From NCBI GenBank assembly GCA_022648325.1, contig JALCMG010000002.1:1-64000 (forward strand): a DNA stretch of 64,000 nucleotides. Direction: 5' to 3'. Of this stretch, positions 1-64,000 are shown piece after piece (position 1 is the stretch's first letter; each line of letters opens with the position of its first letter). The position numbers and the translations under genes are program-made. The notes under the pieces were generated by a model that was not told the DNA's origin, did no database searches, and saw only the letters and a program-made list of their open reading frames with translations. The DNA comes from Olsenella sp. Lineage in GTDB: Bacteria > Actinomycetota > Coriobacteriia > Coriobacteriales > Atopobiaceae.

Positions 1-777
1 CTTCGCCGCCTGCCACCCCTCGCGCCTCACGCCGTCGGGCGCGTCGTTCATCCACTGCACGACATGGAACGGGTCCATCACCCACCGGGCGTTCGGGCAC
101 CTGCGCCTCGCCGGCGCCCTGATCCATCTCGCGCCGTCGGCCGTCACGGCCTCGATGGCGCGCCTCCGCTCCCGCGTGAGCCCGCCGAAGGATAGGCCCG
201 GCACCTCCCTCCCGCATCCCTCGTGGGCCCACATGAGGCACCCGCGGTCGTGGCCGGCGACGACGGCCAGGCACTTGCGCCCCTTCTTGCAGGGGGCCTC
301 GTCTATCCCTATGCGCCTCACCCCATCGAACCGCCCGCATCCGCGTGCGGCCTCCAGCCCTGCATAGACGCGCGTGCGGATGCCCCCGGCGGCATGCCAT
401 CCGATGCGCACGGGCCCGGCGACGGCGCTTGCGGTGCACCGTACCGCGAGGCATGCCGCCCAGTCCTCGAAACCGCGCGTGAGGCGCGATCCGCGCCGCG
501 CCCATGGCACCGCTTCGACCAGCACGCCGTGCTCCGGGCAGGAGACGCGGCTGGGCCTGTATTCGAGGAAGCATTCCGACCTGGCCAGGTCCATGGCACG
601 CCGCCTTCTGGGAGACGGCGACCCGTCGTAGCATGCGCACTTCCCGCCGCAGGCCGGGCACCGCAGCGCATGGCTCTTCCGGGGCCTCGCCCCGACGACC
701 ACCGCGTCCCCTTCGATGCGTGCACATTCGATGACCGCATGCGCCAGCGCGAGCGCGTGGCGTAGTATCCTGTCCAT
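1..777 (-). CDS. ISL3 family transposase, partial (C-terminus off window)
   Basis: An open frame of 259 codons starts at ATG 777 and runs off base 1 without a stop. The N-terminal zinc-binding region is visible: CPACGGKC at about residues 46-53, then a second Cys and His pair in a VSCPEHGV motif. Further on a GIDEAPCKKG stretch (ISL3 transposases carry the first DDE aspartate in a G-I-D-E type motif) and VMDPFHVVQWMN carry the expected catalytic-core motifs. It moves its own element by DDE chemistry. Base composition matches the GC-rich host rather than the AT-rich gene it interrupts. No frameshift is seen in the visible part, so it may be active. Confidence 0.85.
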   Translation of the reverse strand, partial: MDRILRHALALAHAVIECARIEGDAVVVGARPRKSHALRCPACGGKCACYDGSPSPRRRRAMDLARSECFLEYRPSRVSCPEHGVLVEAVPWARRGSRLTRGFEDWAACLAVRCTASAVAGPVRIGWHAAGGIRTRVYAGLEAARGCGRFDGVRRIGIDEAPCKKGRKCLAVVAGHDRGCLMWAHEGCGREVPGLSFGGLTRERRRAIEAVTADGARWIRAPARRRCPNARWVMDPFHVVQWMNDAPDGVRREGWQAAK

Positions 778-837
778 GTGCCAGGGCCCTTCTCGTAGGT
801 TGTTGTAGCAGACGCAATCCTACCCTGCCCGGCACGG

Positions 838-861
838 GAACGGCCCCGAAAGGGGCCGTTC
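838..861. terminator. Strong hairpin inside the IS end
   Basis: GAACGGCCCC and GGGGCCGTTC form a perfect 10-bp stem around a GAAA loop, between the transposase start and the IS terminal repeat. No clear T-run follows. The position suggests it insulates the transposase from outside transcription, or acts as a subterminal structure of the IS; this is inference. Confidence 0.45.
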
Positions 862-937
862 TCCTTCATATCGCGTGCTTTGCCGCCGCTGCCTGGGGCC
901 GGACCGAGATCCCGCCCACAGGAACTACCGAAGAGCC

Positions 938-1397
938 AAAAAATATAGCTTTTGCTGCAAAGAGAATGATAGCAACAGATTATTCTGTAGGGATGATCGC
1001 AGAAGCAAAGAAAGGTGAATATCCAGCTAACCTCACTTTCAAAGTTGCGGACGCTATGAGCCTGCCTTACGCAGACAACTCCTTCGATGTAGTGTTAATT
1101 GCCAATGCATTGCACATCGTGCCTGACCCGGAAAAGGTGCTTCAGGAAATCGCCCGTGTGCTGCGCCCGGGCGGCATCCTGATTGCGCCGAACTTTGTAG
1201 AACACAAAGGGACCTTGCCCAGCCGCATCTGGGCGGGAATTTTACGCATAGCGGGTGTGCGGTTTGAACACCGATGGACAGCAGATGAGTACCTGCATTT
1301 CCTGGAAGCAAATGGATGGAAGGTGACCATGAAGCATGAGATGACCGCACGGATGGTGATGGTATATACGGAGTGTATGAGAGGAAAAAACAGATGA
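938..1397 (+). pseudogene. Class I SAM-dependent methyltransferase, 5' part removed by the IS
   Basis: The frame is open straight out of the IS end. It begins mid-domain (about I-A-F-A-A-K-R, then IATDYSVGMIAEAKK, the acidic end of strand beta2), so the SAM-binding glycine motif is missing. What remains holds motif II/III (NSFDVVLIANALHIV) and the LRPGGIL post-motif typical of UbiE/Methyltransf_11 proteins, then a complete C-terminus. A start at ATG 966 would give 143 residues, too short for a working enzyme. Its stop overlaps the next start (ATGA), so it was the first surviving gene of a coupled operon. The substrate is unknown. Confidence 0.8.
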
Positions 1398-1579
1398 AAA
1401 TAGAAATGCCCGCAGCGCATTTCTTAGGACACGGGGATGTGGATGTTTTACATCGCGAAGAAGTACAAGCGGAATTGGAAAAAGAAGGCATGATTATTTT
1501 GACGAACGAGATCCAGAACGGTATGAGGATGCACCTAGTGGCGCGAAAGCCATATAGGGACGAGGCGACAAGCCTATGA
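1394..1579 (+). CDS. Small ORF resembling a methyltransferase C-terminus
   Basis: Sixty-one codons begin at ATG 1394, overlapping the stop of the previous gene by ATGA, and end by overlapping the next start in the same way (ATGA at 1576-1579). The protein has a GHGDVDVLHREEV stretch and ends with an MRMHLVARKP motif that resembles the last strands of a class I methyltransferase. It is either the tail left by internal deletion of a second methyltransferase, kept open by the overlaps, or a genuine small coupled protein. No catalytic motif is present. The overlaps make it likely to be translated. Confidence 0.5.
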   Translation: MKIEMPAAHFLGHGDVDVLHREEVQAELEKEGMIILTNEIQNGMRMHLVARKPYRDEATSL

Positions 1580-2325
1580 TCATGCATGACTGGAATACCG
1601 AAAATCCAGAGGCAATCCTGCTGATTCATCCCATGCTCGCATCGGCGGCACTGGTCAGGAGCTGCCTTACGGACTATCTGGGAGATTGCCACCGATATCT
1701 TGTGCCGGACCTGTCCGCCCATGGAGCCGCAGGAAACGAAACCTATCGAAGTGCTGCTGACGAGGCGAAGGCGATCCATTCGTACCTTATCTCAGAAGAT
1801 GTAACGCATCTGAAGCTGGCCTATGGGGCATCCTTGGGCGGTGTTGTCCTGCTGGAACTTCTGGAGTATAAAGATCTTGATATTGACCACCTATTCTTTG
1901 AGGGAATGAGCTTCTTTACAGACGCAACATTCATGTACTGGATTTTCAGGTTCGCCTTTTTGTTTGCGCACAGAAACGCCGTGAAGAATCCGGCTTTGGC
2001 AATGAAGAAGATGACGTCACTGTATGGGGCGGAATGTGCGGAGGAGATGACAAACAATCTGATCCGAATGAAGAAGGAAAGCATAGTCAATATCGTGCAC
2101 GACTGCGGCTTTGTGGATCTGCCGAGGCTGGAGGAGAAAACACAGAAGAAATGCACCTTCACTTACGGCGAAAAGGACTTCGACTATAAAAAAGCCATGA
2201 AGATAATCCCAAAAGTATACCCGTTTGCAGGCACCATGGTTTGGCCTGGATATGGGCATTGTGAAAAACTCATCAAAGAGCCGGAAGTCTATGCGGATAT
2301 ACTGAAACAGGACATGTGCCGTTAG
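1576..2325 (+). CDS. Alpha/beta hydrolase
   Basis: This 249-residue protein has an alpha/beta-hydrolase layout. An early ILLIHPMLAS strand would form the oxyanion region. The nucleophile elbow GASLGG (G-x-S-x-G) lies near residue 83, a late acidic candidate is in YGEKDFDY near residue 196, and a C-terminal His is in WPGYGHCEK near residue 227. The DLSAHGAAG loop after strand 4 is typical of soluble esterase and hydrolase enzymes. It is coupled by a 4-bp overlap to the methyltransferase remnants and converges on the two ABC genes. In context it probably hydrolyses an ester or amide in the molecule handled by the cassette; the substrate cannot be told. Confidence 0.8.
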   Translation: MIMHDWNTENPEAILLIHPMLASAALVRSCLTDYLGDCHRYLVPDLSAHGAAGNETYRSAADEAKAIHSYLISEDVTHLKLAYGASLGGVVLLELLEYKDLDIDHLFFEGMSFFTDATFMYWIFRFAFLFAHRNAVKNPALAMKKMTSLYGAECAEEMTNNLIRMKKESIVNIVHDCGFVDLPRLEEKTQKKCTFTYGEKDFDYKKAMKIIPKVYPFAGTMVWPGYGHCEKLIKEPEVYADILKQDMCR

Positions 2326-2466
2326 TCATGAGAAATCAGGAAGATGCTGTTTATAAGACAGAAAAGGGAACAGTTTCCAGACAAAAGATTCAAAGATCAG
2401 ATAAGAACAAGCCGCACCAACTCTTTCTTGAGAATCGGTATGGCTTGTTTTTGGGGGCGAATTATT

Positions 2467-4203
2467 TTATCCGATCTTCCAGCCAATGGCCTGTCTTCTG
2501 GAATTGACAAAGCGTCTGTAAACACCCTCTCGCATCATCAGTTCCTCGTGCGTTCCGCGCTGCACGATACGCCCTCTGTCTACGACAAAGATCTGATCTG
2601 CATTTCGCACCGTCTTCAAGCGGTGGGCAATCATCAGAATTGTTTTTCTCTTCGTCAATGCCTCGATCGCCTCCATGAGCTCCTTCTCATTTTCCGGATC
2701 GACATTGGCAGTGGCTTCATCGAGAATAATGACCGGAGCATCCTTCATGATAGCTCTTGCAATGGAGATCCGCTGCCGCTCCCCGCCGGACAGCGAAGCG
2801 CCGTGTTCCCCGATGACCGTATCATATCCATCCGGCAGAGCCATGATGAAATCGTGGCAGCAGGCTTTCTGCGCAGCGGCAATTACTTCATCCATGGATG
2901 CATCCGGCCGCCCGAAGCGGATATTATTGGCTATCGTATCGTGGAAGAGGTAGACGTTTTGAAACACGAAACTGAAGTTCTCCATCAGGGAGTCCATGGA
3001 GTAGGCCTTTACATTTCTCTCATCCAGAGTGATTACTCCTTTATCCACATCCCAGAACCGTGCGATCAGGTGGCAGAGCGTAGTCTTGCCTCCGCCGGAT
3101 GGTCCTACAAAAGCTACAGTTCCTTTCTCCGGCACGGAAAGCGATACATCGTCGATGATCTTCTTTTTTCCATAGGCAAAATCAATGCCGGACACTTTAA
3201 TGTTGTGTGTCAGCGGAGTCACATTTTTCCCCGAAATATCCATCGGGGAAAGGCTTAGTACCTCTTTCCCACGATCTACGCACAATCCCACGACTCTAAG
3301 CAGCGCGGAGTAGGAGCCCATGGATTCCAGTCCGGTGAAAACAAAGAAGGCCATGATCATCATCATGATGGTCATGAGTAGCTCCATGGAGCCATGTAGA
3401 TAAAATCCGATGGACGCAAGAATCACAGCCACACCCGTCAGCTTTAGTGCGATATTCTGATATGGAATGTACTTGTTGGAAATCATTTCCAGTTTTGTAT
3501 TTGTGGCAGCAGCTTCTTTGATGGCGTCGTCCAGCTTTTTCCTGGACTTCCCGGTCATGTTATAAGCCTTAACCTCGGAAATGCCCTGAATGTATTCCAA
3601 CACCCGTTCGATCACCTTGGTATCAACGGCAATCTTCGCTGCGGCTGTTTCCACATTGGCTTTTCGCATGCTGTGATTGATGAGGGCAAATACGATCACT
3701 CCGGCAAGGCAGATGAGTCCGATCCTCCAGTCAAAGAGGAGGATGAACAGGACAATAATGGCTGTGTTCAAGATCCCCTGCGTCGTCAGCATGACTACAC
3801 GCGTAGCCACATCCCCAAGCTGCTCCATGACATTGGTTGTGACAGTAGTGATTTCTCCCAGGCTGTTTTGATTGAAATAGCCCATGGGAAGATAGCGCAG
3901 ATGCTCTGCAATCTCGATCCGCTTCCCCGCACACTCCTGATAGCCTGCCCTGCACTGCAGCATGGTCGACTTGCTGCGGAAGAGTGACTCCAGGAGAACC
4001 GAAACAAGCAGAATCATAAATCCCACAAGCACCCGGCTGTCGGATATGGAATCAGAGAGGAATCCGCCAAGCACCAGATAGATCGCCGGAAATTTTGCGG
4101 CTTCGCAGAGGGCGATCAGCACGCCGATCCCCAGTGACTGGTAGAACATCCGGCGGTTGTCTCCCGCGCAGAAATCAAAGAATTTCTTCAGTGTAGCAAT
4201 CAT
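2467..4203 (-). CDS. ABC half-transporter, permease-ATPase fusion (second subunit)
   Basis: The 578-residue protein has an N-terminal six-helix exporter-type membrane domain (about residues 15-300) and a C-terminal ATPase. Walker A is GPSGGGKTT, the signature is LSGGERQRIS and Walker B is VIILDEATANVD, followed by the switch His in MIAHRLKT; all are intact. It starts at ATG 4203, overlapping the upstream ABC gene by ATGA, so the two are surely co-made as a heterodimer. Exporter-fold pairs next to an AraC regulator are also known as siderophore importers (YbtPQ, IrtAB), so the direction of transport is open. The cassette context favours import, which is inference. Confidence 0.85.
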   Translation of the reverse strand: MIATLKKFFDFCAGDNRRMFYQSLGIGVLIALCEAAKFPAIYLVLGGFLSDSISDSRVLVGFMILLVSVLLESLFRSKSTMLQCRAGYQECAGKRIEIAEHLRYLPMGYFNQNSLGEITTVTTNVMEQLGDVATRVVMLTTQGILNTAIIVLFILLFDWRIGLICLAGVIVFALINHSMRKANVETAAAKIAVDTKVIERVLEYIQGISEVKAYNMTGKSRKKLDDAIKEAAATNTKLEMISNKYIPYQNIALKLTGVAVILASIGFYLHGSMELLMTIMMMIMAFFVFTGLESMGSYSALLRVVGLCVDRGKEVLSLSPMDISGKNVTPLTHNIKVSGIDFAYGKKKIIDDVSLSVPEKGTVAFVGPSGGGKTTLCHLIARFWDVDKGVITLDERNVKAYSMDSLMENFSFVFQNVYLFHDTIANNIRFGRPDASMDEVIAAAQKACCHDFIMALPDGYDTVIGEHGASLSGGERQRISIARAIMKDAPVIILDEATANVDPENEKELMEAIEALTKRKTILMIAHRLKTVRNADQIFVVDRGRIVQRGTHEELMMREGVYRRFVNSRRQAIGWKIG

Positions 4204-5975
4204 GCGAATACGCCTCCTTCCGTGTCATCGGTATCCTTTGCGTACACATGGGTCTCCCACATATTCCGGTAGAGCGCACAGGAGGTAAGAAGCTCTGTAT
4301 GCGTTCCTCTTGCCTCAATATTTCCTCCCTTGATCACCACGATCTGTTCAGAATCGGTGATCGTAGACAGTCTATGCGCAATGACAATGAGAGTCTTTCC
4401 CTTGGAAAGCGCGGAAACCGATTTTTGAATCATCGCTTCATTTTCTGGATCCGTGTAGGCCGTTGCTTCATCAAGGATCAGGATCGGCGCGTTTTTCATC
4501 ATTGCTCTTGCGATGGAGATCCGCTGCCGCTCTCCTCCAGAAAGGTGGGCACCGCTGCCACCCACGATCGTATCAAAGCCATTCTCCAGTTTCATGATAA
4601 AGTCATAACAGCCGCTCTTTCTGGCAATCTCCTCCACCTCCCTATCAGAGGCAGAAGGATGACCCATACGGATATTTTCCCGTACCGAGGTGTCAAACAG
4701 GAAGCTGTCCTGGGAGACATACGCGATCTGCGAATTGTAATCGGTAAGGGACATGTCCTTGATATCTACATCTCCAATGGTGATACTTCCTTCCTGTACA
4801 TCCCACAGAGAGGCAATCAGTCTTGCGATGGTGGATTTGCCGCTGCCGCTGGGGCCCACCAGGGCGGTCACACTGCCCTCTGGAATCTTCAGATCAATGC
4901 CATGTAGGACCTCCTTCTCTTCATAGCCGAAGCGGACATGATTCAAAGCGATGTCATGGTTCTTTGGTATATACTTGCTAGTCTCAGGACGTTTCAGCTC
5001 CGGCAGCCCCAGAACCTCATCGATCTCTCCGAAGATGGAAGTCGCCTTTGAGATGTCGTCGTTATAGCTCATCACCGTAATTAACGGCGTGATGAGTCCG
5101 CAGGCGAGGATGACCACCATGATGAAATCCGGCAGCGACAGCGTCCCATGCATGGTAAATAGTGCACTGACAGGCAGGACAGAGAGGAGCGTGGCCGGGG
5201 CAATCACCATGCCGAGAGAAAAAGGAATGATACAGGCCTGCATCCAGTCGATGAAGCTTTTGGCATTTTCCTCAGCGGCATCTGCGAAGCGTTGGTAGGA
5301 GCTCTCTGCTTTCCCGAAGGCCTTGATAACCTCAATGCCGCCGATGTATTCTACGGCCGTATCATTCAGCTCCTTCGTGGTGTCCTGTGTTTTCTGAAAT
5401 CTTTCGCCGCTGTCCTTCATCATCCACATCATTGCGATAGCGGCGACAGGGAGCGTAGTAAGAGAGAGGAGCGCGACTCGCCAGTCAATGGTCAGGATGT
5501 AGACAAACAGCAGGACCGGCGCGCAGAGGTTGGCGGTAAACTCCGGCACTACATGAGCCAGTGTCGGCTCCATGGAATCCGTCCGCTCGCAGATGATATT
5601 TTTCAGTGCTCCGGACGGCATTTCCTGCACCGTACCGAGAGGCAGTCGGGAGAGCTTATCCACCAGAGCGATCCGCACATTCCCAATCACCTGAAAGGTC
5701 GCCTTGTGAGAGGTCTTTGTAGACTGGGTGTGAAAGCTCACCCGCAGAATCCAAAACAAAGCCATGAGCAGCCCTTCTACAAGGTATACGTTGAACTTCC
5801 GTTCTCCGGATAAAAGCTTTCTCACCATGTCTCCCATCAAAACATAGGGAGCCAGGGAAAAGGCTACTCCAATCACGGCAATGACAACGCTTTTGATATA
5901 AGAGCTTTTGTATTCGCCGGCAAACTGGAGAATGTAGGTGAGTATGCCTTTTTGTTTTCTCGTTTTCGCATCCAT
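4200..5975 (-). CDS. ABC half-transporter, permease-ATPase fusion (first subunit)
   Basis: The start at ATG 5975 is chosen because AGGAGA lies nine bases upstream; a TTG at 5981 is the longer option. The protein is about 591 residues. The N-terminal membrane domain spans about residues 20-310. The ATPase follows, with Walker A GPSGSGKST, a Q-loop in AYVSQDSFLF, signature LSGGERQRIS, Walker B LILDEATAYTD and switch IAHRLST. All catalytic residues are present, so both sites of the heterodimer look competent. It lies downstream of the AraC gene on the same strand (gap about 50 bp) and overlaps its partner by four bases. Likely substrate: the small molecule sensed by the AraC protein; identity unknown. 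Confidence 0.85.
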   Translation of the reverse strand: MDAKTRKQKGILTYILQFAGEYKSSYIKSVVIAVIGVAFSLAPYVLMGDMVRKLLSGERKFNVYLVEGLLMALFWILRVSFHTQSTKTSHKATFQVIGNVRIALVDKLSRLPLGTVQEMPSGALKNIICERTDSMEPTLAHVVPEFTANLCAPVLLFVYILTIDWRVALLSLTTLPVAAIAMMWMMKDSGERFQKTQDTTKELNDTAVEYIGGIEVIKAFGKAESSYQRFADAAEENAKSFIDWMQACIIPFSLGMVIAPATLLSVLPVSALFTMHGTLSLPDFIMVVILACGLITPLITVMSYNDDISKATSIFGEIDEVLGLPELKRPETSKYIPKNHDIALNHVRFGYEEKEVLHGIDLKIPEGSVTALVGPSGSGKSTIARLIASLWDVQEGSITIGDVDIKDMSLTDYNSQIAYVSQDSFLFDTSVRENIRMGHPSASDREVEEIARKSGCYDFIMKLENGFDTIVGGSGAHLSGGERQRISIARAMMKNAPILILDEATAYTDPENEAMIQKSVSALSKGKTLIVIAHRLSTITDSEQIVVIKGGNIEARGTHTELLTSCALYRNMWETHVYAKDTDDTEGGVFA

Positions 5976-6028
5976 AATCAAATTTCTCCTTTATCTATCC
6001 AATACATCAGGAACCTTTTACTTTCCCT

Positions 6029-7030
6029 TTATCCATCGAGTGCATCAGACGCTCTCTGCAGCTTGCATTTCCTGCGATATTCCAGCGGGGTAACTCCGAA
6101 ACAGGCCTTGAAGGCAGCGCCGAATTTTGCCTGTGTGGAAAACCCGACCTTCAGCCCGATATCCGCAAGCTTATTTTCCGTAGACCGCAGCATCTCTGCA
6201 GCCTTTTCCATCCTTGCACTCTGCTGAAACTCAGCATATCCACAGCCATAGACGCTTCGGAAGTAGTTCTTAAGGCTTGTCTCGCTGACACCGAACCGTT
6301 CCGCCAGCTCCCGTGCTGTATGGCGGCGGGATAGGTCAGAGCAGATCAAATCCTTTGCTCTTTTGGCAATTTCTACCTGTGACTCGGAATAATAGGTTCT
6401 TTTCACCTGCACCTGCCCAAAGTCCAGATGCGCCAGGTAGGTCAGCAGCTCCGTGCACTTTATGTAGAGCAGTTCATTTCCGAACGGTGCTTCCGCATAA
6501 TACTGAAATACATCATAAAAGTCGGATAGAAATTTCCCGGCAGTCCTGATCCATGGTTTCGTTTGCCCTTCGAGATGGTGGTAGAGAAAGGACGCAGCAG
6601 ATGGAAGGCTTACCGTTTTGCCACCTTCCGGCAATTGCTTTGCTTCCTCCACATGGAAAATCACCTCAAAGCCAGTGTATTCGCCATCCGGATAGAAAAA
6701 GGAGCTTTCAGCCTGTCCGGTATCCACAGCAATCTCCCCAGCGGCCAGGAAGGTACGTTCGCCGCTTTTTAGGCGCAGCTCACATCTTCCCCCGGAGCAA
6801 TAATTGATTTTTAGTTTTCTTAGGCCTTTTGTGGATTCTTCTATACGCTCCGGAATCTTCGTGGAACAGATTCTAATCAGGATAAAAAGACAGTTGTCAT
6901 CCAGAAAAACGGTCGTTAGTTTCCCCTCCGCCTTCCCGATATTGGAAGGGAGAGGCACTTCCATCCGGCTGCCATCTTTAGAGATCAGTGCTCCAGCCTT
7001 TGCGAATCGTTTTGTGACAGCATCCTTCAT
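6029..7030 (-). CDS. AraC family transcriptional regulator
   Basis: The C-terminal third carries the two helix-turn-helix units of AraC proteins: AKRAKDLICSDLSRRHTARE, then LAERFGVSETSLKNYFR, and later KLADIGLKVGFSTQAKFGAAF with the usual C-terminal G-V-T-P-x-E-Y-R-R. The N-terminal two thirds is a sensor-like domain without a recognised ligand motif. The start is taken at ATG 7030, behind GGAAGG; a TTG at 7060 would overlap the preceding ATPase stop. Length is about 333 residues. It lies between the ECF module and the exporter-fold ABC pair, and by analogy with YbtA it probably activates them when the substrate is bound. Palindromes upstream of the operon (9968, 10053) are candidate targets. 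Confidence 0.85.
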   Translation of the reverse strand: MKDAVTKRFAKAGALISKDGSRMEVPLPSNIGKAEGKLTTVFLDDNCLFILIRICSTKIPERIEESTKGLRKLKINYCSGGRCELRLKSGERTFLAAGEIAVDTGQAESSFFYPDGEYTGFEVIFHVEEAKQLPEGGKTVSLPSAASFLYHHLEGQTKPWIRTAGKFLSDFYDVFQYYAEAPFGNELLYIKCTELLTYLAHLDFGQVQVKRTYYSESQVEIAKRAKDLICSDLSRRHTARELAERFGVSETSLKNYFRSVYGCGYAEFQQSARMEKAAEMLRSTENKLADIGLKVGFSTQAKFGAAFKACFGVTPLEYRRKCKLQRASDALDG

Positions 7031-7056
7031 CTTCTCACCGACCTTCCTTATATGAT

Positions 7057-8568
7057 TCAACTGATTTGAGCTATGCGTCCATCCTTGATCCGGATTGTCC
7101 GGTCACAGCACTCTGCCGCAAGCTCCGGGTCATGCGTGGATACAAATATCGTTTTTCCCCGTTTCGCCAATTCTTTCAGCAATAGAGACACCTCCTTCAT
7201 GTGCCGGTAATCCAAGCCGGAGGTGGGCTCATCAAAAAGAAGGATTTTGGCATTGGCAGCTATGGCCGACGCGATCGCCACACGCTGCTTCTGCCCGCCG
7301 GATAGTGCCATCGGATGCTTCTCCCTGTATTCCAGCAGATCAAGGCTTGCCAAAATCTCCTTTGCTTGGGTTTCATCCGGCTTTTCCATCGACAGAAGCA
7401 CTTCCGAGAGGACACTGTCCGTGAAAAGCTGATGGTTCACGTCCTGCATGACCATGTAACATAGTTTTGTCAGCTTCTTGCCTGCATACCGCTGCCCGTC
7501 CATCCAGACGCTCCCGATACAGGTTTTCTCAAGCCCACAGAGACAACGGAGAAAGGTAGATTTCCCGGAGCCGTTGCCACCTGTGATGCCCACGATTTCT
7601 CCCGGCTTTACCTGCAGGGAGGGAATTCGTATCGTGCATATAGGTGCGTCTTTCGGAGATAGTTTTTTCTTAAAGAAAAGGTATTTCTGCGGGTGATAGG
7701 TAAAATAAAAGTTTTTGAGCAGGATGTCGTTGTTTTTGTACGGTTCATCACGGGGCGCTTCATTGACCTGATATGGAAAATGTTCATATGCCGACTCTGT
7801 ACCGGAATATTCCCTGATGTACCGTTCTTCCAGATTCACCGGACGAAGCTCATATGCCGCAAGTTCACTTTCGGATAAGGACGCGAATTCTTCACGATCC
7901 CACTCCCGAACGATCTCCCCTTTTTCCATATAAACTGCGCGGTCAATCACTTCCTTCAAGTACCATAGCCGATGCTCGGAAATCACAATGGTCTTTCCTT
8001 GGGCCTTCCATAGCTTCAGCATGTCCCGGAGGTCACGGATCGCGCTCCAGTCCAGATTGGAGGACGGCTCATCCAGCAGGATGATCTCCGGCAGAAGCGC
8101 TGCGACAGAACCACAGGCGATTTTCTGCTTTTCTCCCCCGGAAAGCCGGAACAGGCTCCGGTTCATGAGGGACTGAAGGTTCAGCTCCGCGACGATGCGC
8201 CCCTTCCTTGCCAGGATTTCCCTTTTGGGGAGTCCGATGTTTTCCGGGCCAAAGGTGATTTCCCCGTCGGTATCTACAGAGAAGAATTGGCTTCTGGGGT
8301 TCTGGAAAACGCTTCCAACCAGCCCTGCGAGGGAGTACAGTTCCTGTTCTCGAATTGCCTTACCATTTACGACCACTCTTCCTGTCAGTTCGCCTTTATA
8401 AAAATGGGGGATCAGGCCGTTGATCAGCCGTGTCAGTGTTGTCTTTCCGCATCCGGAAGCTCCGCACAGAAGAACACATTCCCCGTCCTTTATGGTCAGA
8501 TTGATATTTTTTAGTCCGCCCCGTTCCAGGCCGTTGTAGTGGAAGTTCACATTTTGAATTTTGATCAC
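7057..8568 (-). CDS. ECF transporter ATPase with two fused nucleotide-binding domains
   Basis: The start is GTG 8568, overlapping the EcfT stop by GTGA; the longer frame to 8652 lies inside the EcfT gene and is rejected. The 503-residue protein carries two complete ATPase domains. Domain 1 has Walker A GASGCGKTT, signature LSGGEKQKIA and Walker B ILLDEPSSNLD; domain 2 has GGNGSGKST, LSGGQKQRVA and LLFDEPTSGLD. Most ECF transporters use separate EcfA1 and EcfA2, so here one chain replaces the pair. It powers EcfT and the S component encoded just upstream in the same operon and is translationally coupled to EcfT. Confidence 0.9.
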   Translation of the reverse strand: MIKIQNVNFHYNGLERGGLKNINLTIKDGECVLLCGASGCGKTTLTRLINGLIPHFYKGELTGRVVVNGKAIREQELYSLAGLVGSVFQNPRSQFFSVDTDGEITFGPENIGLPKREILARKGRIVAELNLQSLMNRSLFRLSGGEKQKIACGSVAALLPEIILLDEPSSNLDWSAIRDLRDMLKLWKAQGKTIVISEHRLWYLKEVIDRAVYMEKGEIVREWDREEFASLSESELAAYELRPVNLEERYIREYSGTESAYEHFPYQVNEAPRDEPYKNNDILLKNFYFTYHPQKYLFFKKKLSPKDAPICTIRIPSLQVKPGEIVGITGGNGSGKSTFLRCLCGLEKTCIGSVWMDGQRYAGKKLTKLCYMVMQDVNHQLFTDSVLSEVLLSMEKPDETQAKEILASLDLLEYREKHPMALSGGQKQRVAIASAIAANAKILLFDEPTSGLDYRHMKEVSLLLKELAKRGKTIFVSTHDPELAAECCDRTIRIKDGRIAQIS

Positions 8569-9311
8569 AGCAGTTTCACCCCACTTTGCAACGAGAGCCA
8601 TACATAGAAAATGGTCAGTATGCTCATAACGGACACAATCAGAAAATCGCACGCATGAAAGCCGATGTCACAGATATTGGTCCGTTTCACCGGTACCCCA
8701 AGACCTCTGGTAACCGCTGCGGCGGACAGCTCGTCGCCAATGTTCACACTGGAAAACAGAAGCGGGATCAGCCGGTAGGCCACCATCTTCGTCACCTTGC
8801 CACCGCCAAATTGGATCCCTCTCATCTTCATGGCATCGCGGATCGAGCGGTATTCCTCTGCCAGAGTCGGGAAGAAGCGCATCATCACGGCAATCGATAT
8901 GGATAATCCCTGCGGTGCGTGCATGCGGTTCATCGCTGCCATAAACTCATTGATTTTCGTCGTGGAAATGCAGTACCAGACGGTGATCATAGTCGGCGCA
9001 AACTGTGTGACCATATAACACAGGAAGAGAACCAGCATGCCAAGCGCCCCGCCGAAGTGGCGCTGTGCATAATTCTGCAGAACGGACGCTGCAATAAACA
9101 GAACGGTAAAACGTGCTCCGATGTGAAGCTTGCCTTCCAAACAAACCAGAAAAACCGGGACAAATGTCATGATGGCCCGGACAATATAGGCCGGGCCATC
9201 CACAACATCAATCATCACCACGACAGAAAATAAGACTAGGATAAGAAGCTTGCTTCTCGGATCCAGGTGGAGCCAGCCGGTTATTTCTTTTCTCTTCTTT
9301 CCTTCATCCAT
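8565..9311 (-). CDS. ECF transporter transmembrane component T (EcfT/CbiQ family)
   Basis: The 248-residue membrane protein has several hydrophobic segments, two near the N-terminus after the soluble lead WLHLDPRSKLL, a hallmark of CbiQ/EcfT proteins. A cytoplasmic stretch near residues 150-180 contains RSIRDAMKMRG, the Ala-Arg-Gly-type coupling-helix region that docks the ATPase; a second such motif, AAAVTRGLG, lies near residue 205. The gene begins one base after the S-component stop and overlaps the ATPase start by four bases, giving a compact S-T-A operon. It transmits ATPase motion to the substrate-binding S subunit in the membrane. Confidence 0.9.
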   Translation of the reverse strand: MDEGKKRKEITGWLHLDPRSKLLILVLFSVVVMIDVVDGPAYIVRAIMTFVPVFLVCLEGKLHIGARFTVLFIAASVLQNYAQRHFGGALGMLVLFLCYMVTQFAPTMITVWYCISTTKINEFMAAMNRMHAPQGLSISIAVMMRFFPTLAEEYRSIRDAMKMRGIQFGGGKVTKMVAYRLIPLLFSSVNIGDELSAAAVTRGLGVPVKRTNICDIGFHACDFLIVSVMSILTIFYVWLSLQSGVKLL

Positions 9312-9902
9312 TTACACGATCCCAGCTTTTTCAAAATTCTTCCGCACGACAGCCTTACCGATCACTGCGCCGACCATGCCAGAGATAAAGCAGATCACAA
9401 TAATAACTGGATAGGTCTTCGGAGTGACCAGGGTAAACAGCGTATCTACAAAGGAAGCATCATAGCCGCCTTCAAGCAGGCTCTGCTTATAAGAGTCCGC
9501 CGTAAGCACCAGCGGCAGATAACTGGCCACTACCCACAAGCTGAATACGCCATAACTCACGAAAGTCTTCTTCCAGCTCTTATAATTTCCGGATTTAGCA
9601 ATCAGATCAGCAATCAAACCCGCCGCGATGCAGATAGGAGCTCCGGTCAGTCCCATTCCGAAGATAAAGAGAAGAATGGCAACAATGACAGAGGTGATAG
9701 TAATCATGCCGAATTTCTCAATCCTTGCATAGTAGAGCATCATGGGAATACCGGTGACAATGGGAATCAGAACCGCATACCCTGCCACAATAAACGGGGA
9801 AAGAAAACCCAGGTACATGATAACCATCTGGACGACCCAGAGGATTGCTGTGAAAATACCGATTGTGATAAAATCTCTTGCCTGAAGCTTATTTTGATTC
9901 AT
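9312..9902 (-). CDS. ECF transporter S component, MptD/Trep_Strep-like
   Basis: The start is ATG 9902 because a strong GGAGGG lies about ten bases upstream; the open frame extends to 10082 but that part covers palindromic promoter DNA. The 196-residue protein is nearly all hydrophobic, with about six membrane helices (LWVVQMVIMYLG, VIVAILLFIFGMG, ICFISGMVGAVIG among them) and a short positive N-terminus (KLQARDFITIG) as in S components. Length and helix pattern fit the Trep_Strep/MptD group, whose substrate is not firmly established. It gives the ECF complex its specificity and is the first gene of the minus-strand operon. Confidence 0.8.
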   Translation of the reverse strand: MNQNKLQARDFITIGIFTAILWVVQMVIMYLGFLSPFIVAGYAVLIPIVTGIPMMLYYARIEKFGMITITSVIVAILLFIFGMGLTGAPICIAAGLIADLIAKSGNYKSWKKTFVSYGVFSLWVVASYLPLVLTADSYKQSLLEGGYDASFVDTLFTLVTPKTYPVIIVICFISGMVGAVIGKAVVRKNFEKAGIV

Positions 9903-9967
9903 GAAACGATCCCTCCTATTGGCTAATGCAGTGTATCTTTTGCAACCGATCATTCGGAGCTCTTCTA

Positions 9968-9985
9968 AGTTAGCATAGTCTAACT
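9968..9985. promoter_or_regulatory. Inverted repeat in the S-component/esterase divergent promoter
   Basis: AGTTAG and CTAACT are perfect arms around a 6-base centre, in the gap between the divergent S-component and esterase genes. The half-sites recall the TTAG/CTAA arms of iron-responsive DtxR-type boxes, but the spacing is wider than in those boxes, so that link is only a suggestion. It could equally bind the cassette's AraC protein. Confidence 0.4.
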
Positions 9986-10052
9986 CGAGTTTATATCCCA
10001 TTTTGTTATTTTTGTTCCATATAGCATCGACTTTCTCCACGACCGTTGTTAG

Positions 10053-10073
10053 TCTCAACAAACTATGTTGAGA
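10053..10073. promoter_or_regulatory. Second inverted repeat in the same divergent promoter
   Basis: TCTCAACA and TGTTGAGA form perfect 8-bp arms around AACTA. It is not followed by a T-run, so an operator is more likely than a terminator. It sits between the two divergent transcription units and could control both. Confidence 0.45.
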
Positions 10074-10179
10074 TTCCTCCATCGCAAAGGAAAATATTTT
10101 TTGTGCGTTATAGGAGAAACTTCAGATTTGTACAACAAGCCTGAAGTATATTTTGGGACAATAGAAAGCAGGTGGGCAG

Positions 10180-11688
10180 ATGATCACGCTTACAACAAAG
10201 CTGGGATCCGTTTATGGGAAACCATGTGGAACATCTGATGACGGAAAAACAGTTTACGAAATTCACAGCATTCCTTATGCCAGGGCCAAACGCTTCGAAA
10301 AGCCGGAACGGATTACCCAATATCCAAAAGGGGGAATCATAAACCGGGAAGAAACGGTTTGCTTCCCACAGCATGGGTACCCGCTATGGATGAATGTGTT
10401 CATGAAGCACCACATGATGCGCCCTGAATTTCTTCCTACTAAGGATGCGCAGACGGAAGACGCCTTTGTTGTTAACATCTGGACGGATGATTTAAAGGGA
10501 AACAAACCGGTCACTGTTTTTTTGCACGGCGGTGGAGAGGGGAGCGGCACCGTCCCCATGTACAAAGGGGATAATCTTGCAAAGAAAGGCGTTGTGGCGG
10601 TTACGGTTACGTACCGCATCGGAAGCTTTGGATACATGCCGACATTTGACGGGAACCTCATGAACGCGGATCTGGCTTATCTGGATCAGCAGGCGGCGCT
10701 TCTTTGGATACGGGATAATATCCAATATTTTGGCGGTGATCCTGACAACATCACTTTGGTCGGACATTGCGGAGGGGGGCTTGCGGCTCTCTATCAATTT
10801 CTTAATCCAACAAGCAGCCAATGCTTCCACAAGCTCATGATGCTTTGCGGCAACCTCCCCTCCCTGATTGACCGTAAGACTGCAAAGGAAATGTACCAAA
10901 GTTCTCTGCAGCACTATAAGGTCAGCAGCCTTAGCGAGCTACAAAACCTCCCTGCGAAAGCTTTCTTGGGACACAGCCGAATTGGGCAGGGTGATGTGTT
11001 TGACGATGCGTTTTTCATTGACGATCCGAATACTCTCCTGAAAGAGGAAAGATTTCCGAACATGCCGGTTCTGATCGGAACCAATGCAGATGAATTCTCC
11101 ATGATTGAGTTGCCAATGTACTACCGCTTCCTTGGGATCACCACAAAAGAGAAGGATCTTGATGCCGCACTGGAGAAAAAGTACAAGGAATACGGAAAAG
11201 AGTTGAAAGACGAGATATGGTCAGAGGCACAGAGTGGAATTGATTTACAGGTCAAAATCATGGAGCTGCTCGTCTTTCATACATCCGCTTTTCAGATGAT
11301 GGAACAGATCAGCCGGAAATGCCCTGTATACGGCTATCGGCTAAGTTATGTTCCCGCCTTATACAAGGGGCTTCGCGGAGCCTATCATGGAGCGGAACTG
11401 GCGTACTTTTTCAATAATTTTGATAAAATGCGAATCCCTGTCACGGAGGAAAACAAGAGGCAGGCTTCCATCATACAAAACGACTGGATCTCATTTATCA
11501 AAAACGGCGAAATCCCGAATAGAGAGAAATATAACGAGCATGGACTCATCACCTTTTATGACAAAAAGATAAAAAGCATCGACTTTCCACACAAAGAATT
11601 CATACAGGAACTGCTGAAAACAGATCTGCCAGAACAAAATCGCCACAGCTACATTATGAATATGTCTGAGCCTACCGGCAAAGTATAG
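10180..11688 (+). CDS. Type-B carboxylesterase-like protein with Cys at the nucleophile position
   Basis: The 502-residue protein has the full carboxylesterase type-B layout: an N-terminal G-S-V-Y-G strand, YEIHSIPYARA, an oxyanion loop VTVFLHGGGEGSG near residue 110, the EDAFVVNIW Cys-less core strand, and DQQAALLWIRDNI followed by FGGDPDNITLVGH. The usual G-E-S-A-G elbow reads GHCGGG here, so the catalytic Ser is replaced by Cys (codon 10768-10770). The acidic member (GTNADEFSM) and the His (AYHGAELAYFF) are present. It is divergent from the ECF operon and closed by a terminator at 11720. It probably acts on the cassette's substrate, as a thiol hydrolase, a weak esterase or a binding protein. 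Confidence 0.8.
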   Translation: MITLTTKLGSVYGKPCGTSDDGKTVYEIHSIPYARAKRFEKPERITQYPKGGIINREETVCFPQHGYPLWMNVFMKHHMMRPEFLPTKDAQTEDAFVVNIWTDDLKGNKPVTVFLHGGGEGSGTVPMYKGDNLAKKGVVAVTVTYRIGSFGYMPTFDGNLMNADLAYLDQQAALLWIRDNIQYFGGDPDNITLVGHCGGGLAALYQFLNPTSSQCFHKLMMLCGNLPSLIDRKTAKEMYQSSLQHYKVSSLSELQNLPAKAFLGHSRIGQGDVFDDAFFIDDPNTLLKEERFPNMPVLIGTNADEFSMIELPMYYRFLGITTKEKDLDAALEKKYKEYGKELKDEIWSEAQSGIDLQVKIMELLVFHTSAFQMMEQISRKCPVYGYRLSYVPALYKGLRGAYHGAELAYFFNNFDKMRIPVTEENKRQASIIQNDWISFIKNGEIPNREKYNEHGLITFYDKKIKSIDFPHKEFIQELLKTDLPEQNRHSYIMNMSEPTGKV

Positions 11689-11719
11689 TCAACAGGTGCA
11701 AGGATATAAGATACGAACG

Positions 11720-11745
11720 AAAGCCACTCCATCCAAGGTGGCTTT
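11720..11745. terminator. Intrinsic terminator between convergent genes
   Basis: AAAGCCAC and GTGGCTTT form an 8-bp stem around a 10-base loop, with T-rich bases after the stem on the plus strand. It lies between the esterase stop and the convergent stop of the PRD regulator and may serve both. Confidence 0.7.
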
Positions 11746-11760
11746 TGCTTTGTATAAGGC

Positions 11761-13143
11761 TCAAAAAGTATTTACATAAGAAGAACACTCCCAGGTGGCA
11801 ATTATCAAATCGACATCATTACGCTGCAGGTATTCTTTTGCCTCTCCAAGAGATTTTGGGCCAATAAGCCGGCATCCAAATAGCAGTCTTTCCAAACGTG
11901 ACTTCAGTAACACGCTAGTTGCAAGGCCGAAAGAGCAGACAAAAAGGATAGTTGGGACAAGATCCTCTCCTCCGCTTGCCTCAAAAATGGACGTAAGATA
12001 CATCGCTATGTAGGCTATTTCGCTTGGAGGAAATTCAACTCCGCATTCTTCAAGAGTGCTTGATGTGAACTCAAGAATGAGTGGAGAGGTGAGGCGAAGA
12101 TAGGACTCCATCTTCTCATCATGCAACTGAATATTGTTATGCTTTCGATAGAGCGCCGCTCGAATGTGTTCCGTAAGCATCGAGATGACATCCTTGACTG
12201 CGACGCCATCAATTTGCTGATACTTACTGAGTGCGTCAACCAGTTGTCTCGAGAGCTTCTCCGCCTCTCCGTTCATGGCGTCAGCCTCTGTGCGTTCTCT
12301 TTGGGATGGCAGCGGACCTATTCTCTGCGAGAGAATCAGGGTTGCCAGATAGGTTCTCTCGTCCCGCTGGGAAATGTACTTCTCGAGCATTATACGGAGC
12401 GAATCTAACGTCTCTGCGTTTGACGATTGTTCAAATTCGTAGCTTACCGACTGAATGGTGTGCCGGCGCTGGATGCGGCACAAAATATAGCAAACAAGAG
12501 TTTCGATATAGTCCTCGTTGAGAAACCCCATGCCCAAGATGGCTTTCGCATGCTGGACAATTTCCTTTGCGAAGGGCATGCACAAACACATGTCCTCATA
12601 GTGAGAGACCAAATCACTAATGCAGTCCGGGCAGGGGTTATCAGCGAGAAGCTGAACAAATGCATGACATATGTTTAATTCGTCTGCCTCTAAAGCCAAG
12701 CCTTTTCCTTGGCAGCGAACTACCGAAATGCACTCATTCTTGAGCACCGCTTCCACTTCGGGGAAATCACGGATTGCAGTTTGTCTACTCACTCCACAAT
12801 CATTTGCAAGAAGCTGAAACGTCGCTGAGTCACGAAGCAGAAGAGACGCGGTCATTACTGACAATCTCTCTTCGGAATCAAGGATTCGTCGGCCATACGT
12901 TTCAAGCGTCCGGAGAAGCGACTGCATGCTGCTTGGAGTGCCAACCAGCACGATTCCCTTACCGCGCTTGCGCTCGAGGATCACGTTATGAATATGAGCG
13001 AACTGCTCAAGCTGAGACAAGTCATTTCTCACTGAACGGACACTCACATGGAAGCGGTATGCAACGTCACCAACGAGCACCGGTTCATCTTGCCGACAAA
13101 GCCATTTGAGTTCGCTAACCTGTCGATTCGTCAAGTCGAACAT
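11761..13143 (-). CDS. BglG/MtlR-type PRD transcriptional regulator, C-terminally truncated
   Basis: The 460-residue frame starts at ATG 13143. It has an N-terminal HTH (VLVGDVAYRFHVSVRSVRND), a second winged-helix region (LLANDCGVSRQTAIRDFPEVE), PRD-like helical domains with a His near CHAFVQLLAD and another in TEHIRAAL, and a PTS IIB-like domain whose phosphate loop reads LFVCSFGLATS. It stops abruptly after the beta strand DLIIATWE, where relatives continue through the rest of IIB and often a IIA domain. These proteins switch sugar operons in response to PTS phosphorylation. No cognate PTS operon adjoins, and the cut falls at the border of the AT-rich cassette, so it is probably a 3'-truncated remnant that may still fold in part. 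Confidence 0.75.
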   Translation of the reverse strand: MFDLTNRQVSELKWLCRQDEPVLVGDVAYRFHVSVRSVRNDLSQLEQFAHIHNVILERKRGKGIVLVGTPSSMQSLLRTLETYGRRILDSEERLSVMTASLLLRDSATFQLLANDCGVSRQTAIRDFPEVEAVLKNECISVVRCQGKGLALEADELNICHAFVQLLADNPCPDCISDLVSHYEDMCLCMPFAKEIVQHAKAILGMGFLNEDYIETLVCYILCRIQRRHTIQSVSYEFEQSSNAETLDSLRIMLEKYISQRDERTYLATLILSQRIGPLPSQRERTEADAMNGEAEKLSRQLVDALSKYQQIDGVAVKDVISMLTEHIRAALYRKHNNIQLHDEKMESYLRLTSPLILEFTSSTLEECGVEFPPSEIAYIAMYLTSIFEASGGEDLVPTILFVCSFGLATSVLLKSRLERLLFGCRLIGPKSLGEAKEYLQRNDVDLIIATWECSSYVNTF

Positions 13144-13591
13144 AATTCATCACCCCGCTTCCTGATTAGAATGTACGTGCCATTCAATATGGCAACAATG
13201 ACCAATCGGAGCAGAGGAAATGGCAAAGATGAGCTTTAATAGATGATGCTTAGGGTCTAACCTGCGTAAATACCAAGTTCTCCGTTCATTCTAATGATCT
13301 CTTGGTTAGACAATTAAACTAAGAGGCAATCCAAAGGAAATAATGTTGCATCCGTCGAGAACACGTAGGAATAAGACTCCGTCGTTCTTTTCGAGTGGTG
13401 CCGACAAGTGCAGAAGAAAAGAGGGGTTTCTGACAACGCTGTTGTCAGAATTCAACTCACGTGAAAAGGAGGCTCTAAAAAGCAAGACCGGAGCTATCAC
13501 CAAAGATATTGCCGACAAGAAGTAAGACGATAAAAGAAGGGCGCCTGTGCGGCGTCCCCCTTCCATGAGACAAAGGGACTGTCCCTTTGTC
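13144..13591. other. Border region between the AT-rich block and the GC-rich chromosome
   Basis: No confident gene is seen. A 60-codon plus-strand frame (13343-13525) matches nothing I recognise and could be a gene tail. A perfect 8-bp hairpin, CTGACAAC-GCT-GTTGTCAG, lies at 13430-13448. Composition shifts to high GC close to 13540, which marks the likely right border of the acquired DNA. Confidence 0.5.
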
Positions 13592-13595
13592 TCAT
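13565..13595. repeat. Dispersed 31-bp palindrome (REP-like), copy 1
   Basis: Two perfect 15-bp arms (ATGAGACAAAGGGAC and its complement) flank a single T. The same palindrome recurs at 36195-36223. The asrC stop codon lies inside the right arm, so the repeat forms the very end of that gene and could act as a 3' stabilising hairpin. Copies of this kind are scattered in Coriobacteriia genomes as far as I recall; that needs a genome search. Confidence 0.8.
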
Positions 13596-14581
13596 CGCAG
13601 GTTGTTGTCGCGGTCGTAGCGCTTGCCATCCCAGTACACGCGCGTCGCGCGCTGGCACTTCTCGGGCAGCTCGACGTCCTTCAGGGCCCACTCGCAGAAC
13701 TCGTCGAAGCCCACGCGGTCCACAATGTAGCCGATGTGCTCCTTACCCTCGGGCGCGTTGGGGTCTATATACTCCTCGATGAAGGCGTAGGTGTTCTTCA
13801 CGATCTTCACGATGGAGTCCTCGTCTACCCAGCGCAGCCAGTCCTGGGCCAGGCGCGGGTTCTGCTTGCCCGTGCGACCCATGATCTTGACGCGGAAGTA
13901 GTGCTCGGGGCTTCGGGTCCAGGCGCGCGTGGGGCAGTAGACCACGCACACGCCGCAGCCTATGCAGCGGTCCTCGTCGCGCACGACCTTGCCCTTCTCG
14001 AGCCTGAGCGCGCTCACCGAGCGCCTCTGGCACCAGTCCACGCACTGCCCGCAGCCAATGCAGCGGTTGGGGTCGTACTGGGGCTCGGTCATGCCGATGA
14101 TGCCAAAGTCGTTGAGCGCCACGTGGGCACAGTCGTTTGAGCAGCCGGTGAAGGCCACCTTCACGTGCCGGTTGTTGGGGAAGATCTCGTGGTCCATGCG
14201 CTGCGCGAATGCGGTGGTGTCGTAGCAGCCAAACGGGCACAGGCGCTTGCCCGGGCAGGCGACGACGTTGCGCGTGCCGCTGGCCAGATAGCCCTGGGAG
14301 GTGTCCTCCTGGTTGATCTTTGTGTCCTCGATGATGTCCTTGAGCTTCTCGTTTACCTTGGGCATGTCCTCCATGTGGATGCCCGGGATCTCCACCCCCT
14401 GGCGGTTGGTGAGGAAGATCTCTCCCCTGCCGTACTCCTCGGCAATCTCGACGATGTGCGCCATGCTCTTGGCGCTCATGAGACCACCGGGCACGCGCAC
14501 GCGGCTGGCGGTCATCCCGCGCTCCTTGCTCACGCGGAACGCGTTCTTCTTCATGGCCTTGACGTCGATGTCCTCAATCAT
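13592..14581 (-). CDS. asrC: Anaerobic sulfite reductase subunit C
   Basis: The 329-residue protein is the catalytic siroheme and Fe-S subunit that reduces sulfite to sulfide. The ferredoxin-like repeat half runs to about residue 95. The siroheme and [4Fe-4S] ligands are visible as CPGKRLCPFGC near residue 109 and FTGCSNDCAHV near residue 146. An inserted two-cluster ferredoxin domain follows (CIGCGQCVDWC and CIGCGVCVVYCP). The length equals the usual AsrC. It is the last gene of asrABC (10-bp gap after asrB), and its stop lies inside a dispersed palindrome. Likely role: dissimilatory sulfite use or electron disposal in anaerobiosis. Confidence 0.95.
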   Translation of the reverse strand: MIEDIDVKAMKKNAFRVSKERGMTASRVRVPGGLMSAKSMAHIVEIAEEYGRGEIFLTNRQGVEIPGIHMEDMPKVNEKLKDIIEDTKINQEDTSQGYLASGTRNVVACPGKRLCPFGCYDTTAFAQRMDHEIFPNNRHVKVAFTGCSNDCAHVALNDFGIIGMTEPQYDPNRCIGCGQCVDWCQRRSVSALRLEKGKVVRDEDRCIGCGVCVVYCPTRAWTRSPEHYFRVKIMGRTGKQNPRLAQDWLRWVDEDSIVKIVKNTYAFIEEYIDPNAPEGKEHIGYIVDRVGFDEFCEWALKDVELPEKCQRATRVYWDGKRYDRDNNLR

Positions 14582-14590
14582 GACGGCCTC

Positions 14591-15388
14591 CTAGTCCAGC
14601 AGCTGCTTGCTCTGGGTGTAGTTGAAGACGGGCCCGTCCAGGCACACGTACTTCTCGCCTATGCGGCAGTGGCCGCACTTGCCCAGGCCACAGCACATCT
14701 TTCGCTCCTGGCTCACCCAGATGTTCTCCTCGGCAAGGCCCAGCTCGAGAAGGCCCTTCACCGAGAAGCGCATCATGGGCGGCGGTCCCACCACAATCGC
14801 CTGCGCCGTGGAGGGGTCGCGAAGCGGGAGGCCCGGGATGTACTTCGTCACGAGGCCCACGTTGCCCTCGTAGCCCTCGGGTGCGCCGTCTACCGTGAGG
14901 ATGAGGTCGACGAGGTTCTCCCAGCGCGCGAGGTCATCGCGGAAGAGCAGGTCGTTGGGGCTGCGGAAGCCTACGATCACGTGCTTGTCCTGCGGCGTGG
15001 CGCTTGTGGCAAGTGCCTCGACGACGCCGCGCACGGGACTCACGCCCGTGCCGCCGGCCACAACGACGCACTCGCCGTCGAGGTAGCGTTCCACCTCGAA
15101 GCCGTTGCCGTAGGGGCCGCGCAGGAGGAGGTTCTCGCCCTCGCAGGCCTCAAAGACCTCGTTGGTCACCACGCCCACGCGGCGGATGGTGAGGTCGACA
15201 GACTCGCCGGGCACGATACCGCTCACGCTGATGGGGGCCTCGCCGTACTTGGGGACGGATACCTCGAAGAACTGGCCGGGGCGGACCTCTCCCTCAAAGG
15301 CCATGCGGAAGGTGTATTCCTTCTCGGTGTGCTTGATTACCTTGAGCGCCTTGGAGGAGAAGGGCAGGTACGGGTTGGTGCTAGGCAT
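14591..15388 (-). CDS. asrB: Anaerobic sulfite reductase subunit B
   Basis: This 265-residue flavoprotein passes electrons from NAD(P)H toward AsrC. An FAD-binding beta-barrel comes first (SVPKYGEAPISVSG, LLRGPYGNGF), followed by an NAD-binding fold (VVAGGTGVSPVRGVV, VVGPPPMMRFSV). The C-terminal Cys cluster CCGLGKCGHC plus a later Cys in YVCLDGPVF would hold a [2Fe-2S] centre as in dihydroorotate dehydrogenase PyrK-type proteins. The start at 15388 overlaps the end of asrA by eight bases, so the subunits are translationally coupled. Confidence 0.95.
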   Translation of the reverse strand: MPSTNPYLPFSSKALKVIKHTEKEYTFRMAFEGEVRPGQFFEVSVPKYGEAPISVSGIVPGESVDLTIRRVGVVTNEVFEACEGENLLLRGPYGNGFEVERYLDGECVVVAGGTGVSPVRGVVEALATSATPQDKHVIVGFRSPNDLLFRDDLARWENLVDLILTVDGAPEGYEGNVGLVTKYIPGLPLRDPSTAQAIVVGPPPMMRFSVKGLLELGLAEENIWVSQERKMCCGLGKCGHCRIGEKYVCLDGPVFNYTQSKQLLD

Positions 15389-16457
15389 TGACGCTCACGC
15401 TCCCCTCGTGGCTGGCGTCCCACTCGTCGACGGCGTCGGAGAGCTTGTTGACGCATGCGGCGAAGCTTATGTACTCGGGGCAGACGTCGTCGCAGCGACC
15501 ACAGCCCACGCACATGTCGTAGCCAAAGCGCTGGCGGAAGTCGTACACCTTGTGCAGCACCTTGAAGCGCATGCGCTCGCCGTGCTGTTTGCGGTAGCTC
15601 GCGCCGCCGGCCACCGTTGAGTAACCGTCGATCATGCAGCTGGCCTGCACGCGGCGCCTCTCGCCAACCCTGCCGTTCTCGGTGTAGGCAACGTCCTGCA
15701 TGGTGAAGCAGGTGCAGGTTGGGCATACCAGCGTGCAGCGGCCGCAGCCGATGCAGCGGTGGTTGTACTCGTCCCACACGGGGCTGGTTTTAAGCTCGAG
15801 CGGCACGGTCTTGGGAACGCGCACGTGCACCTCGTTCTGGGTGACATGCGCGGGGACGACCTCGCGGACGCTTGCGGCATGGCGCTCGAAGAGCGGGCGG
15901 AGCGCCTCGTTTGTGACGGCGTACGCAAAGCCGTCGCCACAGCGTTCGAGCGAGAACTCCCAGGTATCGGGGGCAACGTTAGAGCCCATGTCCACGCAGA
16001 AGCAGTGCTCGAAGGTCTGGGGGCAGCCGATGAGCGCAAAGTGCACGCGGTCGCGTATGCGGCGGTAGAAGCTGTCCTCGGGGCCGTTGTGGAGGTACAT
16101 GGCATCAAGGCGCCTCACACCATGGAGGTCGCAGGCGCGCAGGAGCACGAGGACGTCACGCGCGTCTCGGCTCTTGGCCGGGCCTCCAGCGGCTCCGATG
16201 CCGTCCGCCTCTTGAACCTGGTCCTCGGTGTAGTAGAAGAGCGTCTGCGAGAGGGGCGTGAGCAGCTCCTTGAAGGAGTAGTCGCTCTTCGCGTCCAGCT
16301 CGATCTGGGAGGCATTGTCCACGAAGTCGTAGATCACCTGGTCGACGTCGGTAAAGCGGCCCGCACCAACCTTCCGTACCGGCGCAAAGACGAGGTAGTC
16401 GCGGGCAAGGTCGCGAACCAGCCCGTCAAGCCCCTCCTCATCAAGCACGTATCCCAT
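15381..16457 (-). CDS. asrA: Anaerobic sulfite reductase subunit A
   Basis: The start is ATG 16457 behind GGGGAG; the frame extends to 16526 but the extra 23 residues lack a ribosome site and family similarity. The 358-residue Fe-S protein has two ferredoxin-type clusters in its C-terminal third, CIGCGRCTLVCPTC and CVGCGRCDDVCP. Upstream are several Cys residues in the middle domain (RACDLHGVRR, IGCPQTFEHCFC) typical of AsrA/HdrA-adjacent electron-transfer proteins. It relays electrons within the AsrABC complex. It is first in the operon, divergent from an Fe-S aldo/keto reductase across a gap that holds a 20-bp palindrome. Confidence 0.95.
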   Translation of the reverse strand: MGYVLDEEGLDGLVRDLARDYLVFAPVRKVGAGRFTDVDQVIYDFVDNASQIELDAKSDYSFKELLTPLSQTLFYYTEDQVQEADGIGAAGGPAKSRDARDVLVLLRACDLHGVRRLDAMYLHNGPEDSFYRRIRDRVHFALIGCPQTFEHCFCVDMGSNVAPDTWEFSLERCGDGFAYAVTNEALRPLFERHAASVREVVPAHVTQNEVHVRVPKTVPLELKTSPVWDEYNHRCIGCGRCTLVCPTCTCFTMQDVAYTENGRVGERRRVQASCMIDGYSTVAGGASYRKQHGERMRFKVLHKVYDFRQRFGYDMCVGCGRCDDVCPEYISFAACVNKLSDAVDEWDASHEGSVSVNA

Positions 16458-16561
16458 GGTCTCCCCTCTCTTCCGCGCCCCGAAGAGCGCACCGCCCGTT
16501 CTTCTCGCATGCAGACAATGAGACATGGATAAGTGGAAGATAGCAGCGATGGGTCATGCAA

Positions 16562-16581
16562 TTTGTTGGCAAGCCAACAAA
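16562..16581. promoter_or_regulatory. 20-bp palindrome between asrABC and the divergent reductase gene
   Basis: TTTGTTGGC and GCCAACAAA are perfect 9-bp arms around AA. It lies 104 bp before asrA and 134 bp before the aldo/keto reductase start, so one dimeric regulator could control both directions. No T-run follows, which argues against a terminator. The binding protein is not encoded next to it. Confidence 0.5.
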
Positions 16582-16715
16582 GGCGGGAGTTGGGGCAGAA
16601 CTGGGCGCAAACGGCATCGGTGACCGAGAGGCCAGGGACGGGGACATGGAAAAGACCCATACTTGGACCAGAAGAACCTAGCCCAAGTGATTGCGCTTGC
16701 ACAGAGAGGGCGGCA

Positions 16716-17839
16716 ATGAGCGAGTTCTTTGGGACCACCATGCCCAAGCTGGGGTTTGGCCTCATGCGCCTGCCACGCCTGGCGGATGGCAAGACCTATG
16801 ACATAGAGCAGTGCGAGAAAATGACCGACGCCTTCCTCGCCGCCGGCATGCGCTATTTCGACACCGCATACGTCTACGAGGGAAGCGAGGAGGCCACCAG
16901 GCGCTTTCTTGTCGAGCGGCACCCACGCGAGAGCTTCTTCCTCGCCGACAAGGTAAATGCCAGCCCCTGGGCGGCAAAGTCCGCAGAAGAGGCCAAGCGC
17001 CAGCTTGGAGTGTCGCTCGTGCGCACCGGTGCCGGTTACTTCGACTTCTACCTGCTGCACGCGCTCTCATCCAGGAACATTGGCTATTACGAGGACTACG
17101 GCATCTGGGACTTTGTCTCAAAGGCCAAGGAGCAGGGGCTCGTGAGGCACGTGGGTTTCTCCTTCCACGACCGCCCGGACGTGCTTGACGAGATACTCAC
17201 GCGCCATCCCGAGGCAGAGTTCGTGCAGCTGCAGCTCAACTATGGCGACTGGGAGAGCCCGAGCGTCTGCTCGCGCGAGAACTACGAGGTGGCCGTGGCG
17301 CACGGCAAGCCCGTGGTGGTGATGGAGCCGGTCAAGGGCGGGCTTCTCGCCAACCCGCCGCAGCAGGTGCAGGACATCCTGCGCGCGGCCAACCCAGGCA
17401 CCTCGATTGCGAGCTGGGCCGTGCGGTTTGTGGCCAGCCTGGATAACGTGATGGTCGTGCTCTCCGGCATGTCGAACGTCGAGCAGATGGAGGACAACCT
17501 CTCCTACATGCGCGAATTTAGGCCACTCGATGCCGCAGAGAGGGACGCCGTCGAGCGTGCGAGCAGGGCGCTTGCGGCCATCGAGCAGGTTCCTTGCACG
17601 GGATGCCACTACTGCACCGGCGGGTGCCCCAAGAGAATCGACATCCCCTCGATCTTCTCGGCGTACAACCGCTACCTCGTGTACGGGGACTTGACGGCGC
17701 AAAGCGCAGCTATGCGTCGGCAGTGGCCAAGCGTGGCAAGGCTAGCGACTGCGTGCGGTGTCTCCAGTGCGAGGGCGCCTGTCCGCAGCATATCGAGATC
17801 ACCTCGTGGCTGGAGAAGGCCGCGGCGGTGCTGGAGTAG
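16716..17839 (+). pseudogene. Aldo/keto reductase with C-terminal Fe-S domain, single frameshift
   Basis: The start is ATG 16716 behind GAGAGGG. The N-terminal TIM-barrel part is clear: LGFGLMRLP at the start, YFDTAYVYEGSE with the catalytic Asp and Tyr region, SFHDRPDVL, and NYGDWESP. The first Cys group CTGCHYCTGGCP is in frame. Near 17700 the frame slips: the rest of the natural C-terminus (KRSYASAVAKRG, then CVRCLQCEGACP, ending at 17839) lies in the next frame, whereas the original frame runs on to 17924 as low-complexity code. One missing base explains this. With it restored the protein is about 374 residues with two [4Fe-4S] sites. Either a recent mutation or a sequencing error. Confidence 0.75.
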
Positions 17840-17874
17840 GGCCGCTTGGCTGGAGCCTGCCGGCGCGCTTCGGC

Positions 17875-18849
17875 CTAGCCCTCGAACGTCGCCTCGAGCC
17901 AATCGACCCCCGGCCGGCATATGAGCCGCGCGTCGCAGTAGGCCATCTGCGTGGTGAGGATGGTCTGCCCGATGTAGGAGCCGGAGTCCGTGCACTCCAG
18001 CACCAGCGCCATGTCGGGCTCCTCGTCCTCTGTAAGGTCAAGCGGAAGCAGCAGGTTCACGGAGTTCACCCGCGGGTAGTAGGCGGGCACGGCGGTGCGA
18101 TAGCTCCACTTGACGCGCTCGAGCGCCAGGTCGACCGCCGTGTCCAGCGCGTTCTTCAGGCGAAGCCAGTGCACGCGGTCGCTCGCGATAAGGCCGCGCA
18201 GCTTGTCGAAGGCTTTCTCTCGCTTCTCGTCGCTCGTTGCGCCGTCAAACGCCGCCGACACGCACGCGATGCACTCCGGGCTGTCGCCGAGCTCCCGGTC
18301 GAGGAGCTTGCGCGGCAGCCGGTCGACGTTGTCGAGAAGGATGTGGTTGTAGTCCAGGAACGGCACCTGGTCGACGTCGTACAGCACGTCCTCAAGGCGC
18401 CGCAGGTAGCGGGCCCTCTTTGGCAGGGGATTGAACGTGCGCACCAGGCGGTCGCCCACGCGGCCCTCCCCTGCCCCGTAGAAGCCGAGAAGTACCCACT
18501 TCTGCCGGGCGCCATCGCGGTCATTGGCCTCGAAGCACGCGAAGATCGGCTCGTAGGACCGGTTGACCAGCCCCGTGTTGAACGCGGCAAAGCCCGAGGC
18601 GAGGTCCTCGCGCACCTTCTCCTCGTGCTCGAGCCGCCAGAAGGTGTACTTGAGGTAGCTCGCGAGGATGGCGTAGCGCGGGCGGTCGTCCTTCTCGTCT
18701 CGGTCGTTGGGCGAGAAGTCCCATTTCTCCGGCAGCGCCGTCTCGGCCAGCTTGGCCAGCCAGTCCTTCCAGCAGTAGAGGTATGCCCAGTCCCAGAGGT
18801 CAACGGGGTTGCTGGCATCGGCGCTTCCTGGCAACACGGGTGATTCCAT
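17875..18849 (-). CDS. DUF3825-like protein of unknown function
   Basis: The start is ATG 18849 behind GGAGGAG; the frame stays open to 19659 but that part overlaps the divergent hydrolase and has no family character. The 324-residue protein has several features I associate with the DUF3825 family: YLKYTFWRLEHE, FNTGLVNRSYEPIFACF, PLPKRARYL and a long C-terminal block with RVNSVNLLLPLDL and IGQTILTTQMAYCDARLI. The conserved N-x-G-L-x-x-x polar residues suggest a nucleotide- or RNA-related fold, but no activity is established. No signal peptide is present. It converges on the frameshifted reductase. Confidence 0.65.
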   Translation of the reverse strand: MESPVLPGSADASNPVDLWDWAYLYCWKDWLAKLAETALPEKWDFSPNDRDEKDDRPRYAILASYLKYTFWRLEHEEKVREDLASGFAAFNTGLVNRSYEPIFACFEANDRDGARQKWVLLGFYGAGEGRVGDRLVRTFNPLPKRARYLRRLEDVLYDVDQVPFLDYNHILLDNVDRLPRKLLDRELGDSPECIACVSAAFDGATSDEKREKAFDKLRGLIASDRVHWLRLKNALDTAVDLALERVKWSYRTAVPAYYPRVNSVNLLLPLDLTEDEEPDMALVLECTDSGSYIGQTILTTQMAYCDARLICRPGVDWLEATFEG

Positions 18850-19008
18850 GGGCTCCTCCTCTGGTTGGACGGCGTCCCTCACGATAGCAGTTTTGGCACC
18901 GCGGTCACGCGCCCATTGTGGCGTAAGAATGGTCGGCGCGTCTCGCCAAACGCCGCCCGCATTGCCTGTATGCTTGGGTGTCGAAACACACCTACCGAGA
19001 GGAACCCC

Positions 19009-19884
19009 ATGCCGCGCGTCACTGCCCCCGTACCGCCACAGCCGCATTTTCCCAGCTACTACCTGCGCCCCACCGTCGCGCCGAGCGTTGCGCGCAGGGT
19101 GCGGACTGCCGATGGCGCACAGATAGCGGCGTTTGTGTACGGCGCGGATGGGACTCGGCAAGAGAGCACGTACCCCGTGCTGTTCCTGCACGGCAACGGC
19201 GAGGAACACGGAATCTTTGGGGTTCAAATCAACGGGCTTGTGGGCGACGGTCGCTGCGCGATAGGCGTGGACTCCCGTGCCCAGGGCGCTTCCACGCGCG
19301 GGCGCGCCCCGCTTACCTACGAGCTCATGGCCGCAGACGCACTTGAGGTACTCGACGCGCTTGGGGTGCAGCGCGCGCACGTGGTGGGGTTCTCGGATGG
19401 CGCGATAGAGGCCCTGCTCCTGGCACGCGACCACCCCGAGCGCGTGGCCTCGATTCTCTCGATGGGTGCAAACCTCACGCCCGAAGGCGTCCTTGCGGAG
19501 GATGATTGGGACATGGAAGGTACGGCCGAGCAGTGCGAGGCGTGGGCTGCATGGCTGGAGGGGAAGCCCGAAGGCGTGGACCCCTCGATTGTGACACCCA
19601 GCGCCAGCGAGGCTCGAACAACAGCCGAGCTCATGCGCCTCATGCTTGACGAGCCGCACATCCCCGCCGAGTCACTGAGTGCGATACGCTGCCCCGTCAC
19701 CGTAATGACCGGCGAGTTCGACTGCATCTCTCCCGCCGAGACGCAGCGGATCGTCGACGCAATCCCCGGCGCACGCAAGGTGGTAGTCCCCGGCGCCGAC
19801 CACGTGCTGCCCAAGTGCGCTCCCGACGACGTGAACCGCGAGCTCTTCTCGCTTCTCCGGTTGGTTGAGTCGAGCCACTGCTAG
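19009..19884 (+). CDS. Alpha/beta hydrolase
   Basis: The start is ATG 19009 behind GAGAGG. The 291-residue protein has the classic fold: oxyanion strand VLFLHGNGEEHG, the DSRAQGAS loop, nucleophile elbow VGFSDGA (G-x-S-x-G) near residue 127, acid in MTGEFDCISP near residue 235 and catalytic His in VPGADHVLPK near residue 262. The triad is complete and the order matches soluble esterase, peptidase or C-C hydrolase enzymes. There is no signal peptide. It stands alone between a divergent DUF3825-like gene and convergent metK, so context gives no hint of substrate. Confidence 0.8.
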   Translation: MPRVTAPVPPQPHFPSYYLRPTVAPSVARRVRTADGAQIAAFVYGADGTRQESTYPVLFLHGNGEEHGIFGVQINGLVGDGRCAIGVDSRAQGASTRGRAPLTYELMAADALEVLDALGVQRAHVVGFSDGAIEALLLARDHPERVASILSMGANLTPEGVLAEDDWDMEGTAEQCEAWAAWLEGKPEGVDPSIVTPSASEARTTAELMRLMLDEPHIPAESLSAIRCPVTVMTGEFDCISPAETQRIVDAIPGARKVVVPGADHVLPKCAPDDVNRELFSLLRLVESSHC

Positions 19885-19932
19885 ACCATAGGCCCCCCAG
19901 GGGCGACGGGCGGGAGGGGTTACGACAAGAGA

Positions 19933-19961
19933 AGCCCCTCCGGCTCGGATCCGAAGGGGCT
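19933..19961 (-). terminator. Terminator of metK
   Basis: Arms beginning AGCCCCT and ending AGGGGCT form a long stem with one mismatch around a 7-base loop, 30 bp beyond the metK stop. Pyrimidine-rich sequence follows on the minus strand. Confidence 0.6.
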
Positions 19962-19990
19962 GGTAGGGTGAGAAGAAGCGACGAGAGAAA

Positions 19991-21244
19991 CTACTCGGCA
20001 ACCTCGGCGATGGCGGCCTTGAGCTCGTCGACGCGGTTCGTGGCCTCCCAGGTGAAGTCGGGGTCCTTGCGGCCAAAGTGACCGTAGGCGGCCGTCTTCT
20101 GGAAGATCGGGCGGCGAAGGTCGAGGTCACGGATGATGGCGCCGGGACGCAGGTCGAAGACCTTCTCGACTGCCTTCTCGATGAGCTCGTCGTCATACGC
20201 GCCGGTCCCGAAGGTGTCGACCATGATGGACAGCGGGTGGGAGACGCCGATGGCATAGGCCAGCTCGACCTCGCACTTGTGGGCGAGACCGGCGGCAACC
20301 ACGTTCTTGGCGACCCAGCGCGCGGCATAGGCGGCAGAGCGGTCAACCTTGGTGCAGTCCTTGCCGGAGAAGCAGCCACCGCCGTGACGTCCCATGCCAC
20401 CGTACGTGTCGACGATGATCTTGCGGCCGGTGAGGCCGGTGTCGCCCATAGGGCCGCCCACGACAAAGCGGCCGGTGGGGTTCACGTAGATGTCCGCGTC
20501 GCGCCACTTGATGCCGACCTCGTCAAGCACGGGGGCAATCACATGCTCGACCATGTCGTGCTCGATCTGGTCGTGCTCTGCCTTGACGTCGTGCTGCGTG
20601 GAGACGACGATGGCCGTGACCTCGACGGGCTTGTCGTCCTCGTAGCGAACCGTGACCTGGGTCTTGCCGTCGGGGCGCAGGCAGTCGACCTCGCCGGACT
20701 TGCGGACGGCGGCGAGACGCTCGGCCATGCGCTGCGCGAGGTAGATGGGCATGGGCATGAGGACGTCGGTCTCGTCGGAGGCGTAGCCGAACATCATGCC
20801 CTGGTCGCCGGCGCCAATCTTGTCCAGCGGGTCGGTGTCGTCGGCGCGGGCGTAGGTGCCGTCGACGCCCTGTGCGATGTCGGGGCTCTGCTCATGGATC
20901 ATGTTGATGACGCCGCAGGTATCGCAGTCAAATCCGTACTTGGCGCGGTCGTAGCCAATGCCACGCACGGTCTCGCGCACGATCTTCTGCACGTCGACGT
21001 AGGCCTCGGTGCGAACCTCGCCCATCACAACGACGGTGCCCGTGGTGGTGAAGGTCTCGACGGCGCAACGGACGTTGTCGACGTTGGCAGGGTTGCCATC
21101 GGCGTCAACATAGCCGGCGGCCTGAAGCTTGGCCTCCTTGGCGAGAATTGCGTCAACGATGGCATCGGAGATCTGGTCGCACATCTTGTCGGGGTGGCCC
21201 TCGGTGACGCTCTCCGAGGTGAAGTAGTAATTCTTGTGGGCCAT
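19991..21244 (-). CDS. metK: S-adenosylmethionine synthetase
   Basis: Makes S-adenosylmethionine from methionine and ATP. The start is ATG 21244 ([12 protein letters not shown]); the frame reaches 21280 without support. The 417-residue protein carries all MetK signatures: [13 protein letters not shown] at the N-terminus, [12 protein letters not shown] near residue 125, the P-loop-like [19 protein letters not shown] near residue 265, and [18 protein letters not shown]. Length is slightly above the usual 385-400. Single gene with its own terminator. I saw no SAM riboswitch in the leader. Confidence 0.97.
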
Positions 21245-21384
21245 TCCAATATCCTTTCCGCACGGGCAGACCCGTGCCAACAGCGATCGCCGCGTCGGCG
21301 CTCGACTATGACTGAGAGGTGCAACGATTCATCGCCCAGGCGAGAAGGTCGCTCGCACAAGGGTAGCGCGCAAGTAGTGTCACG

Positions 21385-22194
21385 TCACCCCTGCTCGGAT
21401 AGATGGGATGTCGCCTTCTCGGGTTCCTGCACAGGCAGGGAAGAGCCGCACCCGGCAACAGCCAGAGCGGAATGGGCGACCTCAGTCCCCATGCCATTAA
21501 GCGCCATGTCGATGAGCGAATGCGCAAGCCTATCGCCCGTGGGGGCATCTTCGCCGAGACTCGCCACCTCAAGGGCAGCGAAGATGTATGCACCGGAGAT
21601 GGCAACGGCGCCAAGCCGGCTGTTCACGCCCACGCGCACCATACCCTCCCCCTTGGCGCGCTCGAGCTGGGCGCTGATGATGGCGATGATTCGAGCGAAG
21701 TGCGTCTCCATGGAGGGCAGGACGCTGTTGTTGGCATCGATGACCTCGCGAGTCATCGCCAGCGCAAGCGGACTTCCTACGCTCATGCGACACGTGAGCT
21801 CGCGCGTGAGGCTCACCAGCGCCTCCAGAGCGGAGGGCGCGCCGGCCACAGCGCCCTCAACGGATTCCACAAGCTCGTCAATGGAGCGGTCAAAAATGGC
21901 CTCGACCAGTGCGTCCTTGTCGGCAAAGTAATAGTAGAGGGCACCCTTTGACATCTTGCAGCGCGAGGAGACCTCGCTCATCTGAAAGTCAGTATTGCCG
22001 CGCTCGACCATGAGCGACGTTGCTGCCGCCATGATTCGTTCGCGCGTTGCGGCGCTCTTACGCGTTTTGGTGCTGCTGCGCAGCCTGGTAGTCTGCCGGG
22101 TAACCGTCTCCTCGAGCGACGTGCGTGCCGCGCCGCTCGCTTTCTTCAGACTATTAGCCAGCTCGGACGTCATTTTCTCGTCAAGCAGACTCAT
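21385..22194 (-). CDS. TetR/AcrR family transcriptional regulator
   Basis: The start is taken at ATG 22194; the frame extends to a TTG at 22236. The 269-residue protein has an unusually long polar N-terminal lead (about 50 residues) before the HTH, which reads RERIMAAATSLMVERG then MSEVSSRCKMSKGALYYYFADKDALVEAIF, the TetR hallmark. The rest is a helical ligand domain. It is divergent from the YhgE/Pip pair, the usual place for a local repressor, so it probably represses those genes and itself through sites in the 240-bp gap. Confidence 0.85.
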   Translation of the reverse strand: MSLLDEKMTSELANSLKKASGAARTSLEETVTRQTTRLRSSTKTRKSAATRERIMAAATSLMVERGNTDFQMSEVSSRCKMSKGALYYYFADKDALVEAIFDRSIDELVESVEGAVAGAPSALEALVSLTRELTCRMSVGSPLALAMTREVIDANNSVLPSMETHFARIIAIISAQLERAKGEGMVRVGVNSRLGAVAISGAYIFAALEVASLGEDAPTGDRLAHSLIDMALNGMGTEVAHSALAVAGCGSSLPVQEPEKATSHLSEQG

Positions 22195-22252
22195 GCAGTT
22201 TGCGCCCCACTTCGCGCCTCGCAGACTCTTGTACAACGAGGCGATTCTACCA

Positions 22253-22263
22253 TCTGAGTCAGA
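22253..22263. promoter_or_regulatory. Possible TetR operator
   Basis: TCTGA and TCAGA are perfect arms around one G, 60 bp upstream of the regulator start, in the gap shared with the YhgE/Pip genes. It is short, so chance is possible. Confidence 0.3.
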
Positions 22264-22434
22264 ATTTTTGAGCAGTTTTCAAAAAATTTGCCACTCAGGT
22301 CTAAAATTCCCGTTCGTTGGATACCAACAGGTGTAGAAATATATGATTGAAGCAGGACATATCAAGCATCAAATGTAATGCGTGAGAGTGTGGCCCTACG
22401 CACGCAGAGAAGCGACGACCCACCGCGGAGGAGC

Positions 22435-25400
22435 ATGGGCAAGGTATTTCGGATCTTCTGGCGAGACCTCAAGAGAATACTTCGCAACCCGGTGGCCGTC
22501 ATCGTCACACTGGGCGTCTGCGTAATTCCCTCCCTCTACGCTTGGTTCAACATTTTGGCAAACTGGGACCCCTACGAGAACACGCAGGACGTCCGCGTTG
22601 CCGTGGTAAACCTCGACGAGGGGGCCGACGCCGGAGGCGACTTGGGCTTCATCAACGCCGGTGACATGGTTGTTGACGAGCTGGGAAAGAACACCCAGCT
22701 CAAATGGGTCTTTCTCGACGAGGACGAGGCTCTCGAGGAAGTCAGATTGGGCCGCTCGTATGCCGCCATCGTGATCCCCGCCGACTTCACCCAAGACCTC
22801 ACCTCGGTCCTTACGGGCAACCTGGTCTCCCCCAACCTCACGTACTACGTGAACGAGAAGGTAAACCCCATCGCCCCAAAGGTCACCGACACCGGCGCCT
22901 CCACCGTCGAGACGCAGATCAACGAGACCTTCGTCTCTACGGTCACCAACGTGGTCGTGGGCAAGCTCCAGGACGTCGCTGTCTCGGCAAAGGGCGAGAC
23001 GGACAGCGCCACCACGAGCGTCGTAGGCCGTGTGAGAGGCGTTAAGGGAACCGTCGAGGACCTCTCCGCGAGCATGTCTGACGCCCAGGACACGGTAGCC
23101 GCAGCCCGCCAGACCATCGAGGATGCCGAGGCGACCCTCGACGAGCTCGACCGCATCTCCACCAAGGCAAGCGGAAGCCTCGCAGACGCAACGGGGCTGC
23201 TCTTCACCTCGCGAGATGACGCAACGTCGCTTGCCACCTCGGTCTCCGGCGCCGTTGCCGACGGCTCCACGCGCCTCTCGTCCATCTCGGGAACCACCAA
23301 CCAGGCGATAGGTCGCATCTCCGGAAAGATTGGCCAGGCACAGGGCACGGCCGAGGGTGCGCTTGCAACTGCGCAGTCGCTCGTGAACCAGAACCGGCAG
23401 CTGGTGCAGGAGCTTCAGGGCCTCTCGTCCTCCATCCCCGAAGGCGTGCGTCCCACCTTTGATGCCGCCGTGGCAAGGATCAGCTCGCAGGTGGACAAGG
23501 AGCAGGCGACTGTCGACGAGCTCTCCCGCGCGACGAGCGACATCGGCGCCACCAACGATGCCGTGGCCGGGCTCTCCTCCGCAGTCAACGACTCAATCCA
23601 GACGGGGACAACGTCTCTCTCGGGCGTCAACTCCTCGTTCAGCCAGGACACGCTCCCCCAGCTCTACGGCGCGCTGGACAGCTTCTCGGGCGCCGCGCAG
23701 AGCCTCTCAGGGTCGCTCGGCGGGCTCTCCCCCACCATTGCGCAGACCAAGGCGGTGCTCGAGCAACTCGACGACACGCTCGATCAAACCTCCACTGCCC
23801 TCTCGGTCACCACCGACTCGCTCAACGAGATGGCCGAGGCCCTCGACGACGTGGCAACGGACCTCTCCGCCATCCAGAGCTCAAGCGCCATGGACCGCGT
23901 GAACCAGATGCTCGGCGTCGACGCCAACGGAATCGCGTCGTTCATGTCATCGCCGGTCAACCTGGACCAGGAGGCCGTCTTCCCGGTTGCCAACTACGGC
24001 TCGGGCGTCGCGCCCTTCTACACCAATCTTGCCCTGTGGGTGGGAGGCTTCGTCCTCATCGCCATCTACAAGGCAGAGGTGGACGACGAGGGCATCGACG
24101 GCGGCTTTGCCCCCTGGCAGGGATACTTTGGCCGCCTGCTGCTCTTCCTGCTCCTTGGGGTTCTGCAGGGCGTCATCTGCACCATAGGCGACCTCGTGAT
24201 TGGCATCCAGTGCCTCGATCCAAAGGCGTTCATCCTCGCGGGCGTGATTGAGTCCTTCGTCTACGTCAACGTGATCTTCGCCTTTGCCGTGGCGTTCAAG
24301 CACATCGGCAAGGCGCTCTGCGTGCTTCTCGTAATCCTGCAGATCCCCGGCTCCTCGGGCACCTACCCCATCGAGATGATGCCGGGCTTCTTCCGCGCGC
24401 TCAACCCCTGGCTGCCCTTCACCTACGGCATCCGCGCCATGCGCGAGACCATCGCCGGCTACTATGGCAACTACTATGGCCACAACATCTTTATGCTGCT
24501 CCTCTTTGTGGTCCCCGCCCTGCTCATAGGCGTTGGCTGGCGTCGCCACCTCCTGAACATCAACTCGCTCTTTGACAAGAAGCTTGCCGAGACCGACCTC
24601 ATGATCTGCGAGCGCGACGGCATCGAGGTCGAGCACTACCGCCTCTCCTCGCTCGTCAAGGCGCTCATGCACAACGACGAGTACCGCGCCCAGCTCCTGC
24701 GCCTCGCGGCAGGTTTCAACGCGGCATACCCCCGCCTCATCCGCGTGGGGTTCGTGCTGCTCTTTGCGCTGCCCCTGGGCCTCTCGACAGTCATGTTCTC
24801 CGTGAGCAACAAGCTGCCCTGGTTCATCGTGTGGATCGTCTGCCTGGTGCTGCTCTGCACGGCGCTCATCGTCATCGAGTACTTCCATGAGTCGCTCAAC
24901 CGCAAGACCGCCATGGTCGACCTCCCTAAGGACGAGATGTACCAGCTGCTGGGCGACCAGCTTGACCGCGAGTACTTCTCCTCGCCCATCGAGCGGCTGC
25001 GCCGGCGCGTGAACAACGTGGTTGCGGAGGCGCAGGCGAGAATTACCCCGGACACCGCGCCAGACGCAGGTGCCGCAGGTGAAGCCGACAACGAGACGGG
25101 CGCCCAAACGACGCTCGTGCTGAGGAGGCTCATCAACGGACACGCCGCCGAGCCCGAGGTGGAAGTGCCAACCATCACACGCGGCGGCGTCGTGTCTGCA
25201 GCCACAGCCGAGGATGCGGAGCCCGTCTTGGCAGACGCCGCACCCGCCGAGGTCGAGGAGTCCGCAAAACCCAAGGCCAAGAAGGACCGCCACGGCCACA
25301 AGAAGCACGACAAGCGCAAGGCCGACAAGGACAAGAAACGCAAGAAGGACAAGAAGAAGGGCCACGACAAGGACCACGACGACAAGGACCACGACGACAA

Positions 25401-25443
25401 GGACCGCAAGCACAAGCACGGCAAGAAGGGAGGCCGCGCATGA
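22435..25443 (+). CDS. YhgE/Pip family membrane protein with charged C-terminal tail
   Basis: The start is ATG 22435 behind GGAGGAG. The 1002-residue protein opens with one membrane helix (VIVTLGVCVIPSLYAWFNI). A large extracellular part of about 480 residues follows, rich in Ser, Thr and Asp heptads that predict coiled coil. An ABC-2-like block of about five helices comes next (LLLFLLLGVLQGVICTIGDL, FMLLLFVVPALLIG), then two further helices near 780 and 800. The last 60 residues are almost only Lys, His and Asp. The family is named for phage receptor Pip; in Gram-positives such proteins are linked to envelope stress or secretion. Coupled to the next gene by ATGA. Confidence 0.85.
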   Translation: MGKVFRIFWRDLKRILRNPVAVIVTLGVCVIPSLYAWFNILANWDPYENTQDVRVAVVNLDEGADAGGDLGFINAGDMVVDELGKNTQLKWVFLDEDEALEEVRLGRSYAAIVIPADFTQDLTSVLTGNLVSPNLTYYVNEKVNPIAPKVTDTGASTVETQINETFVSTVTNVVVGKLQDVAVSAKGETDSATTSVVGRVRGVKGTVEDLSASMSDAQDTVAAARQTIEDAEATLDELDRISTKASGSLADATGLLFTSRDDATSLATSVSGAVADGSTRLSSISGTTNQAIGRISGKIGQAQGTAEGALATAQSLVNQNRQLVQELQGLSSSIPEGVRPTFDAAVARISSQVDKEQATVDELSRATSDIGATNDAVAGLSSAVNDSIQTGTTSLSGVNSSFSQDTLPQLYGALDSFSGAAQSLSGSLGGLSPTIAQTKAVLEQLDDTLDQTSTALSVTTDSLNEMAEALDDVATDLSAIQSSSAMDRVNQMLGVDANGIASFMSSPVNLDQEAVFPVANYGSGVAPFYTNLALWVGGFVLIAIYKAEVDDEGIDGGFAPWQGYFGRLLLFLLLGVLQGVICTIGDLVIGIQCLDPKAFILAGVIESFVYVNVIFAFAVAFKHIGKALCVLLVILQIPGSSGTYPIEMMPGFFRALNPWLPFTYGIRAMRETIAGYYGNYYGHNIFMLLLFVVPALLIGVGWRRHLLNINSLFDKKLAETDLMICERDGIEVEHYRLSSLVKALMHNDEYRAQLLRLAAGFNAAYPRLIRVGFVLLFALPLGLSTVMFSVSNKLPWFIVWIVCLVLLCTALIVIEYFHESLNRKTAMVDLPKDEMYQLLGDQLDREYFSSPIERLRRRVNNVVAEAQARITPDTAPDAGAAGEADNETGAQTTLVLRRLINGHAAEPEVEVPTITRGGVVSAATAEDAEPVLADAAPAEVEESAKPKAKKDRHGHKKHDKRKADKDKKRKKDKKKGHDKDHDDKDHDDKDRKHKHGKKGGRA

Positions 25444-27620
25444 GAAGGGTCTGGCGCATCTTCTGCCTTGACGTGAAGCACGCAACCAAGAACGTCATCT
25501 CGCTTATCGTGTGCATTGGCCTCGTGGTCATTCCGTCGCTCTATGCGTGGTTCAACATCGCGGGCAGCTGGGACCCCTACGGCAACACGGGCAACCTCAA
25601 GGTGGCTGTTGCCAACTCAGACGCGGGCTACAAGAGCGACACGATTCCCGTGAAGATCAACCTTGGCGAGCGCGTGGCCTCGAACCTCTCGCAGAAGAAG
25701 ACCATCGGCTACGTGGTCACAACCGAGGAGGACGCGCTCGAGGGCGTGCGAAGCGGCGAGTACTACGCTGCCATCGTGATTCCCGAGGACTTTACAAAAG
25801 ACATGCTCACGGTCTTCTCGGATGACATCCAGCAGGCAACCATCGTCTATTACAGCAACCAGAAGGAGAACGCCATCGCGCCCATCGTGACCGACAAGGC
25901 CGCGACCTCCGTGAAGAATAGCGTCCAGGCCGACTTTGCCCAGAGCCTGGGCGAGATGGGAGCAGGCGCGCTCTCCGAGATCTCTGGCTATGTGAGCGAC
26001 GACCAGCTGTTGGACATCAGCGAGAGCCTGAGCGACGCCATCTCGCGGGCGTCGACCGACCTCCGCACCGTCTCGGTGCATATGGGGGTCTACTCGAGCC
26101 TGCTCTCCTCGGCGGGTTCCATCATCGATTCCTCCTCCACGCTGCTCTCGGGGACAGACTCCTCGACCCAAGACGTGCGAAACGCACTCGCGGAGTCTGC
26201 CCGGGGCGTGCGTAAGGTGGGTGACTCCGTTGACTCGGCAACCGCCGCCATAGACGAGGCCCTCTCTACCAGCAAGCAGAGCTTCGACTCGGTCTCCGAT
26301 GCTGTGGACACGGCCTTTGACGCCGCCCAGACCGACGCCTCCGACGGTGCTTCCAAGCTCCGCGACATCGCCTCGCGCATCGACGCGCATGCGGACGCCT
26401 ACCAGGAGCTTGACGACAGCCTCACGTCGCTCCAGGCGCTCCTCCCCGATGAATCCAAGTCTCTTCTCGACCCCACGATCTCGCACGTTGAGGGCGTCAT
26501 CTCAACGCAGCGCGCTATGGCAGAGCGCCTGCGGACCTCGGCGACGAACCTCGAGAACGGCGTAAGCGATGCCAAGCAGGACCACGAGGACGTCAAGGCC
26601 CTCATCGAGCAAGACTCGCAGGAGATTGAGGACGCGCGGAGCACCTTTGACTCCGACCTGCGCACGCAGCTCTCGGACCTCGCCAACTCCATTGACACCG
26701 CCTCGACAGCGGCGAACACCGTCTCGATCAAGCTCGAGGACACCGTTGACGACGTGAGCAGCGCCACATCCCTCACCTCCGGCGACCTCGCCGACATGAA
26801 GGACCTGCTCGACTCCTCCGCCAATCAGGTCAACAGCATGGCGGACGACCTCGCCGACCTCTCCGCACGCCTCACCGCAGCGCTCGAGTCCGGCGACGCA
26901 CGGCAGGTGCGCCAGATCCTCTCAGCCGACCCAACCGCACTCGCGACCTTCCTCTCGCAGCCCGTGGGCCTCGACCGCATTGCGGTCTTCCCCATCGCCA
27001 ACACCGGCTCGGCCATGGCGGGCTTCTACACCACGCTCGCGCTCTGGGTTGGCGCCGTGGTCCTTGTCGCCATGCTCAAGGCGCAGGTCTCCGATGCCGA
27101 GCTTGCCCAGGCCGATGCTCGCCCTCGTCACGGCTACCTGGGAAGGCTTCTCCTCTTTGACCTGCTCGGGATTCTCCAGGCGCTTCTCGTCTCGCTTGGC
27201 GACCTCTTCTACCTGGGCATACAGTGCACGGACATGGTGGTATTTGTGCTCTCGTGCTGCCTCATCTCGGTGGTCTTCGTGAACATCATGTACGCGTTCA
27301 CCGTCTCGTTTGGCGACGTGGGCAAGGCCATCTGCGTGTTTTTGCTGGTCATTCAGGTGGCGGGATCCGGCGGCACCTTCCCGGTGGAGATGCTGCCCCA
27401 GGGGTTCCAGACCTTCTATCCCACGCTCCCCTTCGTGCATGCCATCTCCGCGCCGCACGAGTGCATCGGCGGGTTCTACGGCTTCACCTGGACGGCAGAG
27501 ATGCTCGTCCTCGGCATCTACGTAGTGCTCTCGCTCATCCTGGGCCTTCTTCTGAGAAAGCCCGTCGTTCGTCTCAACAACTGGATCATCGAGAAGCTCG
27601 AATCAACGAAGCTCATGTAG
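25440..27620 (+). CDS. YhgE/Pip family membrane protein
   Basis: The 726-residue partner of the preceding gene starts at ATG 25440 inside its stop (ATGA), so the two are coupled and probably form a heteromer. The same layout is seen: an N-terminal helix (LIVCIGLVVIPSLYAWFNI), a long extracellular Ser/Asp-rich coiled-coil region to about residue 505, then about five helices (TLALWVGAVVLVAML, AFTVSFGDVGKAICVFLLVI) with the family motif GSGGTFPVEMLPQ. It lacks the extra C-terminal helices and charged tail of its partner. Probably under control of the divergent TetR protein. Confidence 0.85.
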   Translation: MRRVWRIFCLDVKHATKNVISLIVCIGLVVIPSLYAWFNIAGSWDPYGNTGNLKVAVANSDAGYKSDTIPVKINLGERVASNLSQKKTIGYVVTTEEDALEGVRSGEYYAAIVIPEDFTKDMLTVFSDDIQQATIVYYSNQKENAIAPIVTDKAATSVKNSVQADFAQSLGEMGAGALSEISGYVSDDQLLDISESLSDAISRASTDLRTVSVHMGVYSSLLSSAGSIIDSSSTLLSGTDSSTQDVRNALAESARGVRKVGDSVDSATAAIDEALSTSKQSFDSVSDAVDTAFDAAQTDASDGASKLRDIASRIDAHADAYQELDDSLTSLQALLPDESKSLLDPTISHVEGVISTQRAMAERLRTSATNLENGVSDAKQDHEDVKALIEQDSQEIEDARSTFDSDLRTQLSDLANSIDTASTAANTVSIKLEDTVDDVSSATSLTSGDLADMKDLLDSSANQVNSMADDLADLSARLTAALESGDARQVRQILSADPTALATFLSQPVGLDRIAVFPIANTGSAMAGFYTTLALWVGAVVLVAMLKAQVSDAELAQADARPRHGYLGRLLLFDLLGILQALLVSLGDLFYLGIQCTDMVVFVLSCCLISVVFVNIMYAFTVSFGDVGKAICVFLLVIQVAGSGGTFPVEMLPQGFQTFYPTLPFVHAISAPHECIGGFYGFTWTAEMLVLGIYVVLSLILGLLLRKPVVRLNNWIIEKLESTKLM

Positions 27621-27724
27621 GAGAGCGGCGCGCCTTGCGTTGGTGGCCTCGCGGCCACTGGCCGCCTGCGTCTATACTTGAGCGTTGAATGCACGGCAGC
27701 TACGGACTAACGAGAGGCACCATC

Positions 27725-29218
27725 TTGGCAGACGACAGACACGTGCGCGTGCGCTTTGCGCCCTCCCCCACCGGCAAGCTCCACGTGGGCGGCGCTCGCA
27801 CCGCAATCTACAACTGGGCATTCGCCCGGGCGAACCACGGCACCTTCATCCTGCGCATCGACGACACCGACCCCACCCGCTCCACCGAGGAGAACACACA
27901 GATCATCCTTCGCGCCATGCGCTGGCTGGGGCTCGACTGGGACGAGGGCCCGGAGGTTGGCGGCGACCATGGCCCCTACCGCCAGACCGACCGCATGCAG
28001 CTCTATCGCGACGCCGCGCAGCGCCTGTGGGACGAGGGCAAGGCGTACCCGTGCTTCTGCACGCCCGAGAAGCTCGCGGCCGACAAGGCGGCCGCCGAGG
28101 CGCGCCACGACCCCTTCCAGGGCTACCAGCGCACCTGCCGTGACCTCGACCCAGCAGAGGCCAAGCGCCGCATCGACACCGGCGAGCCCTACACCCTGCG
28201 CATCAAGGTTCCTCTCGACCGTGGCGACGTGGTGGTACACGACGCGGTCCGCGGCGACGTTACCTTCAACGCCCGCGAGCTGGACGACTTCATCATCTTC
28301 CGCTCCGACGGCACCCCCACCTACAACTTTGCCACCGTGGTGGACGATGCCATGATGGGCATCACGCACGTGATCCGCGGCGACGACCACCTCTCCAACA
28401 CCCCGCGCCAGATCATGGTCTACGAGGCCCTGGGCGCCCCCGTGCCCACCTTCGCGCACGTCTCGATGATCCTGGGACCGGACGGCAAGAAGCTCTCCAA
28501 GCGCCATGGCGCGACCTCGGTCGAGGAGTACCGCGACACCGGGTACCTCTCCGACGCCTTCGTGAACTACCTCGCGCTTCTCGGCTGGTCGCTCGACGGC
28601 GACACCACCATCGTCCCCCGCGACGTGCTGGCGCGCGAGTTCTCGCTTGACCACGTGTCGAAGAACCCCTCCACCTTTGACCCCAAGAAGCTCGATGCCA
28701 TTAACCAGGCCTACTACCTGGCCATGAGCGACCGCGAGTTCTCCGAGCGCGTGCTTGTGCCCGAGCTTCGCTCCGCGGGGCTGGAAGCCGCCGAGGGCGC
28801 CCTCGCACACGATGACGCCTGGTACGACCTGCTCTCCTCCATCTTGAAGCCCCGCACCGTCGTGGCGCCGGACGTGGTGGAGAAGGCGCGCTTCCTCTAT
28901 CAGGGCGACGAGGTCGAGCTTGACGAGAAGTCCGTCGAGAAGAACCTGGCGAAGGCCGGGGCCCGCGGATTCGTGACTGCCGCGACGGAGGCGCTCGAGG
29001 CGCTCGACTCCAGTGCCTGGCACGCCGAGGCCATAAACGCCGCCCTTGAGGCGCTGCCGGAGAAGCTCGGCGCCTCCAAGCGCAAGTTCTTTGGGGCCGT
29101 CCGCGTCGCCGCCTGCGGCAACCAGGTGTCGCCGCCGCTCGGCGAGTCGCTCGAACTCCTGGGGCGGGACTGCACACTCGCGCGGCTCAGGCGCGCAGAG
29201 GGAATAGCGGCAGAGTAG
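27725..29218 (+). CDS. gltX: Glutamyl-tRNA synthetase
   Basis: Charges tRNA with glutamate. The start is taken as TTG 27725 because GAGAGG lies eight bases upstream and the conserved protein begins there (VRVRFAPSPTG); ATG 27689 would add 12 unlikely residues. The HIGH-type motif is PSPTGKLHVGGARTA and the KMSKS-type motif is KKLSKRHG near residue 245. Length of about 497 is typical of bacterial class I GluRS. A CxC...YxxxC-like zinc region is partly present (CFCTPEKLAADKAAAEARHD). Single gene with a strong terminator. Confidence 0.95.
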   Translation: MADDRHVRVRFAPSPTGKLHVGGARTAIYNWAFARANHGTFILRIDDTDPTRSTEENTQIILRAMRWLGLDWDEGPEVGGDHGPYRQTDRMQLYRDAAQRLWDEGKAYPCFCTPEKLAADKAAAEARHDPFQGYQRTCRDLDPAEAKRRIDTGEPYTLRIKVPLDRGDVVVHDAVRGDVTFNARELDDFIIFRSDGTPTYNFATVVDDAMMGITHVIRGDDHLSNTPRQIMVYEALGAPVPTFAHVSMILGPDGKKLSKRHGATSVEEYRDTGYLSDAFVNYLALLGWSLDGDTTIVPRDVLAREFSLDHVSKNPSTFDPKKLDAINQAYYLAMSDREFSERVLVPELRSAGLEAAEGALAHDDAWYDLLSSILKPRTVVAPDVVEKARFLYQGDEVELDEKSVEKNLAKAGARGFVTAATEALEALDSSAWHAEAINAALEALPEKLGASKRKFFGAVRVAACGNQVSPPLGESLELLGRDCTLARLRRAEGIAAE

Positions 29219-29223
29219 AACCG

Positions 29224-29268
29224 GTGCGCCCGGGAGCGAAAGCTCGCCCCGGGCGCACGTCTTTTTTT
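29224..29268 (+). terminator. Intrinsic terminator of gltX
   Basis: GTGCGCCCGGG and CCCGGGCGCAC form a perfect 11-bp stem, followed by seven T residues at 29262-29268. Confidence 0.9.
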
Positions 29269-29342
29269 CGCGCCGACGGCGGGGGGGCGCGCTACCGTTG
29301 CGGCGCACTGACACGAGGGCACGTGAGGCGAGAGGAGCGACG

Positions 29343-30956
29343 ATGGTTACGATGTCAGCGTTCGAGGTTCTCGGTCCCATCATGGTGGGTCCGTCCTCCT
29401 CGCACACTGCGGGGGCACTGAGGATTGCGCTCGTGGCGCGCTCTCTTGCGCCGGCGCCCATCACCCACGTGGACTTCGTGCTGTACAACTCGTTCTCACG
29501 CACGCACGTTGGCCACGGAACCGACCGGGCGCTTGTCGCGGGCATCCTGGGGCTTGGGCCAGGCGACATACGCGTACGGCGCTCCTTCGAGCTTGCGCGC
29601 GAGGCGGGGCTCGACTTCACCCTCACCGAGGGTGGCCGGGACGAGGGGCTTCACCCCAACACCGTCGAGATTCACATGGGATGCGAGGGCGGCTCGTCCA
29701 TCTCCGTCACCGGGGAGTCGCTCGGTGGCGGCCGCGTCCGCGTGAGCAGCATCGAGGGAGTGCCCGTGAGCATCGCGGGCGACATGCCCACGATCTTCGT
29801 CGAGCACCGCGACCTTCCGGGCGTGCTTGCGGCCCTCACGCGGCAGCTCTCCCTCGCCAACGTGAACATCGCCACCATGAGCACCTTCAGACAGGAGCGC
29901 GGTGGCAGGGCGTACACGGTCTTCGAGGTGGACGAGCCTGTTGGGTCGCGCCTTCTCGAGCTTCTCGGTAAGACCGAGAACGTGGAGTTTGCCTCGCAGG
30001 TGAACGTCCCCGGGACTGCTGCAGCGAGTGCGCCCGTGGAGCCAGGCCTCTCGTTTTCGAGCGGGTCGCAGCTGCTTGCGGCCTGCGGAGCGCGGCAGCT
30101 CTCCATCGGCGAGCTCATGCGGGCCCGCGAGGTGGAGCTGGTGGGAGATTCCGACGGACCGACGTCTCCGGACGCCGCCATGGCGCGCGTGCTCGAGGTC
30201 ATGCGCAGCGAGACGACCGAGGCGCTCACGCGCCCCAAGGCCTCGCTCGGCGGGCTTCTCGGGGGACAGGCGGCTCGGGTCGCGGAGTGCAGCAGCGTGC
30301 CGTGCGGGGGCGCAAACGGGCTGGCAGGGGCTCTCATGGGGACGGCCCTCACGCGCGCAACGGCGTTTGCAATGGCAACGCTGGAGCGATCGGCCACGAT
30401 GGGCGTCATCGTGGCAGCGCCAACTGCCGGAAGCGCCGGAGTGGTGCCCGGAGCGCTTCTCGCCTGCACGGAGGCCACGGGTGCCGAGGACGCCGCCGTT
30501 CGTCGCGCGCTGTGGAACGCAGCTGCGGTGGGTGCGCTTGTCTCCACAAACGCGACGGTCGCGGGTGCCGAGGGCGGATGCCAGGCGGAGGTGGGCACGG
30601 CCTCTGCCATGGCCGCAAGTGCGCTGGTAGAGCTTCTTGGCGGCACGCCGGCACAGTGCCTTGACGCGGCATCGCTTGCGATAGCGAACACGCTGGGGTT
30701 GGTCTGCGACCCCGTTGGCGGCATGGTCGAGTTTCCGTGCCAGGTGAGAAATGCGATGGGCGTGGCATGTGCGATGAGCTCGGCACAGCTTGCACTCTCT
30801 GGGGTGGAGTGCCCCATTCCATTCGACGAGGTGGTCGACGCGATGGCGGCGGTTGGGGCGGCGCTTCCGCCCACGCTGCGCGAGACCGCCGAAGGCGGGC
30901 TTGCAGCCACGCCCACGGCCCGCGGGGGCTGCATCGGCTGCAGCACGTGCGCGTAG
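29343..30956 (+). CDS. sdaA: L-serine ammonia-lyase, single-chain, iron-sulfur dependent
   Basis: Converts L-serine to pyruvate and ammonia. The start is ATG 29343 behind GAGAGGAG. The 537-residue chain fuses both subunits. The beta part (residues 1-150) opens with FEVLGPIMVGPSSSHTAGA. An ACT-type regulatory domain follows (IFVEHRDLPGVLAALTRQL, residues about 158-215). The alpha part has PCGGANGLAGALMG, VAAPTAGSAGVVPG and the cluster Cys residues in AGAEGGCQAEVG, LVCDPVGGMVEFPC and the C-terminal tail CIGCSTC. The [4Fe-4S] enzyme is oxygen-labile, in line with an anaerobe. It stands alone between two terminators. Confidence 0.93.
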   Translation: MVTMSAFEVLGPIMVGPSSSHTAGALRIALVARSLAPAPITHVDFVLYNSFSRTHVGHGTDRALVAGILGLGPGDIRVRRSFELAREAGLDFTLTEGGRDEGLHPNTVEIHMGCEGGSSISVTGESLGGGRVRVSSIEGVPVSIAGDMPTIFVEHRDLPGVLAALTRQLSLANVNIATMSTFRQERGGRAYTVFEVDEPVGSRLLELLGKTENVEFASQVNVPGTAAASAPVEPGLSFSSGSQLLAACGARQLSIGELMRAREVELVGDSDGPTSPDAAMARVLEVMRSETTEALTRPKASLGGLLGGQAARVAECSSVPCGGANGLAGALMGTALTRATAFAMATLERSATMGVIVAAPTAGSAGVVPGALLACTEATGAEDAAVRRALWNAAAVGALVSTNATVAGAEGGCQAEVGTASAMAASALVELLGGTPAQCLDAASLAIANTLGLVCDPVGGMVEFPCQVRNAMGVACAMSSAQLALSGVECPIPFDEVVDAMAAVGAALPPTLRETAEGGLAATPTARGGCIGCSTCA

Positions 30957-31037
30957 GCGGGGGGTGCGCATCCCTCGCGCCCGCTCTTCTCCGCTGCGTC
31001 AGCGTGGTTCTCCAGCACCCTGCCACTTAACACGAAA

Positions 31038-31066
31038 GCAGGTCACCGGCATAGCCGATGACCTGC
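31038..31066 (-). terminator. Terminator of the tRNA pair
   Basis: GCAGGTCA and TGACCTGC plus inner CGGC/GCCG pairs form a long stem just beyond the tRNA-Glu 3' end; a short T-run follows on the minus strand. Confidence 0.8.
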
Positions 31067-31073
31067 GGTCATT

Positions 31074-31150
31074 TGGTAGCCCGTAGCAGATTCGAACTGC
31101 TGATCTCCGCCTTGAGAGGGCGGCGTCCTAGGCCGCTAGACGAACGGGCC
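31074..31150 (-). tRNA. tRNA-Glu (CTC)
   Basis: The reverse strand folds as a 77-nt cloverleaf with encoded CCA. The anticodon stem CCGCC/GGCGG encloses CTCTCAA, giving anticodon CTC. The T-arm carries GTTCGAATC. The acceptor starts with a G-U pair. It lies 20 bp downstream of tRNA-Gln and shares its transcript. Confidence 0.95.
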
Positions 31151-31170
31151 ATATTCAGTTGTGAGGACAG

Positions 31171-31244
31171 TGGCTGGGATGGAGAGAATCGAACTCCCGT
31201 TGACGGAACCAGAATCCGCTGTCCTACCGCTAGACGACATCCCA
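31171..31244 (-). tRNA. tRNA-Gln (CTG)
   Basis: A 74-nt cloverleaf with acceptor TGGGATG/CATCCCA, discriminator G and encoded CCA. The anticodon loop TTCTGGT gives CTG. The T-arm carries GTTCGATTC. It is the first tRNA of the pair, just downstream of the cca gene on the same strand. Confidence 0.95.
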
Positions 31245-31309
31245 ATTAATGTCTGTCCTGTCTCAACGCGAGAAGATACATTACGGCATACCCCGCAGCA
31301 TTGCAAGCG

Positions 31310-32767
31310 TCAATTCAAGCTTTTTTTCGCGACTTGCTCGAAGCCTGGTCTAGCCCCATCTTGGCACCCCAAATCCTTCTCGCGAATCCGGGCGAGGAGC
31401 TCCTCTCGGTTGTTCTCGACGCGCCCATGCACCACGTCATCTAGAAGCGCCGAGAGGGCCTCGCCCACCTCGGGCCCCGGAGCGATTCCCAGCGCGCGCA
31501 TCACGTCTCCCCCGCCAAAGGCGAGGTCGCGCACGCGATACGCCGTCCCCCGCGAGAGCTCGGCAGAGAGCGCACGCTCGAACGAGTCCAGCTCGACCGC
31601 ACGCTGCGCACAGGCTCGCGTCTTTGCGACGGCGTCGCCACGCTGAAGGTCGAGGAGCTGATATGCCAGGGCTGGCGCCTCGCCCGGGCGGCCCTGGTCA
31701 AGCCTCCTCAAAAGCCGACGCACGCCAGCGGGAGTCGCCGAGAGGTGCCGGTCGTGGTACTTGACGAGCGTCGCAGCCCTACCTGCCACCTCGTGCGGCA
31801 GCGCAAGCCCCAGGATGGTGTCCCGGCAGATGACCGAGCCCGCGCGCTGGTGGTTGCGAAAGTGCCCCCGGCCGTTCTCGTCGACGGACGCGCACACGGG
31901 TTTGCCTGCGTCATGGAGGAGCGCCGCCCATCGCAACGCCTGCGTGGGGACGCCCCCGGCAAACGCCTCGATGCCCGCGCACACCCTGGCCGTGTGCTCC
32001 AGGAGGTCGTAGGCATGGTAGGGGCTTCTCTGATCCATGCCTCTCATGGGAATGAGGGCGGGCACGGCGCGGGCCACCACGTCGAACTCGTTTCGAAGCG
32101 CCCAGGACACGCGACCAGAGGCAACGATGCCATTCATCTCCTGGCCCACTCGCTCGCGCGCGATGCTGTCAAGCTCGGGCGCACACGCGACGAGCGCCGC
32201 TTGTGTGCGCGGCTCCACGTCAAAGCCCAGCCTGCAGGCAAAGCGCACCGCCCTAAGAACCCGGAGGGCATCCTCCTCAAAGCGCCGGTAGGGGTCGCCC
32301 ACCGCGCGAATTACACCAAACGCCAGGTCTTCTCGCCCGCCAAAGAGGTCAAGGAGGCCACGCTCCGGATGGTACGCCATGGCGTTGACGGTGAAGTCGC
32401 GACGGGCAAGGTCTTCCCGCACGTCTCGAACAAAGCGCACCTCATCGGGATGACGGCAATCGGAGTAGGTTCCCTCGACGCGATAGGTGGTCACCTCAAC
32501 CGGCTGGCCATCGACCACTGCGGTCACGGTGCCATGGGCGATGCCTGTTTCGTGCACCTCGATGCCGGCGGCGGTAAGCACGCGCTCCGCCTCCCGCCAG
32601 GTTGCGGAGGTCGTAACGTCTACGTCGTGCATGGGTGCGCCAAGAAGCGCATCGCGCACCCAGCCGCCCACGACCCACGCCTCGAAGCCTGCCGCCTCGA
32701 GCGTCCGCAGGACGCGCAGGCCATAGTCCGGCACGGGGTACGCGGGCACGTCTCGCACCACTGGCAT
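31310..32767 (-). CDS. cca: CCA tRNA nucleotidyltransferase
   Basis: Adds or repairs the CCA end of tRNAs. The start is ATG 32767, six bases after GGGAGG; another ATG at 32773 touches the ribosome site. The 485-residue protein has the nucleotidyltransferase head: VVGGWVRDALLG near residue 27, the metal motif DVDVTT, and RRDFTVNAMAYHPERGLLD. The RNA-binding and HD parts follow (FEEDALRVLRAVRFACRLG; HDAGKP with the His-Asp pair). Class II, bacterial length. It lies directly upstream of the two tRNA genes on the same strand. Confidence 0.95.
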   Translation of the reverse strand: MPVVRDVPAYPVPDYGLRVLRTLEAAGFEAWVVGGWVRDALLGAPMHDVDVTTSATWREAERVLTAAGIEVHETGIAHGTVTAVVDGQPVEVTTYRVEGTYSDCRHPDEVRFVRDVREDLARRDFTVNAMAYHPERGLLDLFGGREDLAFGVIRAVGDPYRRFEEDALRVLRAVRFACRLGFDVEPRTQAALVACAPELDSIARERVGQEMNGIVASGRVSWALRNEFDVVARAVPALIPMRGMDQRSPYHAYDLLEHTARVCAGIEAFAGGVPTQALRWAALLHDAGKPVCASVDENGRGHFRNHQRAGSVICRDTILGLALPHEVAGRAATLVKYHDRHLSATPAGVRRLLRRLDQGRPGEAPALAYQLLDLQRGDAVAKTRACAQRAVELDSFERALSAELSRGTAYRVRDLAFGGGDVMRALGIAPGPEVGEALSALLDDVVHGRVENNREELLARIREKDLGCQDGARPGFEQVAKKSLN

Positions 32768-32970
32768 GCGCATCCTCCCTGCTCTAGGCGCCGTCCTTCT
32801 CATGCACCGAAGTATAGCGCGGCCATGCGCGAGGGACTGGCATGTGGGAGGCCACTATGCAAGCGCAGCCAGACCTTGTCCCGCCTTTGCGCTTTCTTCG
32901 GCCATTGCGGGCCTCGAGGCTGCAAAAATGCCTCGCCGAAATACCGCCAGGTGCAGATTGTGGCGCAAAT

Positions 32971-33271
32971 TGACGGTTGGTGGCAGTTTATCGGAGTAGC
33001 CCCAAGTACAAACAGATTACAGTTCTTATTAATAGCAGGTAGAATAATTGCTATGCAATGTACAGCATATAAGGAGTTGTACAAAAACTGCCACCAACCG
33101 TCATTTCTCGCTCTGCACGCCTGAGCCTTGAAACAAGTCTCCGGTTGGTGGCAGTTTCTGTTGCATCTCTTATATGATATAGGGGCTATAGTAATTACTC
33201 TACCAGCGGTTTAACAAACTTTGAATTAGTTGCTACTTGAGACCCCCCAGAAAAACTGCCACCAACCGTCA
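32971..33271. repeat. Four copies of a 19-bp repeat in alternating orientation
   Basis: The unit TGACGGTTGGTGGCAGTTT occurs at 32971-32989 (+), 33085-33103 (-), 33142-33157 (+, last 16 bases exact) and 33253-33271 (-). The copies form two inverted pairs, each enclosing about 95 AT-rich bases with no shared sequence that I can see. Centres lie about 114, 56 and 112 bp apart. The gap between cca and the MarR gene (32768-33324) holds nothing else I can name. Two MITE-like insertions, a regulator-binding array or paired structured RNAs are all possible. Confidence 0.85.
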
Positions 33272-33324
33272 ATTCGCACCAGTAAGCCAACCTCACGAGT
33301 CCCCCAACCGCACAGGGCGCGGCG

Positions 33325-33798
33325 CTACGCCTTCTCGAGTAGCCGCGTAACCGTGAGCATAGCCTGGTCAAGCTCCTTTCGCTCCTCGTCGCTCAGATGC
33401 GAGAAGAGTTCGCGTGCAAGCTTGGAGCCTTCCGCGATATGACCGTCAACGTACGCGCGACCCTCGGCGCTCAGAGCGACCACGCGGCTGCGCGCATCCC
33501 CATCGTCCGTACCCTGCGCAACGTAGCCCAACTGCTCCAGGCGGCCGATCATCTTCGAGACATGCTGCTTCGTGGTTCTCAGCTCACCTGCCAGCTCATG
33601 CTGACGCAGCGGACCGGCCAGATACAGCAGCTCCAGGAGCTCGACCTGGGCTTGGCCGAGCTCCCCGCGATACGTATCCCTGTACGGCGCCACGACCTTG
33701 CGCTCGAACACAATCCGCATCCTATACGCAGGCGCAAGGGTAGCTGCCGCCGCAGACGCCTCGCCTTTTCCAGCCGGCGCATGATTGCCATCGGCCAC
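33325..33798 (-). CDS. MarR family transcriptional regulator
   Basis: The 157-residue protein has the winged-helix core of MarR proteins: LLELLYLAGPLRQHELAGEL, RTTKQHVSKMIGRLEQLGYV, then the wing GDARSRVVALSAEGRAY. A C-terminal dimer helix rich in Glu and Leu follows. The gene follows the dehydrogenase gene with only one base between them, so the two form one operon divergent from pepC. It probably represses this operon in response to an aromatic or bile-type ligand, which is inference from context. Confidence 0.85.
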   Translation of the reverse strand: MADGNHAPAGKGEASAAAATLAPAYRMRIVFERKVVAPYRDTYRGELGQAQVELLELLYLAGPLRQHELAGELRTTKQHVSKMIGRLEQLGYVAQGTDDGDARSRVVALSAEGRAYVDGHIAEGSKLARELFSHLSDEERKELDQAMLTVTRLLEKA

Positions 33799-33799
33799 G

Positions 33800-34600
33800 C
33801 TACCAGGTCCTCGATCCGGCAGAGCGGAACTGCGCTACGGTCGTGGCGTGCGAGTTGAGGCCGCCGTCCACGTTTATGATCTGCCTCGTGACGTAGGCGC
33901 TCTCGTCAGAAGCGAAGTACGTGCAGGCGTGGGTAATGTCCGCGGGGTTGCCGTAGCGATTGACCTCGATGTTGCTGAGGAAGACGTCCTTGAGCTGCTG
34001 TGGGACGTGCGCCTCGTTCTGGGGAGTCACGATGAGTCCCGGGCGCACGCAGTTGCAGCGGATGTTCTCCTTGCCGTACTGCAGCGCGACATACGACGTG
34101 AGCATGTCCACGCCAGCCTTGCTGCAGGCATAGGCCGTCGAGCCCAGGTCGCCGGAGATCGACGCCATAGACCCAATGTTCACGATCGACCCGCCGCCGG
34201 CCTCGCGCATGTAGGGAAGGGCCGCCTTTATCGCGTAGAACGTGCCGCGGACGCCGGACGCAAACATCGCGTCCCAATCCTCGAGCGAAATCTCGTCCAC
34301 GCGCCCGTCCTTAAGTCCCACGCCCGCGGCGTTGTCGACCAGGATGTCAATGCGGCCCTGGTCACGGACCGTGTCTGTCATGAGGGCATCCACGGTGGAG
34401 AGATCCGTGAGGTCCATCCTGTGGAAGCTCGCGCTGCCACCCTCAGACGTAATCTGCTCGACCACCTCCTGGCCGCGCCCCTCGCGCCTGCCGCACACAA
34501 CGACGTGCGCGCCCTCGGCCGCAAACTCTTTCGCAATGCCAATGCCAATGCCACTGGTAGAGCCAGTGACCACTGCGACCTTGCCCTTGAGCCTGTCCAT
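33800..34600 (-). CDS. Short-chain dehydrogenase/reductase
   Basis: The start is ATG 34600, nine bases after GAGGAG; an ATG at 34609 abuts the ribosome site. The 266-residue protein is a classical SDR: cofactor motif TGSTSGIGIGIA (T-G-x3-G-x-G) near residue 12, CGRREGRG (Arg after strand 2 suggests NADPH), NAA at the NNAG position (VDNAAGVG), active-site Ser in NIGSMASISG and YACSK (Y-x3-K). Closest classes by eye are 3-oxoacyl-ACP reductase-like and 7-alpha-hydroxysteroid dehydrogenase-like enzymes. A bile-acid role would fit a gut host but cannot be shown. Same operon as the MarR gene. Confidence 0.85.
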   Translation of the reverse strand: MDRLKGKVAVVTGSTSGIGIGIAKEFAAEGAHVVVCGRREGRGQEVVEQITSEGGSASFHRMDLTDLSTVDALMTDTVRDQGRIDILVDNAAGVGLKDGRVDEISLEDWDAMFASGVRGTFYAIKAALPYMREAGGGSIVNIGSMASISGDLGSTAYACSKAGVDMLTSYVALQYGKENIRCNCVRPGLIVTPQNEAHVPQQLKDVFLSNIEVNRYGNPADITHACTYFASDESAYVTRQIINVDGGLNSHATTVAQFRSAGSRTW

Positions 34601-34673
34601 GTATCCCATCTCCTCGCTCTTGGTTGTCTTTGGCTGCAGCAAAGAGCTCCCGCAGCCGTCTGTTTTTGAACCC

Positions 34674-34695
34674 AAGGTACCCACAAGGTACCCAC
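34674..34695. repeat. Tandem 11-bp repeat in the SDR/pepC divergent promoter
   Basis: AAGGTACCCAC occurs twice head to tail (34674-34684 and 34685-34695), each with a GGTACC palindrome, 74 bp before the SDR start. It is a candidate MarR target. Confidence 0.45.
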
Positions 34696-34835
34696 GGCAG
34701 AAGGTAATATACGTATGACTAAATGCAGGCGAGAAAAGCTCCACAACGCGGGGGCGCCCGTTTCGGCCCCGCGCACGCGCGTGATATGCTTCGGAACGGA
34801 ATATATGACTCGAACGGTCTCTATTGGAGGACCAC

Positions 34836-36185
34836 ATGGACGAGCTTAAAAGCGTCACCCCCGACGACCTCGCGGTCTCGCACGAGAACTTCTCGGCCGA
34901 GCGCGTGAACGCCGTCGCGAAGAACGCCGTCACCGCAAGCGGCATCCGCGCCGCCGCGCGTCGCCCCGAGGGCGTTGCCGCAAACGCGCTGGGCTTCGAC
35001 ATCGAGGTCACGCAGGGCGAGAGGTGCAACCAGGAGCGCTCCGGCCGCTGCTGGATGTTCGCAAGCCTCAACACCATGCGCTACCGCGTCATCAAGAAGT
35101 ACAACCTCAAGACCTTCGAGCTCTCGCAGGCCTATCCCCTCTTCTGGGACAAGCTCGAGAAGAGCAACTGGTTCCTCGAGAACATCCTCGACACCCTTGA
35201 CGAGCCGCTCGACGGGCGCCTGGTCTCGTTCCTGCTCACCGACCCCATTGGCGACGGCGGGCAGTGGGACATGTTCCGCAGCCTCGTGAAGAAGTACGGC
35301 GTTGTGCCCAAGGAGGCCATGCCCGAGGCCGCCTGCTCGAGGAATACCGGCGACATGGACCGCTATCTCACGCGCTACCTGCGCGGCGCCGCAAAGCGCC
35401 TGCGCCAGAGCCGCGAGGCGGGCGTGGAGGCAGACGACCTTCGCTCTATGAAGAAAGAGATGATGGACGACGTCTACCACCTCCTGGCCACCTGCCTGGG
35501 CGAGCCGCCCGCGAGCTTCCCGGTGCGACTGCGCGACAAGGACGACAAGCTCGTGCTTGCCGATACCTTCACGCCTAAGGAGTTCTTCTCGACCGCCGTC
35601 GACATGGATGTTGACGCGTACGTCTCGCTCATCAGCGCGCCCACGGCCGACAAGCCCTTCGGTCACACCTACACCGTGAGCAGGCTGGGCAACGTCTGGG
35701 AGGACCACGGCGTGCGCTACCTCAACCTCCCGCCCGAGGAGCTCAAGCGCGTGGCAATCGCCCAGCTCAAGGACAACCTCCCCGTGTGGTTTGGCTGCGA
35801 CGTCATCCAGAGCTACCTGCGCGACGAGGGCATGATGGACACCGCGGCGCTCGACGTGGACGCGCTCTTCGGCTTCCCCGTGGAGGGCAACATGGACAAG
35901 GCCGAGCGCCTGGACTACGGCGAGAGCCTCATGACCCATGCCATGGTGCTCGAGGGCGTGCGCCTGGACGCAGACGGCAAGCCCGAGATGTGGAAGGTCG
36001 AGAACTCCTGGGGCAAGGACCACGGCCGCGACGGCTTTGACACGCTCTCCGACGCGTGGTTCGACGAGTACGTCTACCAGGTCGTTGTTGACAAGAAGTA
36101 CCTCACCGACGAGGAGCGCCATACCTACGAGACCGAGGAGCCCAAGGTGCTTGCGCCCTGGGATCCCATGGGTTCGCTGGCGTAA
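34836..36185 (+). CDS. pepC: Aminopeptidase C (C1B, bleomycin hydrolase-like)
   Basis: Cytoplasmic cysteine aminopeptidase that trims peptides. The start is ATG 34836, five bases after GGAGG. The 449-residue protein carries the oxyanion Gln and nucleophile in NQERSGRCWMF (Cys about residue 72), DPIGDGGQW, the His in LMTHAMVLEGV near residue 367 and the Asn in KVENSWGKD near residue 388. Length equals the usual PepC. It is the first of two tandem paralogues separated by a dispersed palindrome. Its C-terminus ends PMGSLA; in related enzymes the last residues plug the active site and set exopeptidase action. Confidence 0.95.
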   Translation: MDELKSVTPDDLAVSHENFSAERVNAVAKNAVTASGIRAAARRPEGVAANALGFDIEVTQGERCNQERSGRCWMFASLNTMRYRVIKKYNLKTFELSQAYPLFWDKLEKSNWFLENILDTLDEPLDGRLVSFLLTDPIGDGGQWDMFRSLVKKYGVVPKEAMPEAACSRNTGDMDRYLTRYLRGAAKRLRQSREAGVEADDLRSMKKEMMDDVYHLLATCLGEPPASFPVRLRDKDDKLVLADTFTPKEFFSTAVDMDVDAYVSLISAPTADKPFGHTYTVSRLGNVWEDHGVRYLNLPPEELKRVAIAQLKDNLPVWFGCDVIQSYLRDEGMMDTAALDVDALFGFPVEGNMDKAERLDYGESLMTHAMVLEGVRLDADGKPEMWKVENSWGKDHGRDGFDTLSDAWFDEYVYQVVVDKKYLTDEERHTYETEEPKVLAPWDPMGSLA

Positions 36186-36194
36186 AAACAAGAG

Positions 36195-36223
36195 TGAGAC
36201 AAAGGGACAGTCCCTTTGTCTCA
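36195..36223. repeat. Dispersed palindrome (REP-like), copy 2
   Basis: TGAGACAAAGGGAC and its complement flank a single A; a further partial arm (CTTTGTCTCAT) follows to 36236. Same sequence as 13565-13595. It fills the 65-bp gap between the two pepC genes, just after the first stop. Confidence 0.8.
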
Positions 36224-36250
36224 TCCTTTGTCTCATCGGGAAGGAATGAT

Positions 36251-37717
36251 ATGGGAAGCATTGACACGGGCTGGGCGCGCGAGCAGGGGACGGCCTTTGG
36301 TGCTGAGCGCGCAAACCGAGTGGCGAGAAACGCCGTGACCTCCATGAACGTGATGGCCGCCGCGCGTGACTACACACGCATGCGCACCTACCACGACACC
36401 TACGGCATCTCTATCAAGCGCACGGGCGACGTCACCAACCAGCGCCAGAGCGGTCGCTGCTGGATGTTTTCCGCTTTCAACGTGGCGCGCGCCGCCACGA
36501 TGGACCTGCTCGACGTGGACTCCTTCGAGTTCTCGCAGGCGTTTGGCATGTTCTACGACAAGCTCGAGAAGGCCAACGCGATGCTCGACCACGTAATCGC
36601 GCTGGTCAACCGCCCGGACAACGACCGCGAGCTCGACCACGTGCTCGAGTGGGGCATGAGCGACGGCGGCTACCACTTCGAGGCCATGGATCTTATCGCC
36701 AAGTGGAGCCTGGTACCCAAGGACGTTATGCCCGAGACCGCCTGCTCCAAGAACTCCGCCGAGATGGACGCCCAGCTCGACCGCCTGCTGCGCCGTGCCG
36801 CAGCGGACATCCGTCGTGCGCACCGCACGGGCGCCGGCGCCGAGGAGCTTGCGGCCAAGAAGGACGCCTGCATGGCCGACGTCTACCGCATGCTCTCCGT
36901 CTGCCTGGGAGAGCCGCCCGCGACCTTTGACCTCGAGGTGAAGGTTGGCAAGAAGGCCAAGGTCGACGCATCAAAGCTCACACCGATCCTGCCCGAGGAC
37001 GCCTCCGAGAAGGACGGCGCCGCAGACGACAAGGGCGCTGCGGCCGAGAAGGACACCCGCATGCTGCTCCGTGACGCCGGCATCACCCCGCGCGAGTTTG
37101 CCGAGCGCTACGTGCCCTTCGACCCCAACGACTACGTGCAGCTGGTCTGCATGCCCGGTGCCTCTCGCCCCTGGAAGACGGCATGGCACGTCCTGCTCGA
37201 GGAGCCCATGGTGGGCGGCACCCCCAACCGCTTCCTCAACATGCCACAGGAGGTGTTGGAGCAGGCCGCCATCGCCAGCCTCAAGGCGGGCGTGCCCGTG
37301 GGCATGGACGCCGACGTCATGCAGGAGTTCCCACGCCACATCGAGGACTTCCCCGGCGTGCTGGCGACCGACGGCCTCGACCTCGAGGGTCTCTTTGGCG
37401 TTGGCCTCAAGATGAGCCGCGAGGACATGCTCGACGTGCGCGAGACCTCCCTCACCCACGCCATGACCTTCCAGGGCGTTGAGCTGGACGATGCCGGCGA
37501 GCCGGTGGCCTGGCGCGTGGAGAACAGCTGGGGCAAGGACTCCTGCAAGGACGGCTACCTCTACATGAGCGCCGACTGGTTCCGCACCTACGGCGGCGCC
37601 GTGACGGTCATGCGCAAGTTCGTGCCCGAGGACGTGCTCGAGCTTTGGGACAAGGCGGAGGCGGTCGACGTGGAGCCGTGGGACGGCGTGGCCGCGGCAC
37701 TCGGCGTGAGGTCATAG
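36251..37717 (+). CDS. Aminopeptidase C paralogue with acidic-lysine insert
   Basis: The start is ATG 36251; the longer frame begins inside the palindrome. The 488-residue protein has the complete C1B triad: TNQRQSGRCWMF (Cys about residue 70), SLTHAMTFQGV (His) and RVENSWGKD (Asn). It is clearly diverged from its neighbour. An insert of about 30 residues rich in Asp, Lys and Ala (EDASEKDGAADDKGAAAEKD) near residue 260 accounts for most of the extra length. Tandem duplication followed by change of specificity is likely. It may be co-transcribed with the first pepC unless the palindrome ends the message. Confidence 0.92.
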   Translation: MGSIDTGWAREQGTAFGAERANRVARNAVTSMNVMAAARDYTRMRTYHDTYGISIKRTGDVTNQRQSGRCWMFSAFNVARAATMDLLDVDSFEFSQAFGMFYDKLEKANAMLDHVIALVNRPDNDRELDHVLEWGMSDGGYHFEAMDLIAKWSLVPKDVMPETACSKNSAEMDAQLDRLLRRAAADIRRAHRTGAGAEELAAKKDACMADVYRMLSVCLGEPPATFDLEVKVGKKAKVDASKLTPILPEDASEKDGAADDKGAAAEKDTRMLLRDAGITPREFAERYVPFDPNDYVQLVCMPGASRPWKTAWHVLLEEPMVGGTPNRFLNMPQEVLEQAAIASLKAGVPVGMDADVMQEFPRHIEDFPGVLATDGLDLEGLFGVGLKMSREDMLDVRETSLTHAMTFQGVELDDAGEPVAWRVENSWGKDSCKDGYLYMSADWFRTYGGAVTVMRKFVPEDVLELWDKAEAVDVEPWDGVAAALGVRS

Positions 37718-37783
37718 GGCGCAAGGTCCCGGCGCTTCACTCGCAGGAAAATCCACTCAGGTAGCAGGGCCTTTGGAGGAGAA

Positions 37784-38410
37784 ATGGCTGCATTACAGGA
37801 CACTCCCGTTCAAAACGTCGTCTTTGACATGGGAGGTGTGCTCCTCGACTTCAACGGCTCGCTGTTCTCGCACGTCTTTACCACAAACGAGGAGGACGCC
37901 GCGGCCCTGGACGCGGCGCTCTTCTCGTCTTCCGCGTGGCCGCTGCTTGACGCCGGTGCCATTAGCGAGGAGACCATCGAGCGCATGGCCAAGACGCACC
38001 TGCCCGAGAGGCTCTGGCCCAACCTCCATGAGTGCATGGCGCACTGGCACGAGCACCAGCCGGCCTTCGCCGAGACCAACGCCATCGTCGAGCGCCTTCA
38101 CGCTGCAGGCTATGGCTGCTACGTTCTCTCGAACGCGGGCACGCGCTTCTGGAGGCAGAAGGACCGCATCCCGTCCTTCCATGCGATGGATGGGTGGGTG
38201 GTCTCGGCCTTCGAGCGCATCATGAAGCCGGATCCGGCAATCTACCTGGTGCTCTGCGAGCGGTACGGCCTCGACCCCGCAACCTGCCTCTTTGTGGACG
38301 ACAATCCCGACAACGTTGCGGGAGCAAGGGTTGCCGGTATGCAGGCTCACCAGTTCACGAGCGCACAGAAGCTGGAGGGCCACCTCAAGGGCCTTGGCCT
38401 CAAGTTCTGA
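37784..38410 (+). CDS. HAD superfamily hydrolase
   Basis: The start is ATG 37784 behind GGAGGAG. The 208-residue protein is a subfamily IA HAD phosphatase: motif I VVFDMGGVLLD with the nucleophile Asp (the second Asp of the usual pair is replaced by Gly, as in YihX-type proteins), motif II YVLSNAG, motif III Lys in IMKPDPAIY and motif IV LFVDDNPDNV. The cap is alpha-helical and small. Likely substrates are sugar or nucleotide phosphates. It follows the pepC pair by 66 bp and ends at a terminator. Confidence 0.88.
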   Translation: MAALQDTPVQNVVFDMGGVLLDFNGSLFSHVFTTNEEDAAALDAALFSSSAWPLLDAGAISEETIERMAKTHLPERLWPNLHECMAHWHEHQPAFAETNAIVERLHAAGYGCYVLSNAGTRFWRQKDRIPSFHAMDGWVVSAFERIMKPDPAIYLVLCERYGLDPATCLFVDDNPDNVAGARVAGMQAHQFTSAQKLEGHLKGLGLKF

Positions 38411-38448
38411 GTCTTATAGGCAGCCCACCGCACTCGATCGATTCAACG

Positions 38449-38476
38449 GCGCCCCTGGTCACTTGGCCGGGGGTGC
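38449..38476 (+). terminator. Terminator after the HAD gene
   Basis: GCGCCCCTGG and CCGGGGGTGC form a near-perfect 10-bp stem around eight bases, followed by TTCTCTC. It also separates this unit from the convergent toxin gene. Confidence 0.6.
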
Positions 38477-38495
38477 TTCTCTCTGGCAGCCATTT

Positions 38496-38915
38496 CTACT
38501 TCTCCCCCACATTCTCTAGGTACTCCGCGCAGGTCATCGCCGGAACCCTTGATCCTGCGAAAGCCCTGACGTCACGGGAAAGTATCACGTCGACGCCATT
38601 GAGCTCCGCACACGCCCTAATCAAACCATCCTCAAAGTCAGGCTCCCCGGAACGCAGGGCAAGGTCGCACTCCTCTGCACCAAAGGGGGCGACAACCAGA
38701 AGGCTTGCGAGAAGATCGATGCAACGGAGTGCGATGCTCTCGCCATACACCTTTCCCAACACGCAGTAGGCATCTTTGAGAGACATTGGGGTAACCAAGC
38801 CCATGTCCCCCTCTCCATTGCAGCGCTCTAGCACGAGAGCCGCCTCCTTAGATTGGGGGCGATTCTCGTCCACGAGGTCGAGCAGCGCATTGGTGTCAAA
38901 GAGCAGCCTACTCAT
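38496..38915 (-). CDS. PIN domain toxin (VapC-like)
   Basis: The start is ATG 38915, overlapping the end of the antitoxin gene by eight bases. The 139-residue protein has the PIN ribonuclease acids: FDTNALLDLV (first Asp), a Glu in the middle (SKEAALVLE), DFEDGLIRACAELNG (acidic pair) and the C-terminal Asp in ILSRDVRAF. Length fits single-domain PIN toxins that cleave RNA. With its upstream partner it forms a type II toxin-antitoxin module. All catalytic acids seem to be kept, so it may be active. Confidence 0.85.
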   Translation of the reverse strand: MSRLLFDTNALLDLVDENRPQSKEAALVLERCNGEGDMGLVTPMSLKDAYCVLGKVYGESIALRCIDLLASLLVVAPFGAEECDLALRSGEPDFEDGLIRACAELNGVDVILSRDVRAFAGSRVPAMTCAEYLENVGEK

Positions 38916-39192
38916 ATCTGCTCGCAACCATATCCTTAGTCTGGGAGTCCGTGAGAGTGTCCAGCCAGTCCACCTTGGGCAAAGACTCCCGAAGCTCCAT
39001 GAATTCTCGAAGCTTTGAGGATGCCTCATCGTGCATTTTGGCGTCGTCTGCGGGAATCTTGCCGGTCTCGGAAATTGCTTCCCACGTACGGCGAATCACT
39101 TCTCCGGGAGCGACGCCCTCGCGCGCCAGGATACGTTCCACCCGACGTGCGGTAAGGACGTCGATTCTTCCCGAGACAACCGTAGTGGCCAT
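38908..39192 (-). CDS. Antitoxin, RelB/DinJ-like ribbon-helix-helix
   Basis: The 94-residue protein starts with VVSGRIDVLTARRVERIL, the pattern of RelB/DinJ antitoxins (beta strand, then helix), and GVAPGEVIRRTWEAIS as second helix. The C-terminal half is acidic and polar, as expected for the part that wraps the toxin. It precedes and overlaps the PIN toxin gene. A palindrome 18 bp upstream is the probable autoregulatory site. Confidence 0.8.
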   Translation of the reverse strand: MATTVVSGRIDVLTARRVERILAREGVAPGEVIRRTWEAISETGKIPADDAKMHDEASSKLREFMELRESLPKVDWLDTLTDSQTKDMVASRYE

Positions 39193-39207
39193 ATCTCCCT
39201 CCTATGA

Positions 39208-39221
39208 TGTATACGTATATA
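39208..39221. promoter_or_regulatory. Operator of the toxin-antitoxin operon
   Basis: TATACGTATA (39210-39219) is a perfect 10-bp palindrome within a nearly symmetric AT-rich stretch. It is placed just before the antitoxin start, where RHH antitoxins bind to repress their own operon. Confidence 0.5.
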
Positions 39222-39316
39222 CAGCATAGCAAAATGACAGAGACCCCACTTCAAAATCGAGGGTCTTCGGATATTGGTAGCGATTCCTCGGCAGGCGGAA
39301 GCTGTCCTCCGTAGCG

Positions 39317-39973
39317 CTAGAACTCGGCGAATCCCGGTTCGCCAACACGGCAGATGTCGTCACCGTTGGCGAAGTCGGTCACCGCGGCAACGAAGGCCTC
39401 CTCGTCCCCCGTGCGAAACGCGCAGGTAAGCTGCACGTCCTCGGCAAAGACGGAGTCTCGCACGCGCCCGCCGGCATCCTGCACCATGCGCGTGATGCGG
39501 TCGTAGGCCGAGTACGGGATCTGCACCACCACGCGAGTCACGAGCGTCATCTCGACCACGCGGCCGGCCTTCTGGGCCGCCTCGACTGCTGCCTGCGTGG
39601 CAGCCGTGTAGGCACGCACGAGCCCGCCGGGACCGAGAAGCGTACCGCCAAAGTAGCGGGTCACCACGCAGCAGACGTCCTGGAGCCCGGCACCATGGAG
39701 AACCTCGAGCGTGGGCATGCCGGCAGTGCGGCTCGGCTCGCCGTCATCGGAGCACCGCTCGCGGCCATCCGCAAGAACCCACGCCGGCACGTTGTGACGC
39801 GCATCATGGTGGCGCGAACGAGCCTTATCAATAAAGGCATTGGCCTCAGCCTCGCCCGACACGTGAGCAAGCTGAGCGATGAAGCGGCTTCTACGGTCCT
39901 CGAACTCGCCTTTGACCTCGGCGCCGTTCTCGAGCGTAAGGTAGCCAGTCTGCGCTTGCGACATCTGCGTCAC
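39317..39973 (-). CDS. YigZ family protein (IMPACT/UPF0029 domain)
   Basis: The start is GTG 39973, overlapping the stop of the PTS IIA gene by GTGA; an ATG at 39964 is a close alternative. The 218-residue protein shows the IMPACT N-terminal domain: EDRRSRFIAQLAHV near residue 25, DKARSRHHDARHNVPAWVL, DDGEPSRTAGMPTLEVL and VTRYFGGTLLGPGGLVRAYT. A smaller C-terminal domain follows. In related bacteria the protein is linked to translation or stress without a proven reaction. Coupled to the IIA gene. Confidence 0.9.
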   Translation of the reverse strand: MTQMSQAQTGYLTLENGAEVKGEFEDRRSRFIAQLAHVSGEAEANAFIDKARSRHHDARHNVPAWVLADGRERCSDDGEPSRTAGMPTLEVLHGAGLQDVCCVVTRYFGGTLLGPGGLVRAYTAATQAAVEAAQKAGRVVEMTLVTRVVVQIPYSAYDRITRMVQDAGGRVRDSVFAEDVQLTCAFRTGDEEAFVAAVTDFANGDDICRVGEPGFAEF

Positions 39974-40506
39974 GCCTTGTCCCCGAGCCTAAAGAGGGGC
40001 TCTCCGGCGCGGACTTCTGCACCGGGTGCCACGGCAGGCAAGGACTCGCTGGACGCGTTTGTCACCGAGACCATCACGATGTCATCGTGGCCGGCAGCAT
40101 GGATCTTCTCGCGGTCAAATACGATGAGAGGAGTTCCCGCTGTTACGTGGGCGTCCTTCTCGGCCAGCACGGTAAAGCCGTCGCCGCGCATCTCGACGGT
40201 GTCGACGCCCACGTGGATGAGGACCTCCATGCCATCGTCGGACGTGATGCCAAGTGCATGCCCGGTTGCCACGGCGGCCGTGATGGTTCCCGTGACGGGC
40301 GCATAGACCACTCCGCCGGAGGGCGCGACAGCCATGCCCGGCCCGAGCATGCCCTGAGCAAAGACTGGATCCGACACCTCGGAAAGCGACTTGGCCACAC
40401 CGCTAACGGGCGAGAGGACGCAGCCAGGCTCCGCAGTGGCCTCTATGGCACGAGGGGCCTCTGTCACAGTGCGCTTCCCTCGTGAGAACCTGTCAAAGAA
40501 CCCCAT
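39970..40506 (-). CDS. PTS glucose-type EIIA component
   Basis: The start is ATG 40506, nine bases after GGGAGG. The 178-residue protein has the Crr-like fold: LSPVSGVAKSLSEVSDPVF, MLGPGMAVAPSGGVVYAPV, and the phospho-acceptor His in VLIHVGVDTVEMRGDGF near residue 95, with the partner His earlier in TGHALGIT. Length fits a free-standing IIA. It passes phosphate from HPr to a IIB domain. No IIBC gene adjoins; the IIBC at 46117 lacks its own IIA and is a plausible partner. Operon with the YigZ-type gene, divergent from rnpB. Confidence 0.92.
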   Translation of the reverse strand: MGFFDRFSRGKRTVTEAPRAIEATAEPGCVLSPVSGVAKSLSEVSDPVFAQGMLGPGMAVAPSGGVVYAPVTGTITAAVATGHALGITSDDGMEVLIHVGVDTVEMRGDGFTVLAEKDAHVTAGTPLIVFDREKIHAAGHDDIVMVSVTNASSESLPAVAPGAEVRAGEPLFRLGDKA

Positions 40507-40620
40507 GCAAGCGACCTCCCCAGGCGATTCGCCCATTATGCAGACAAGACTTGTGCGGGATACCCATCCATTGTACTTGCAGTTCGCACCGACCGGCACC
40601 ATCGTGCTAGAATCACCCCT

Positions 40621-40982
40621 GCGAAGTGGGCCAGACGATCGCGGGGCCGGCGGCTCGCCGCAGGCCATGAGGAAAGTCCGGGCTCCACAGGGCAGGAAGC
40701 TGGCTAACGGCCAGGCGGGGTGACCCGACGGAAAGCGCCGCAGAAAAGAAGACTCCCGCTGCCCGCCTCGGCGGGTGAGAGAAAAGCTGAAACGGTGGTG
40801 TAAGAGACCACCAGCGTCGTGGCAACACGGCGGCTTGGCAAGCCCCTTCCGGAGCAAACGCAAATAGGAGCGCTATGGTGTGGCCCGCACCGCGCTCGGG
40901 TTGCGCGCTTGAGGGCGTCGGTAACGGCGTTCGTAGATAAATGATCGTCCTCGACAGAACCCGGCTCATAGGCCCACTTCGC
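40621..40982 (+). ncRNA. rnpB: RNase P RNA, bacterial class A
   Basis: The 5' end GCGAAGTGGGCC pairs with the 3' end GGCCCACTTCGC (40971-40982), forming P1. Conserved core parts are present in order: GAGGAAAGTCCGGGCTCC after the first helices, GACGGAAAGCGCC, a long P12-like hairpin, CAAACGCAAATAGGAG in the core, and the 3' core ACAGAACCCGGCTCATAGGC. The RNA matures tRNA 5' ends. Confidence 0.97.
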
Positions 40983-41040
40983 ACTTTCCGGGTTGAAATG
41001 CGCCTCACCGCAATCTGGCCTAACTTCCCCGGAAGGCCCT

Positions 41041-41193
41041 TGCACCAAATACGCGACCATTCAGCACTTTTTCTTGGGACCACATGTAATGTGGGTTCGG
41101 CACTTTAACAAAACTGCAGCTATGCAAAAGGCACCCAAGCGTTCTTCCTCGCGATAGCCCCAAAAAGTACTGAATAGTCCAGATATTGGTGCA
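41041..41193. repeat. MITE-like element with about 38-bp imperfect terminal inverted repeats
   Basis: The left arm from 41041 begins TGCACCAA and contains CCATTCAGCACTTTTT. The right arm, read inward from 41193, begins TGCACCAA and contains CTATTCAGTACTTTTT. The 153-bp unit has no coding frame and holds a small hairpin CCACAT-GTA-ATGTGG at 41080-41094. It lies just downstream of rnpB and 30 bp from the stop of the convergent nuclease-like gene. Confidence 0.75.
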
Positions 41194-41222
41194 CCCCCTT
41201 CCTCCTGGGGATGGTTGGCAAG

Positions 41223-42191
41223 CTAGAAAAGACGTCTAGTTCTGTCCGTTAGCCATGCATAGAGATTCTCCTGGGCTCTCTGCTGAGCCCAGCTATAGCT
41301 CTTGTGGCGGATTCCATACCTGCGCTCGGCCATCCACCAAAAATCAAGGTATCTTTGATAGTTGCAAATTTGCCCATACGTAGCTGACACAACCTTGATA
41401 CCGGCCGTTTCGAGGATGTTGCGCCGCTCCATGGTATGGTCAAGCCTATATTTGCCCGTATGGTACTCTTCGCTGTCATACTCCATATCACCTCGCACGC
41501 TTCGGAAGAACAGATCACCAAAGAAGTGAGTCGCCCCAGTGTGGTTCCGCAAGGACTTCGGGATATCGATGCGCTGGTTGGCAACAACCTTGGGCATTGA
41601 TCTGCCACCTAGCAGAGGCGGAAGGGAACACGTTAACGCAAGGAGAACCTCTTCCGGAGAAGCTGCGTAAGGAACAACGTATCTCAGTGCTCTCTTCGCA
41701 GTTGATACCCCTCGCGTATGAGGAGCCAAGCGGCCAATGAAGGCTCTGATGTCTTCAGGCGTTGTGAGCGGAGATCGTTGACATACATAGCCACGTCCCT
41801 CGTCACCAATAGCAAAGCCACCGCAGAGGTAGCATCCGATCTCGGCGAGCTCCTGAACGGTCTTGTCCCGAGCCATGAGTACATACGTGAACTCGGGTGA
41901 CGCAACACGAGTTGAGCCCACAAGGTCGCAAAACGAGCCTGGTGGCAACGGCGAAGTCAGCAGATGGACGTTGGCGGTGGCCAGTTTATGGCTCTGGCGA
42001 GAATCGGAAACCAGCAGCTGAAGCGGTCGCCTCGAGGAAAAGTCAAAGGGCAGCGCGGCCATCTTTATCTCTGATGCAGCGGCAGAAGAATCTGCAAGGC
42101 AAGCCAGCCCGCTTGAATCCGGAATGGCCTCATCTCCCCGCTTGGTGAGCCAATAACGCAACGCCGATTCGTGTCCCAGATATAAGGTCAT
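41223..42191 (-). CDS. Putative DUF559/Vsr-like nuclease-domain protein, AbiEi-like N-terminus
   Basis: The start is ATG 42191 behind AGGAGGGGG; the frame extends to 42395 without support. The 322-residue protein opens with YLGHESALRYWLTKRG, a helix pattern resembling AbiEi-type regulators. The C-terminal domain has GDMEYDSEEYHTGKYRLDHT, MERRNILETAGIKVVSATYGQI, which matches the E-x-D-G...H...D...R...L...G shape of DUF559/Vsr-fold endonucleases in relaxed form. Function is not known. A RHGVSTAKRALRYVVPYA-type middle block links the two parts. AT-richer than neighbours and next to a MITE-like repeat, so it is probably mobile or acquired. Confidence 0.6.
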   Translation of the reverse strand: MTLYLGHESALRYWLTKRGDEAIPDSSGLACLADSSAAASEIKMAALPFDFSSRRPLQLLVSDSRQSHKLATANVHLLTSPLPPGSFCDLVGSTRVASPEFTYVLMARDKTVQELAEIGCYLCGGFAIGDEGRGYVCQRSPLTTPEDIRAFIGRLAPHTRGVSTAKRALRYVVPYAASPEEVLLALTCSLPPLLGGRSMPKVVANQRIDIPKSLRNHTGATHFFGDLFFRSVRGDMEYDSEEYHTGKYRLDHTMERRNILETAGIKVVSATYGQICNYQRYLDFWWMAERRYGIRHKSYSWAQQRAQENLYAWLTDRTRRLF

Positions 42192-42495
42192 GGCAACCCC
42201 CTCCTTGCGGGGAAGGGTACCAAAGGCCACTTGCACGATTCTTTCCCTGCACTGGCAGCAAGCTGACCAGAAGCTATTGAGAAGAGAAACGCTCTCACGA
42301 GTTAGCTCGTGCAAACGGCTTGACGCATTGTCCAGACGGAGCGAGCGTATACGTCTTCGAAGAGAACCATGCCGTTCGAGGCATGCCATCAACAATCGGA
42401 AAGTAGAGATTAGAACACTTGTACTAGTTACTTATCAAGTGTAGGATACGCTTAGAACGCTCGTTCTGATATTGTACGGCAACTCGGGAGGTGCC
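42192..42495. other. Divergent promoter region
   Basis: About 300 bp between the nuclease-like gene and the radical SAM gene. It is locally AT-rich near 42400-42470, where promoters for both directions probably lie. No other gene or clear palindrome was seen. Confidence 0.5.
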
Positions 42496-43881
42496 ATGGA
42501 CAAGCTCACCAAGCTGGGGATTCTCGCCGAGGCAGCCCGCTTTGACGCGGCTTGCACCTCGTCCGGAGTCACGCGCGGGCCTCGTGAGGGCATGGTGGGC
42601 GATACCTGCGCAAGCGGGCTCTGCCATTCCTTCTCCGCAGACGGGCGCTGCATCACGCTGCTCAAGGTCCTCATGTCAAATGCCTGCAGCTATGACTGCG
42701 CGTATTGCGTCAACCGCCGGGGAGCCAGCTGTCTTAGAGCAACGTTCGAGCCTCGGGAGCTGGCAGAACTCACGGTGGACTTCTACAAGCGCAACTACAT
42801 CGAGGGGCTGTTCCTCTCGTCTGCCGTCCTGGGCAACCCAGACAACACCACGGAGCGCATGATTGCCTGCCTGGAGGCACTGCGCGGGGAGTTTCGCTTC
42901 AACGGGTATGTGCACGCAAAGGTAATTCCCGGCTCCTCTCCAGAGCTAGTGAACCGCCTGGGACGCCTTGCGGACAGGCTCTCCGTCAATCTGGAGCTTC
43001 CCAGCAGGGCGTCTCTCGCCTCGCTCTGCCCGGACAAGGACGCCCGTTCCGTCATGGCTCCCATGGCACAGATTGCCACCACACGCCATGCGGAGGAGCA
43101 GGCACTGCTGGACTCCCCCGCCGGCAAGAAGGCGCTGGCGAGAAGGCACAGGGAAAAGGGTAGCTACGTCTCCGAGGGCATGCAGGTTACCTCGGTTGGG
43201 GTGCGCTACACCCTCGGACGGCCCACAAGTGCCGTTCCCAACGCGTTGCGCAAGTTTGTGCCGGCAGGCCAGTCCACGCAAATCATTGTGGGCGCTACCC
43301 CCGAGGACGACAACCACATCCTGCAGCTCTCGAAGTCACTGTACGACCACTACGGACTCAAGCGGATCTTCTTCTCGGCGTACATGCCCATGGTCGAGGA
43401 CAGCCGTCTGCCAGACCGCGAGACGCCCGTGCCCCTGCGCCGCGAGCACCGACTCTACCAGGCAGACTGGCTCATGCGCTACTACGCCTTCACGCCAGAC
43501 GAGCTGGCAACGCCCAGCCGCCCCTGGCTCGACCTCGACGTCGACCCAAAGCTTGCCTGGGCGCTCGCGCACATTGAGGCGTTCCCCGTCGAGATCATGG
43601 ACGCACCTCTCGAGACCCTGCTGCGCGTCCCTGGCATTGGGCCAGTTGGGGCAAGGCGCATCCTCGCAGCCAGACGCACTAGGCGGCTCTGCATGGATGA
43701 CCTGCAGGGGCTCGGCGTTGCATTCAAGCGGGCGCGCTACTTTGTGACGTGCGGCGGAAAGCGAGACCCGGCCGCCCCACTCAATCCGGAACTCATTAGG
43801 CAGAAGGTGGTGAGCGACGCTGCAGGGAGCAAGTACAACGCAACCAGACGCCAGGCGGAGGGGCAACTTAGCCTGTTCTAG
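42496..43881 (+). CDS. Putative DNA modification/repair radical SAM protein
   Basis: The start is ATG 42496 behind GGGAGG. The 461-residue protein has the radical SAM triad CSYDCAYC (C-x3-C-x2-C) near residue 69, an earlier Cys pair in GDTCASGLCHSF, the RRGASC and LFLSSAVLGNPDNT segments, and a C-terminal helix-hairpin-helix LLRVPGIGPVGARRIL near residue 383 that should bind DNA. This fits the TIGR03916 family, known only by its pairing with a TIGR03915 protein, which is encoded next. The reaction is not established; the DNA-binding end and pairing suggest base or nucleotide repair. Confidence 0.9.
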   Translation: MDKLTKLGILAEAARFDAACTSSGVTRGPREGMVGDTCASGLCHSFSADGRCITLLKVLMSNACSYDCAYCVNRRGASCLRATFEPRELAELTVDFYKRNYIEGLFLSSAVLGNPDNTTERMIACLEALRGEFRFNGYVHAKVIPGSSPELVNRLGRLADRLSVNLELPSRASLASLCPDKDARSVMAPMAQIATTRHAEEQALLDSPAGKKALARRHREKGSYVSEGMQVTSVGVRYTLGRPTSAVPNALRKFVPAGQSTQIIVGATPEDDNHILQLSKSLYDHYGLKRIFFSAYMPMVEDSRLPDRETPVPLRREHRLYQADWLMRYYAFTPDELATPSRPWLDLDVDPKLAWALAHIEAFPVEIMDAPLETLLRVPGIGPVGARRILAARRTRRLCMDDLQGLGVAFKRARYFVTCGGKRDPAAPLNPELIRQKVVSDAAGSKYNATRRQAEGQLSLF

Positions 43882-43969
43882 CCCACCCGAGGCCGCCGCG
43901 GCAGGCAATGCTGTCGAGCGTGCAACCACAGAGGTCTCCACGGCGCTCGCGGGCGGCGAGGCCGTTGCC

Positions 43970-44767
43970 ATGTGCTGCGAGCGCGCCACGGAATCCGTGC
44001 TTGCAGCCGTGGGCGTAACGTATCTCGCGCACGCCGAGCCACATCGTGTGCGGCTGGTAGCCACAGATGCGGCTCAGGTTCGCATAGGCGAGAAGACCGT
44101 GGCTTTTGGAGAGGAGGATGACGGTTCCGTTGTGGCGCTAGCCAAGCGAGTATTTTCCGGCTTCGAGAAGAAGTGCGGCGTCACCTGCGCACGGCGCGTG
44201 GTTCTCGCCTGTGCATCGGATGAGAGCGGCATGCCCGAGGTGGTCCATCGCTACCTACGGCTGGGCTTCTCAGAGGGGAAGCGACTCTACGAGGACGTTA
44301 CCTCACCAGAGGCGCTGGCATTTGCCAAGCTGGTGCAGCGCGTCTCTTCGGAGTGCGAGCATACGCGTCAGTTTGTTCGCTTTGCTCGCCTCCCGGATGG
44401 GACCTTTGTCTCGGTCTTCGAGCCCAACGAGAACACGCTGCCGCTGGTGGGAACCCACTTTGCGCGCCGCATGAGGGAAGAACGCTTTGTAGTGGTGGAC
44501 CCCAAGCACTTGCTTGCCATCTTTCACGAACCCGAGGATATGGCCTGTTCCGTGGTGGGTCTCGATGCAGAGACCGCTGCCACGCTTGCCTCGCGCGTGG
44601 ACGAGGCAGACGAGCGCGAGCGACTGGTCCAGGCATTGTGGCGGCGCTTCTATCGGGCCATGGAGCTGCCTGGGCGCGGCGTTGCCAGCCGAGGGTATGA
44701 CCTGCGGGCCTCGTGGATGCCCAAGCGCTTCTGGCATGGGCTGCCGGAGCTGGACGGTAGACCCTGA
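43970..44767 (+). CDS. TIGR03915/DUF4130-type putative DNA repair partner
   Basis: The 265-residue frame starts at ATG 43970 behind GGCGAGG. The frame is open further back into the preceding gene but has no in-frame start there. Family features: a long helical N-terminal half with VVHRYLRLGFSEGKRLYED, then VSSECEHTRQFVRFARLPDG, FEPNENTLPLVGTHFARRM and FVVVDPKHLLAIFHEP, matching the DUF4130 core that resembles a uracil-DNA-glycosylase-associated region. It lies 88 bp after the radical SAM gene and is its usual genomic partner. The extreme N-terminus is divergent, so the true start is less sure. Confidence 0.8.
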   Translation: MCCERATESVLAAVGVTYLAHAEPHRVRLVATDAAQVRIGEKTVAFGEEDDGSVVALAKRVFSGFEKKCGVTCARRVVLACASDESGMPEVVHRYLRLGFSEGKRLYEDVTSPEALAFAKLVQRVSSECEHTRQFVRFARLPDGTFVSVFEPNENTLPLVGTHFARRMREERFVVVDPKHLLAIFHEPEDMACSVVGLDAETAATLASRVDEADERERLVQALWRRFYRAMELPGRGVASRGYDLRASWMPKRFWHGLPELDGRP

Positions 44768-45316
44768 GACGAACACCGCCAAGCGCCTTTGGCCAGCTCT
44801 CTCAGAGACACCAATCGTCGAGGACAAGCATCATGCCCATCCGTGTCAGAATGCGCCAAGTATGCTGGTAAGAGAGCAGATCATCGGCCCGTCTAGCATC
44901 ATTTCGCAACAGGACTTGGGGCTTTTGTGTACTTCGCATGCACTCCTAAGTGTCCCCACTGGAGAGATGCGGCCATGGCCGACAACCCCTGCTCGTGGCC
45001 GAGATGCTACCTCCGGAGGTCCGCCGTATCAACATGGGATGCATGCGCATGGCACGCTCTCTGCAGGGAAGATTCACCTCGTGCGGGATCAAGCCTCGCC
45101 CGCACGCATTGCGCGACGCCACATGCCATGAGGGTGTCGACAAAGCCGAGCACGGCTGGCTTGGGGCTCGGATATGCACCTCACGCAGCACGCTCAGAAC
45201 GGCAGTGAGGACTGGGCAACTACAGGGGATAGGGGGCATCTTTGTCTCTAGCGTGATGGCGAGCTGATGCCACGACGAATAACCTACGGCTACGCCACCA
45301 CAAGAGGGGGAACGCG
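44768..45316. other. Gap without a confident gene
   Basis: Several short frames are open on both strands (for example plus 44950-45267), but none shows a ribosome site with a recognisable family. Base use is like the host's. It may hold the remains of an old gene. Confidence 0.45.
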
Positions 45317-45663
45317 ATGGAGAAAGACTCGCGCCCAAAGGCTGGCTATATTGCCTATGCGTTGGCATCAGTCGTGCTCGGGGTCCTGGCGAGCGCCCTC
45401 CCCTTGGGTATTGCAAGGGCTGTGTGCTGGATAGCTCTCCTCCCCTTGGCGCTCGCCTTCCCCTACGTGACAAGAAGGTTTGGGGTCCTCATGGGGGCAG
45501 GAGGCTCGTGGCTGCGTACGCGGTCCCGTTCGGACTCTTCTGGTTGCTGCTCGGTGCCGGTGCGCTGGGTGTCCAGATTCCCCTCGGCCAGCTCTATACG
45601 GTTTGGGTCGTATTGTTCGTCGCCCTTGTCTGTGTGCAGGCAGCGAGGCATCGCGGCCGCTAG
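45317..45663 (+). pseudogene. Small membrane protein gene with one frameshift
   Basis: ATG 45317 behind GGGGGAACGCG opens a frame with two hydrophobic segments (YALASVVLGVLASALPLGIA, WIALLPLALAFPYV). It then turns into arginine/serine-rich code at about 45480. The next frame, from there to the stop at 45663, continues with two more helices (VPFGLFWLLLGAGALG, LYTVWVVLFVALVCV). One missing base between about 45475 and 45505 would join them into a four-helix protein of about 115 residues. Family not recognised. Confidence 0.6.
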
Positions 45664-46057
45664 GAATTCTCCGGAGGCGGCAGCCACGCCACCACCTCGC
45701 GTGGTAGATAAAATCTTTTAACGACAAGTAGCCACTGAGCTTCATACTCGTCACTTTCGGCTAAACAGCGAATCAGGCATAAACCCTCTGGTTTTAGGGG
45801 GTGATCGAGCGTCGCGGCCACGAGGCCTTCTTGGTGGCTTGCGAGCGTGCCCAGGCCGGAGACCGCCAGGCTCGAGTATGTCGCCGAGAGCGGGTGGGGT
45901 TTACGGCACTGCCTAGATGTATCGCTGCTAGACGAGTAGCCGTACCGTACGACGGGCCATCCGTCTGTCAGAAGGTGCGCCAGAATCTTGGCGGTGCTCC
46001 CAGGAATAAAGAAGCCGACAGGCGGCCGCTTCTTGCATTGTCTTCATCCATAGCAGA
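45664..46057. other. Gap with a possible gene-tail remnant
   Basis: An inverted repeat ACCAC-CTCGC-GTGGT near 45693-45707, followed by AT-rich bases, may end the membrane-protein unit. On the plus strand a stretch ending with a stop near 45940 reads like a natural C-terminus (ETARLEYVAESGWG then LRHCLDVSLLDE). It has no start and is probably debris. Confidence 0.35.
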
Positions 46058-46089
46058 AGGCAGGCAGGGCACTTTTGCCCTGCCTGCCT
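46058..46089 (-). terminator. Terminator of the PTS IIBC gene
   Basis: AGGCAGGCAGGGCA and TGCCCTGCCTGCCT form a 14-bp perfect stem around four bases, 27 bp beyond the stop. It is one of the strongest hairpins in the window. Confidence 0.85.
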
Positions 46090-46116
46090 CTAATAAGGTG
46101 CCTGTTTCCAGTATCG

Positions 46117-47628
46117 CTACATCTTGAGCGCTGCGTACAGCCGTGTCGCGATGTTCTCGACTGCAGGACCATAGATGACATGGACATGGGTGTCGGACAT
46201 CTTCCTCACACCCATGCCGCCAGACTTCTTGAGCATGTCTTCGTCGAGCAGCGGCATGTCCTTCACATCGACGCGCAGGCGCGTGACGCAGTTGTTGATG
46301 TTGACGATGTTGTCTACGCCGCCAAGGCCTTCGATAATGTAGGTGAGCTGTGGCGTCATGGCTCCTTCGGCAATCTCGGCCTTGTCTGCCACCTCAGCCT
46401 GATCATCCAGCGCATCAATCGTGATGTGCTTCGCCGTGAGGTACTTGTAGAACACGAAGTAGTAGACGAAGAAGTACGTGATGCCCAGCGGAATGACCAT
46501 GTACCAGCGCGACCCTGGCTGCAGGACGCCCCAGATGAAGAAGTCGATGATGCCACTGCCAGTGCCGCCGATGGAGACGCCGAGCATATGCACCAGCGTG
46601 AAGGAGAGGCCGACCATGACGGAATGGAATGCGTAGAGAACAGGGGCAACGAAGAGGAACGAGAACTCGATCGGCTCGGTGATGCCGGAGACGAAGGCGG
46701 TCACAGCGCCGGCAACCACGAGCGCCTTGACACCGTCACGCTTGCTTTCGGGCGTAGAGCGGTAGACGGCAAGGGCGGCGGCAGGGAGGCCGAGGAGCAT
46801 GAATGCGAACTTGCCTTCTGCAAGATAGCGGGTGTAATCGGAAAGGGCTGCGGTGTCCATGGTGTCGACATACTGGTAGAAGATGTTGAGGCAGCCTTCT
46901 GTTCCGTCAAGCACGCCGCCGATGGAAGTCGTACGGAAGAGCTGATTGATGATGTGGTGCAGGCCAGTCGGGATGAGGCCACGCTCTGCCAGGCCGAAGA
47001 GAAAGACGCCAAAGTTGCCGAGATTCGCGATTGCCGTGCCAAGCGCCATGATGGCTATCGAAAGCGGAAGCCATACGAATGGCGAGAGAATGCCCAGGAT
47101 GAGCATCGCAACAAAGACGATGATAGCAACAGAGCGCTTGCCGCCGTAGAAGGAGATGGCAACAGGAAGCTTCGTATCTATGAGGCGGTCATGCAATGCA
47201 GCCGCAAGGCAGCCCACAAGGACGCCTCCGAAAGCGGACATGTTCGGCACGCCTTCGATGCCGAGCACTGTCGCAGTGTCGAGAGAGCTGAAATCGAACA
47301 GGCCGCTCTTGACCATCGCCGCACCGGCAGCGATGAACGTGTAATAGCCGACAAAGCCGGCGAAGGCCGCGATCTCCTTGTCCTTCTTGGCGAGGCCAAG
47401 GGCAAGGCAGACGACAAACAACACAGGAATCTGCGCATAGACCGCATTTGCGACCGACTTGACCGTCGCAAAGACAAATCCGACCGGTGCCTGCGGCGCA
47501 AATGCCGGCACGGCTGCAATGACCGCATCCTTCGTCAGCGCACTCATGATGCCCAGAAGCAGGCCAACCGCCGAGAGCGCTGCAATCGGCAGCATCAGGC
47601 TCTGGCCCAGCTTCGAGAGGTAGTTCAT
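46117..47628 (-). CDS. PTS EIIBC, glucose/maltose-type permease
   Basis: The start is ATG 47628, seven bases after GAGGAG; the frame reaches 47658. The 503-residue protein has the EIIC membrane domain of the glucose superfamily (about ten segments; LPIAALSAVGLLLGIMSAL, IPVLFVVCLALGLAKKDKE, and the substrate loop GITEPIEFSFLFVAPVLYA). A C-terminal EIIB domain carries the phospho-Cys in NINNCVTRLRVDVKD near residue 435. No IIA domain is attached, so a separate IIA such as the one at 39970 must serve it. Imports and phosphorylates a glucose-type sugar. Ends at a strong terminator. Confidence 0.92.
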   Translation of the reverse strand: MNYLSKLGQSLMLPIAALSAVGLLLGIMSALTKDAVIAAVPAFAPQAPVGFVFATVKSVANAVYAQIPVLFVVCLALGLAKKDKEIAAFAGFVGYYTFIAAGAAMVKSGLFDFSSLDTATVLGIEGVPNMSAFGGVLVGCLAAALHDRLIDTKLPVAISFYGGKRSVAIIVFVAMLILGILSPFVWLPLSIAIMALGTAIANLGNFGVFLFGLAERGLIPTGLHHIINQLFRTTSIGGVLDGTEGCLNIFYQYVDTMDTAALSDYTRYLAEGKFAFMLLGLPAAALAVYRSTPESKRDGVKALVVAGAVTAFVSGITEPIEFSFLFVAPVLYAFHSVMVGLSFTLVHMLGVSIGGTGSGIIDFFIWGVLQPGSRWYMVIPLGITYFFVYYFVFYKYLTAKHITIDALDDQAEVADKAEIAEGAMTPQLTYIIEGLGGVDNIVNINNCVTRLRVDVKDMPLLDEDMLKKSGGMGVRKMSDTHVHVIYGPAVENIATRLYAALKM

Positions 47629-47912
47629 GACACTGCTCCTCTGTTTCTTCTCTCCCATGTTTCCCCACTCGTCATGGACGCTTGTTGATTCTGATGCTGT
47701 GTTGTGGAATGGTTAAAGTCGAGGTTTGCAGTCGCTCCAACGGTAACGCCGCAATAATCACCGCCCGATAGCGGGACTTCTAACCCGTTGTTACTATCAA
47801 GTCCAATGCTGACAATGCCAGGAATTCTTACGCCTCGCCCTGTAACATTGCCGTCTGTATCGACATTGATATAAAGCCATCCGCTGCCAGCAGTCTGATC
47901 CCCGAGCGCGGG
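47625..47912 (-). pseudogene. Remnant frame upstream of the PTS gene
   Basis: A 95-codon stretch without a stop or early start runs from just after a TAG at 47913 to a TGA that overlaps the PTS start (ATGA at 47625-47628). It reads like genuine folded protein (SGWLYINVDTDGNVTGRG, VRIPGIVSIGLDSNNGLEVP, GGDYCGVTVGATANLDF), beta-rich and low in GC. This is probably the C-terminal tail of a surface-type or phage-type protein whose front is lost. Family not recognised. Confidence 0.4.
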
Positions 47913-48041
47913 CTAACCGGGGAACAGGCGAATGCCATCAATGATGCCGCGAACTACGCGCAGAGTACCGATGCGAGCAGCCAACCCTCGAACCCGGTCC
48001 AGCTTATAATAAAAATCGGAAAGGATTCTCCCGGGACCTAG
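47895..48041 (+). pseudogene. C-terminal fragment of the 48097 gene family
   Basis: A plus-strand reading (LIPERGLTGEQANAINDAAN, then YAQSTDASSQPSNPVQ, ending IIKIGKDSPGT and a stop at 48041) resembles the tail of the next gene (VGLTQDEAVSINSAADYAAG, then FEIAVGKD). It has no start and is the remains of a tandem paralogue. Confidence 0.5.
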
Positions 48042-48096
48042 GGAACGGAAGGCCTCGCCGATGCATCCAATCCTCATTTCTATGGGAGGGCAATCA

Positions 48097-49063
48097 ATGG
48101 CAGACAATTCTTCTTGGCCCCTTTTCGTCCAAGTGCTTTCCAAAGTCAAGTCGCGTGAGTACGTGGTGCAGTCCTACGCCCGCATAGGCCGCGTGGGGGC
48201 GCTGCTGCTCCTGAGGCCCCCGCTGACCTTCAGGGTCGACGGCTCGGCCGACGCGGCCGAACTTGGGGCCCAGATAGAGCGGGCCCTTATGGCCGGCGCG
48301 GAGCAGACGGGCCGCGTCGACAAGACGCAGGGCTTCGGGAGCGCGGACTACATGAAGTTTCTCCACGTGCGCAGCTGGAGGCAGCTCCACCGCGAGTGGC
48401 GCACGCTGACCGTCGAGGATGACGGGCAACAGGCCACGGTGGAGGAGCTGGCCTTCGACCCTGCAGACAAGGTGCCCTACGACAAGCTGGAGGAGGCGTC
48501 GCCCAGGCTGGAGCTTCCCGCCTCCCCGGGCGCCCGCGCCCTCGGCGAGGCCGTGCTGTCGCTCCTCGCCAGAAAGAGGCCCGAGGTGGGCGGCCCCGGC
48601 CCCCGCAGGGTCGCCACGCTCGGCGGCGGCACGCTCGAGTACGACGAGCCCGCGGGCTGCCTCGAGTTTTTGGGCGACGCCCACACCGACGCCTACGAGG
48701 CGTGGGGTGCCCCCGAGGGGCCGGGCTCCGGGTCTGTGGCCGCGGTCATGGTCGACTCCGGCTACGACGCCGGGGGCAGCGGCTTCGACCAGGTGGACGC
48801 CGAGAGCGTGCGCGCCGCCTGGGAGGGCTGGTTCGGGCCGCTGCGCTCCTTCTCGCACGAGGAGGGCCCCGGCCCCCGCATAGCGCGCGCCGAGGCTCCG
48901 GGCGGTGCGCTCGTCCTGGTTGGTCCCCGTCGCGTCAAGGCGGCTCAAGGTCGTGGTTCCCGATGTCGGTCTCACGCAGGACGAGGCGGTGTCCATCAAC
49001 TCCGCTGCGGACTATGCCGCGGGGTCGGGGGTGCACTTTGAGATCGCGGTGGGCAAAGACTGA
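48097..49063 (+). pseudogene. Uncharacterised protein gene, frameshifted near its 3' end
   Basis: ATG 48097 behind GGGAGGG opens a frame of about 283 sensible codons (SSWPLFVQVLSKVKSREYVV; a GSADYMKFLHVRSWRQL stretch; acidic LEYDEPAGCLEFLGDAHTD). Near 48945 it slips by one base: the natural tail (RLKVVVPDVGLTQDEA, then SINSAADYAAGS, ending AVGKD at 49063) lies in another frame. The restored protein would be about 322 residues, soluble, with no signal peptide. I recognise no domain. A decayed copy of its tail lies just upstream, so this is a small expanded family. Confidence 0.6.
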
Positions 49064-49182
49064 TGGGTAGACCCAGCCGCTGCTCCCGGCCGGGATCCAC
49101 GAGAAGCCGCTGTGCCAGGTGGCGTTGCTGTCCTGTTGGCTATCACCACGTGGCCCCGTGCCCGTCGACGGCCTGCACGACC

Positions 49183-49515
49183 TTACTCCTCGCCCGTGGA
49201 CACCTCGAACTTGATGCCCAGGCCCTTGTCGTTGTACATGTCGGCGAGCGAGGACAGCAGCTTCGCGCAGTTCTCTGTGATGGGGTGCATGAACTTGATG
49301 TCGAACACGAAGCTCGATGGATTCGCCCCAGGGAAGGCACGCGACCACTGTCCTCCGTTGATGAAGGACGCATATGCGTTCAGCTTGTCCTGCAGCAGAG
49401 TCAGGTGCCACAGCTCGTCGTCCCACGACCATGCGTCCGTGAGGAGCATCGTGAGCGTCCTCCGCTCGTCGCTGTAGGCAATCCCGTCGACCTTGTTGGT
49501 ATCCTCAAGCGCCAT
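49183..49515 (-). CDS. DUF6572-like small protein
   Basis: The start is ATG 49515, within the end of the preceding gene (overlap 11 bp). The 110-residue protein begins with KVDGIAYSDERRTLTMLLTD, a pattern I associate with DUF6572, then WSWDDELWHLTLLQDKLNAY and a C-terminal strand pair (FVFDIKFMHPITENCAK). It is soluble, acidic and of unknown function; proteins of this type often sit in variable regions near toxin and immunity genes. Coupled to the frameshifted gene upstream. Confidence 0.6.
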   Translation of the reverse strand: MALEDTNKVDGIAYSDERRTLTMLLTDAWSWDDELWHLTLLQDKLNAYASFINGGQWSRAFPGANPSSFVFDIKFMHPITENCAKLLSSLADMYNDKGLGIKFEVSTGEE

Positions 49516-50211
49516 GCCGCTCCTCCCCCTTCCGCGCGAGCTCGCGCTCGCACCACTCGCACACCAGCTCCGCATCGCCCTTGTCGCCGACGCCGAAGGC
49601 GAACGCGGGGCGGTGCGGGCGAGTCTCACGGACCTTATGCTGCGCGAGGTCTAGCGCGCCCTCCACATCGCCGAGCAGTATGCGGGCCAGGCACTCCTCG
49701 AGGCCAGGCTTGGTGCTCCTGTTGCGGTTGGGGGCGTCCTCCACAATCAGCGAGTAGAACCGCGCCTCATCCCCACGATAGACTCCAGGAAGGCATCCAC
49801 AGCCTTGTCGCAGGACGAGGCGATCTCACGGGCGGCCTCCTCGGGCCACGAGCCGCTCGAGGGGTCCACCACGACCTCCCTGCCTCGAATGAGGCCGTAC
49901 CCGAAGGTAGTGAAGGCGCCCGTAGCACGCAGGCTCGTACGCTCGCTCGAGTTGCTTTGCATACCGAGGATATTCCAGAGCAGGTCATCAAAGGCAAATG
50001 TCTTCACACCTAGGCTGAACGTAATTACCGGGCTGAGCCTCTGCGGCATAACGCTTGCCCTCGCGAAGAATGGCCTCCTGTCCGACCAGAGGTAACCGCC
50101 AGTTAGCCTCCATCCCAGCCCTCTGGCGACCGGGCGCAGGGCCTCCCAGAGGGCCCTCTTCTCGGCCTTGCGGTTGCGGAGCCACTCGTTTTCTGACTGG
50201 TCAGCGCGCAA
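49505..50211 (-). pseudogene. Uncharacterised protein gene with one frameshift
   Basis: The start is TTG 50211, five bases after GGAGG. The first 150 codons (EKRALWEALRPVARGLGWRL, PVITFSLGVKTFAFDDLLW, SSGSWPEEAAREIAS) end in a stop at 49747. From about 49775 another frame continues the protein (GDEARFYSLIVEDAPNRN, LEECLARILLGDVEGALDLA) to a stop at 49505. One indel separates the two halves. The layout recalls DUF4304-type proteins (N-terminal W-L region, beta strands, C-terminal helical part), but this is not certain. Confidence 0.55.
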
Positions 50212-50229
50212 AATGCCTCCTCTGCCATG

Positions 50230-50391
50230 TCATGGGCGAATTACCGTTACGGTCGATCCCTTTGGTGTGGTTATGTTCTGAGTACCAAAGATGCCTTGTC
50301 CTCTTGCGCCCGCAATATGTCCATTTTGCTGCATCGTCGCACTTTCCATATCATCGCCATACGCAATCTGCTCTCTGTAAACGGAGCAGTT
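50230..50391 (-). pseudogene. C-terminal remnant, possibly of a gene split by the IS
   Basis: A stretch reading YREQIAYGDDMESATMQQNG then HIAGARGQGIFGTQNIT and ending VTVIRP at a natural stop (50230) has no start. It lies on the far side of the IS from a truncated membrane-protein N-terminus in the same orientation. The two may once have been one gene; a frameshift would also be needed. Confidence 0.35.
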
Positions 50392-50415
50392 TCAGAAGAC
50401 TTATATTCCTCATGT

Positions 50416-51277
50416 CGCTGTTAAACCAGTCCTGATATTAATGTCCGGGCCCCCTGCTAACCTACGGTTCGACCAAGAGACCGAGGGGCAGGAGGCCCGG
50501 ATGGACAACAGCATACTGCAGGAGGCGCTCGCGCTGCCGGAAGACGACAGGCGCGAACTCGCCGAGAGGACCGGGGAGTCGCTCGTCGCCGGGAGGGCCG
50601 GCGGGCGAGCCCGGGGAGTGCCCGAGGTGCGGCTGCTCGCGCGTCGCCAGGCGCGGGCGCGACGCCGACGGCACCCAGAGGTGGGTCTGCCGCGGGTGCG
50701 GCCGCACCCTCGCCGAGAGGACGGGCGGGCTGCTGGCGCTCTCGAAGCTGCCGCTGCCGGCGTGGCTCGAGTTCGTCGGCGCCACGCTCGAGGGCGCCTC
50801 GCCCGGGGAGTGCGCGAGGAGGTGCTCCGCGGGCCTGCCGACCTCCTGGCACGTGGGGGCGAGGCTCTGCGACGTGATGGCGGGGCAGGCCGGGGCCCTC
50901 GGGGGTGGCGGGGGGACGTCGGCCCGGGTGGACGAGCCCTGCGTCGACGAGTCCCTCAAGGGCCGCCACCCGGACGGCCTCATACCCCGGGAGCCGCACC
51001 GGCACGGCGGCGAGTCCGGCAGGCGCGGGCTGTCCGGGCCCAAGGTCGGCGTCGTCACGGGCACCGACGACCTCGGCGACTGCTTCTGCTGCGTGGCGTC
51101 GAGGGGAAAGACCGGCGCCGCAGGGGTGCGGGCGGCGAACGGCAGGTACTCGGTGCGCAGGAGATCTCTCTTCGCCGAGCCGCAGCCCTTCTGGGACTAC
51201 TGGGAGGGGAGGCGTCCCGTGCTGGACGTGGAGTCCCTCTACCCGCCCGAGCTCATATCAGGACTGGTTTAACAGCG
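50416..51277 (+). mobile_element. IS1595-type insertion sequence with 23-bp perfect terminal repeats
   Basis: The terminal repeats are CGCTGTTAAACCAGTCCTG plus ATAT at 50416-50438 and its exact complement at 51255-51277. The 862-bp element encodes one transposase, frameshifted. No clear target duplication is seen in the flanks, so the insertion may be old or followed by a deletion. Confidence 0.8.
50501..51272 (+). pseudogene. IS1595-type transposase, frameshifted
   Basis: ATG 50501 behind GGAGG opens with LPEDDRRELAERTGESLVAG. Near 50600 the frame slips; the next frame holds a zinc ribbon (GECPRCGCSRV, then WVCRGCGRTLAERTGGLLAL), the helical stretch SKLPLPAWLEFVGATLEG, and a catalytic-like part with VDEPCVDESLKGRH and VGVVTGTDDLGDCFC. 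It stops at 51272 inside the right terminal repeat. About 255 residues if repaired. Inactive unless the slip is a sequencing error or programmed. Confidence 0.7.
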
Positions 51278-51585
51278 TCTAAGAAAATAAAGCCAATGGC
51301 ACATGCAATGGCAGCGCCAATGACAATAAGCACTCGTTTGCTTCCATGTATGGCGCTGTTGCCACTTTGTCCAGTAGGACGCTTCATGTAATATCCCCGC
51401 CTCTGACCGTCCCATGCCGTTGGTGAAAAGCACTCATCACGGAGCCGAACGATTTCCACAGTGCTGCTCTGGTTGTTGCCAGTCCCGTCGGAGCCATCTT
51501 CGCTCATGCGCTCCACCAGAGATTTCCTTGGATAGCTATCATCGTTACTGGCGATATAGTCCCCATCGCAGTTCCGCCGATTCAT
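51253..51585 (-). pseudogene. Membrane-anchored protein truncated by the IS
   Basis: The frame starts at ATG 51585. The first 100 residues are polar (SEDGSDGTGNNQSSTVE), then one membrane helix (RVLIVIGAAIACAIGFIFLD) lies near the end. The last six codons and the stop come from the IS terminal repeat, so the native C-terminal part was lost by insertion. The layout suggests a type II anchored protein. A possible tail lies at 50230-50391 beyond the IS. Confidence 0.5.
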
Positions 51586-51659
51586 GGCGGCATGTCTTCT
51601 CGTACGTGGTAGCCAAGCGCCTCTCGCTTCAGGCGCTAGCCTCCAAATCCAACTCCGCA

Positions 51660-51688
51660 GTCACACATTCGTTCGTCGAATGTGTGAC
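51660..51688. repeat. Perfect 12-bp-arm hairpin
   Basis: GTCACACATTCG and CGAATGTGTGAC flank TTCGT. A weaker variant follows at 51702-51724 (CACAGATTCG...CGAATGTGT). They lie between the divIVA 3' end and the start of the truncated membrane gene. They could be a degraded repeat, an operator pair or part of a terminator. Confidence 0.6.
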
Positions 51689-51780
51689 ATCATGCGCGGG
51701 TCACAGATTCGGGCACGAATGTGTAGCGAGCGGAGACCGGCGCAGGCAAGAAAGGCGAGACAACGAACTGCCACGGAAAA

Positions 51781-51805
51781 GGGAGGCCCCAACCTGGGAC
51801 CTCCC
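51781..51805 (-). terminator. Terminator of the divIVA operon
   Basis: GGGAGGTCCC and GGGGCCTCCC (minus-strand reading) pair over ten positions with one G-T wobble around a 5-base loop, followed by TTTTCC. It lies 44 bp beyond the divIVA stop. Confidence 0.8.
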
Positions 51806-51848
51806 CGTCACGCCTGTGAAGCTCAGCTTCGGAGCCGTTCTCGCAGCG

Positions 51849-52532
51849 CTAGTCCAGGTCGCCGAAGTCGGTCTGGAACGAGGCGTTGCCCGCAGCCGTG
51901 GAGCCAGCAGGCGCGGCGGGCGCACTCGCGGCAGGACGGACAGCCGGCGCGGCACCGGAGCCGTTGGGCGCCGTGGAGAGCGGCTGCTGGGGGAACACGG
52001 AATCCGCGTCGTCCATGAAGTGCTGCAGGAGCTTCTTGTACTCGCTGCGGAAGTCCTCGCGGGACTGCTTGAGGCGGTCGATCTCGTCCAGCTCGTTCTG
52101 CTTCTCGGCAAGCGCCTGGCGAATGACCTCACGGGCCTTCTGGTCGGCCTCGTTGCGGATGCGCTCCGCGTTGTCGCGCGCGTCAGCAACGAGCTTGTCA
52201 GCACTCTGCTGGGCAACGATGAGCACGCGAGAAATCTGGCTCTCGGATGCCGCAAGGTCATCCGGAGCGGCGGGGGCAGGAGCAACGGTAGTGACTTCCA
52301 TGCGCTCGGGAGCGGCGTTGAGCTGCTCCTCGAGGCTGGCAACCTGAGCCTGGGAAGCAGAGAGCTGCTGCTCGGCAGTGTTCAGGCGACCCTTGAGGTC
52401 TGCGATCTTCTGGAGCATCGCATCAACCTCGCTGGAAATCTGCTCGAGGAAGGCGTCGACCTCCTCGGGGTCGTAGCCATGCTTCGAGGGAGAGAAGGTC
52501 TGCTGCTCGATATCTGCTGGTGTGATTGCCAT
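51849..52532 (-). CDS. divIVA: DivIVA domain cell-division/polar growth protein
   Basis: The start is ATG 52532 behind AAAGGGAC; the longer frame has no support. The 227-residue protein has the DivIVA N-terminal membrane-curvature domain (ITPADIEQQTFSPSKHGYDP, then EEVDAFLEQI) and two coiled-coil stretches (about residues 40-70 and 95-165). A disordered Ala/Pro-rich tail ends in FQTDFGDLD. It marks poles or septa and organises division proteins. It is the last gene of the ftsZ-side operon, 60 bp after yggT. Confidence 0.9.
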   Translation of the reverse strand: MAITPADIEQQTFSPSKHGYDPEEVDAFLEQISSEVDAMLQKIADLKGRLNTAEQQLSASQAQVASLEEQLNAAPERMEVTTVAPAPAAPDDLAASESQISRVLIVAQQSADKLVADARDNAERIRNEADQKAREVIRQALAEKQNELDEIDRLKQSREDFRSEYKKLLQHFMDDADSVFPQQPLSTAPNGSGAAPAVRPAASAPAAPAGSTAAGNASFQTDFGDLD

Positions 52533-52591
52533 CTTTGTCCCTTTCACTTCGACTCGTCGCCCCGGGCAGCGCCCGTCAAGCGGCAATGACG

Positions 52592-52855
52592 TTATAAAAG
52601 TATAGCCAGAAGCAGGCGCTCTATGGCCTCAAGAGCGAAGATCGCCACAATGGGCGAAAAGTCTATACCGCCCAGCGGCGGGATGAAACGCCTGAAGATT
52701 CCCAGCCACGGCTCAACGATCATGCCGATTGCGCTGCGGAAGTCATCAAGCAGGCCAGAGCCTCGTGGAATCCACGAGAGCACGCACCAAATGATGACCA
52801 GGATGTTGTAGATGCGGAAAAGCTGGACGATGAGGTTGGCTATCGTGTAGTTCAA
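52592..52855 (-). CDS. yggT: YggT family membrane protein
   Basis: The start is TTG 52855 behind GAGGAC, since the frame further up is proC sequence. The 87-residue protein has two hydrophobic segments (LFRIYNILVIIWCVLSWIPR and IVAIFALEAIERLLLAIL) and the family motif EPWLGIFRRFIPPLGGIDFSP. YggT proteins regularly sit between sepF and divIVA in Gram-positive division clusters and are thought to help osmotic or septal membrane functions. No catalytic role is known. Confidence 0.88.
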   Translation of the reverse strand: MNYTIANLIVQLFRIYNILVIIWCVLSWIPRGSGLLDDFRSAIGMIVEPWLGIFRRFIPPLGGIDFSPIVAIFALEAIERLLLAILL

Positions 52856-52868
52856 GTGGTCCTCGCTG

Positions 52869-53708
52869 TCAGTCGTCGGTGGTGTCCTTGGCGCCTGCCG
52901 CCTCCGAGAGTTCGCGGGTACGACGCAGGGCCGCGTCCACGCCCGAGCAGGCAACCTCAAACATACCCGACTCCATTGCGCGCAAACCCGCGGCAGTCGT
53001 GCCGCCGGGAGACGTCACCTTCTCCATATAAGCGCGCGGGTGCTCGCCCGACGCCAAGAGCTGCTCGGCCACGCCACGCATGGTAGAGAGCACAAGCTCG
53101 CGGCAGGCTACGGCGGGAAGTCCGCGCTCCACGCCGGCACGCGTGAGGTCGTCGACGAGAAGCGCCATATACGCAGGACCGCAGCCCACAACGGCACCCT
53201 CGGCGTCGAGCTGGTCCTCACGGAGCACAACGGCACTCCCCAGGGCAGAAAAAATCGCCAGTGCGAGCGCGAGGTCTTCCTCCGTCGCGCGAGACCCCGG
53301 ACAGACGGCCGTCGCGCCCGAGAGCACCTGCACCGGCAGGTTGGGCATGGCACGCACCACACGAGACGAGGCAAGCGAGGCCTCGAGTGAGGCGACCGAG
53401 ACGCCCGCGGCAATAGAGATCACCAGACGTCCGGCAAGGCCGTCCGCGTGCTCGGCAAGGACCCCGGGAAGCACCTGGGGCTTCACGGCAAGGACAACCG
53501 TGCTGGGGTCCTGGGCGAGAAGCTCCTCGTTGCTGGTGAAGGTCTTGATCCCAAGCTCCGCAAGCGGGGCGAGCTTGCCCGCCGAGGGGTTGGCGACAAG
53601 GATGCGCTCGGGGTCTGCGGCACCAGGCGCCACAAGCCCACGCGCGATGGCGGCGCCCATGGAGCCCGCACCGATGACGCCGATGGCCTTCTCGATCTTC
53701 TCGGCCAT
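52869..53708 (-). CDS. proC: Pyrroline-5-carboxylate reductase
   Basis: Last step of proline synthesis. The start is ATG 53708 (MAEKIEKAIGVIGAGSMG). The 279-residue protein has the Rossmann motif IGVIGAGSMGAAIARG, AVKPQVLPGVL, ISIAAGVSVASLE, VRAMPNLPVQV and the C-terminal ProC signature MEKVTSPGGTTAAGLRAME. Complete. Four bases separate it from sepF. Presence of proC inside the division cluster is common in Gram-positive bacteria. Confidence 0.95.
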   Translation of the reverse strand: MAEKIEKAIGVIGAGSMGAAIARGLVAPGAADPERILVANPSAGKLAPLAELGIKTFTSNEELLAQDPSTVVLAVKPQVLPGVLAEHADGLAGRLVISIAAGVSVASLEASLASSRVVRAMPNLPVQVLSGATAVCPGSRATEEDLALALAIFSALGSAVVLREDQLDAEGAVVGCGPAYMALLVDDLTRAGVERGLPAVACRELVLSTMRGVAEQLLASGEHPRAYMEKVTSPGGTTAAGLRAMESGMFEVACSGVDAALRRTRELSEAAGAKDTTDD

Positions 53709-53712
53709 GGCG

Positions 53713-54387
53713 CTATGCCTCGAGGTCGCCGTCGACGACGAGCTTGTCGATGTCGCCCTGGGTAAGCTCGATGCCTGCGGGAAGCACGGCAAAGACGCGG
53801 TCTCCGAGCGCCTCGACCGACCCTGACACGCCGTAGCTCAGCCCATAGCAGAAGTCGAGGATGCGCTTGGCGGTCTCGATGTTGGTGCCCCTGAAGATGA
53901 GGATGACGGGCTGGTTGGTGCGCACGCGCCTCACCACGGACTGCACGTCGTCGTACGAGACGGGACGCAGCACGTAGGGAGGAAGCTGGCCGGAGGTCAC
54001 ACGAGACGACGAGCCGCCGCGGCCGAGGTCCGCGGGCGCCGTCGGCGCAGGGCTCGGCGCCGGGGGCTCGTAGGCAGGCCTGTAGGTGGGCTCGGGCGGC
54101 TCGACGTAGCTGGGGCGCGGACGCGTGTCGCGCTGGTCGGCGTAGGCTGCAGCAGGGTTCTGCGTCACCGGGCGACCAGAGCGCGTGTATACCGAGACGC
54201 TCTCCGCCTCGGGGCGCGATGTGTTGCCCAGGAGCTTGGTTGCGCTGCCCGTGGGGCGACGGTCTCCGTAGCCGCGCTCGCGGTCACGCTCGCGCTGCTC
54301 GTCGTCACCGTCGTAGTAGTCGTCCTCGTAGTCGTCGTAGTCGTCGTCCCTACGGAAACGATCCCTGATGTTGTCGAGGAAGCCCAT
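53713..54387 (-). CDS. sepF: SepF, FtsZ membrane anchor
   Basis: The start is ATG 54387 (MGFLDNIRDRFRRDDD), whose N-terminal amphipathic helix binds membrane. A long disordered acidic then Pro-rich linker (residues 14-130) follows. The DUF552 domain is in the C-terminal 90 residues (VLRPVSYDDVQSVVRRVRTN, VILIFRGTNIETAKRILDF, GLSYGVSGSVEALGDRVFAV). In actinobacteria without FtsA, SepF is the main anchor of FtsZ, which fits the missing ftsA here. 224 residues; the linker is longer than in Bacillus. Confidence 0.95.
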   Translation of the reverse strand: MGFLDNIRDRFRRDDDYDDYEDDYYDGDDEQRERDRERGYGDRRPTGSATKLLGNTSRPEAESVSVYTRSGRPVTQNPAAAYADQRDTRPRPSYVEPPEPTYRPAYEPPAPSPAPTAPADLGRGGSSSRVTSGQLPPYVLRPVSYDDVQSVVRRVRTNQPVILIFRGTNIETAKRILDFCYGLSYGVSGSVEALGDRVFAVLPAGIELTQGDIDKLVVDGDLEA

Positions 54388-54436
54388 GATTCCCCCATCC
54401 GTATTGCGGGGTCCAACACCCCGCCCCATTGCCAGA

Positions 54437-55168
54437 TTAACCCAGAACGTACCTGGGATCGAACACCGTTCTGCCAAGCCGTACAATCGTGGAGCCCTCC
54501 TCGACCGCAATCGGGAAGTCGTCGCTCATACCGCACGAGAGGACCGGCAGCTCAAGGCCGACGCGGGCCGCGAGCTCGTCGCGGAGCTCGCGCAGACCGG
54601 AGAAGGTCCTTCTCGCCACGTCCATGTCGTGCGCCGGCGCCATGGTCATGAGGCCGTGAACGCGCAGAGCAGGGAGCGCCAGGATATCCCCGAACGACGC
54701 GCGGACCTCGTCGGGCGAGAAGCCGGACTTTGACTCCTCCCCCGAGACGTTTACCTCGAGAAGCACGTCGCTCGTCAGATTGTGGCCTACGCCGCGCTTG
54801 GAGATGGCCTCGGCCAGGTGGAGCGAGGACACCGAGTGGATGAGCGTCACGTTGCCCACGACCTCGCGCACCTTGTTGGTCTGCAGGTGGCCAATCATGT
54901 CAAAGCGCACTCCGGCCATCTCGGGGTACGCGGAGATGCCATCGAGCTTGCGGACAAGCTCCTGGGGGCGGTTCTCGCCAAAGGCGCGGTAGCCCGCCCT
55001 CCAGGCGAGGTCGACCTGCGGCACGTCAACGGTCTTTGAGACGGCGAGAAGCTCGACCTCCGCTGGGTTGCGCCCGGCACGAGCGGCGGCCTCGGCTATA
55101 CGCTGGAGAATCTCCTCCCTGCGCTTGACGAGAAACGCTGCGTAGCTCTCGTCCTCTGTTTCGTCCAT
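54437..55168 (-). CDS. yggS: YggS family PLP homeostasis protein
   Basis: The 243-residue TIM-barrel protein binds pyridoxal 5'-phosphate without known catalysis. Features: the PLP lysine in LLAVSKTVDVP near residue 45, FGENRPQELVRK, FDMIGHLQTNKVR, VNVSGEESKSGFSP, VHGLMTMAP and the phosphate-binding end SCGMSDDFPIAVEEGSTIVR. All conserved. It lies between pgeF and sepF, the standard position in Gram-positive division clusters. Confidence 0.95.
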   Translation of the reverse strand: MDETEDESYAAFLVKRREEILQRIAEAAARAGRNPAEVELLAVSKTVDVPQVDLAWRAGYRAFGENRPQELVRKLDGISAYPEMAGVRFDMIGHLQTNKVREVVGNVTLIHSVSSLHLAEAISKRGVGHNLTSDVLLEVNVSGEESKSGFSPDEVRASFGDILALPALRVHGLMTMAPAHDMDVARRTFSGLRELRDELAARVGLELPVLSCGMSDDFPIAVEEGSTIVRLGRTVFDPRYVLG

Positions 55169-55224
55169 CTAGACCAGCTCCCATAAACTCGGTGAAAACC
55201 ACGCCCCACAAAGGGCGCCCCTCG

Positions 55225-56031
55225 CTACTCCCCCACCATCACGGCCATGGCGCCATGCCGTCCGCACGACCCGTGCTCTGCCCGGTACGAGAAGAACCTC
55301 TCGGTTGCCGATGCGGTGGAGACGTCGCAGCAGGCGACGGAGCTCCTGGGGACTCCCGCTTCGACGAGCACCTCCAAGACGGCGGCACCGAGGTCGAGGT
55401 TCCTCTCGCCCCAGATGACGCCGGGACCAAACTCCGCCGAGAAGCGCGCGGCGAGCTCGGGCGAGACCTCATAGTCCTCACGACCGATGTGAGGGCCCAC
55501 GTAGGCAAGCACCTGCGAGACGGGCACACCGGTCTCCTCCGCGAGAATCCGCGCCGCTTTCGCGCCTATGCGCGCAATTGTCCCTCGCCAGCCGGAATGC
55601 ACAACGGCAAAACCGCCCGGCACAACGAGGACGATGGGCACGCAATCCGCAAAGCACAGGAGCACGGGAACGTTAGGGGCGGTGCAGACAATTGCGTCGG
55701 CGCCGCTCGTGGCAGCCTCTTGGGCAGCACGGACCGCGTCCGCATTGGAGGAGCGAACCACAACGACCTTGTCGCCGTGCACCTGATGCGGGTTCACAAG
55801 AGCGGAGAGGTGATCCTCCGCGCCAATGGCCACCAGCACCCTGCGGCGGTTCTCCTCCACGCAAGAGGGATCGTCTCCGCAGGCACCTCCCAGGTTGAGG
55901 GAGGCGTAGCACCCGCGAGAAACGCCGCCCGTTCGCTCCGTGAACGCAAACGCGACCTCCTGGGGGACGTGCTCGTCTCCCAGGAGGGTCACTCCCTTCG
56001 ACTGATACCTTGTGAGCGCGGGCTCGGGCAT
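55225..56031 (-). CDS. pgeF: Peptidoglycan editing factor PgeF (YfiH family)
   Basis: The 268-residue laccase-domain protein removes wrongly placed L-Ser from the peptidoglycan precursor stem in E. coli; some homologues also act on nucleosides. Features: VAFAFTERTGGVSRGCYASL at the N-terminus, HQVHGDKVVVV, TGADAIVC-type loop (SGADAIVCTAPN), LLCFADCVPIV with the metal Cys, VVHSGWRGTIARI with the His, and YVGPHIGREDYEV. It starts five bases after the ftsZ stop, so it is in the ftsZ operon. Confidence 0.93.
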   Translation of the reverse strand: MPEPALTRYQSKGVTLLGDEHVPQEVAFAFTERTGGVSRGCYASLNLGGACGDDPSCVEENRRRVLVAIGAEDHLSALVNPHQVHGDKVVVVRSSNADAVRAAQEAATSGADAIVCTAPNVPVLLCFADCVPIVLVVPGGFAVVHSGWRGTIARIGAKAARILAEETGVPVSQVLAYVGPHIGREDYEVSPELAARFSAEFGPGVIWGERNLDLGAAVLEVLVEAGVPRSSVACCDVSTASATERFFSYRAEHGSCGRHGAMAVMVGE

Positions 56032-56035
56032 GGCA

Positions 56036-57169
<1,134 letters not shown>

Positions 57170-57319
57170 CGTTTCCTCCTCGTTGGCGGCGGCCCTGTGC
57201 CAGCGCCCTTGCTGGTGCGTTCGTGCTTCGCTCATATGACGTTTTTCGTCCAGCCCCATGAAAAGCGCTGGTAGAAACCCTAAACCTCAGGTTAAGCCAG
57301 ATGCTCCCCACAAAGTGAC

Positions 57320-57351
57320 GTATATTTGCACATTGGGCGCACTCTCGTCAA
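57320..57351 (-). promoter_or_regulatory. Possible ftsZ promoter
   Basis: On the minus strand a TTGACG box (57346-57351) is followed after about 19 bases by AATATA (57321-57326). The leader to ftsZ is about 150 bp. The spacing is longer than ideal. Confidence 0.35.
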
Positions 57352-57411
57352 ACCCTTTGTGCAAACGGTGAAAATCGCAGGTAAACAGCATCGCTCTGAA
57401 GCGCGAAAACC

Positions 57412-57428
57412 CTCAAGTAAAACTTGAG
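57412..57428 (-). terminator. Terminator between ftsQ and ftsZ
   Basis: CTCAAG-TTTTA-CTTGAG hairpin, 17 bp beyond the ftsQ stop, followed by GGGTTTTCG on the minus strand. It is short but well placed, and separates the mur-fts operon from ftsZ. Confidence 0.55.
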
Positions 57429-57445
57429 TCTAATGTGCTGCCGCC

Positions 57446-58642
57446 CTAGTTTTTGCCATTCGAGATGCTTGCGGAGTCCGCCGAATCCGTCTTCTGGGTG
57501 GAACCTGTAGTGGACCCCGTTGATGAGGCGCCAACCGCCCCCGTCCCAGCCGTCACGTTCGTGGAATCAATCTTTCTGTATGAGGGGCTCGATGGCACGC
57601 GCACGTTGATGTAGGTAAGCTCATCAGGATACTCGACAAGCAGGCTCTTGATAACCTCTTCCTTCGAGGAGATGTCGCTTGGCGACCCCAGCGAGACCTC
57701 CACGCCACTTGAGAGGACGCACGAGACACTCGCCTCACTTGGCGCAGTAAAGCTCACAATCTGCGACGAGAAGTCGGACGAGAAGCCATCGAGGTAGCTC
57801 CTCACTGCGGCAATCACGTCGTCGGTGGCCTTGGACCCAGCCACTGGGTCGACCGTCGCGGGAACTCCGGTGATGAGAATTGCCCCAACCGAAGTTGCCT
57901 TCTCAAGGCCCACGTCGTCTGTCGACTCACCGTCGGAGACGTCAAGGTTCGCGGGCTCGAGCCAGACCTCCCCCTCGCCCAGATACCACGCCACGCTCCG
58001 CGAACTCATCACTACGACAGCCTCTACCTTGCGCTCGGTGACAGAGATCTTGAGCTTGTCCGGAAACTCGCGTTCGATGCTCACCGATGCGACCCATGGG
58101 TTCTTCATGAGGTTCCGGGTGATTGCATTGGTGTCGACGTTGAGAAGGGTCGTACCCTCCTCGACGTTTGCAAGTTTCTGGATGTCATCTGCGCTCACGT
58201 GGTCGGAGGCCACGGCGTCGATGGACGTTATCCGGAAGGTCGAGGTATTGCTCAGGACGAGAAAAACTACGCCGAGAACAGCCGCAACGATGGCAGCCAC
58301 AACGACGACACGCAGGACAATGCCCATGGCGTCAGCCGTACGCGCCTGACGCGCTCTGGCCTCCCTGGCCTCCCGCCCGCTCTTGGGTCGGGGGGTCCTC
58401 TGTATCCGCAGGGAAGGTGCCTTCGGCTGATTGAGCTTGGGAGCGGCGACTGGCTTTGACTTGGGCTGTGGTTTAGCCTTGGGCTGGCGCACCGGCCTCG
58501 AGGCGGGCTTGGGAATTCGCACGGGACGCGGCGTACGACCGCGCGACACGGAAGCCGGACGAGATACGGGGGTGGGACGTCCCTGTGCCTGGCGCTTCGT
58601 GGCCTTGCGCGCCGTGGGCCTTCTCCTATCGTCTGACGCCAT
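57446..58642 (-). CDS. ftsQ: Cell division protein FtsQ (POTRA domain)
   Basis: The 398-residue bitopic membrane protein has a very basic, Pro/Lys/Arg-rich cytoplasmic part (residues 1-100). One helix follows (LRVVVVAAIVAAVLGVVFLV), then the extracytoplasmic POTRA domain (FRITSIDAVASDHVSADDIQ, TLLNVDTNAITRNLMKNPWV, VSIEREFPDKLKISVTERK) and the FtsQ beta domain. A Ser/Thr-rich tail from about residue 365 is extra. FtsQ links early and late divisome proteins. It lies 11 bp after murB in the same operon. Confidence 0.92.
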   Translation of the reverse strand: MASDDRRRPTARKATKRQAQGRPTPVSRPASVSRGRTPRPVRIPKPASRPVRQPKAKPQPKSKPVAAPKLNQPKAPSLRIQRTPRPKSGREAREARARQARTADAMGIVLRVVVVAAIVAAVLGVVFLVLSNTSTFRITSIDAVASDHVSADDIQKLANVEEGTTLLNVDTNAITRNLMKNPWVASVSIEREFPDKLKISVTERKVEAVVVMSSRSVAWYLGEGEVWLEPANLDVSDGESTDDVGLEKATSVGAILITGVPATVDPVAGSKATDDVIAAVRSYLDGFSSDFSSQIVSFTAPSEASVSCVLSSGVEVSLGSPSDISSKEEVIKSLLVEYPDELTYINVRVPSSPSYRKIDSTNVTAGTGAVGASSTGSTTGSTQKTDSADSASISNGKN

Positions 58643-58653
58643 CCGCGCTCTCC

Positions 58654-59568
58654 CTATGCCCCAAACCCGAGCAGCTTGACCTCGGGCTGAAGGTCGATCT
58701 GGTACTTCTCCCGCACAGCATCATGGACGTGTTGCATGACCTCAACTACATCGTGGGCATGCGCACCCCCATCGTTCACGATGAAGTTGGCGTGAACATC
58801 GGAGACCACCGCACCGCCAATGCGATACCCCTTAAGACCGCAAGCCTCGATCATGACGGCAGCAGAGCGAGAGCCAGGATTCCTGAAGACCGAGCCGCAG
58901 CAGGGCCTTCCCATGGGCTGTGATTGGCTGCGTCGGCGCAACCGCTCCTCGACGTCGCGCGAGATTGCGTCACGGCTGCCCGGCGTGAGGCGGAAGCTTG
59001 CCTCGAGGATGATCTCGGTAGTGGGAAGCGAGGTCGTACGGTAGCCCCACTCGACCTCGGAGGAAGCATGACGCACCAGTCCCTTGCCCGGCCGCAGGCT
59101 CACTACATCCTCAATCACGCTGCCAACCCACTCGTGTCTGGCGCCGGCATCCATCGAGACGGCACCACCCACGGTGCCGGGGATACCCGCGCAGAACTCG
59201 AGGCCGGCAAGCGAGCGCTTCATGGCCTCGGAGACGAGCTTTGGGAGCGGAAGCGCCGCTCCTGCCGTCACGCGACCATCCTCTGCAAAGCTCATGCGCG
59301 AGAACTCGCGGCCAAGCGTGATGACGCACCCGTCATAGCCGGTGTCTGCGGCGAGGATGTTTGAGCCCTTCCCCACGACCACCCAGGGCACGCGCTCGGC
59401 GCGCAGGACCTCGACGGTCTTGAGCAGGGCCTCGTAGGTATTCGCGCACACGAAGAGCGCGGCAGGGCCACCAATGCGGTAGCTCGTGCGGTGAGAGAGC
59501 CGCTCGCCGCGAATGACGTCCGCGTCAATGGCGCCCGAGAGGCCCATGTATGCGTTGAAGACACTCAC
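58654..59568 (-). CDS. murB: UDP-N-acetylenolpyruvoylglucosamine reductase
   Basis: Reduces enolpyruvyl-UDP-GlcNAc to UDP-MurNAc with NADPH and FAD. The 304-residue protein has the FAD-binding motif VVGKGSNILAADTGYDG, LEFCAGIPGTVGGAVSMDAG, YRTTSLPTTEIILEASF and the C-terminal catalytic part GSVFRNPGSRSAAVMIEACG with the proton-donor Ser, then IVNDGGAHAHDVVEVM. This pattern is type II MurB, usual in Gram-positives. The gap to murC is five bases. Confidence 0.96.
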   Translation of the reverse strand: MSVFNAYMGLSGAIDADVIRGERLSHRTSYRIGGPAALFVCANTYEALLKTVEVLRAERVPWVVVGKGSNILAADTGYDGCVITLGREFSRMSFAEDGRVTAGAALPLPKLVSEAMKRSLAGLEFCAGIPGTVGGAVSMDAGARHEWVGSVIEDVVSLRPGKGLVRHASSEVEWGYRTTSLPTTEIILEASFRLTPGSRDAISRDVEERLRRRSQSQPMGRPCCGSVFRNPGSRSAAVMIEACGLKGYRIGGAVVSDVHANFIVNDGGAHAHDVVEVMQHVHDAVREKYQIDLQPEVKLLGFGA

Positions 59569-59573
59569 GCCCG

Positions 59574-61028
59574 TTACTCGTCTTTCTTCTCGTCACGCTC
59601 GCGCATGGCAGCGATGAACGCGGGACCAATCTGGGTGACGTCACCTGCGCCCTGAGTGATGAGCAGGTCGCCGGGACGGCAGGTGTCGCAAAGGTTCTGG
59701 ATGAGCTCGTGGCGGTTAGGGATATAGCGCACGTCGGGCACCATGCCCGCTGCCTCGACCTGAGCTGAGACGGTCTTGCCCGAGATTCCGGGGATGGGCA
59801 TCTCGCCCGCCGAGAAGACGTCCATCACGCGTAGGACATCTGCCTTGTCGAATGCGTGCGCAAAGAGCGGCTCGAGTGCCTTGGTGCGGCTATAGCGGTG
59901 CGGCTGGAACACGCAGACGATACGGTCGAAGCCAAGCTGTGAAGCGGCGTCGAGCGTGGCGGCAATCTCGGTGGGGTGGTGGCCGTAGTCGTCCACCACG
60001 GTGATGTCATCGATGTCTCCCACGTGCGTGAAGCGCCTGCGCGCGCCCTTGAACTCCGAGAGCTTTTCGGCTGCCTGGGTGACGTCTGCGCCCAGGACGT
60101 CTGCCACGGCGATGGCTGCCGTGGCGTTTGCCATGTTGTGGCGGCCGGGATTCGACTTGATGGTGACCTCGACAGAGGTGCCGGAGGGAGTCTTCACCGA
60201 GAAGCGCATGGCAAGTCGGTGTGGTGCCAGGCCCCGCTCGGGAACACAGACGTAATCGTTGCCCTTGTCAAAGCCATAGGTCACCACGTGACGGCCGGTA
60301 GAGCGGGCAAGCTTGACGTAGTGGGGGTTGTCGCCGTTCACCACGACGGTGCCCTTCTCGCCCACCAGGTCCATGAAGGTGCAGAAGGTCTTCTCGATGT
60401 TCTCGAGCGTGCCGTAGTGGTCAAGATGGTCTTCCTCGATGTTGGTGACCACCACAACATCGGGGTTGAGGTAGAGGAAGGAACCGTCGGACTCGTCCGC
60501 CTCGCAGACAAAGTAGCCGCCCTCGCCGTTCCTGCCGTTGGTGTCGTAGCCCTCGACCACGCCGCCGATGAGGAAGGAGGGGTCCCAACCCAAGCGATCG
60601 AGCATGGTAGCAATCATGGACGACGTGGTGGTCTTGCCATGGGTGCCGGCAACGGCAACGGTGATGGCATTGTTCGAGAGATACGACAGCATCTTGGCGC
60701 GCGGCCAGATGGGAATGCCCAGCTCGCGGGCACGAACGACCTCGGGGTTTGTCTCGGGGACGGCGCTTGAGGTGACGACCACTTCGGGAGAGACGCGGTC
60801 GATGGTTGCGGCGTCGTGCCCAATGGTCACGGCGATGCCTGCGTCCTCGAGCTCGCGCACGTAGTGAGAGCTCTTGAGGTCTGAGCCGGTAACCTTGCAG
60901 CCACGCTTGTTGAGCACGAGGGCGATGCCGCTCATGCCCGCCCCGCCGATGCCCACGAAGTGGGCGCTCGAAATGCTCTTGCTCGTCTCGGCCGCGTTGT
61001 CGCGGGCCGTCTCCTCGATGTCTTCCAT
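59574..61028 (-). CDS. murC: UDP-N-acetylmuramate--L-alanine ligase
   Basis: ATP-dependent addition of L-Ala to UDP-MurNAc. The start is ATG 61028 behind GGAAGGGG; a TTG at 61043 is weaker. The 484-residue Mur ligase has FVGIGGAGMSGIALVL at the N-terminus, the P-loop VAGTHGKTTTSSMIATML near residue 118, VTNIEEDHLDHYG, PGRHNMANATAAIAV and DDYGHHPTEIAATL. Complete. About 150 bp separate it from murG, where a small GGCCC/GGGCC hairpin (about 61110-61126) lies. Confidence 0.97.
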   Translation of the reverse strand: MEDIEETARDNAAETSKSISSAHFVGIGGAGMSGIALVLNKRGCKVTGSDLKSSHYVRELEDAGIAVTIGHDAATIDRVSPEVVVTSSAVPETNPEVVRARELGIPIWPRAKMLSYLSNNAITVAVAGTHGKTTTSSMIATMLDRLGWDPSFLIGGVVEGYDTNGRNGEGGYFVCEADESDGSFLYLNPDVVVVTNIEEDHLDHYGTLENIEKTFCTFMDLVGEKGTVVVNGDNPHYVKLARSTGRHVVTYGFDKGNDYVCVPERGLAPHRLAMRFSVKTPSGTSVEVTIKSNPGRHNMANATAAIAVADVLGADVTQAAEKLSEFKGARRRFTHVGDIDDITVVDDYGHHPTEIAATLDAASQLGFDRIVCVFQPHRYSRTKALEPLFAHAFDKADVLRVMDVFSAGEMPIPGISGKTVSAQVEAAGMVPDVRYIPNRHELIQNLCDTCRPGDLLITQGAGDVTQIGPAFIAAMRERDEKKDE

Positions 61029-61180
61029 GGCTACCCCTTCCAAAGGTGCGCAGCGAGAAGACCCGCCACGGAAACTAGTTCGCCTAACCCATTCACTCTA
61101 GCCGATGGACGGCCCTTAGCGGGCCGCGCCGCGAAGGCACCACGGAGTTCCCAGGCCCTCGCATGCCGCCCGCGACACGC

Positions 61181-62317
61181 CTACCGCGCGGCGGCGCGCT
61201 CGACCACGTCTGCGAGCTTGGCAGCCGCCCGGTCCTGTCCAAGGCCCCTCGCGCACGCGCGCATGCGTTCGCGCCTCTCGGCGTTGCCCACAAGGTCGAG
61301 AAGGTCCTTGGCAAACGCATCTCCGTCAATCGCATCGTCGGCAAAGAGATCGGCAGCGCCGGCATCCACCAGGTAGTGTGCGTTGGTAGTCTGGTGGTCA
61401 CCCGTAGCCAGCGGGTAGGGCACAAGGACGCTTGGCACGGCAAGCGCGGCAATCTCGGCAATGGAGGAGGCGCCAGCGCGAGAGACCACGAGGTCTGCGG
61501 CCGCAAGGGCCTCGCCCATGTTTGAGATGTAGGGCACAACCCGCCAGCGCTCGCGCTCGGCCTCGGTGAGGTCAAGGGATGCCGCCACGTCGTTATAGAG
61601 CTCCTTGCCCGTAGAGTGCACCACATAGAGCCTGGGATCCTCGAGGAGGCGCTCCTTGAGGCGCACGACGGCCTCGTTCACGTGCTGGGCACCCAGGCTG
61701 CCGCCAAAGACCAGGAGCATCGTGGCATCCTCGGGGATGGAGAAGGCCGCGCGTCCCGCCTCACGCGAGGCGGAGAGGACGCTCCTGCGTACAGGGTTGC
61801 CCGTGAGCACGAGGGCGTCGTCGCCGTGGACATGTCCCTCGAAGGCGGCGCGGGCCTGCGGCAGCGACACGCACACACAGCGTGCGTGGGCCGCGAGGGT
61901 CTTGTTGGCAAGCCCTGGGACCGAGTTCTGCTCGTGGAGCACGTAGGGCACGTGCTGCTTGCGACAGCGGTCCATGAGGGGAAGCTCGATGTAGGCACCA
62001 AAGCCCACCGCTACGTTGGGGGTGCCCTTCTCGGCAAAGACCTCCCCCACTCTGTCCGACGCCTTGCGCTCGCGCACGAGCGCCGAGAAGAGCGTCCACG
62101 GCCTCGAGCGGTCGAAGCCGGTCACATGGATGGGCTCCAGCTCGAATCCGGCCTGCGGGACGAGCGTCCCCTCGAGCTTTGCGCTCTGTCCAAAGAAGCG
62201 CACATGATGGCCGCGAGCCGAAAGCTCCTCGGCCAGCGCCAGCGCCGGGTTGATGTGACCTGCGGTTCCACCAGCAGCGATTGCAACCTCGAGACTAGTT
62301 TCTGCCACGCCTGCCAT
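61181..62317 (-). CDS. murG: UDP-GlcNAc:undecaprenyl-PP-MurNAc-pentapeptide transferase
   Basis: Makes lipid II at the inner membrane face. The start is taken at ATG 62317, close after GGAAGAGGGG; GTG 62308 with better spacing is an alternative. About 378 residues. Motifs: VAIAAGGTAGHINPALALAE, VGFGAYIELPLMDR, LHEQNSVPGLANK, LLVFGGSLGAQHVNEAVV, and ADLVVSRAGASSIAEIAAL with VPYPLATGDHQTTNA. It overlaps the ftsW 3' end by 23 bp. Confidence 0.96.
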   Translation of the reverse strand: MAGVAETSLEVAIAAGGTAGHINPALALAEELSARGHHVRFFGQSAKLEGTLVPQAGFELEPIHVTGFDRSRPWTLFSALVRERKASDRVGEVFAEKGTPNVAVGFGAYIELPLMDRCRKQHVPYVLHEQNSVPGLANKTLAAHARCVCVSLPQARAAFEGHVHGDDALVLTGNPVRRSVLSASREAGRAAFSIPEDATMLLVFGGSLGAQHVNEAVVRLKERLLEDPRLYVVHSTGKELYNDVAASLDLTEAERERWRVVPYISNMGEALAAADLVVSRAGASSIAEIAALAVPSVLVPYPLATGDHQTTNAHYLVDAGAADLFADDAIDGDAFAKDLLDLVGNAERRERMRACARGLGQDRAAAKLADVVERAAAR

Positions 62318-63854
62318 CCCCTCTTCCGGACCCACGCCCACGGAGCCTCTCCGCGGCACTGGGGCCGAGGTCTATACGTCCACCATCGTACCTGCTGGTC
62401 CGCCCGCCGTCACGAGACCCACGGGCCCTCGGCTGCCGGCTTGACCGGCTTCCTCCGTCGACCATGCGCAGGCCAGAGCCGACATCCCCACGCGGTCGGG
62501 CGGAGCGCGGCGTAGGCGTGCCCACCAGGGAGATGCCCGGGGAGCCCGAGGGCGCAGACCCTCTGGCCTCTTCCCCGTCCGCAAACTGCCAGGACTGGCG
62601 ACTACGGTCATGGACGGTCTCGGGCAGCGTCGAGTGGTTGGACACCGAGACGATCATGCCCACCAGCATGAGGCAGCTCATGATGGTCGACCCGCCATAC
62701 GACACAAAGGGGACTGGCTTTCCCGAGAGCGGGGTGATGCCCAGGACGCCGCAGACGTTCACGAGTAGCTGGATCACTATGAGCGAGGTGCAGCCCGCCG
62801 CGATGAGCCTGCCACACATGTCGGGCGCGTAACGAGCAATGCGGAAGCCCGCCCAAGCGAGGACTCCAAAGGCTGCAAGCACGCCGAGCGTACCCGCAAG
62901 GCCAAGTTCCTCGCCCACCACGGCGAAGATGAAGTCGTTGTATGCCATGGGCAGGTAGGAGTACTTCTGCTTGCTCATGCCCAGACCCACGCCAAAGAGC
63001 CCGCCAGATCCAAAGGCGTAGAAGCCCTGGATGAGCTGGTAGCCAGAGCCGGTGGGATCGCTCCAGGGGTCGAGCATGGTCACAATGCGGGCGCGAGAGT
63101 AGTCATCCTTGAGCGAGAGGACAAGAACCCCTACCACGCCAACGGCAAGCACCACGAGGATCCAGCGACGGTCCATGCCGGCAAGGTAGGCCATCACGAT
63201 GAGGGTTGCCGCAATGATGAGCGTGGAGCCCTTGTCGGGCTGCAGCAGGATGAGCACGAGTGGAATACCCACAAAGACCGCGAGGTTCTTGACGAAGTCC
63301 TGGAACACCATGGCCTGCTCATCGTAGTAGCGCTCTGCGAGGTCTGCGGCCACAAGGATGACGGTGATCTTTGCAAATTCGGAAGGCTGGAGCGTGAAGG
63401 GGCCAATGGCAATCCAACGCGTGGCTCCATAGGCATCGGTACCCGCTATGGGCAGGAAGATCAAGAGCAGGAGGCCGATGGTGAGAAACCAGATAAACCT
63501 GACCAGGCGCTTTCCCCAGAGGTGGTAATCCCTGCTCGCAATGAACACGGCGAACGCCGTGCCCAGGGCGGCAAAGATGAGCTGGCGCTTGAGGTAGTAG
63601 GCGGGGTCGTTGCCCAGCTTCTCGGAGGTGAGCGACGTGATGGACGAGGCCGAGTACACCATGAGAAACCCAAAGCAGGTGAGGATGACCACCACGGCTA
63701 TGAGGATGAGCCTGGGCTTCATGAACCTCTCGGGAACGCCGAGGATGGTCTTCTCGACCGACGAGCGCCCCGAGCTCCTTCCCCGCCCAGAGCGCCGGGA
63801 GGAGGGGCGAGGCCGCGGGGCGGCAGAGCTTCTGTATGTGGACGCCTGGGCCAC
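62295..63854 (-). CDS. ftsW: FtsW/SEDS peptidoglycan glycosyltransferase with long basic tail
   Basis: The start is GTG 63854, sharing one base with the murD stop (TAGTG), eight bases after a G-run. The 519-residue SEDS protein polymerises septal glycan strands with its partner PBP. About ten helices lie between residues 45 and 410 (LILIAVVVILTCFGFLMVYS; PFTLQPSEFAKITVILVAAD with the family motif; GITPLSGKPVPFVSYGGSTI near 380). The last 100 residues are Arg/Ser/Gly-rich and disordered, longer than usual. An Arg/Ser-rich N-terminal lead of about 40 residues is also present. Confidence 0.94.
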   Translation of the reverse strand: MAQASTYRSSAAPRPRPSSRRSGRGRSSGRSSVEKTILGVPERFMKPRLILIAVVVILTCFGFLMVYSASSITSLTSEKLGNDPAYYLKRQLIFAALGTAFAVFIASRDYHLWGKRLVRFIWFLTIGLLLLIFLPIAGTDAYGATRWIAIGPFTLQPSEFAKITVILVAADLAERYYDEQAMVFQDFVKNLAVFVGIPLVLILLQPDKGSTLIIAATLIVMAYLAGMDRRWILVVLAVGVVGVLVLSLKDDYSRARIVTMLDPWSDPTGSGYQLIQGFYAFGSGGLFGVGLGMSKQKYSYLPMAYNDFIFAVVGEELGLAGTLGVLAAFGVLAWAGFRIARYAPDMCGRLIAAGCTSLIVIQLLVNVCGVLGITPLSGKPVPFVSYGGSTIMSCLMLVGMIVSVSNHSTLPETVHDRSRQSWQFADGEEARGSAPSGSPGISLVGTPTPRSARPRGDVGSGLRMVDGGSRSSRQPRARGSRDGGRTSRYDGGRIDLGPSAAERLRGRGSGRGDGRRGRN

Positions 63855-64000
63855 TAGCGCAGCCCCCCTGCCGCGACGCGCTCAACAGCAAGGCGCTTGA
63901 AGAGCTCGCCACGCTCCTCCATGTTGTGGAACTCGTCGAAGGACGAGCACGCGGGCGAGAGCAGCACCACGTCACCCGCCTGGGCTCGCTCGCATGCGGC
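63854..64000 (-). CDS. murD: UDP-N-acetylmuramoylalanine--D-glutamate ligase, C-terminal end
   Basis: The last 48 codons of a gene that starts beyond the right edge. The visible end ([20 protein letters not shown], then [14 protein letters not shown]) is the MurD signature that binds the product near the C-terminus. It completes the expected order murD-ftsW-murG-murC-murB-ftsQ. Its stop shares one base with the ftsW start. Confidence 0.93.

Follow-up and report, generated by a model that had tools for sequence, protein, structure and literature searches.

In Streptococcus equi, the equibactin siderophore locus of the mobile element ICESe2 encodes an ABC importer (eqbHIJ), a fused permease-ATPase pair (eqbKL) and an alpha/beta-hydrolase (eqbN), and it is controlled by EqbA, an Fe2+-responsive repressor whose operator has been demonstrated by gel shift (PMC3672683). 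Deletion of eqbHIJ blocks equibactin-dependent iron uptake; upon loss of eqbKL, iron uptake continues and extracellular activity is lowered (PMC3672683). A 2008 description set the EqbA operator apart from other iron boxes, and we found no other description of an EqbA-type box in the literature searched. The window, by which we mean the whole stretch of 64,000 nucleotides of Olsenella sp. DNA analyzed here, likewise carries importer genes with an exporter-fold pair, an alpha/beta-hydrolase gene and an operator with the core GTTAG-N6-CTAAC on a mobile element. Unlike the ICESe2 locus, it lacks an NRPS, has an AraC-family regulator, has no repressor gene in the cassette, and has a carboxylesterase and methyltransferases in place of the synthesis genes. 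ECF genes linked to the pair and an EqbA-type operator are thus present and a linked thiazoline NRPS is absent, an assignment to the equibactin type that rests on synteny, on the operator and on the reported annotation of EqbH-L and 023_CTn1. Because the thiazoline NRPS is absent, we liken the window to equibactin uptake and do not call it a siderophore producer.

Other systems share part of this arrangement. The 023_CTn1 element of Clostridioides difficile RT023 has the same order as the window (ABC, ABC, AraC, ABC ATPase, ECF, membrane protein), followed, unlike in the window, by thiazolinyl imide reductase, saccharopine dehydrogenase and NRPS genes, with a putative role in uptake (PMC6814731). 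In Staphylococcus lugdunensis, an ECF importer found with an equibactin-like NRPS has been proposed to take up a metallophore (PMC12709192), with a synthetase that the window lacks. LhaSTA also acquires iron through an ECF importer, but its ligand is heme and no exporter-fold pair is reported; the S components of heme ECF systems are reported to be dissimilar to each other (PMC7299338). The yersiniabactin locus resembles the window in its exporter-fold heterodimer beside an AraC regulator (YbtPQ-YbtA, about 30-32% identity) and differs in having no ECF importer and in having the outer-membrane receptor FyuA. That locus has Fur where the window has an EqbA-type operator.

We consider it likely, with a probability of roughly 80%, that the cassette serves for iron-repressed uptake of a metallophore (siderophore) in the manner of equibactin loci but without a synthetase, taking up a ferric chelate that others produce.

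Gene content and acquisition of the cassette

The features of the insertion and its borders are as follows.

1..777, minus strand, ISL3-family transposase at the left border, cut by the contig end (97.7% match to L023:7122-8324)
966..1397, plus strand, SAM methyltransferase remnant (Methyltransf_11; motif I missing)
1373..1579, plus strand, C-terminal remnant of a second methyltransferase (40-46% identity to methyltransferase tails in L083, L087 and L073)
1576..2325, plus strand, intact alpha/beta-hydrolase (weak Abhydrolase_6 and weak MenH-like match)
2467..4203, minus strand, exporter-fold ABC half-transporter EXB (ABC_membrane and ABC_tran)
4200..5981, minus strand, exporter-fold ABC half-transporter EXA (best PDB half-transporter YbtP, then IrtA)
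6029..7060, minus strand, AraC-family regulator (HTH_18; L046, L052 and L055 have 51-53% identical orthologues at the corresponding position)
7057..8652, minus strand, ECF A with two fused ATPase domains (two ABC_tran stretches, ECF_ATPase models)
8565..9311, minus strand, ECF T component (CbiQ family)
9312..9902, minus strand, ECF S component (Trep_Strep/MptD, PF09605), 196 aa from the likely true start
9969..9984, no strand, iron-operator dyad GTTAG-N6-CTAAC, 66 bases 5' of the S start
10009..10025, minus strand, putative AraC site GCTATNNGGNNNNAAAA (0.01 expected in the window)
10180..11688, plus strand, type-B carboxylesterase (COesterase) with Cys replacing the nucleophilic Ser (GHCGGG; PF00135, 213 bits)
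11718..11747, plus strand, terminator-like hairpin 3' of the esterase
11761..13143, minus strand, host PRD/PTS regulator gene that the insertion cuts short (PRD and HTH_11 domains; junction at about 11787)

The cassette has 49% GC inside a 64% GC Olsenella genome (0.489 over 938-13300 versus 0.636 over 13600-64000), and open reading frames and families agree with the AT-rich acquired block of the original prediction, with genes nearly where it had put them. Its left border at 938 is corrected to the ISL3 transposase, which is incomplete because position 1 of the window is also the first base of contig C2; the full copy at L023:7122-8324 matches DDE_Tnp_ISL3 and HTH_Tnp_ISL3. Olsenella sp. Marseille-P4559 has a copy of the insertion with 99.3-99.7% identity, around which the flanks diverge from those seen here by 7-15%. 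Its right border lies at about 11787 within the PRD/PTS regulator gene, which is intact (592 aa) in the genus-mate G002, and the AT-rich sequence that follows, as far as about 13500, is part of an earlier island outside the insertion. The diverged flanks around a near-identical cassette and the split regulator gene bear out the claim of acquisition, and by sequence comparison the gene block is a recently acquired mobile insertion. Neither the window nor those stretches of the G005 insertion that were read contain recognizable conjugation or integrase genes; a search for near-identical plasmid copies of the cassette found none, and a search of viral contigs gave three distant matches only. By inspection only, recombinase- and relaxase-like neighbors are seen in the near relatives L047 and L051.

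Family models confirm the full ECF module that had been proposed, with genes for S, T and two fused ATPase domains side by side, as in a dedicated-module importer. The S component scores 190.7 bits with PF09605 (cut-off 28.7) and 129 bits with TIGR02185 (cut-off 76.45), and its AlphaFold2 model (pLDDT 92) has the ECF S components 5edl (probability 1.00) and 3p5n as best fold matches; a PDB sequence search with it gave no match. For the S gene, 9902 is very probably the true start rather than 10082, because what relatives share begins only at that ATG, which is preceded by a conserved GAGG Shine-Dalgarno; the longer protein was rejected, its N-terminal 60 residues not being conserved as protein. 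The start of ECF A is probably internal to the called open reading frame, given its 85-base overlap with T. A riboswitch search upstream of S (cmscan, Rfam) returned a sub-threshold snoRNA match only, with none near the operon.

As for the enzymes, the predicted methyltransferase remnants are indeed two broken methyltransferases. The one at 966..1397 lacks its first 60 residues and aligns at 74% identity with residues 61-203 of L075:1054-1668, a full-length methyltransferase that is the first gene of a methyltransferase-S-T-A-pair operon. Both expected hydrolase-fold enzymes, the alpha/beta-hydrolase and the GHCGGG esterase, are present; the former scores 23.5 bits with Abhydrolase_6, under the Pfam cut-off, and is 28% identical to L108:1680-2393, likewise in a module locus. 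Linkage of the esterase holds in part, since an orthologue (61% identity, same Cys motif) lies directly 5' of S-T-A in one other locus, L084, but is not universal. In four Clostridia loci the module is adjoined by enzymes homologous to the methyltransferases and to others of the island, again not a universal feature.

Linkage and operator sites in relatives

We examined 60 Clostridia loci found via the Trep_Strep S family, with 20 BioY (biotin-ECF) loci from the same genomes as a control. The exporter-fold pair occurs in 48 of the 60 Trep_Strep loci versus 0/20 BioY loci, and in 45/50 long loci that hold the closest relatives of S, in all of which counts loci of one genome are not independent. 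Homologues are therefore not scattered, and this conserved linkage supports the earlier proposal that S, T, A, the exporter-fold heterodimer (EXA and EXB) and the AraC regulator between the transporters, at 6029-7060, work as one unit.

An NRPS is found in 7/60 Clostridia loci, each time with the pair (7/7) and six times with a thiazolinyl imide reductase; the three full-length reductases tested all score above the NCBIfam TIGR01761 cut-off, and one linked NRPS is of Condensation-AMP-binding-methyltransferase type. Locus L207 has the order NRPS, reductase, AraC, S-T-A-EXA-EXB, with five transporter proteins 37-51% identical to those of the window (EXB, 45%). The nearest NRPS-linked exporter pair, that of pAPRE01 (45% identity to EXA), is accompanied by a DtxR-like regulator, an AMP ligase, an NRPS and the same dyad, and adjoins a different, SBP-dependent importer, so that importer and pair vary separately. 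Module neighbors in relatives include FeoB, DtxR, flavodoxin and ZIP. The thiazoline NRPS is absent from the cassette and from its own genome, where the one Condensation match is an A-PCP-C protein. Most relatives' loci have no NRPS within 10 kb, and the ligand may therefore not be a thiazoline compound.

The dyad at 9969..9984 is the sole exact copy in the window (0.01 expected) and is the core of the EqbA operator, with an exact 10-base core and 6-base spacer. Upstream of it with respect to S, GCTATNNGGNNNNAAAA has 12 copies in 3.05 Mb of loci, 12/12 of them 5' of an S gene and on its coding strand. The dyad itself is present 52 times in 1.10 Mb of Clostridia loci, where control patterns occur 2 times and 1 time, and has 0 copies in 389 kb of BioY loci. 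The original prediction had guessed at a metal chelate or a tetrapyrrole as ligand; the thiazoline-siderophore genes and the EqbA-type operator favor the chelate, and nothing heme- or cobalamin-specific was found that would favor the tetrapyrrole.

Proposed uptake route and rival readings

At low iron, a short DtxR-family repressor (G000:C7, 152 aa, the only one in the host, the cassette itself having none) would leave the GTTAG-N6-CTAAC operator, and the AraC protein would activate from the upstream site, probably in response to incoming chelate. Iron is the likely, not the proven, metal, because EqbA responds to Zn2+ as well and, weakly, to Mn2+. The ferric chelate would be bound by S and driven inward by T and the double ATPase, after which cytosolic hydrolases, joined by methyltransferases in intact versions, may modify the chelator and thereby free the iron. 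Ejection of the processed or empty chelator would then most likely fall to the exporter-fold pair; we somewhat prefer this role to a second import step.

That second step, in which the pair imports the same chelate like YbtPQ/IrtAB, in series or in parallel with the ECF importer, is a real but lesser possibility. YbtP and IrtA are EXA's best PDB half-transporters, ybtA-ybtP-ybtQ has the same neighborhood of AraC and pair, and the pair is retained where no synthetase needs serving. The one genetic study, of eqbKL loss in S. equi, after which iron uptake persisted and extracellular activity fell, nevertheless points to export, and the pAPRE01 pair sits beside a different kind of importer, one dependent on an SBP. 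Tree support is also weak, with YbtP and YbtQ near the pair but deep-node support of only 0.3-0.5, and EXB shows no preference in the PDB for YbtPQ over MsbA.

A cassette that is decaying, losing function through IS insertion, seems improbable: the window has unbroken frames for S, T, A, AraC, EXA, EXB, the hydrolase and the esterase, and 99.6% identity to the second-species copy argues for recent spread, even though ISL3 adjoins a truncated methyltransferase and the EXB frame of G005 is disrupted at an A-rich tract close to its end. Import of heme or another tetrapyrrole by the ECF part, with enzymes that modify or release it, would fit control by an iron operator and has a precedent in LhaSTA, but we hold it to be very unlikely, since no heme-degrading or tetrapyrrole genes were found among the conserved neighbors and thiazoline siderophore genes were; the lack of an Rfam riboswitch near the operon also speaks against it. 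Least credible is a vitamin or cobalt/nickel importer that an unrelated drug pump adjoins by chance. Trep_Strep proteins have no firm substrate and T is annotated as CbiQ-like, but the contrast in pair linkage between Trep_Strep and BioY loci of the same genomes, as well as the iron operator upstream of S, count against it.

If the cassette serves metallophore uptake as proposed, Trep_Strep/MptD S components, annotated only as putative, gain a testable substrate class, and many paired ECF and exporter-fold transporters of gut and rumen anaerobes would be tied to iron. It would also become directly testable why importer and exporter-fold pair are found together so often. Anaerobic commensals are seldom regarded as siderophore users, and the fact that most carriers have no nearby synthetase suggests siderophore piracy between gut microbes.

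Wider distribution of the operator

Genes 3' of the Clostridia dyads include S, EXA, FeoA, FeoB, DUF3793/flavodoxin operons, esterase and methyltransferase, and a widespread EqbA operator is indicated. Tentatively, and somewhat short of probable, the cassette may exemplify a broader strategy of foreign-siderophore uptake and processing, in which a Cys-nucleophile carboxylesterase, recurrent methyltransferases, hydrolases and a metallo-beta-lactamase-fold protein dismantle the chelator, and an EqbA-type operator unlike the classical Fur and DtxR boxes may define a large iron regulon across the Clostridia of gut and rumen.

A host-wide regulon drawn from 15 genomic copies of the dyad was rejected, as most of them sit in an unrelated 40-base interspersed palindrome of the host, centered on CCGATCGGTTAG-N6-CTAACCGATCGG. 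The host feoA-feoA-feoB operon has two one-mismatch dyads (L307:464 and 1384), which are no more than suggestive.

Composition and mobility of the cassette

The AT-rich block of the original prediction is real, with a GC content of 0.489 (938-13300) versus 0.636 in the remaining window, and spans from the ISL3 transposase at the contig start to ~11787. The minus strand carries, in order, S, T, fused double ATPase (A), AraC and two exporter-fold ABC half-transporters (EXA and EXB), with ends that overlap or nearly so, flanked on the plus strand by a carboxylesterase and by an alpha/beta-hydrolase with two methyltransferase remnants; the methyltransferase is without the first 60 residues present in its 74%-identical relative in locus L075. 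The S gene start should be placed at 9902, since similarity to relatives' S proteins begins only at this ATG, which GAGG precedes. The AlphaFold2 model of S (mean pLDDT, 92) has ECF S components as its closest solved folds. In the esterase, Cys replaces the Ser usual in type-B carboxylesterases and is kept in the orthologue of locus L084 (61% identity), so that changed chemistry is likely, rather than sequencing error.

The view that the cassette was acquired is borne out, and its mobility shown, by the genus-mate Olsenella sp. Marseille-P4559 (G005), whose block is 99.3 to 99.7% identical despite more diverged flanks (asr genes, 85 to 93%). Four further genus members continue uninterrupted past asrC, without the island; another, G002, carries the older PTS island but not the cassette, and its PRD regulator (592 aa) is whole. 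This regulator is interrupted at ~11787 in both the window and G005. Past its IS elements, the G005 insertion (~20.7 kb, with ACTC(G/C)CAGG at either end) also encodes a metallo-beta-lactamase-fold protein, a small membrane protein, hydrolases and one more methyltransferase. Homologues (60 to 71%) of several of them adjoin the module in L075, L102, L108 or L111, so they probably share its function. The nearest S relatives (74 to 88%) belong to Lachnospiraceae, Erysipelotrichaceae and other gut anaerobes.

The G005 EXB (L023:3697-5265) is frameshifted in an A-rich tract (522 versus 578 residues), through sequencing error or decay. Adjoining asrABC in G005 (L022:8636-11381), inspection of the sequence finds a FecBCD-type importer, possibly another iron or cobalamin uptake system. 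A mobilizable Corynebacterium plasmid (NZ_CP068167.1, 20.7 kb) has S, T, A and an exporter-fold pair as its main cargo.

Linkage and siderophore context

Exporter-fold genes, counted as an adjacent pair, were present in 48 of 60 stretches round Trep_Strep genes from 243 evenly drawn Clostridia genomes, versus 0 of 20 control stretches round BioY (the biotin-ECF S family) from the same genomes (Fisher P = 6e-11, with loci not fully independent, as some genomes give several). Around the closest relatives of S, 45 of 50 long loci have the pair; by gene linkage, the cassette parts belong together. The host genome has a single pair of this type (next exporter, 229 bits versus 1313). In locus L206 of another genome, a nearly identical pair (about 1040 to 1110 bits) accompanies a far more distant ECF set, and therefore pair and importer have been swapped among loci.

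NRPS genes occur in 7 of the 60 Trep_Strep loci, all with the pair and six with a thiazolinyl imide reductase; three reductases exceed the NCBIfam TIGR01761 cut-off. One such locus, L207, reads NRPS, reductase, AraC, S, T, A, EXA, EXB, its six transporter and regulator proteins being 29 to 51% identical to the window's. The conjugative plasmid pAPRE01 combines a DtxR-like regulator, the dyad described below, thioesterase, AMP ligase, NRPS, reductase, SBP-dependent importer, hydrolase and an exporter-fold pair 43 to 45% identical to the window's. Published work agrees with this siderophore link. For the Clostridioides difficile region 023_CTn1, the published gene list has the window's order next to reductase and NRPS (PMC6814731). 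In Streptococcus equi, equibactin-dependent iron uptake requires eqbHIJ, with eqbKL dispensable and possibly exporting (PMC3672683); eqbHIJKL is likened to the window by published descriptions and operator.

The cassette is best read as an uptake-only version of an already known type of system. We infer its ligand, metal, transport directions and enzyme roles as follows: the ECF part would import a ferric chelate, the enzymes would assist iron release and the exporter-fold pair would eject the processed chelator. Import by the pair is less likely; sequence hints weakly at kinship with the YbtPQ pair. No thiazoline NRPS was found in the host genome, so the imported chelate would be foreign-made.

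The host does encode one A-PCP-C protein (G000:C12, L125:856-3375; open frame, 989 aa), with the genome's sole Condensation domain. Genes resembling amino-thiazoline-carboxylate hydrolase, possibly thiazoline-opening enzymes, repeatedly adjoin the module (L102:5639-6307, L075:12156-12815 and L108).

Probable control elements

One iron dyad lies in the window:

9969-9984, GTTAG-CATAGT-CTAAC, between esterase and S; unique in the window (0.01 expected)

Arms and spacer length are identical to those of the S. equi operator of EqbA, AACTATTATT-GTTAG-ATGTAT-CTAAC-AATAATAGTT, required for metal-dependent binding in gel shift (PMC3672683). The dyad has 52 copies in 1.10 Mb of Clostridia loci, versus 2 and 1 for the two patterns used as controls and ~1 expected by composition, and none in BioY loci. 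In the loci that hold the closest relatives of S, the dyad precedes S, EXA, AraC, FeoA/FeoB and DUF3793/flavodoxin operons (median distance to the next gene, 52 bases); it stands before the esterase orthologue in L084 only and the methyltransferase orthologue in L075 only, single loci each.

About 25 bases farther upstream lies GCTATNNGGNNNNAAAA, a putative AraC site: each of its 12 copies in 3.05 Mb precedes an S gene on the coding strand, with an AraC gene adjacent, the NRPS locus L207 included. With both elements, control looks two-keyed, by a repressor responsive to iron and an activator that senses the chelate. The yersiniabactin and pyochelin systems likewise have such a repressor and activator.

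The host feoA-feoA-feoB operon (G000:C8) carries two one-mismatch dyads (L307:464 and 1384), so the repressor of the host may also recognize the operator in the cassette. The host genome also has an interspersed intergenic palindrome of ~40 bases, centred on CCGATCGGTTAG-N6-CTAACCGATCGG (e.g., L297:2545, L298:3577 and L304:9195), which contains the dyad by coincidence; these palindromes are often paired, 61 bases apart.
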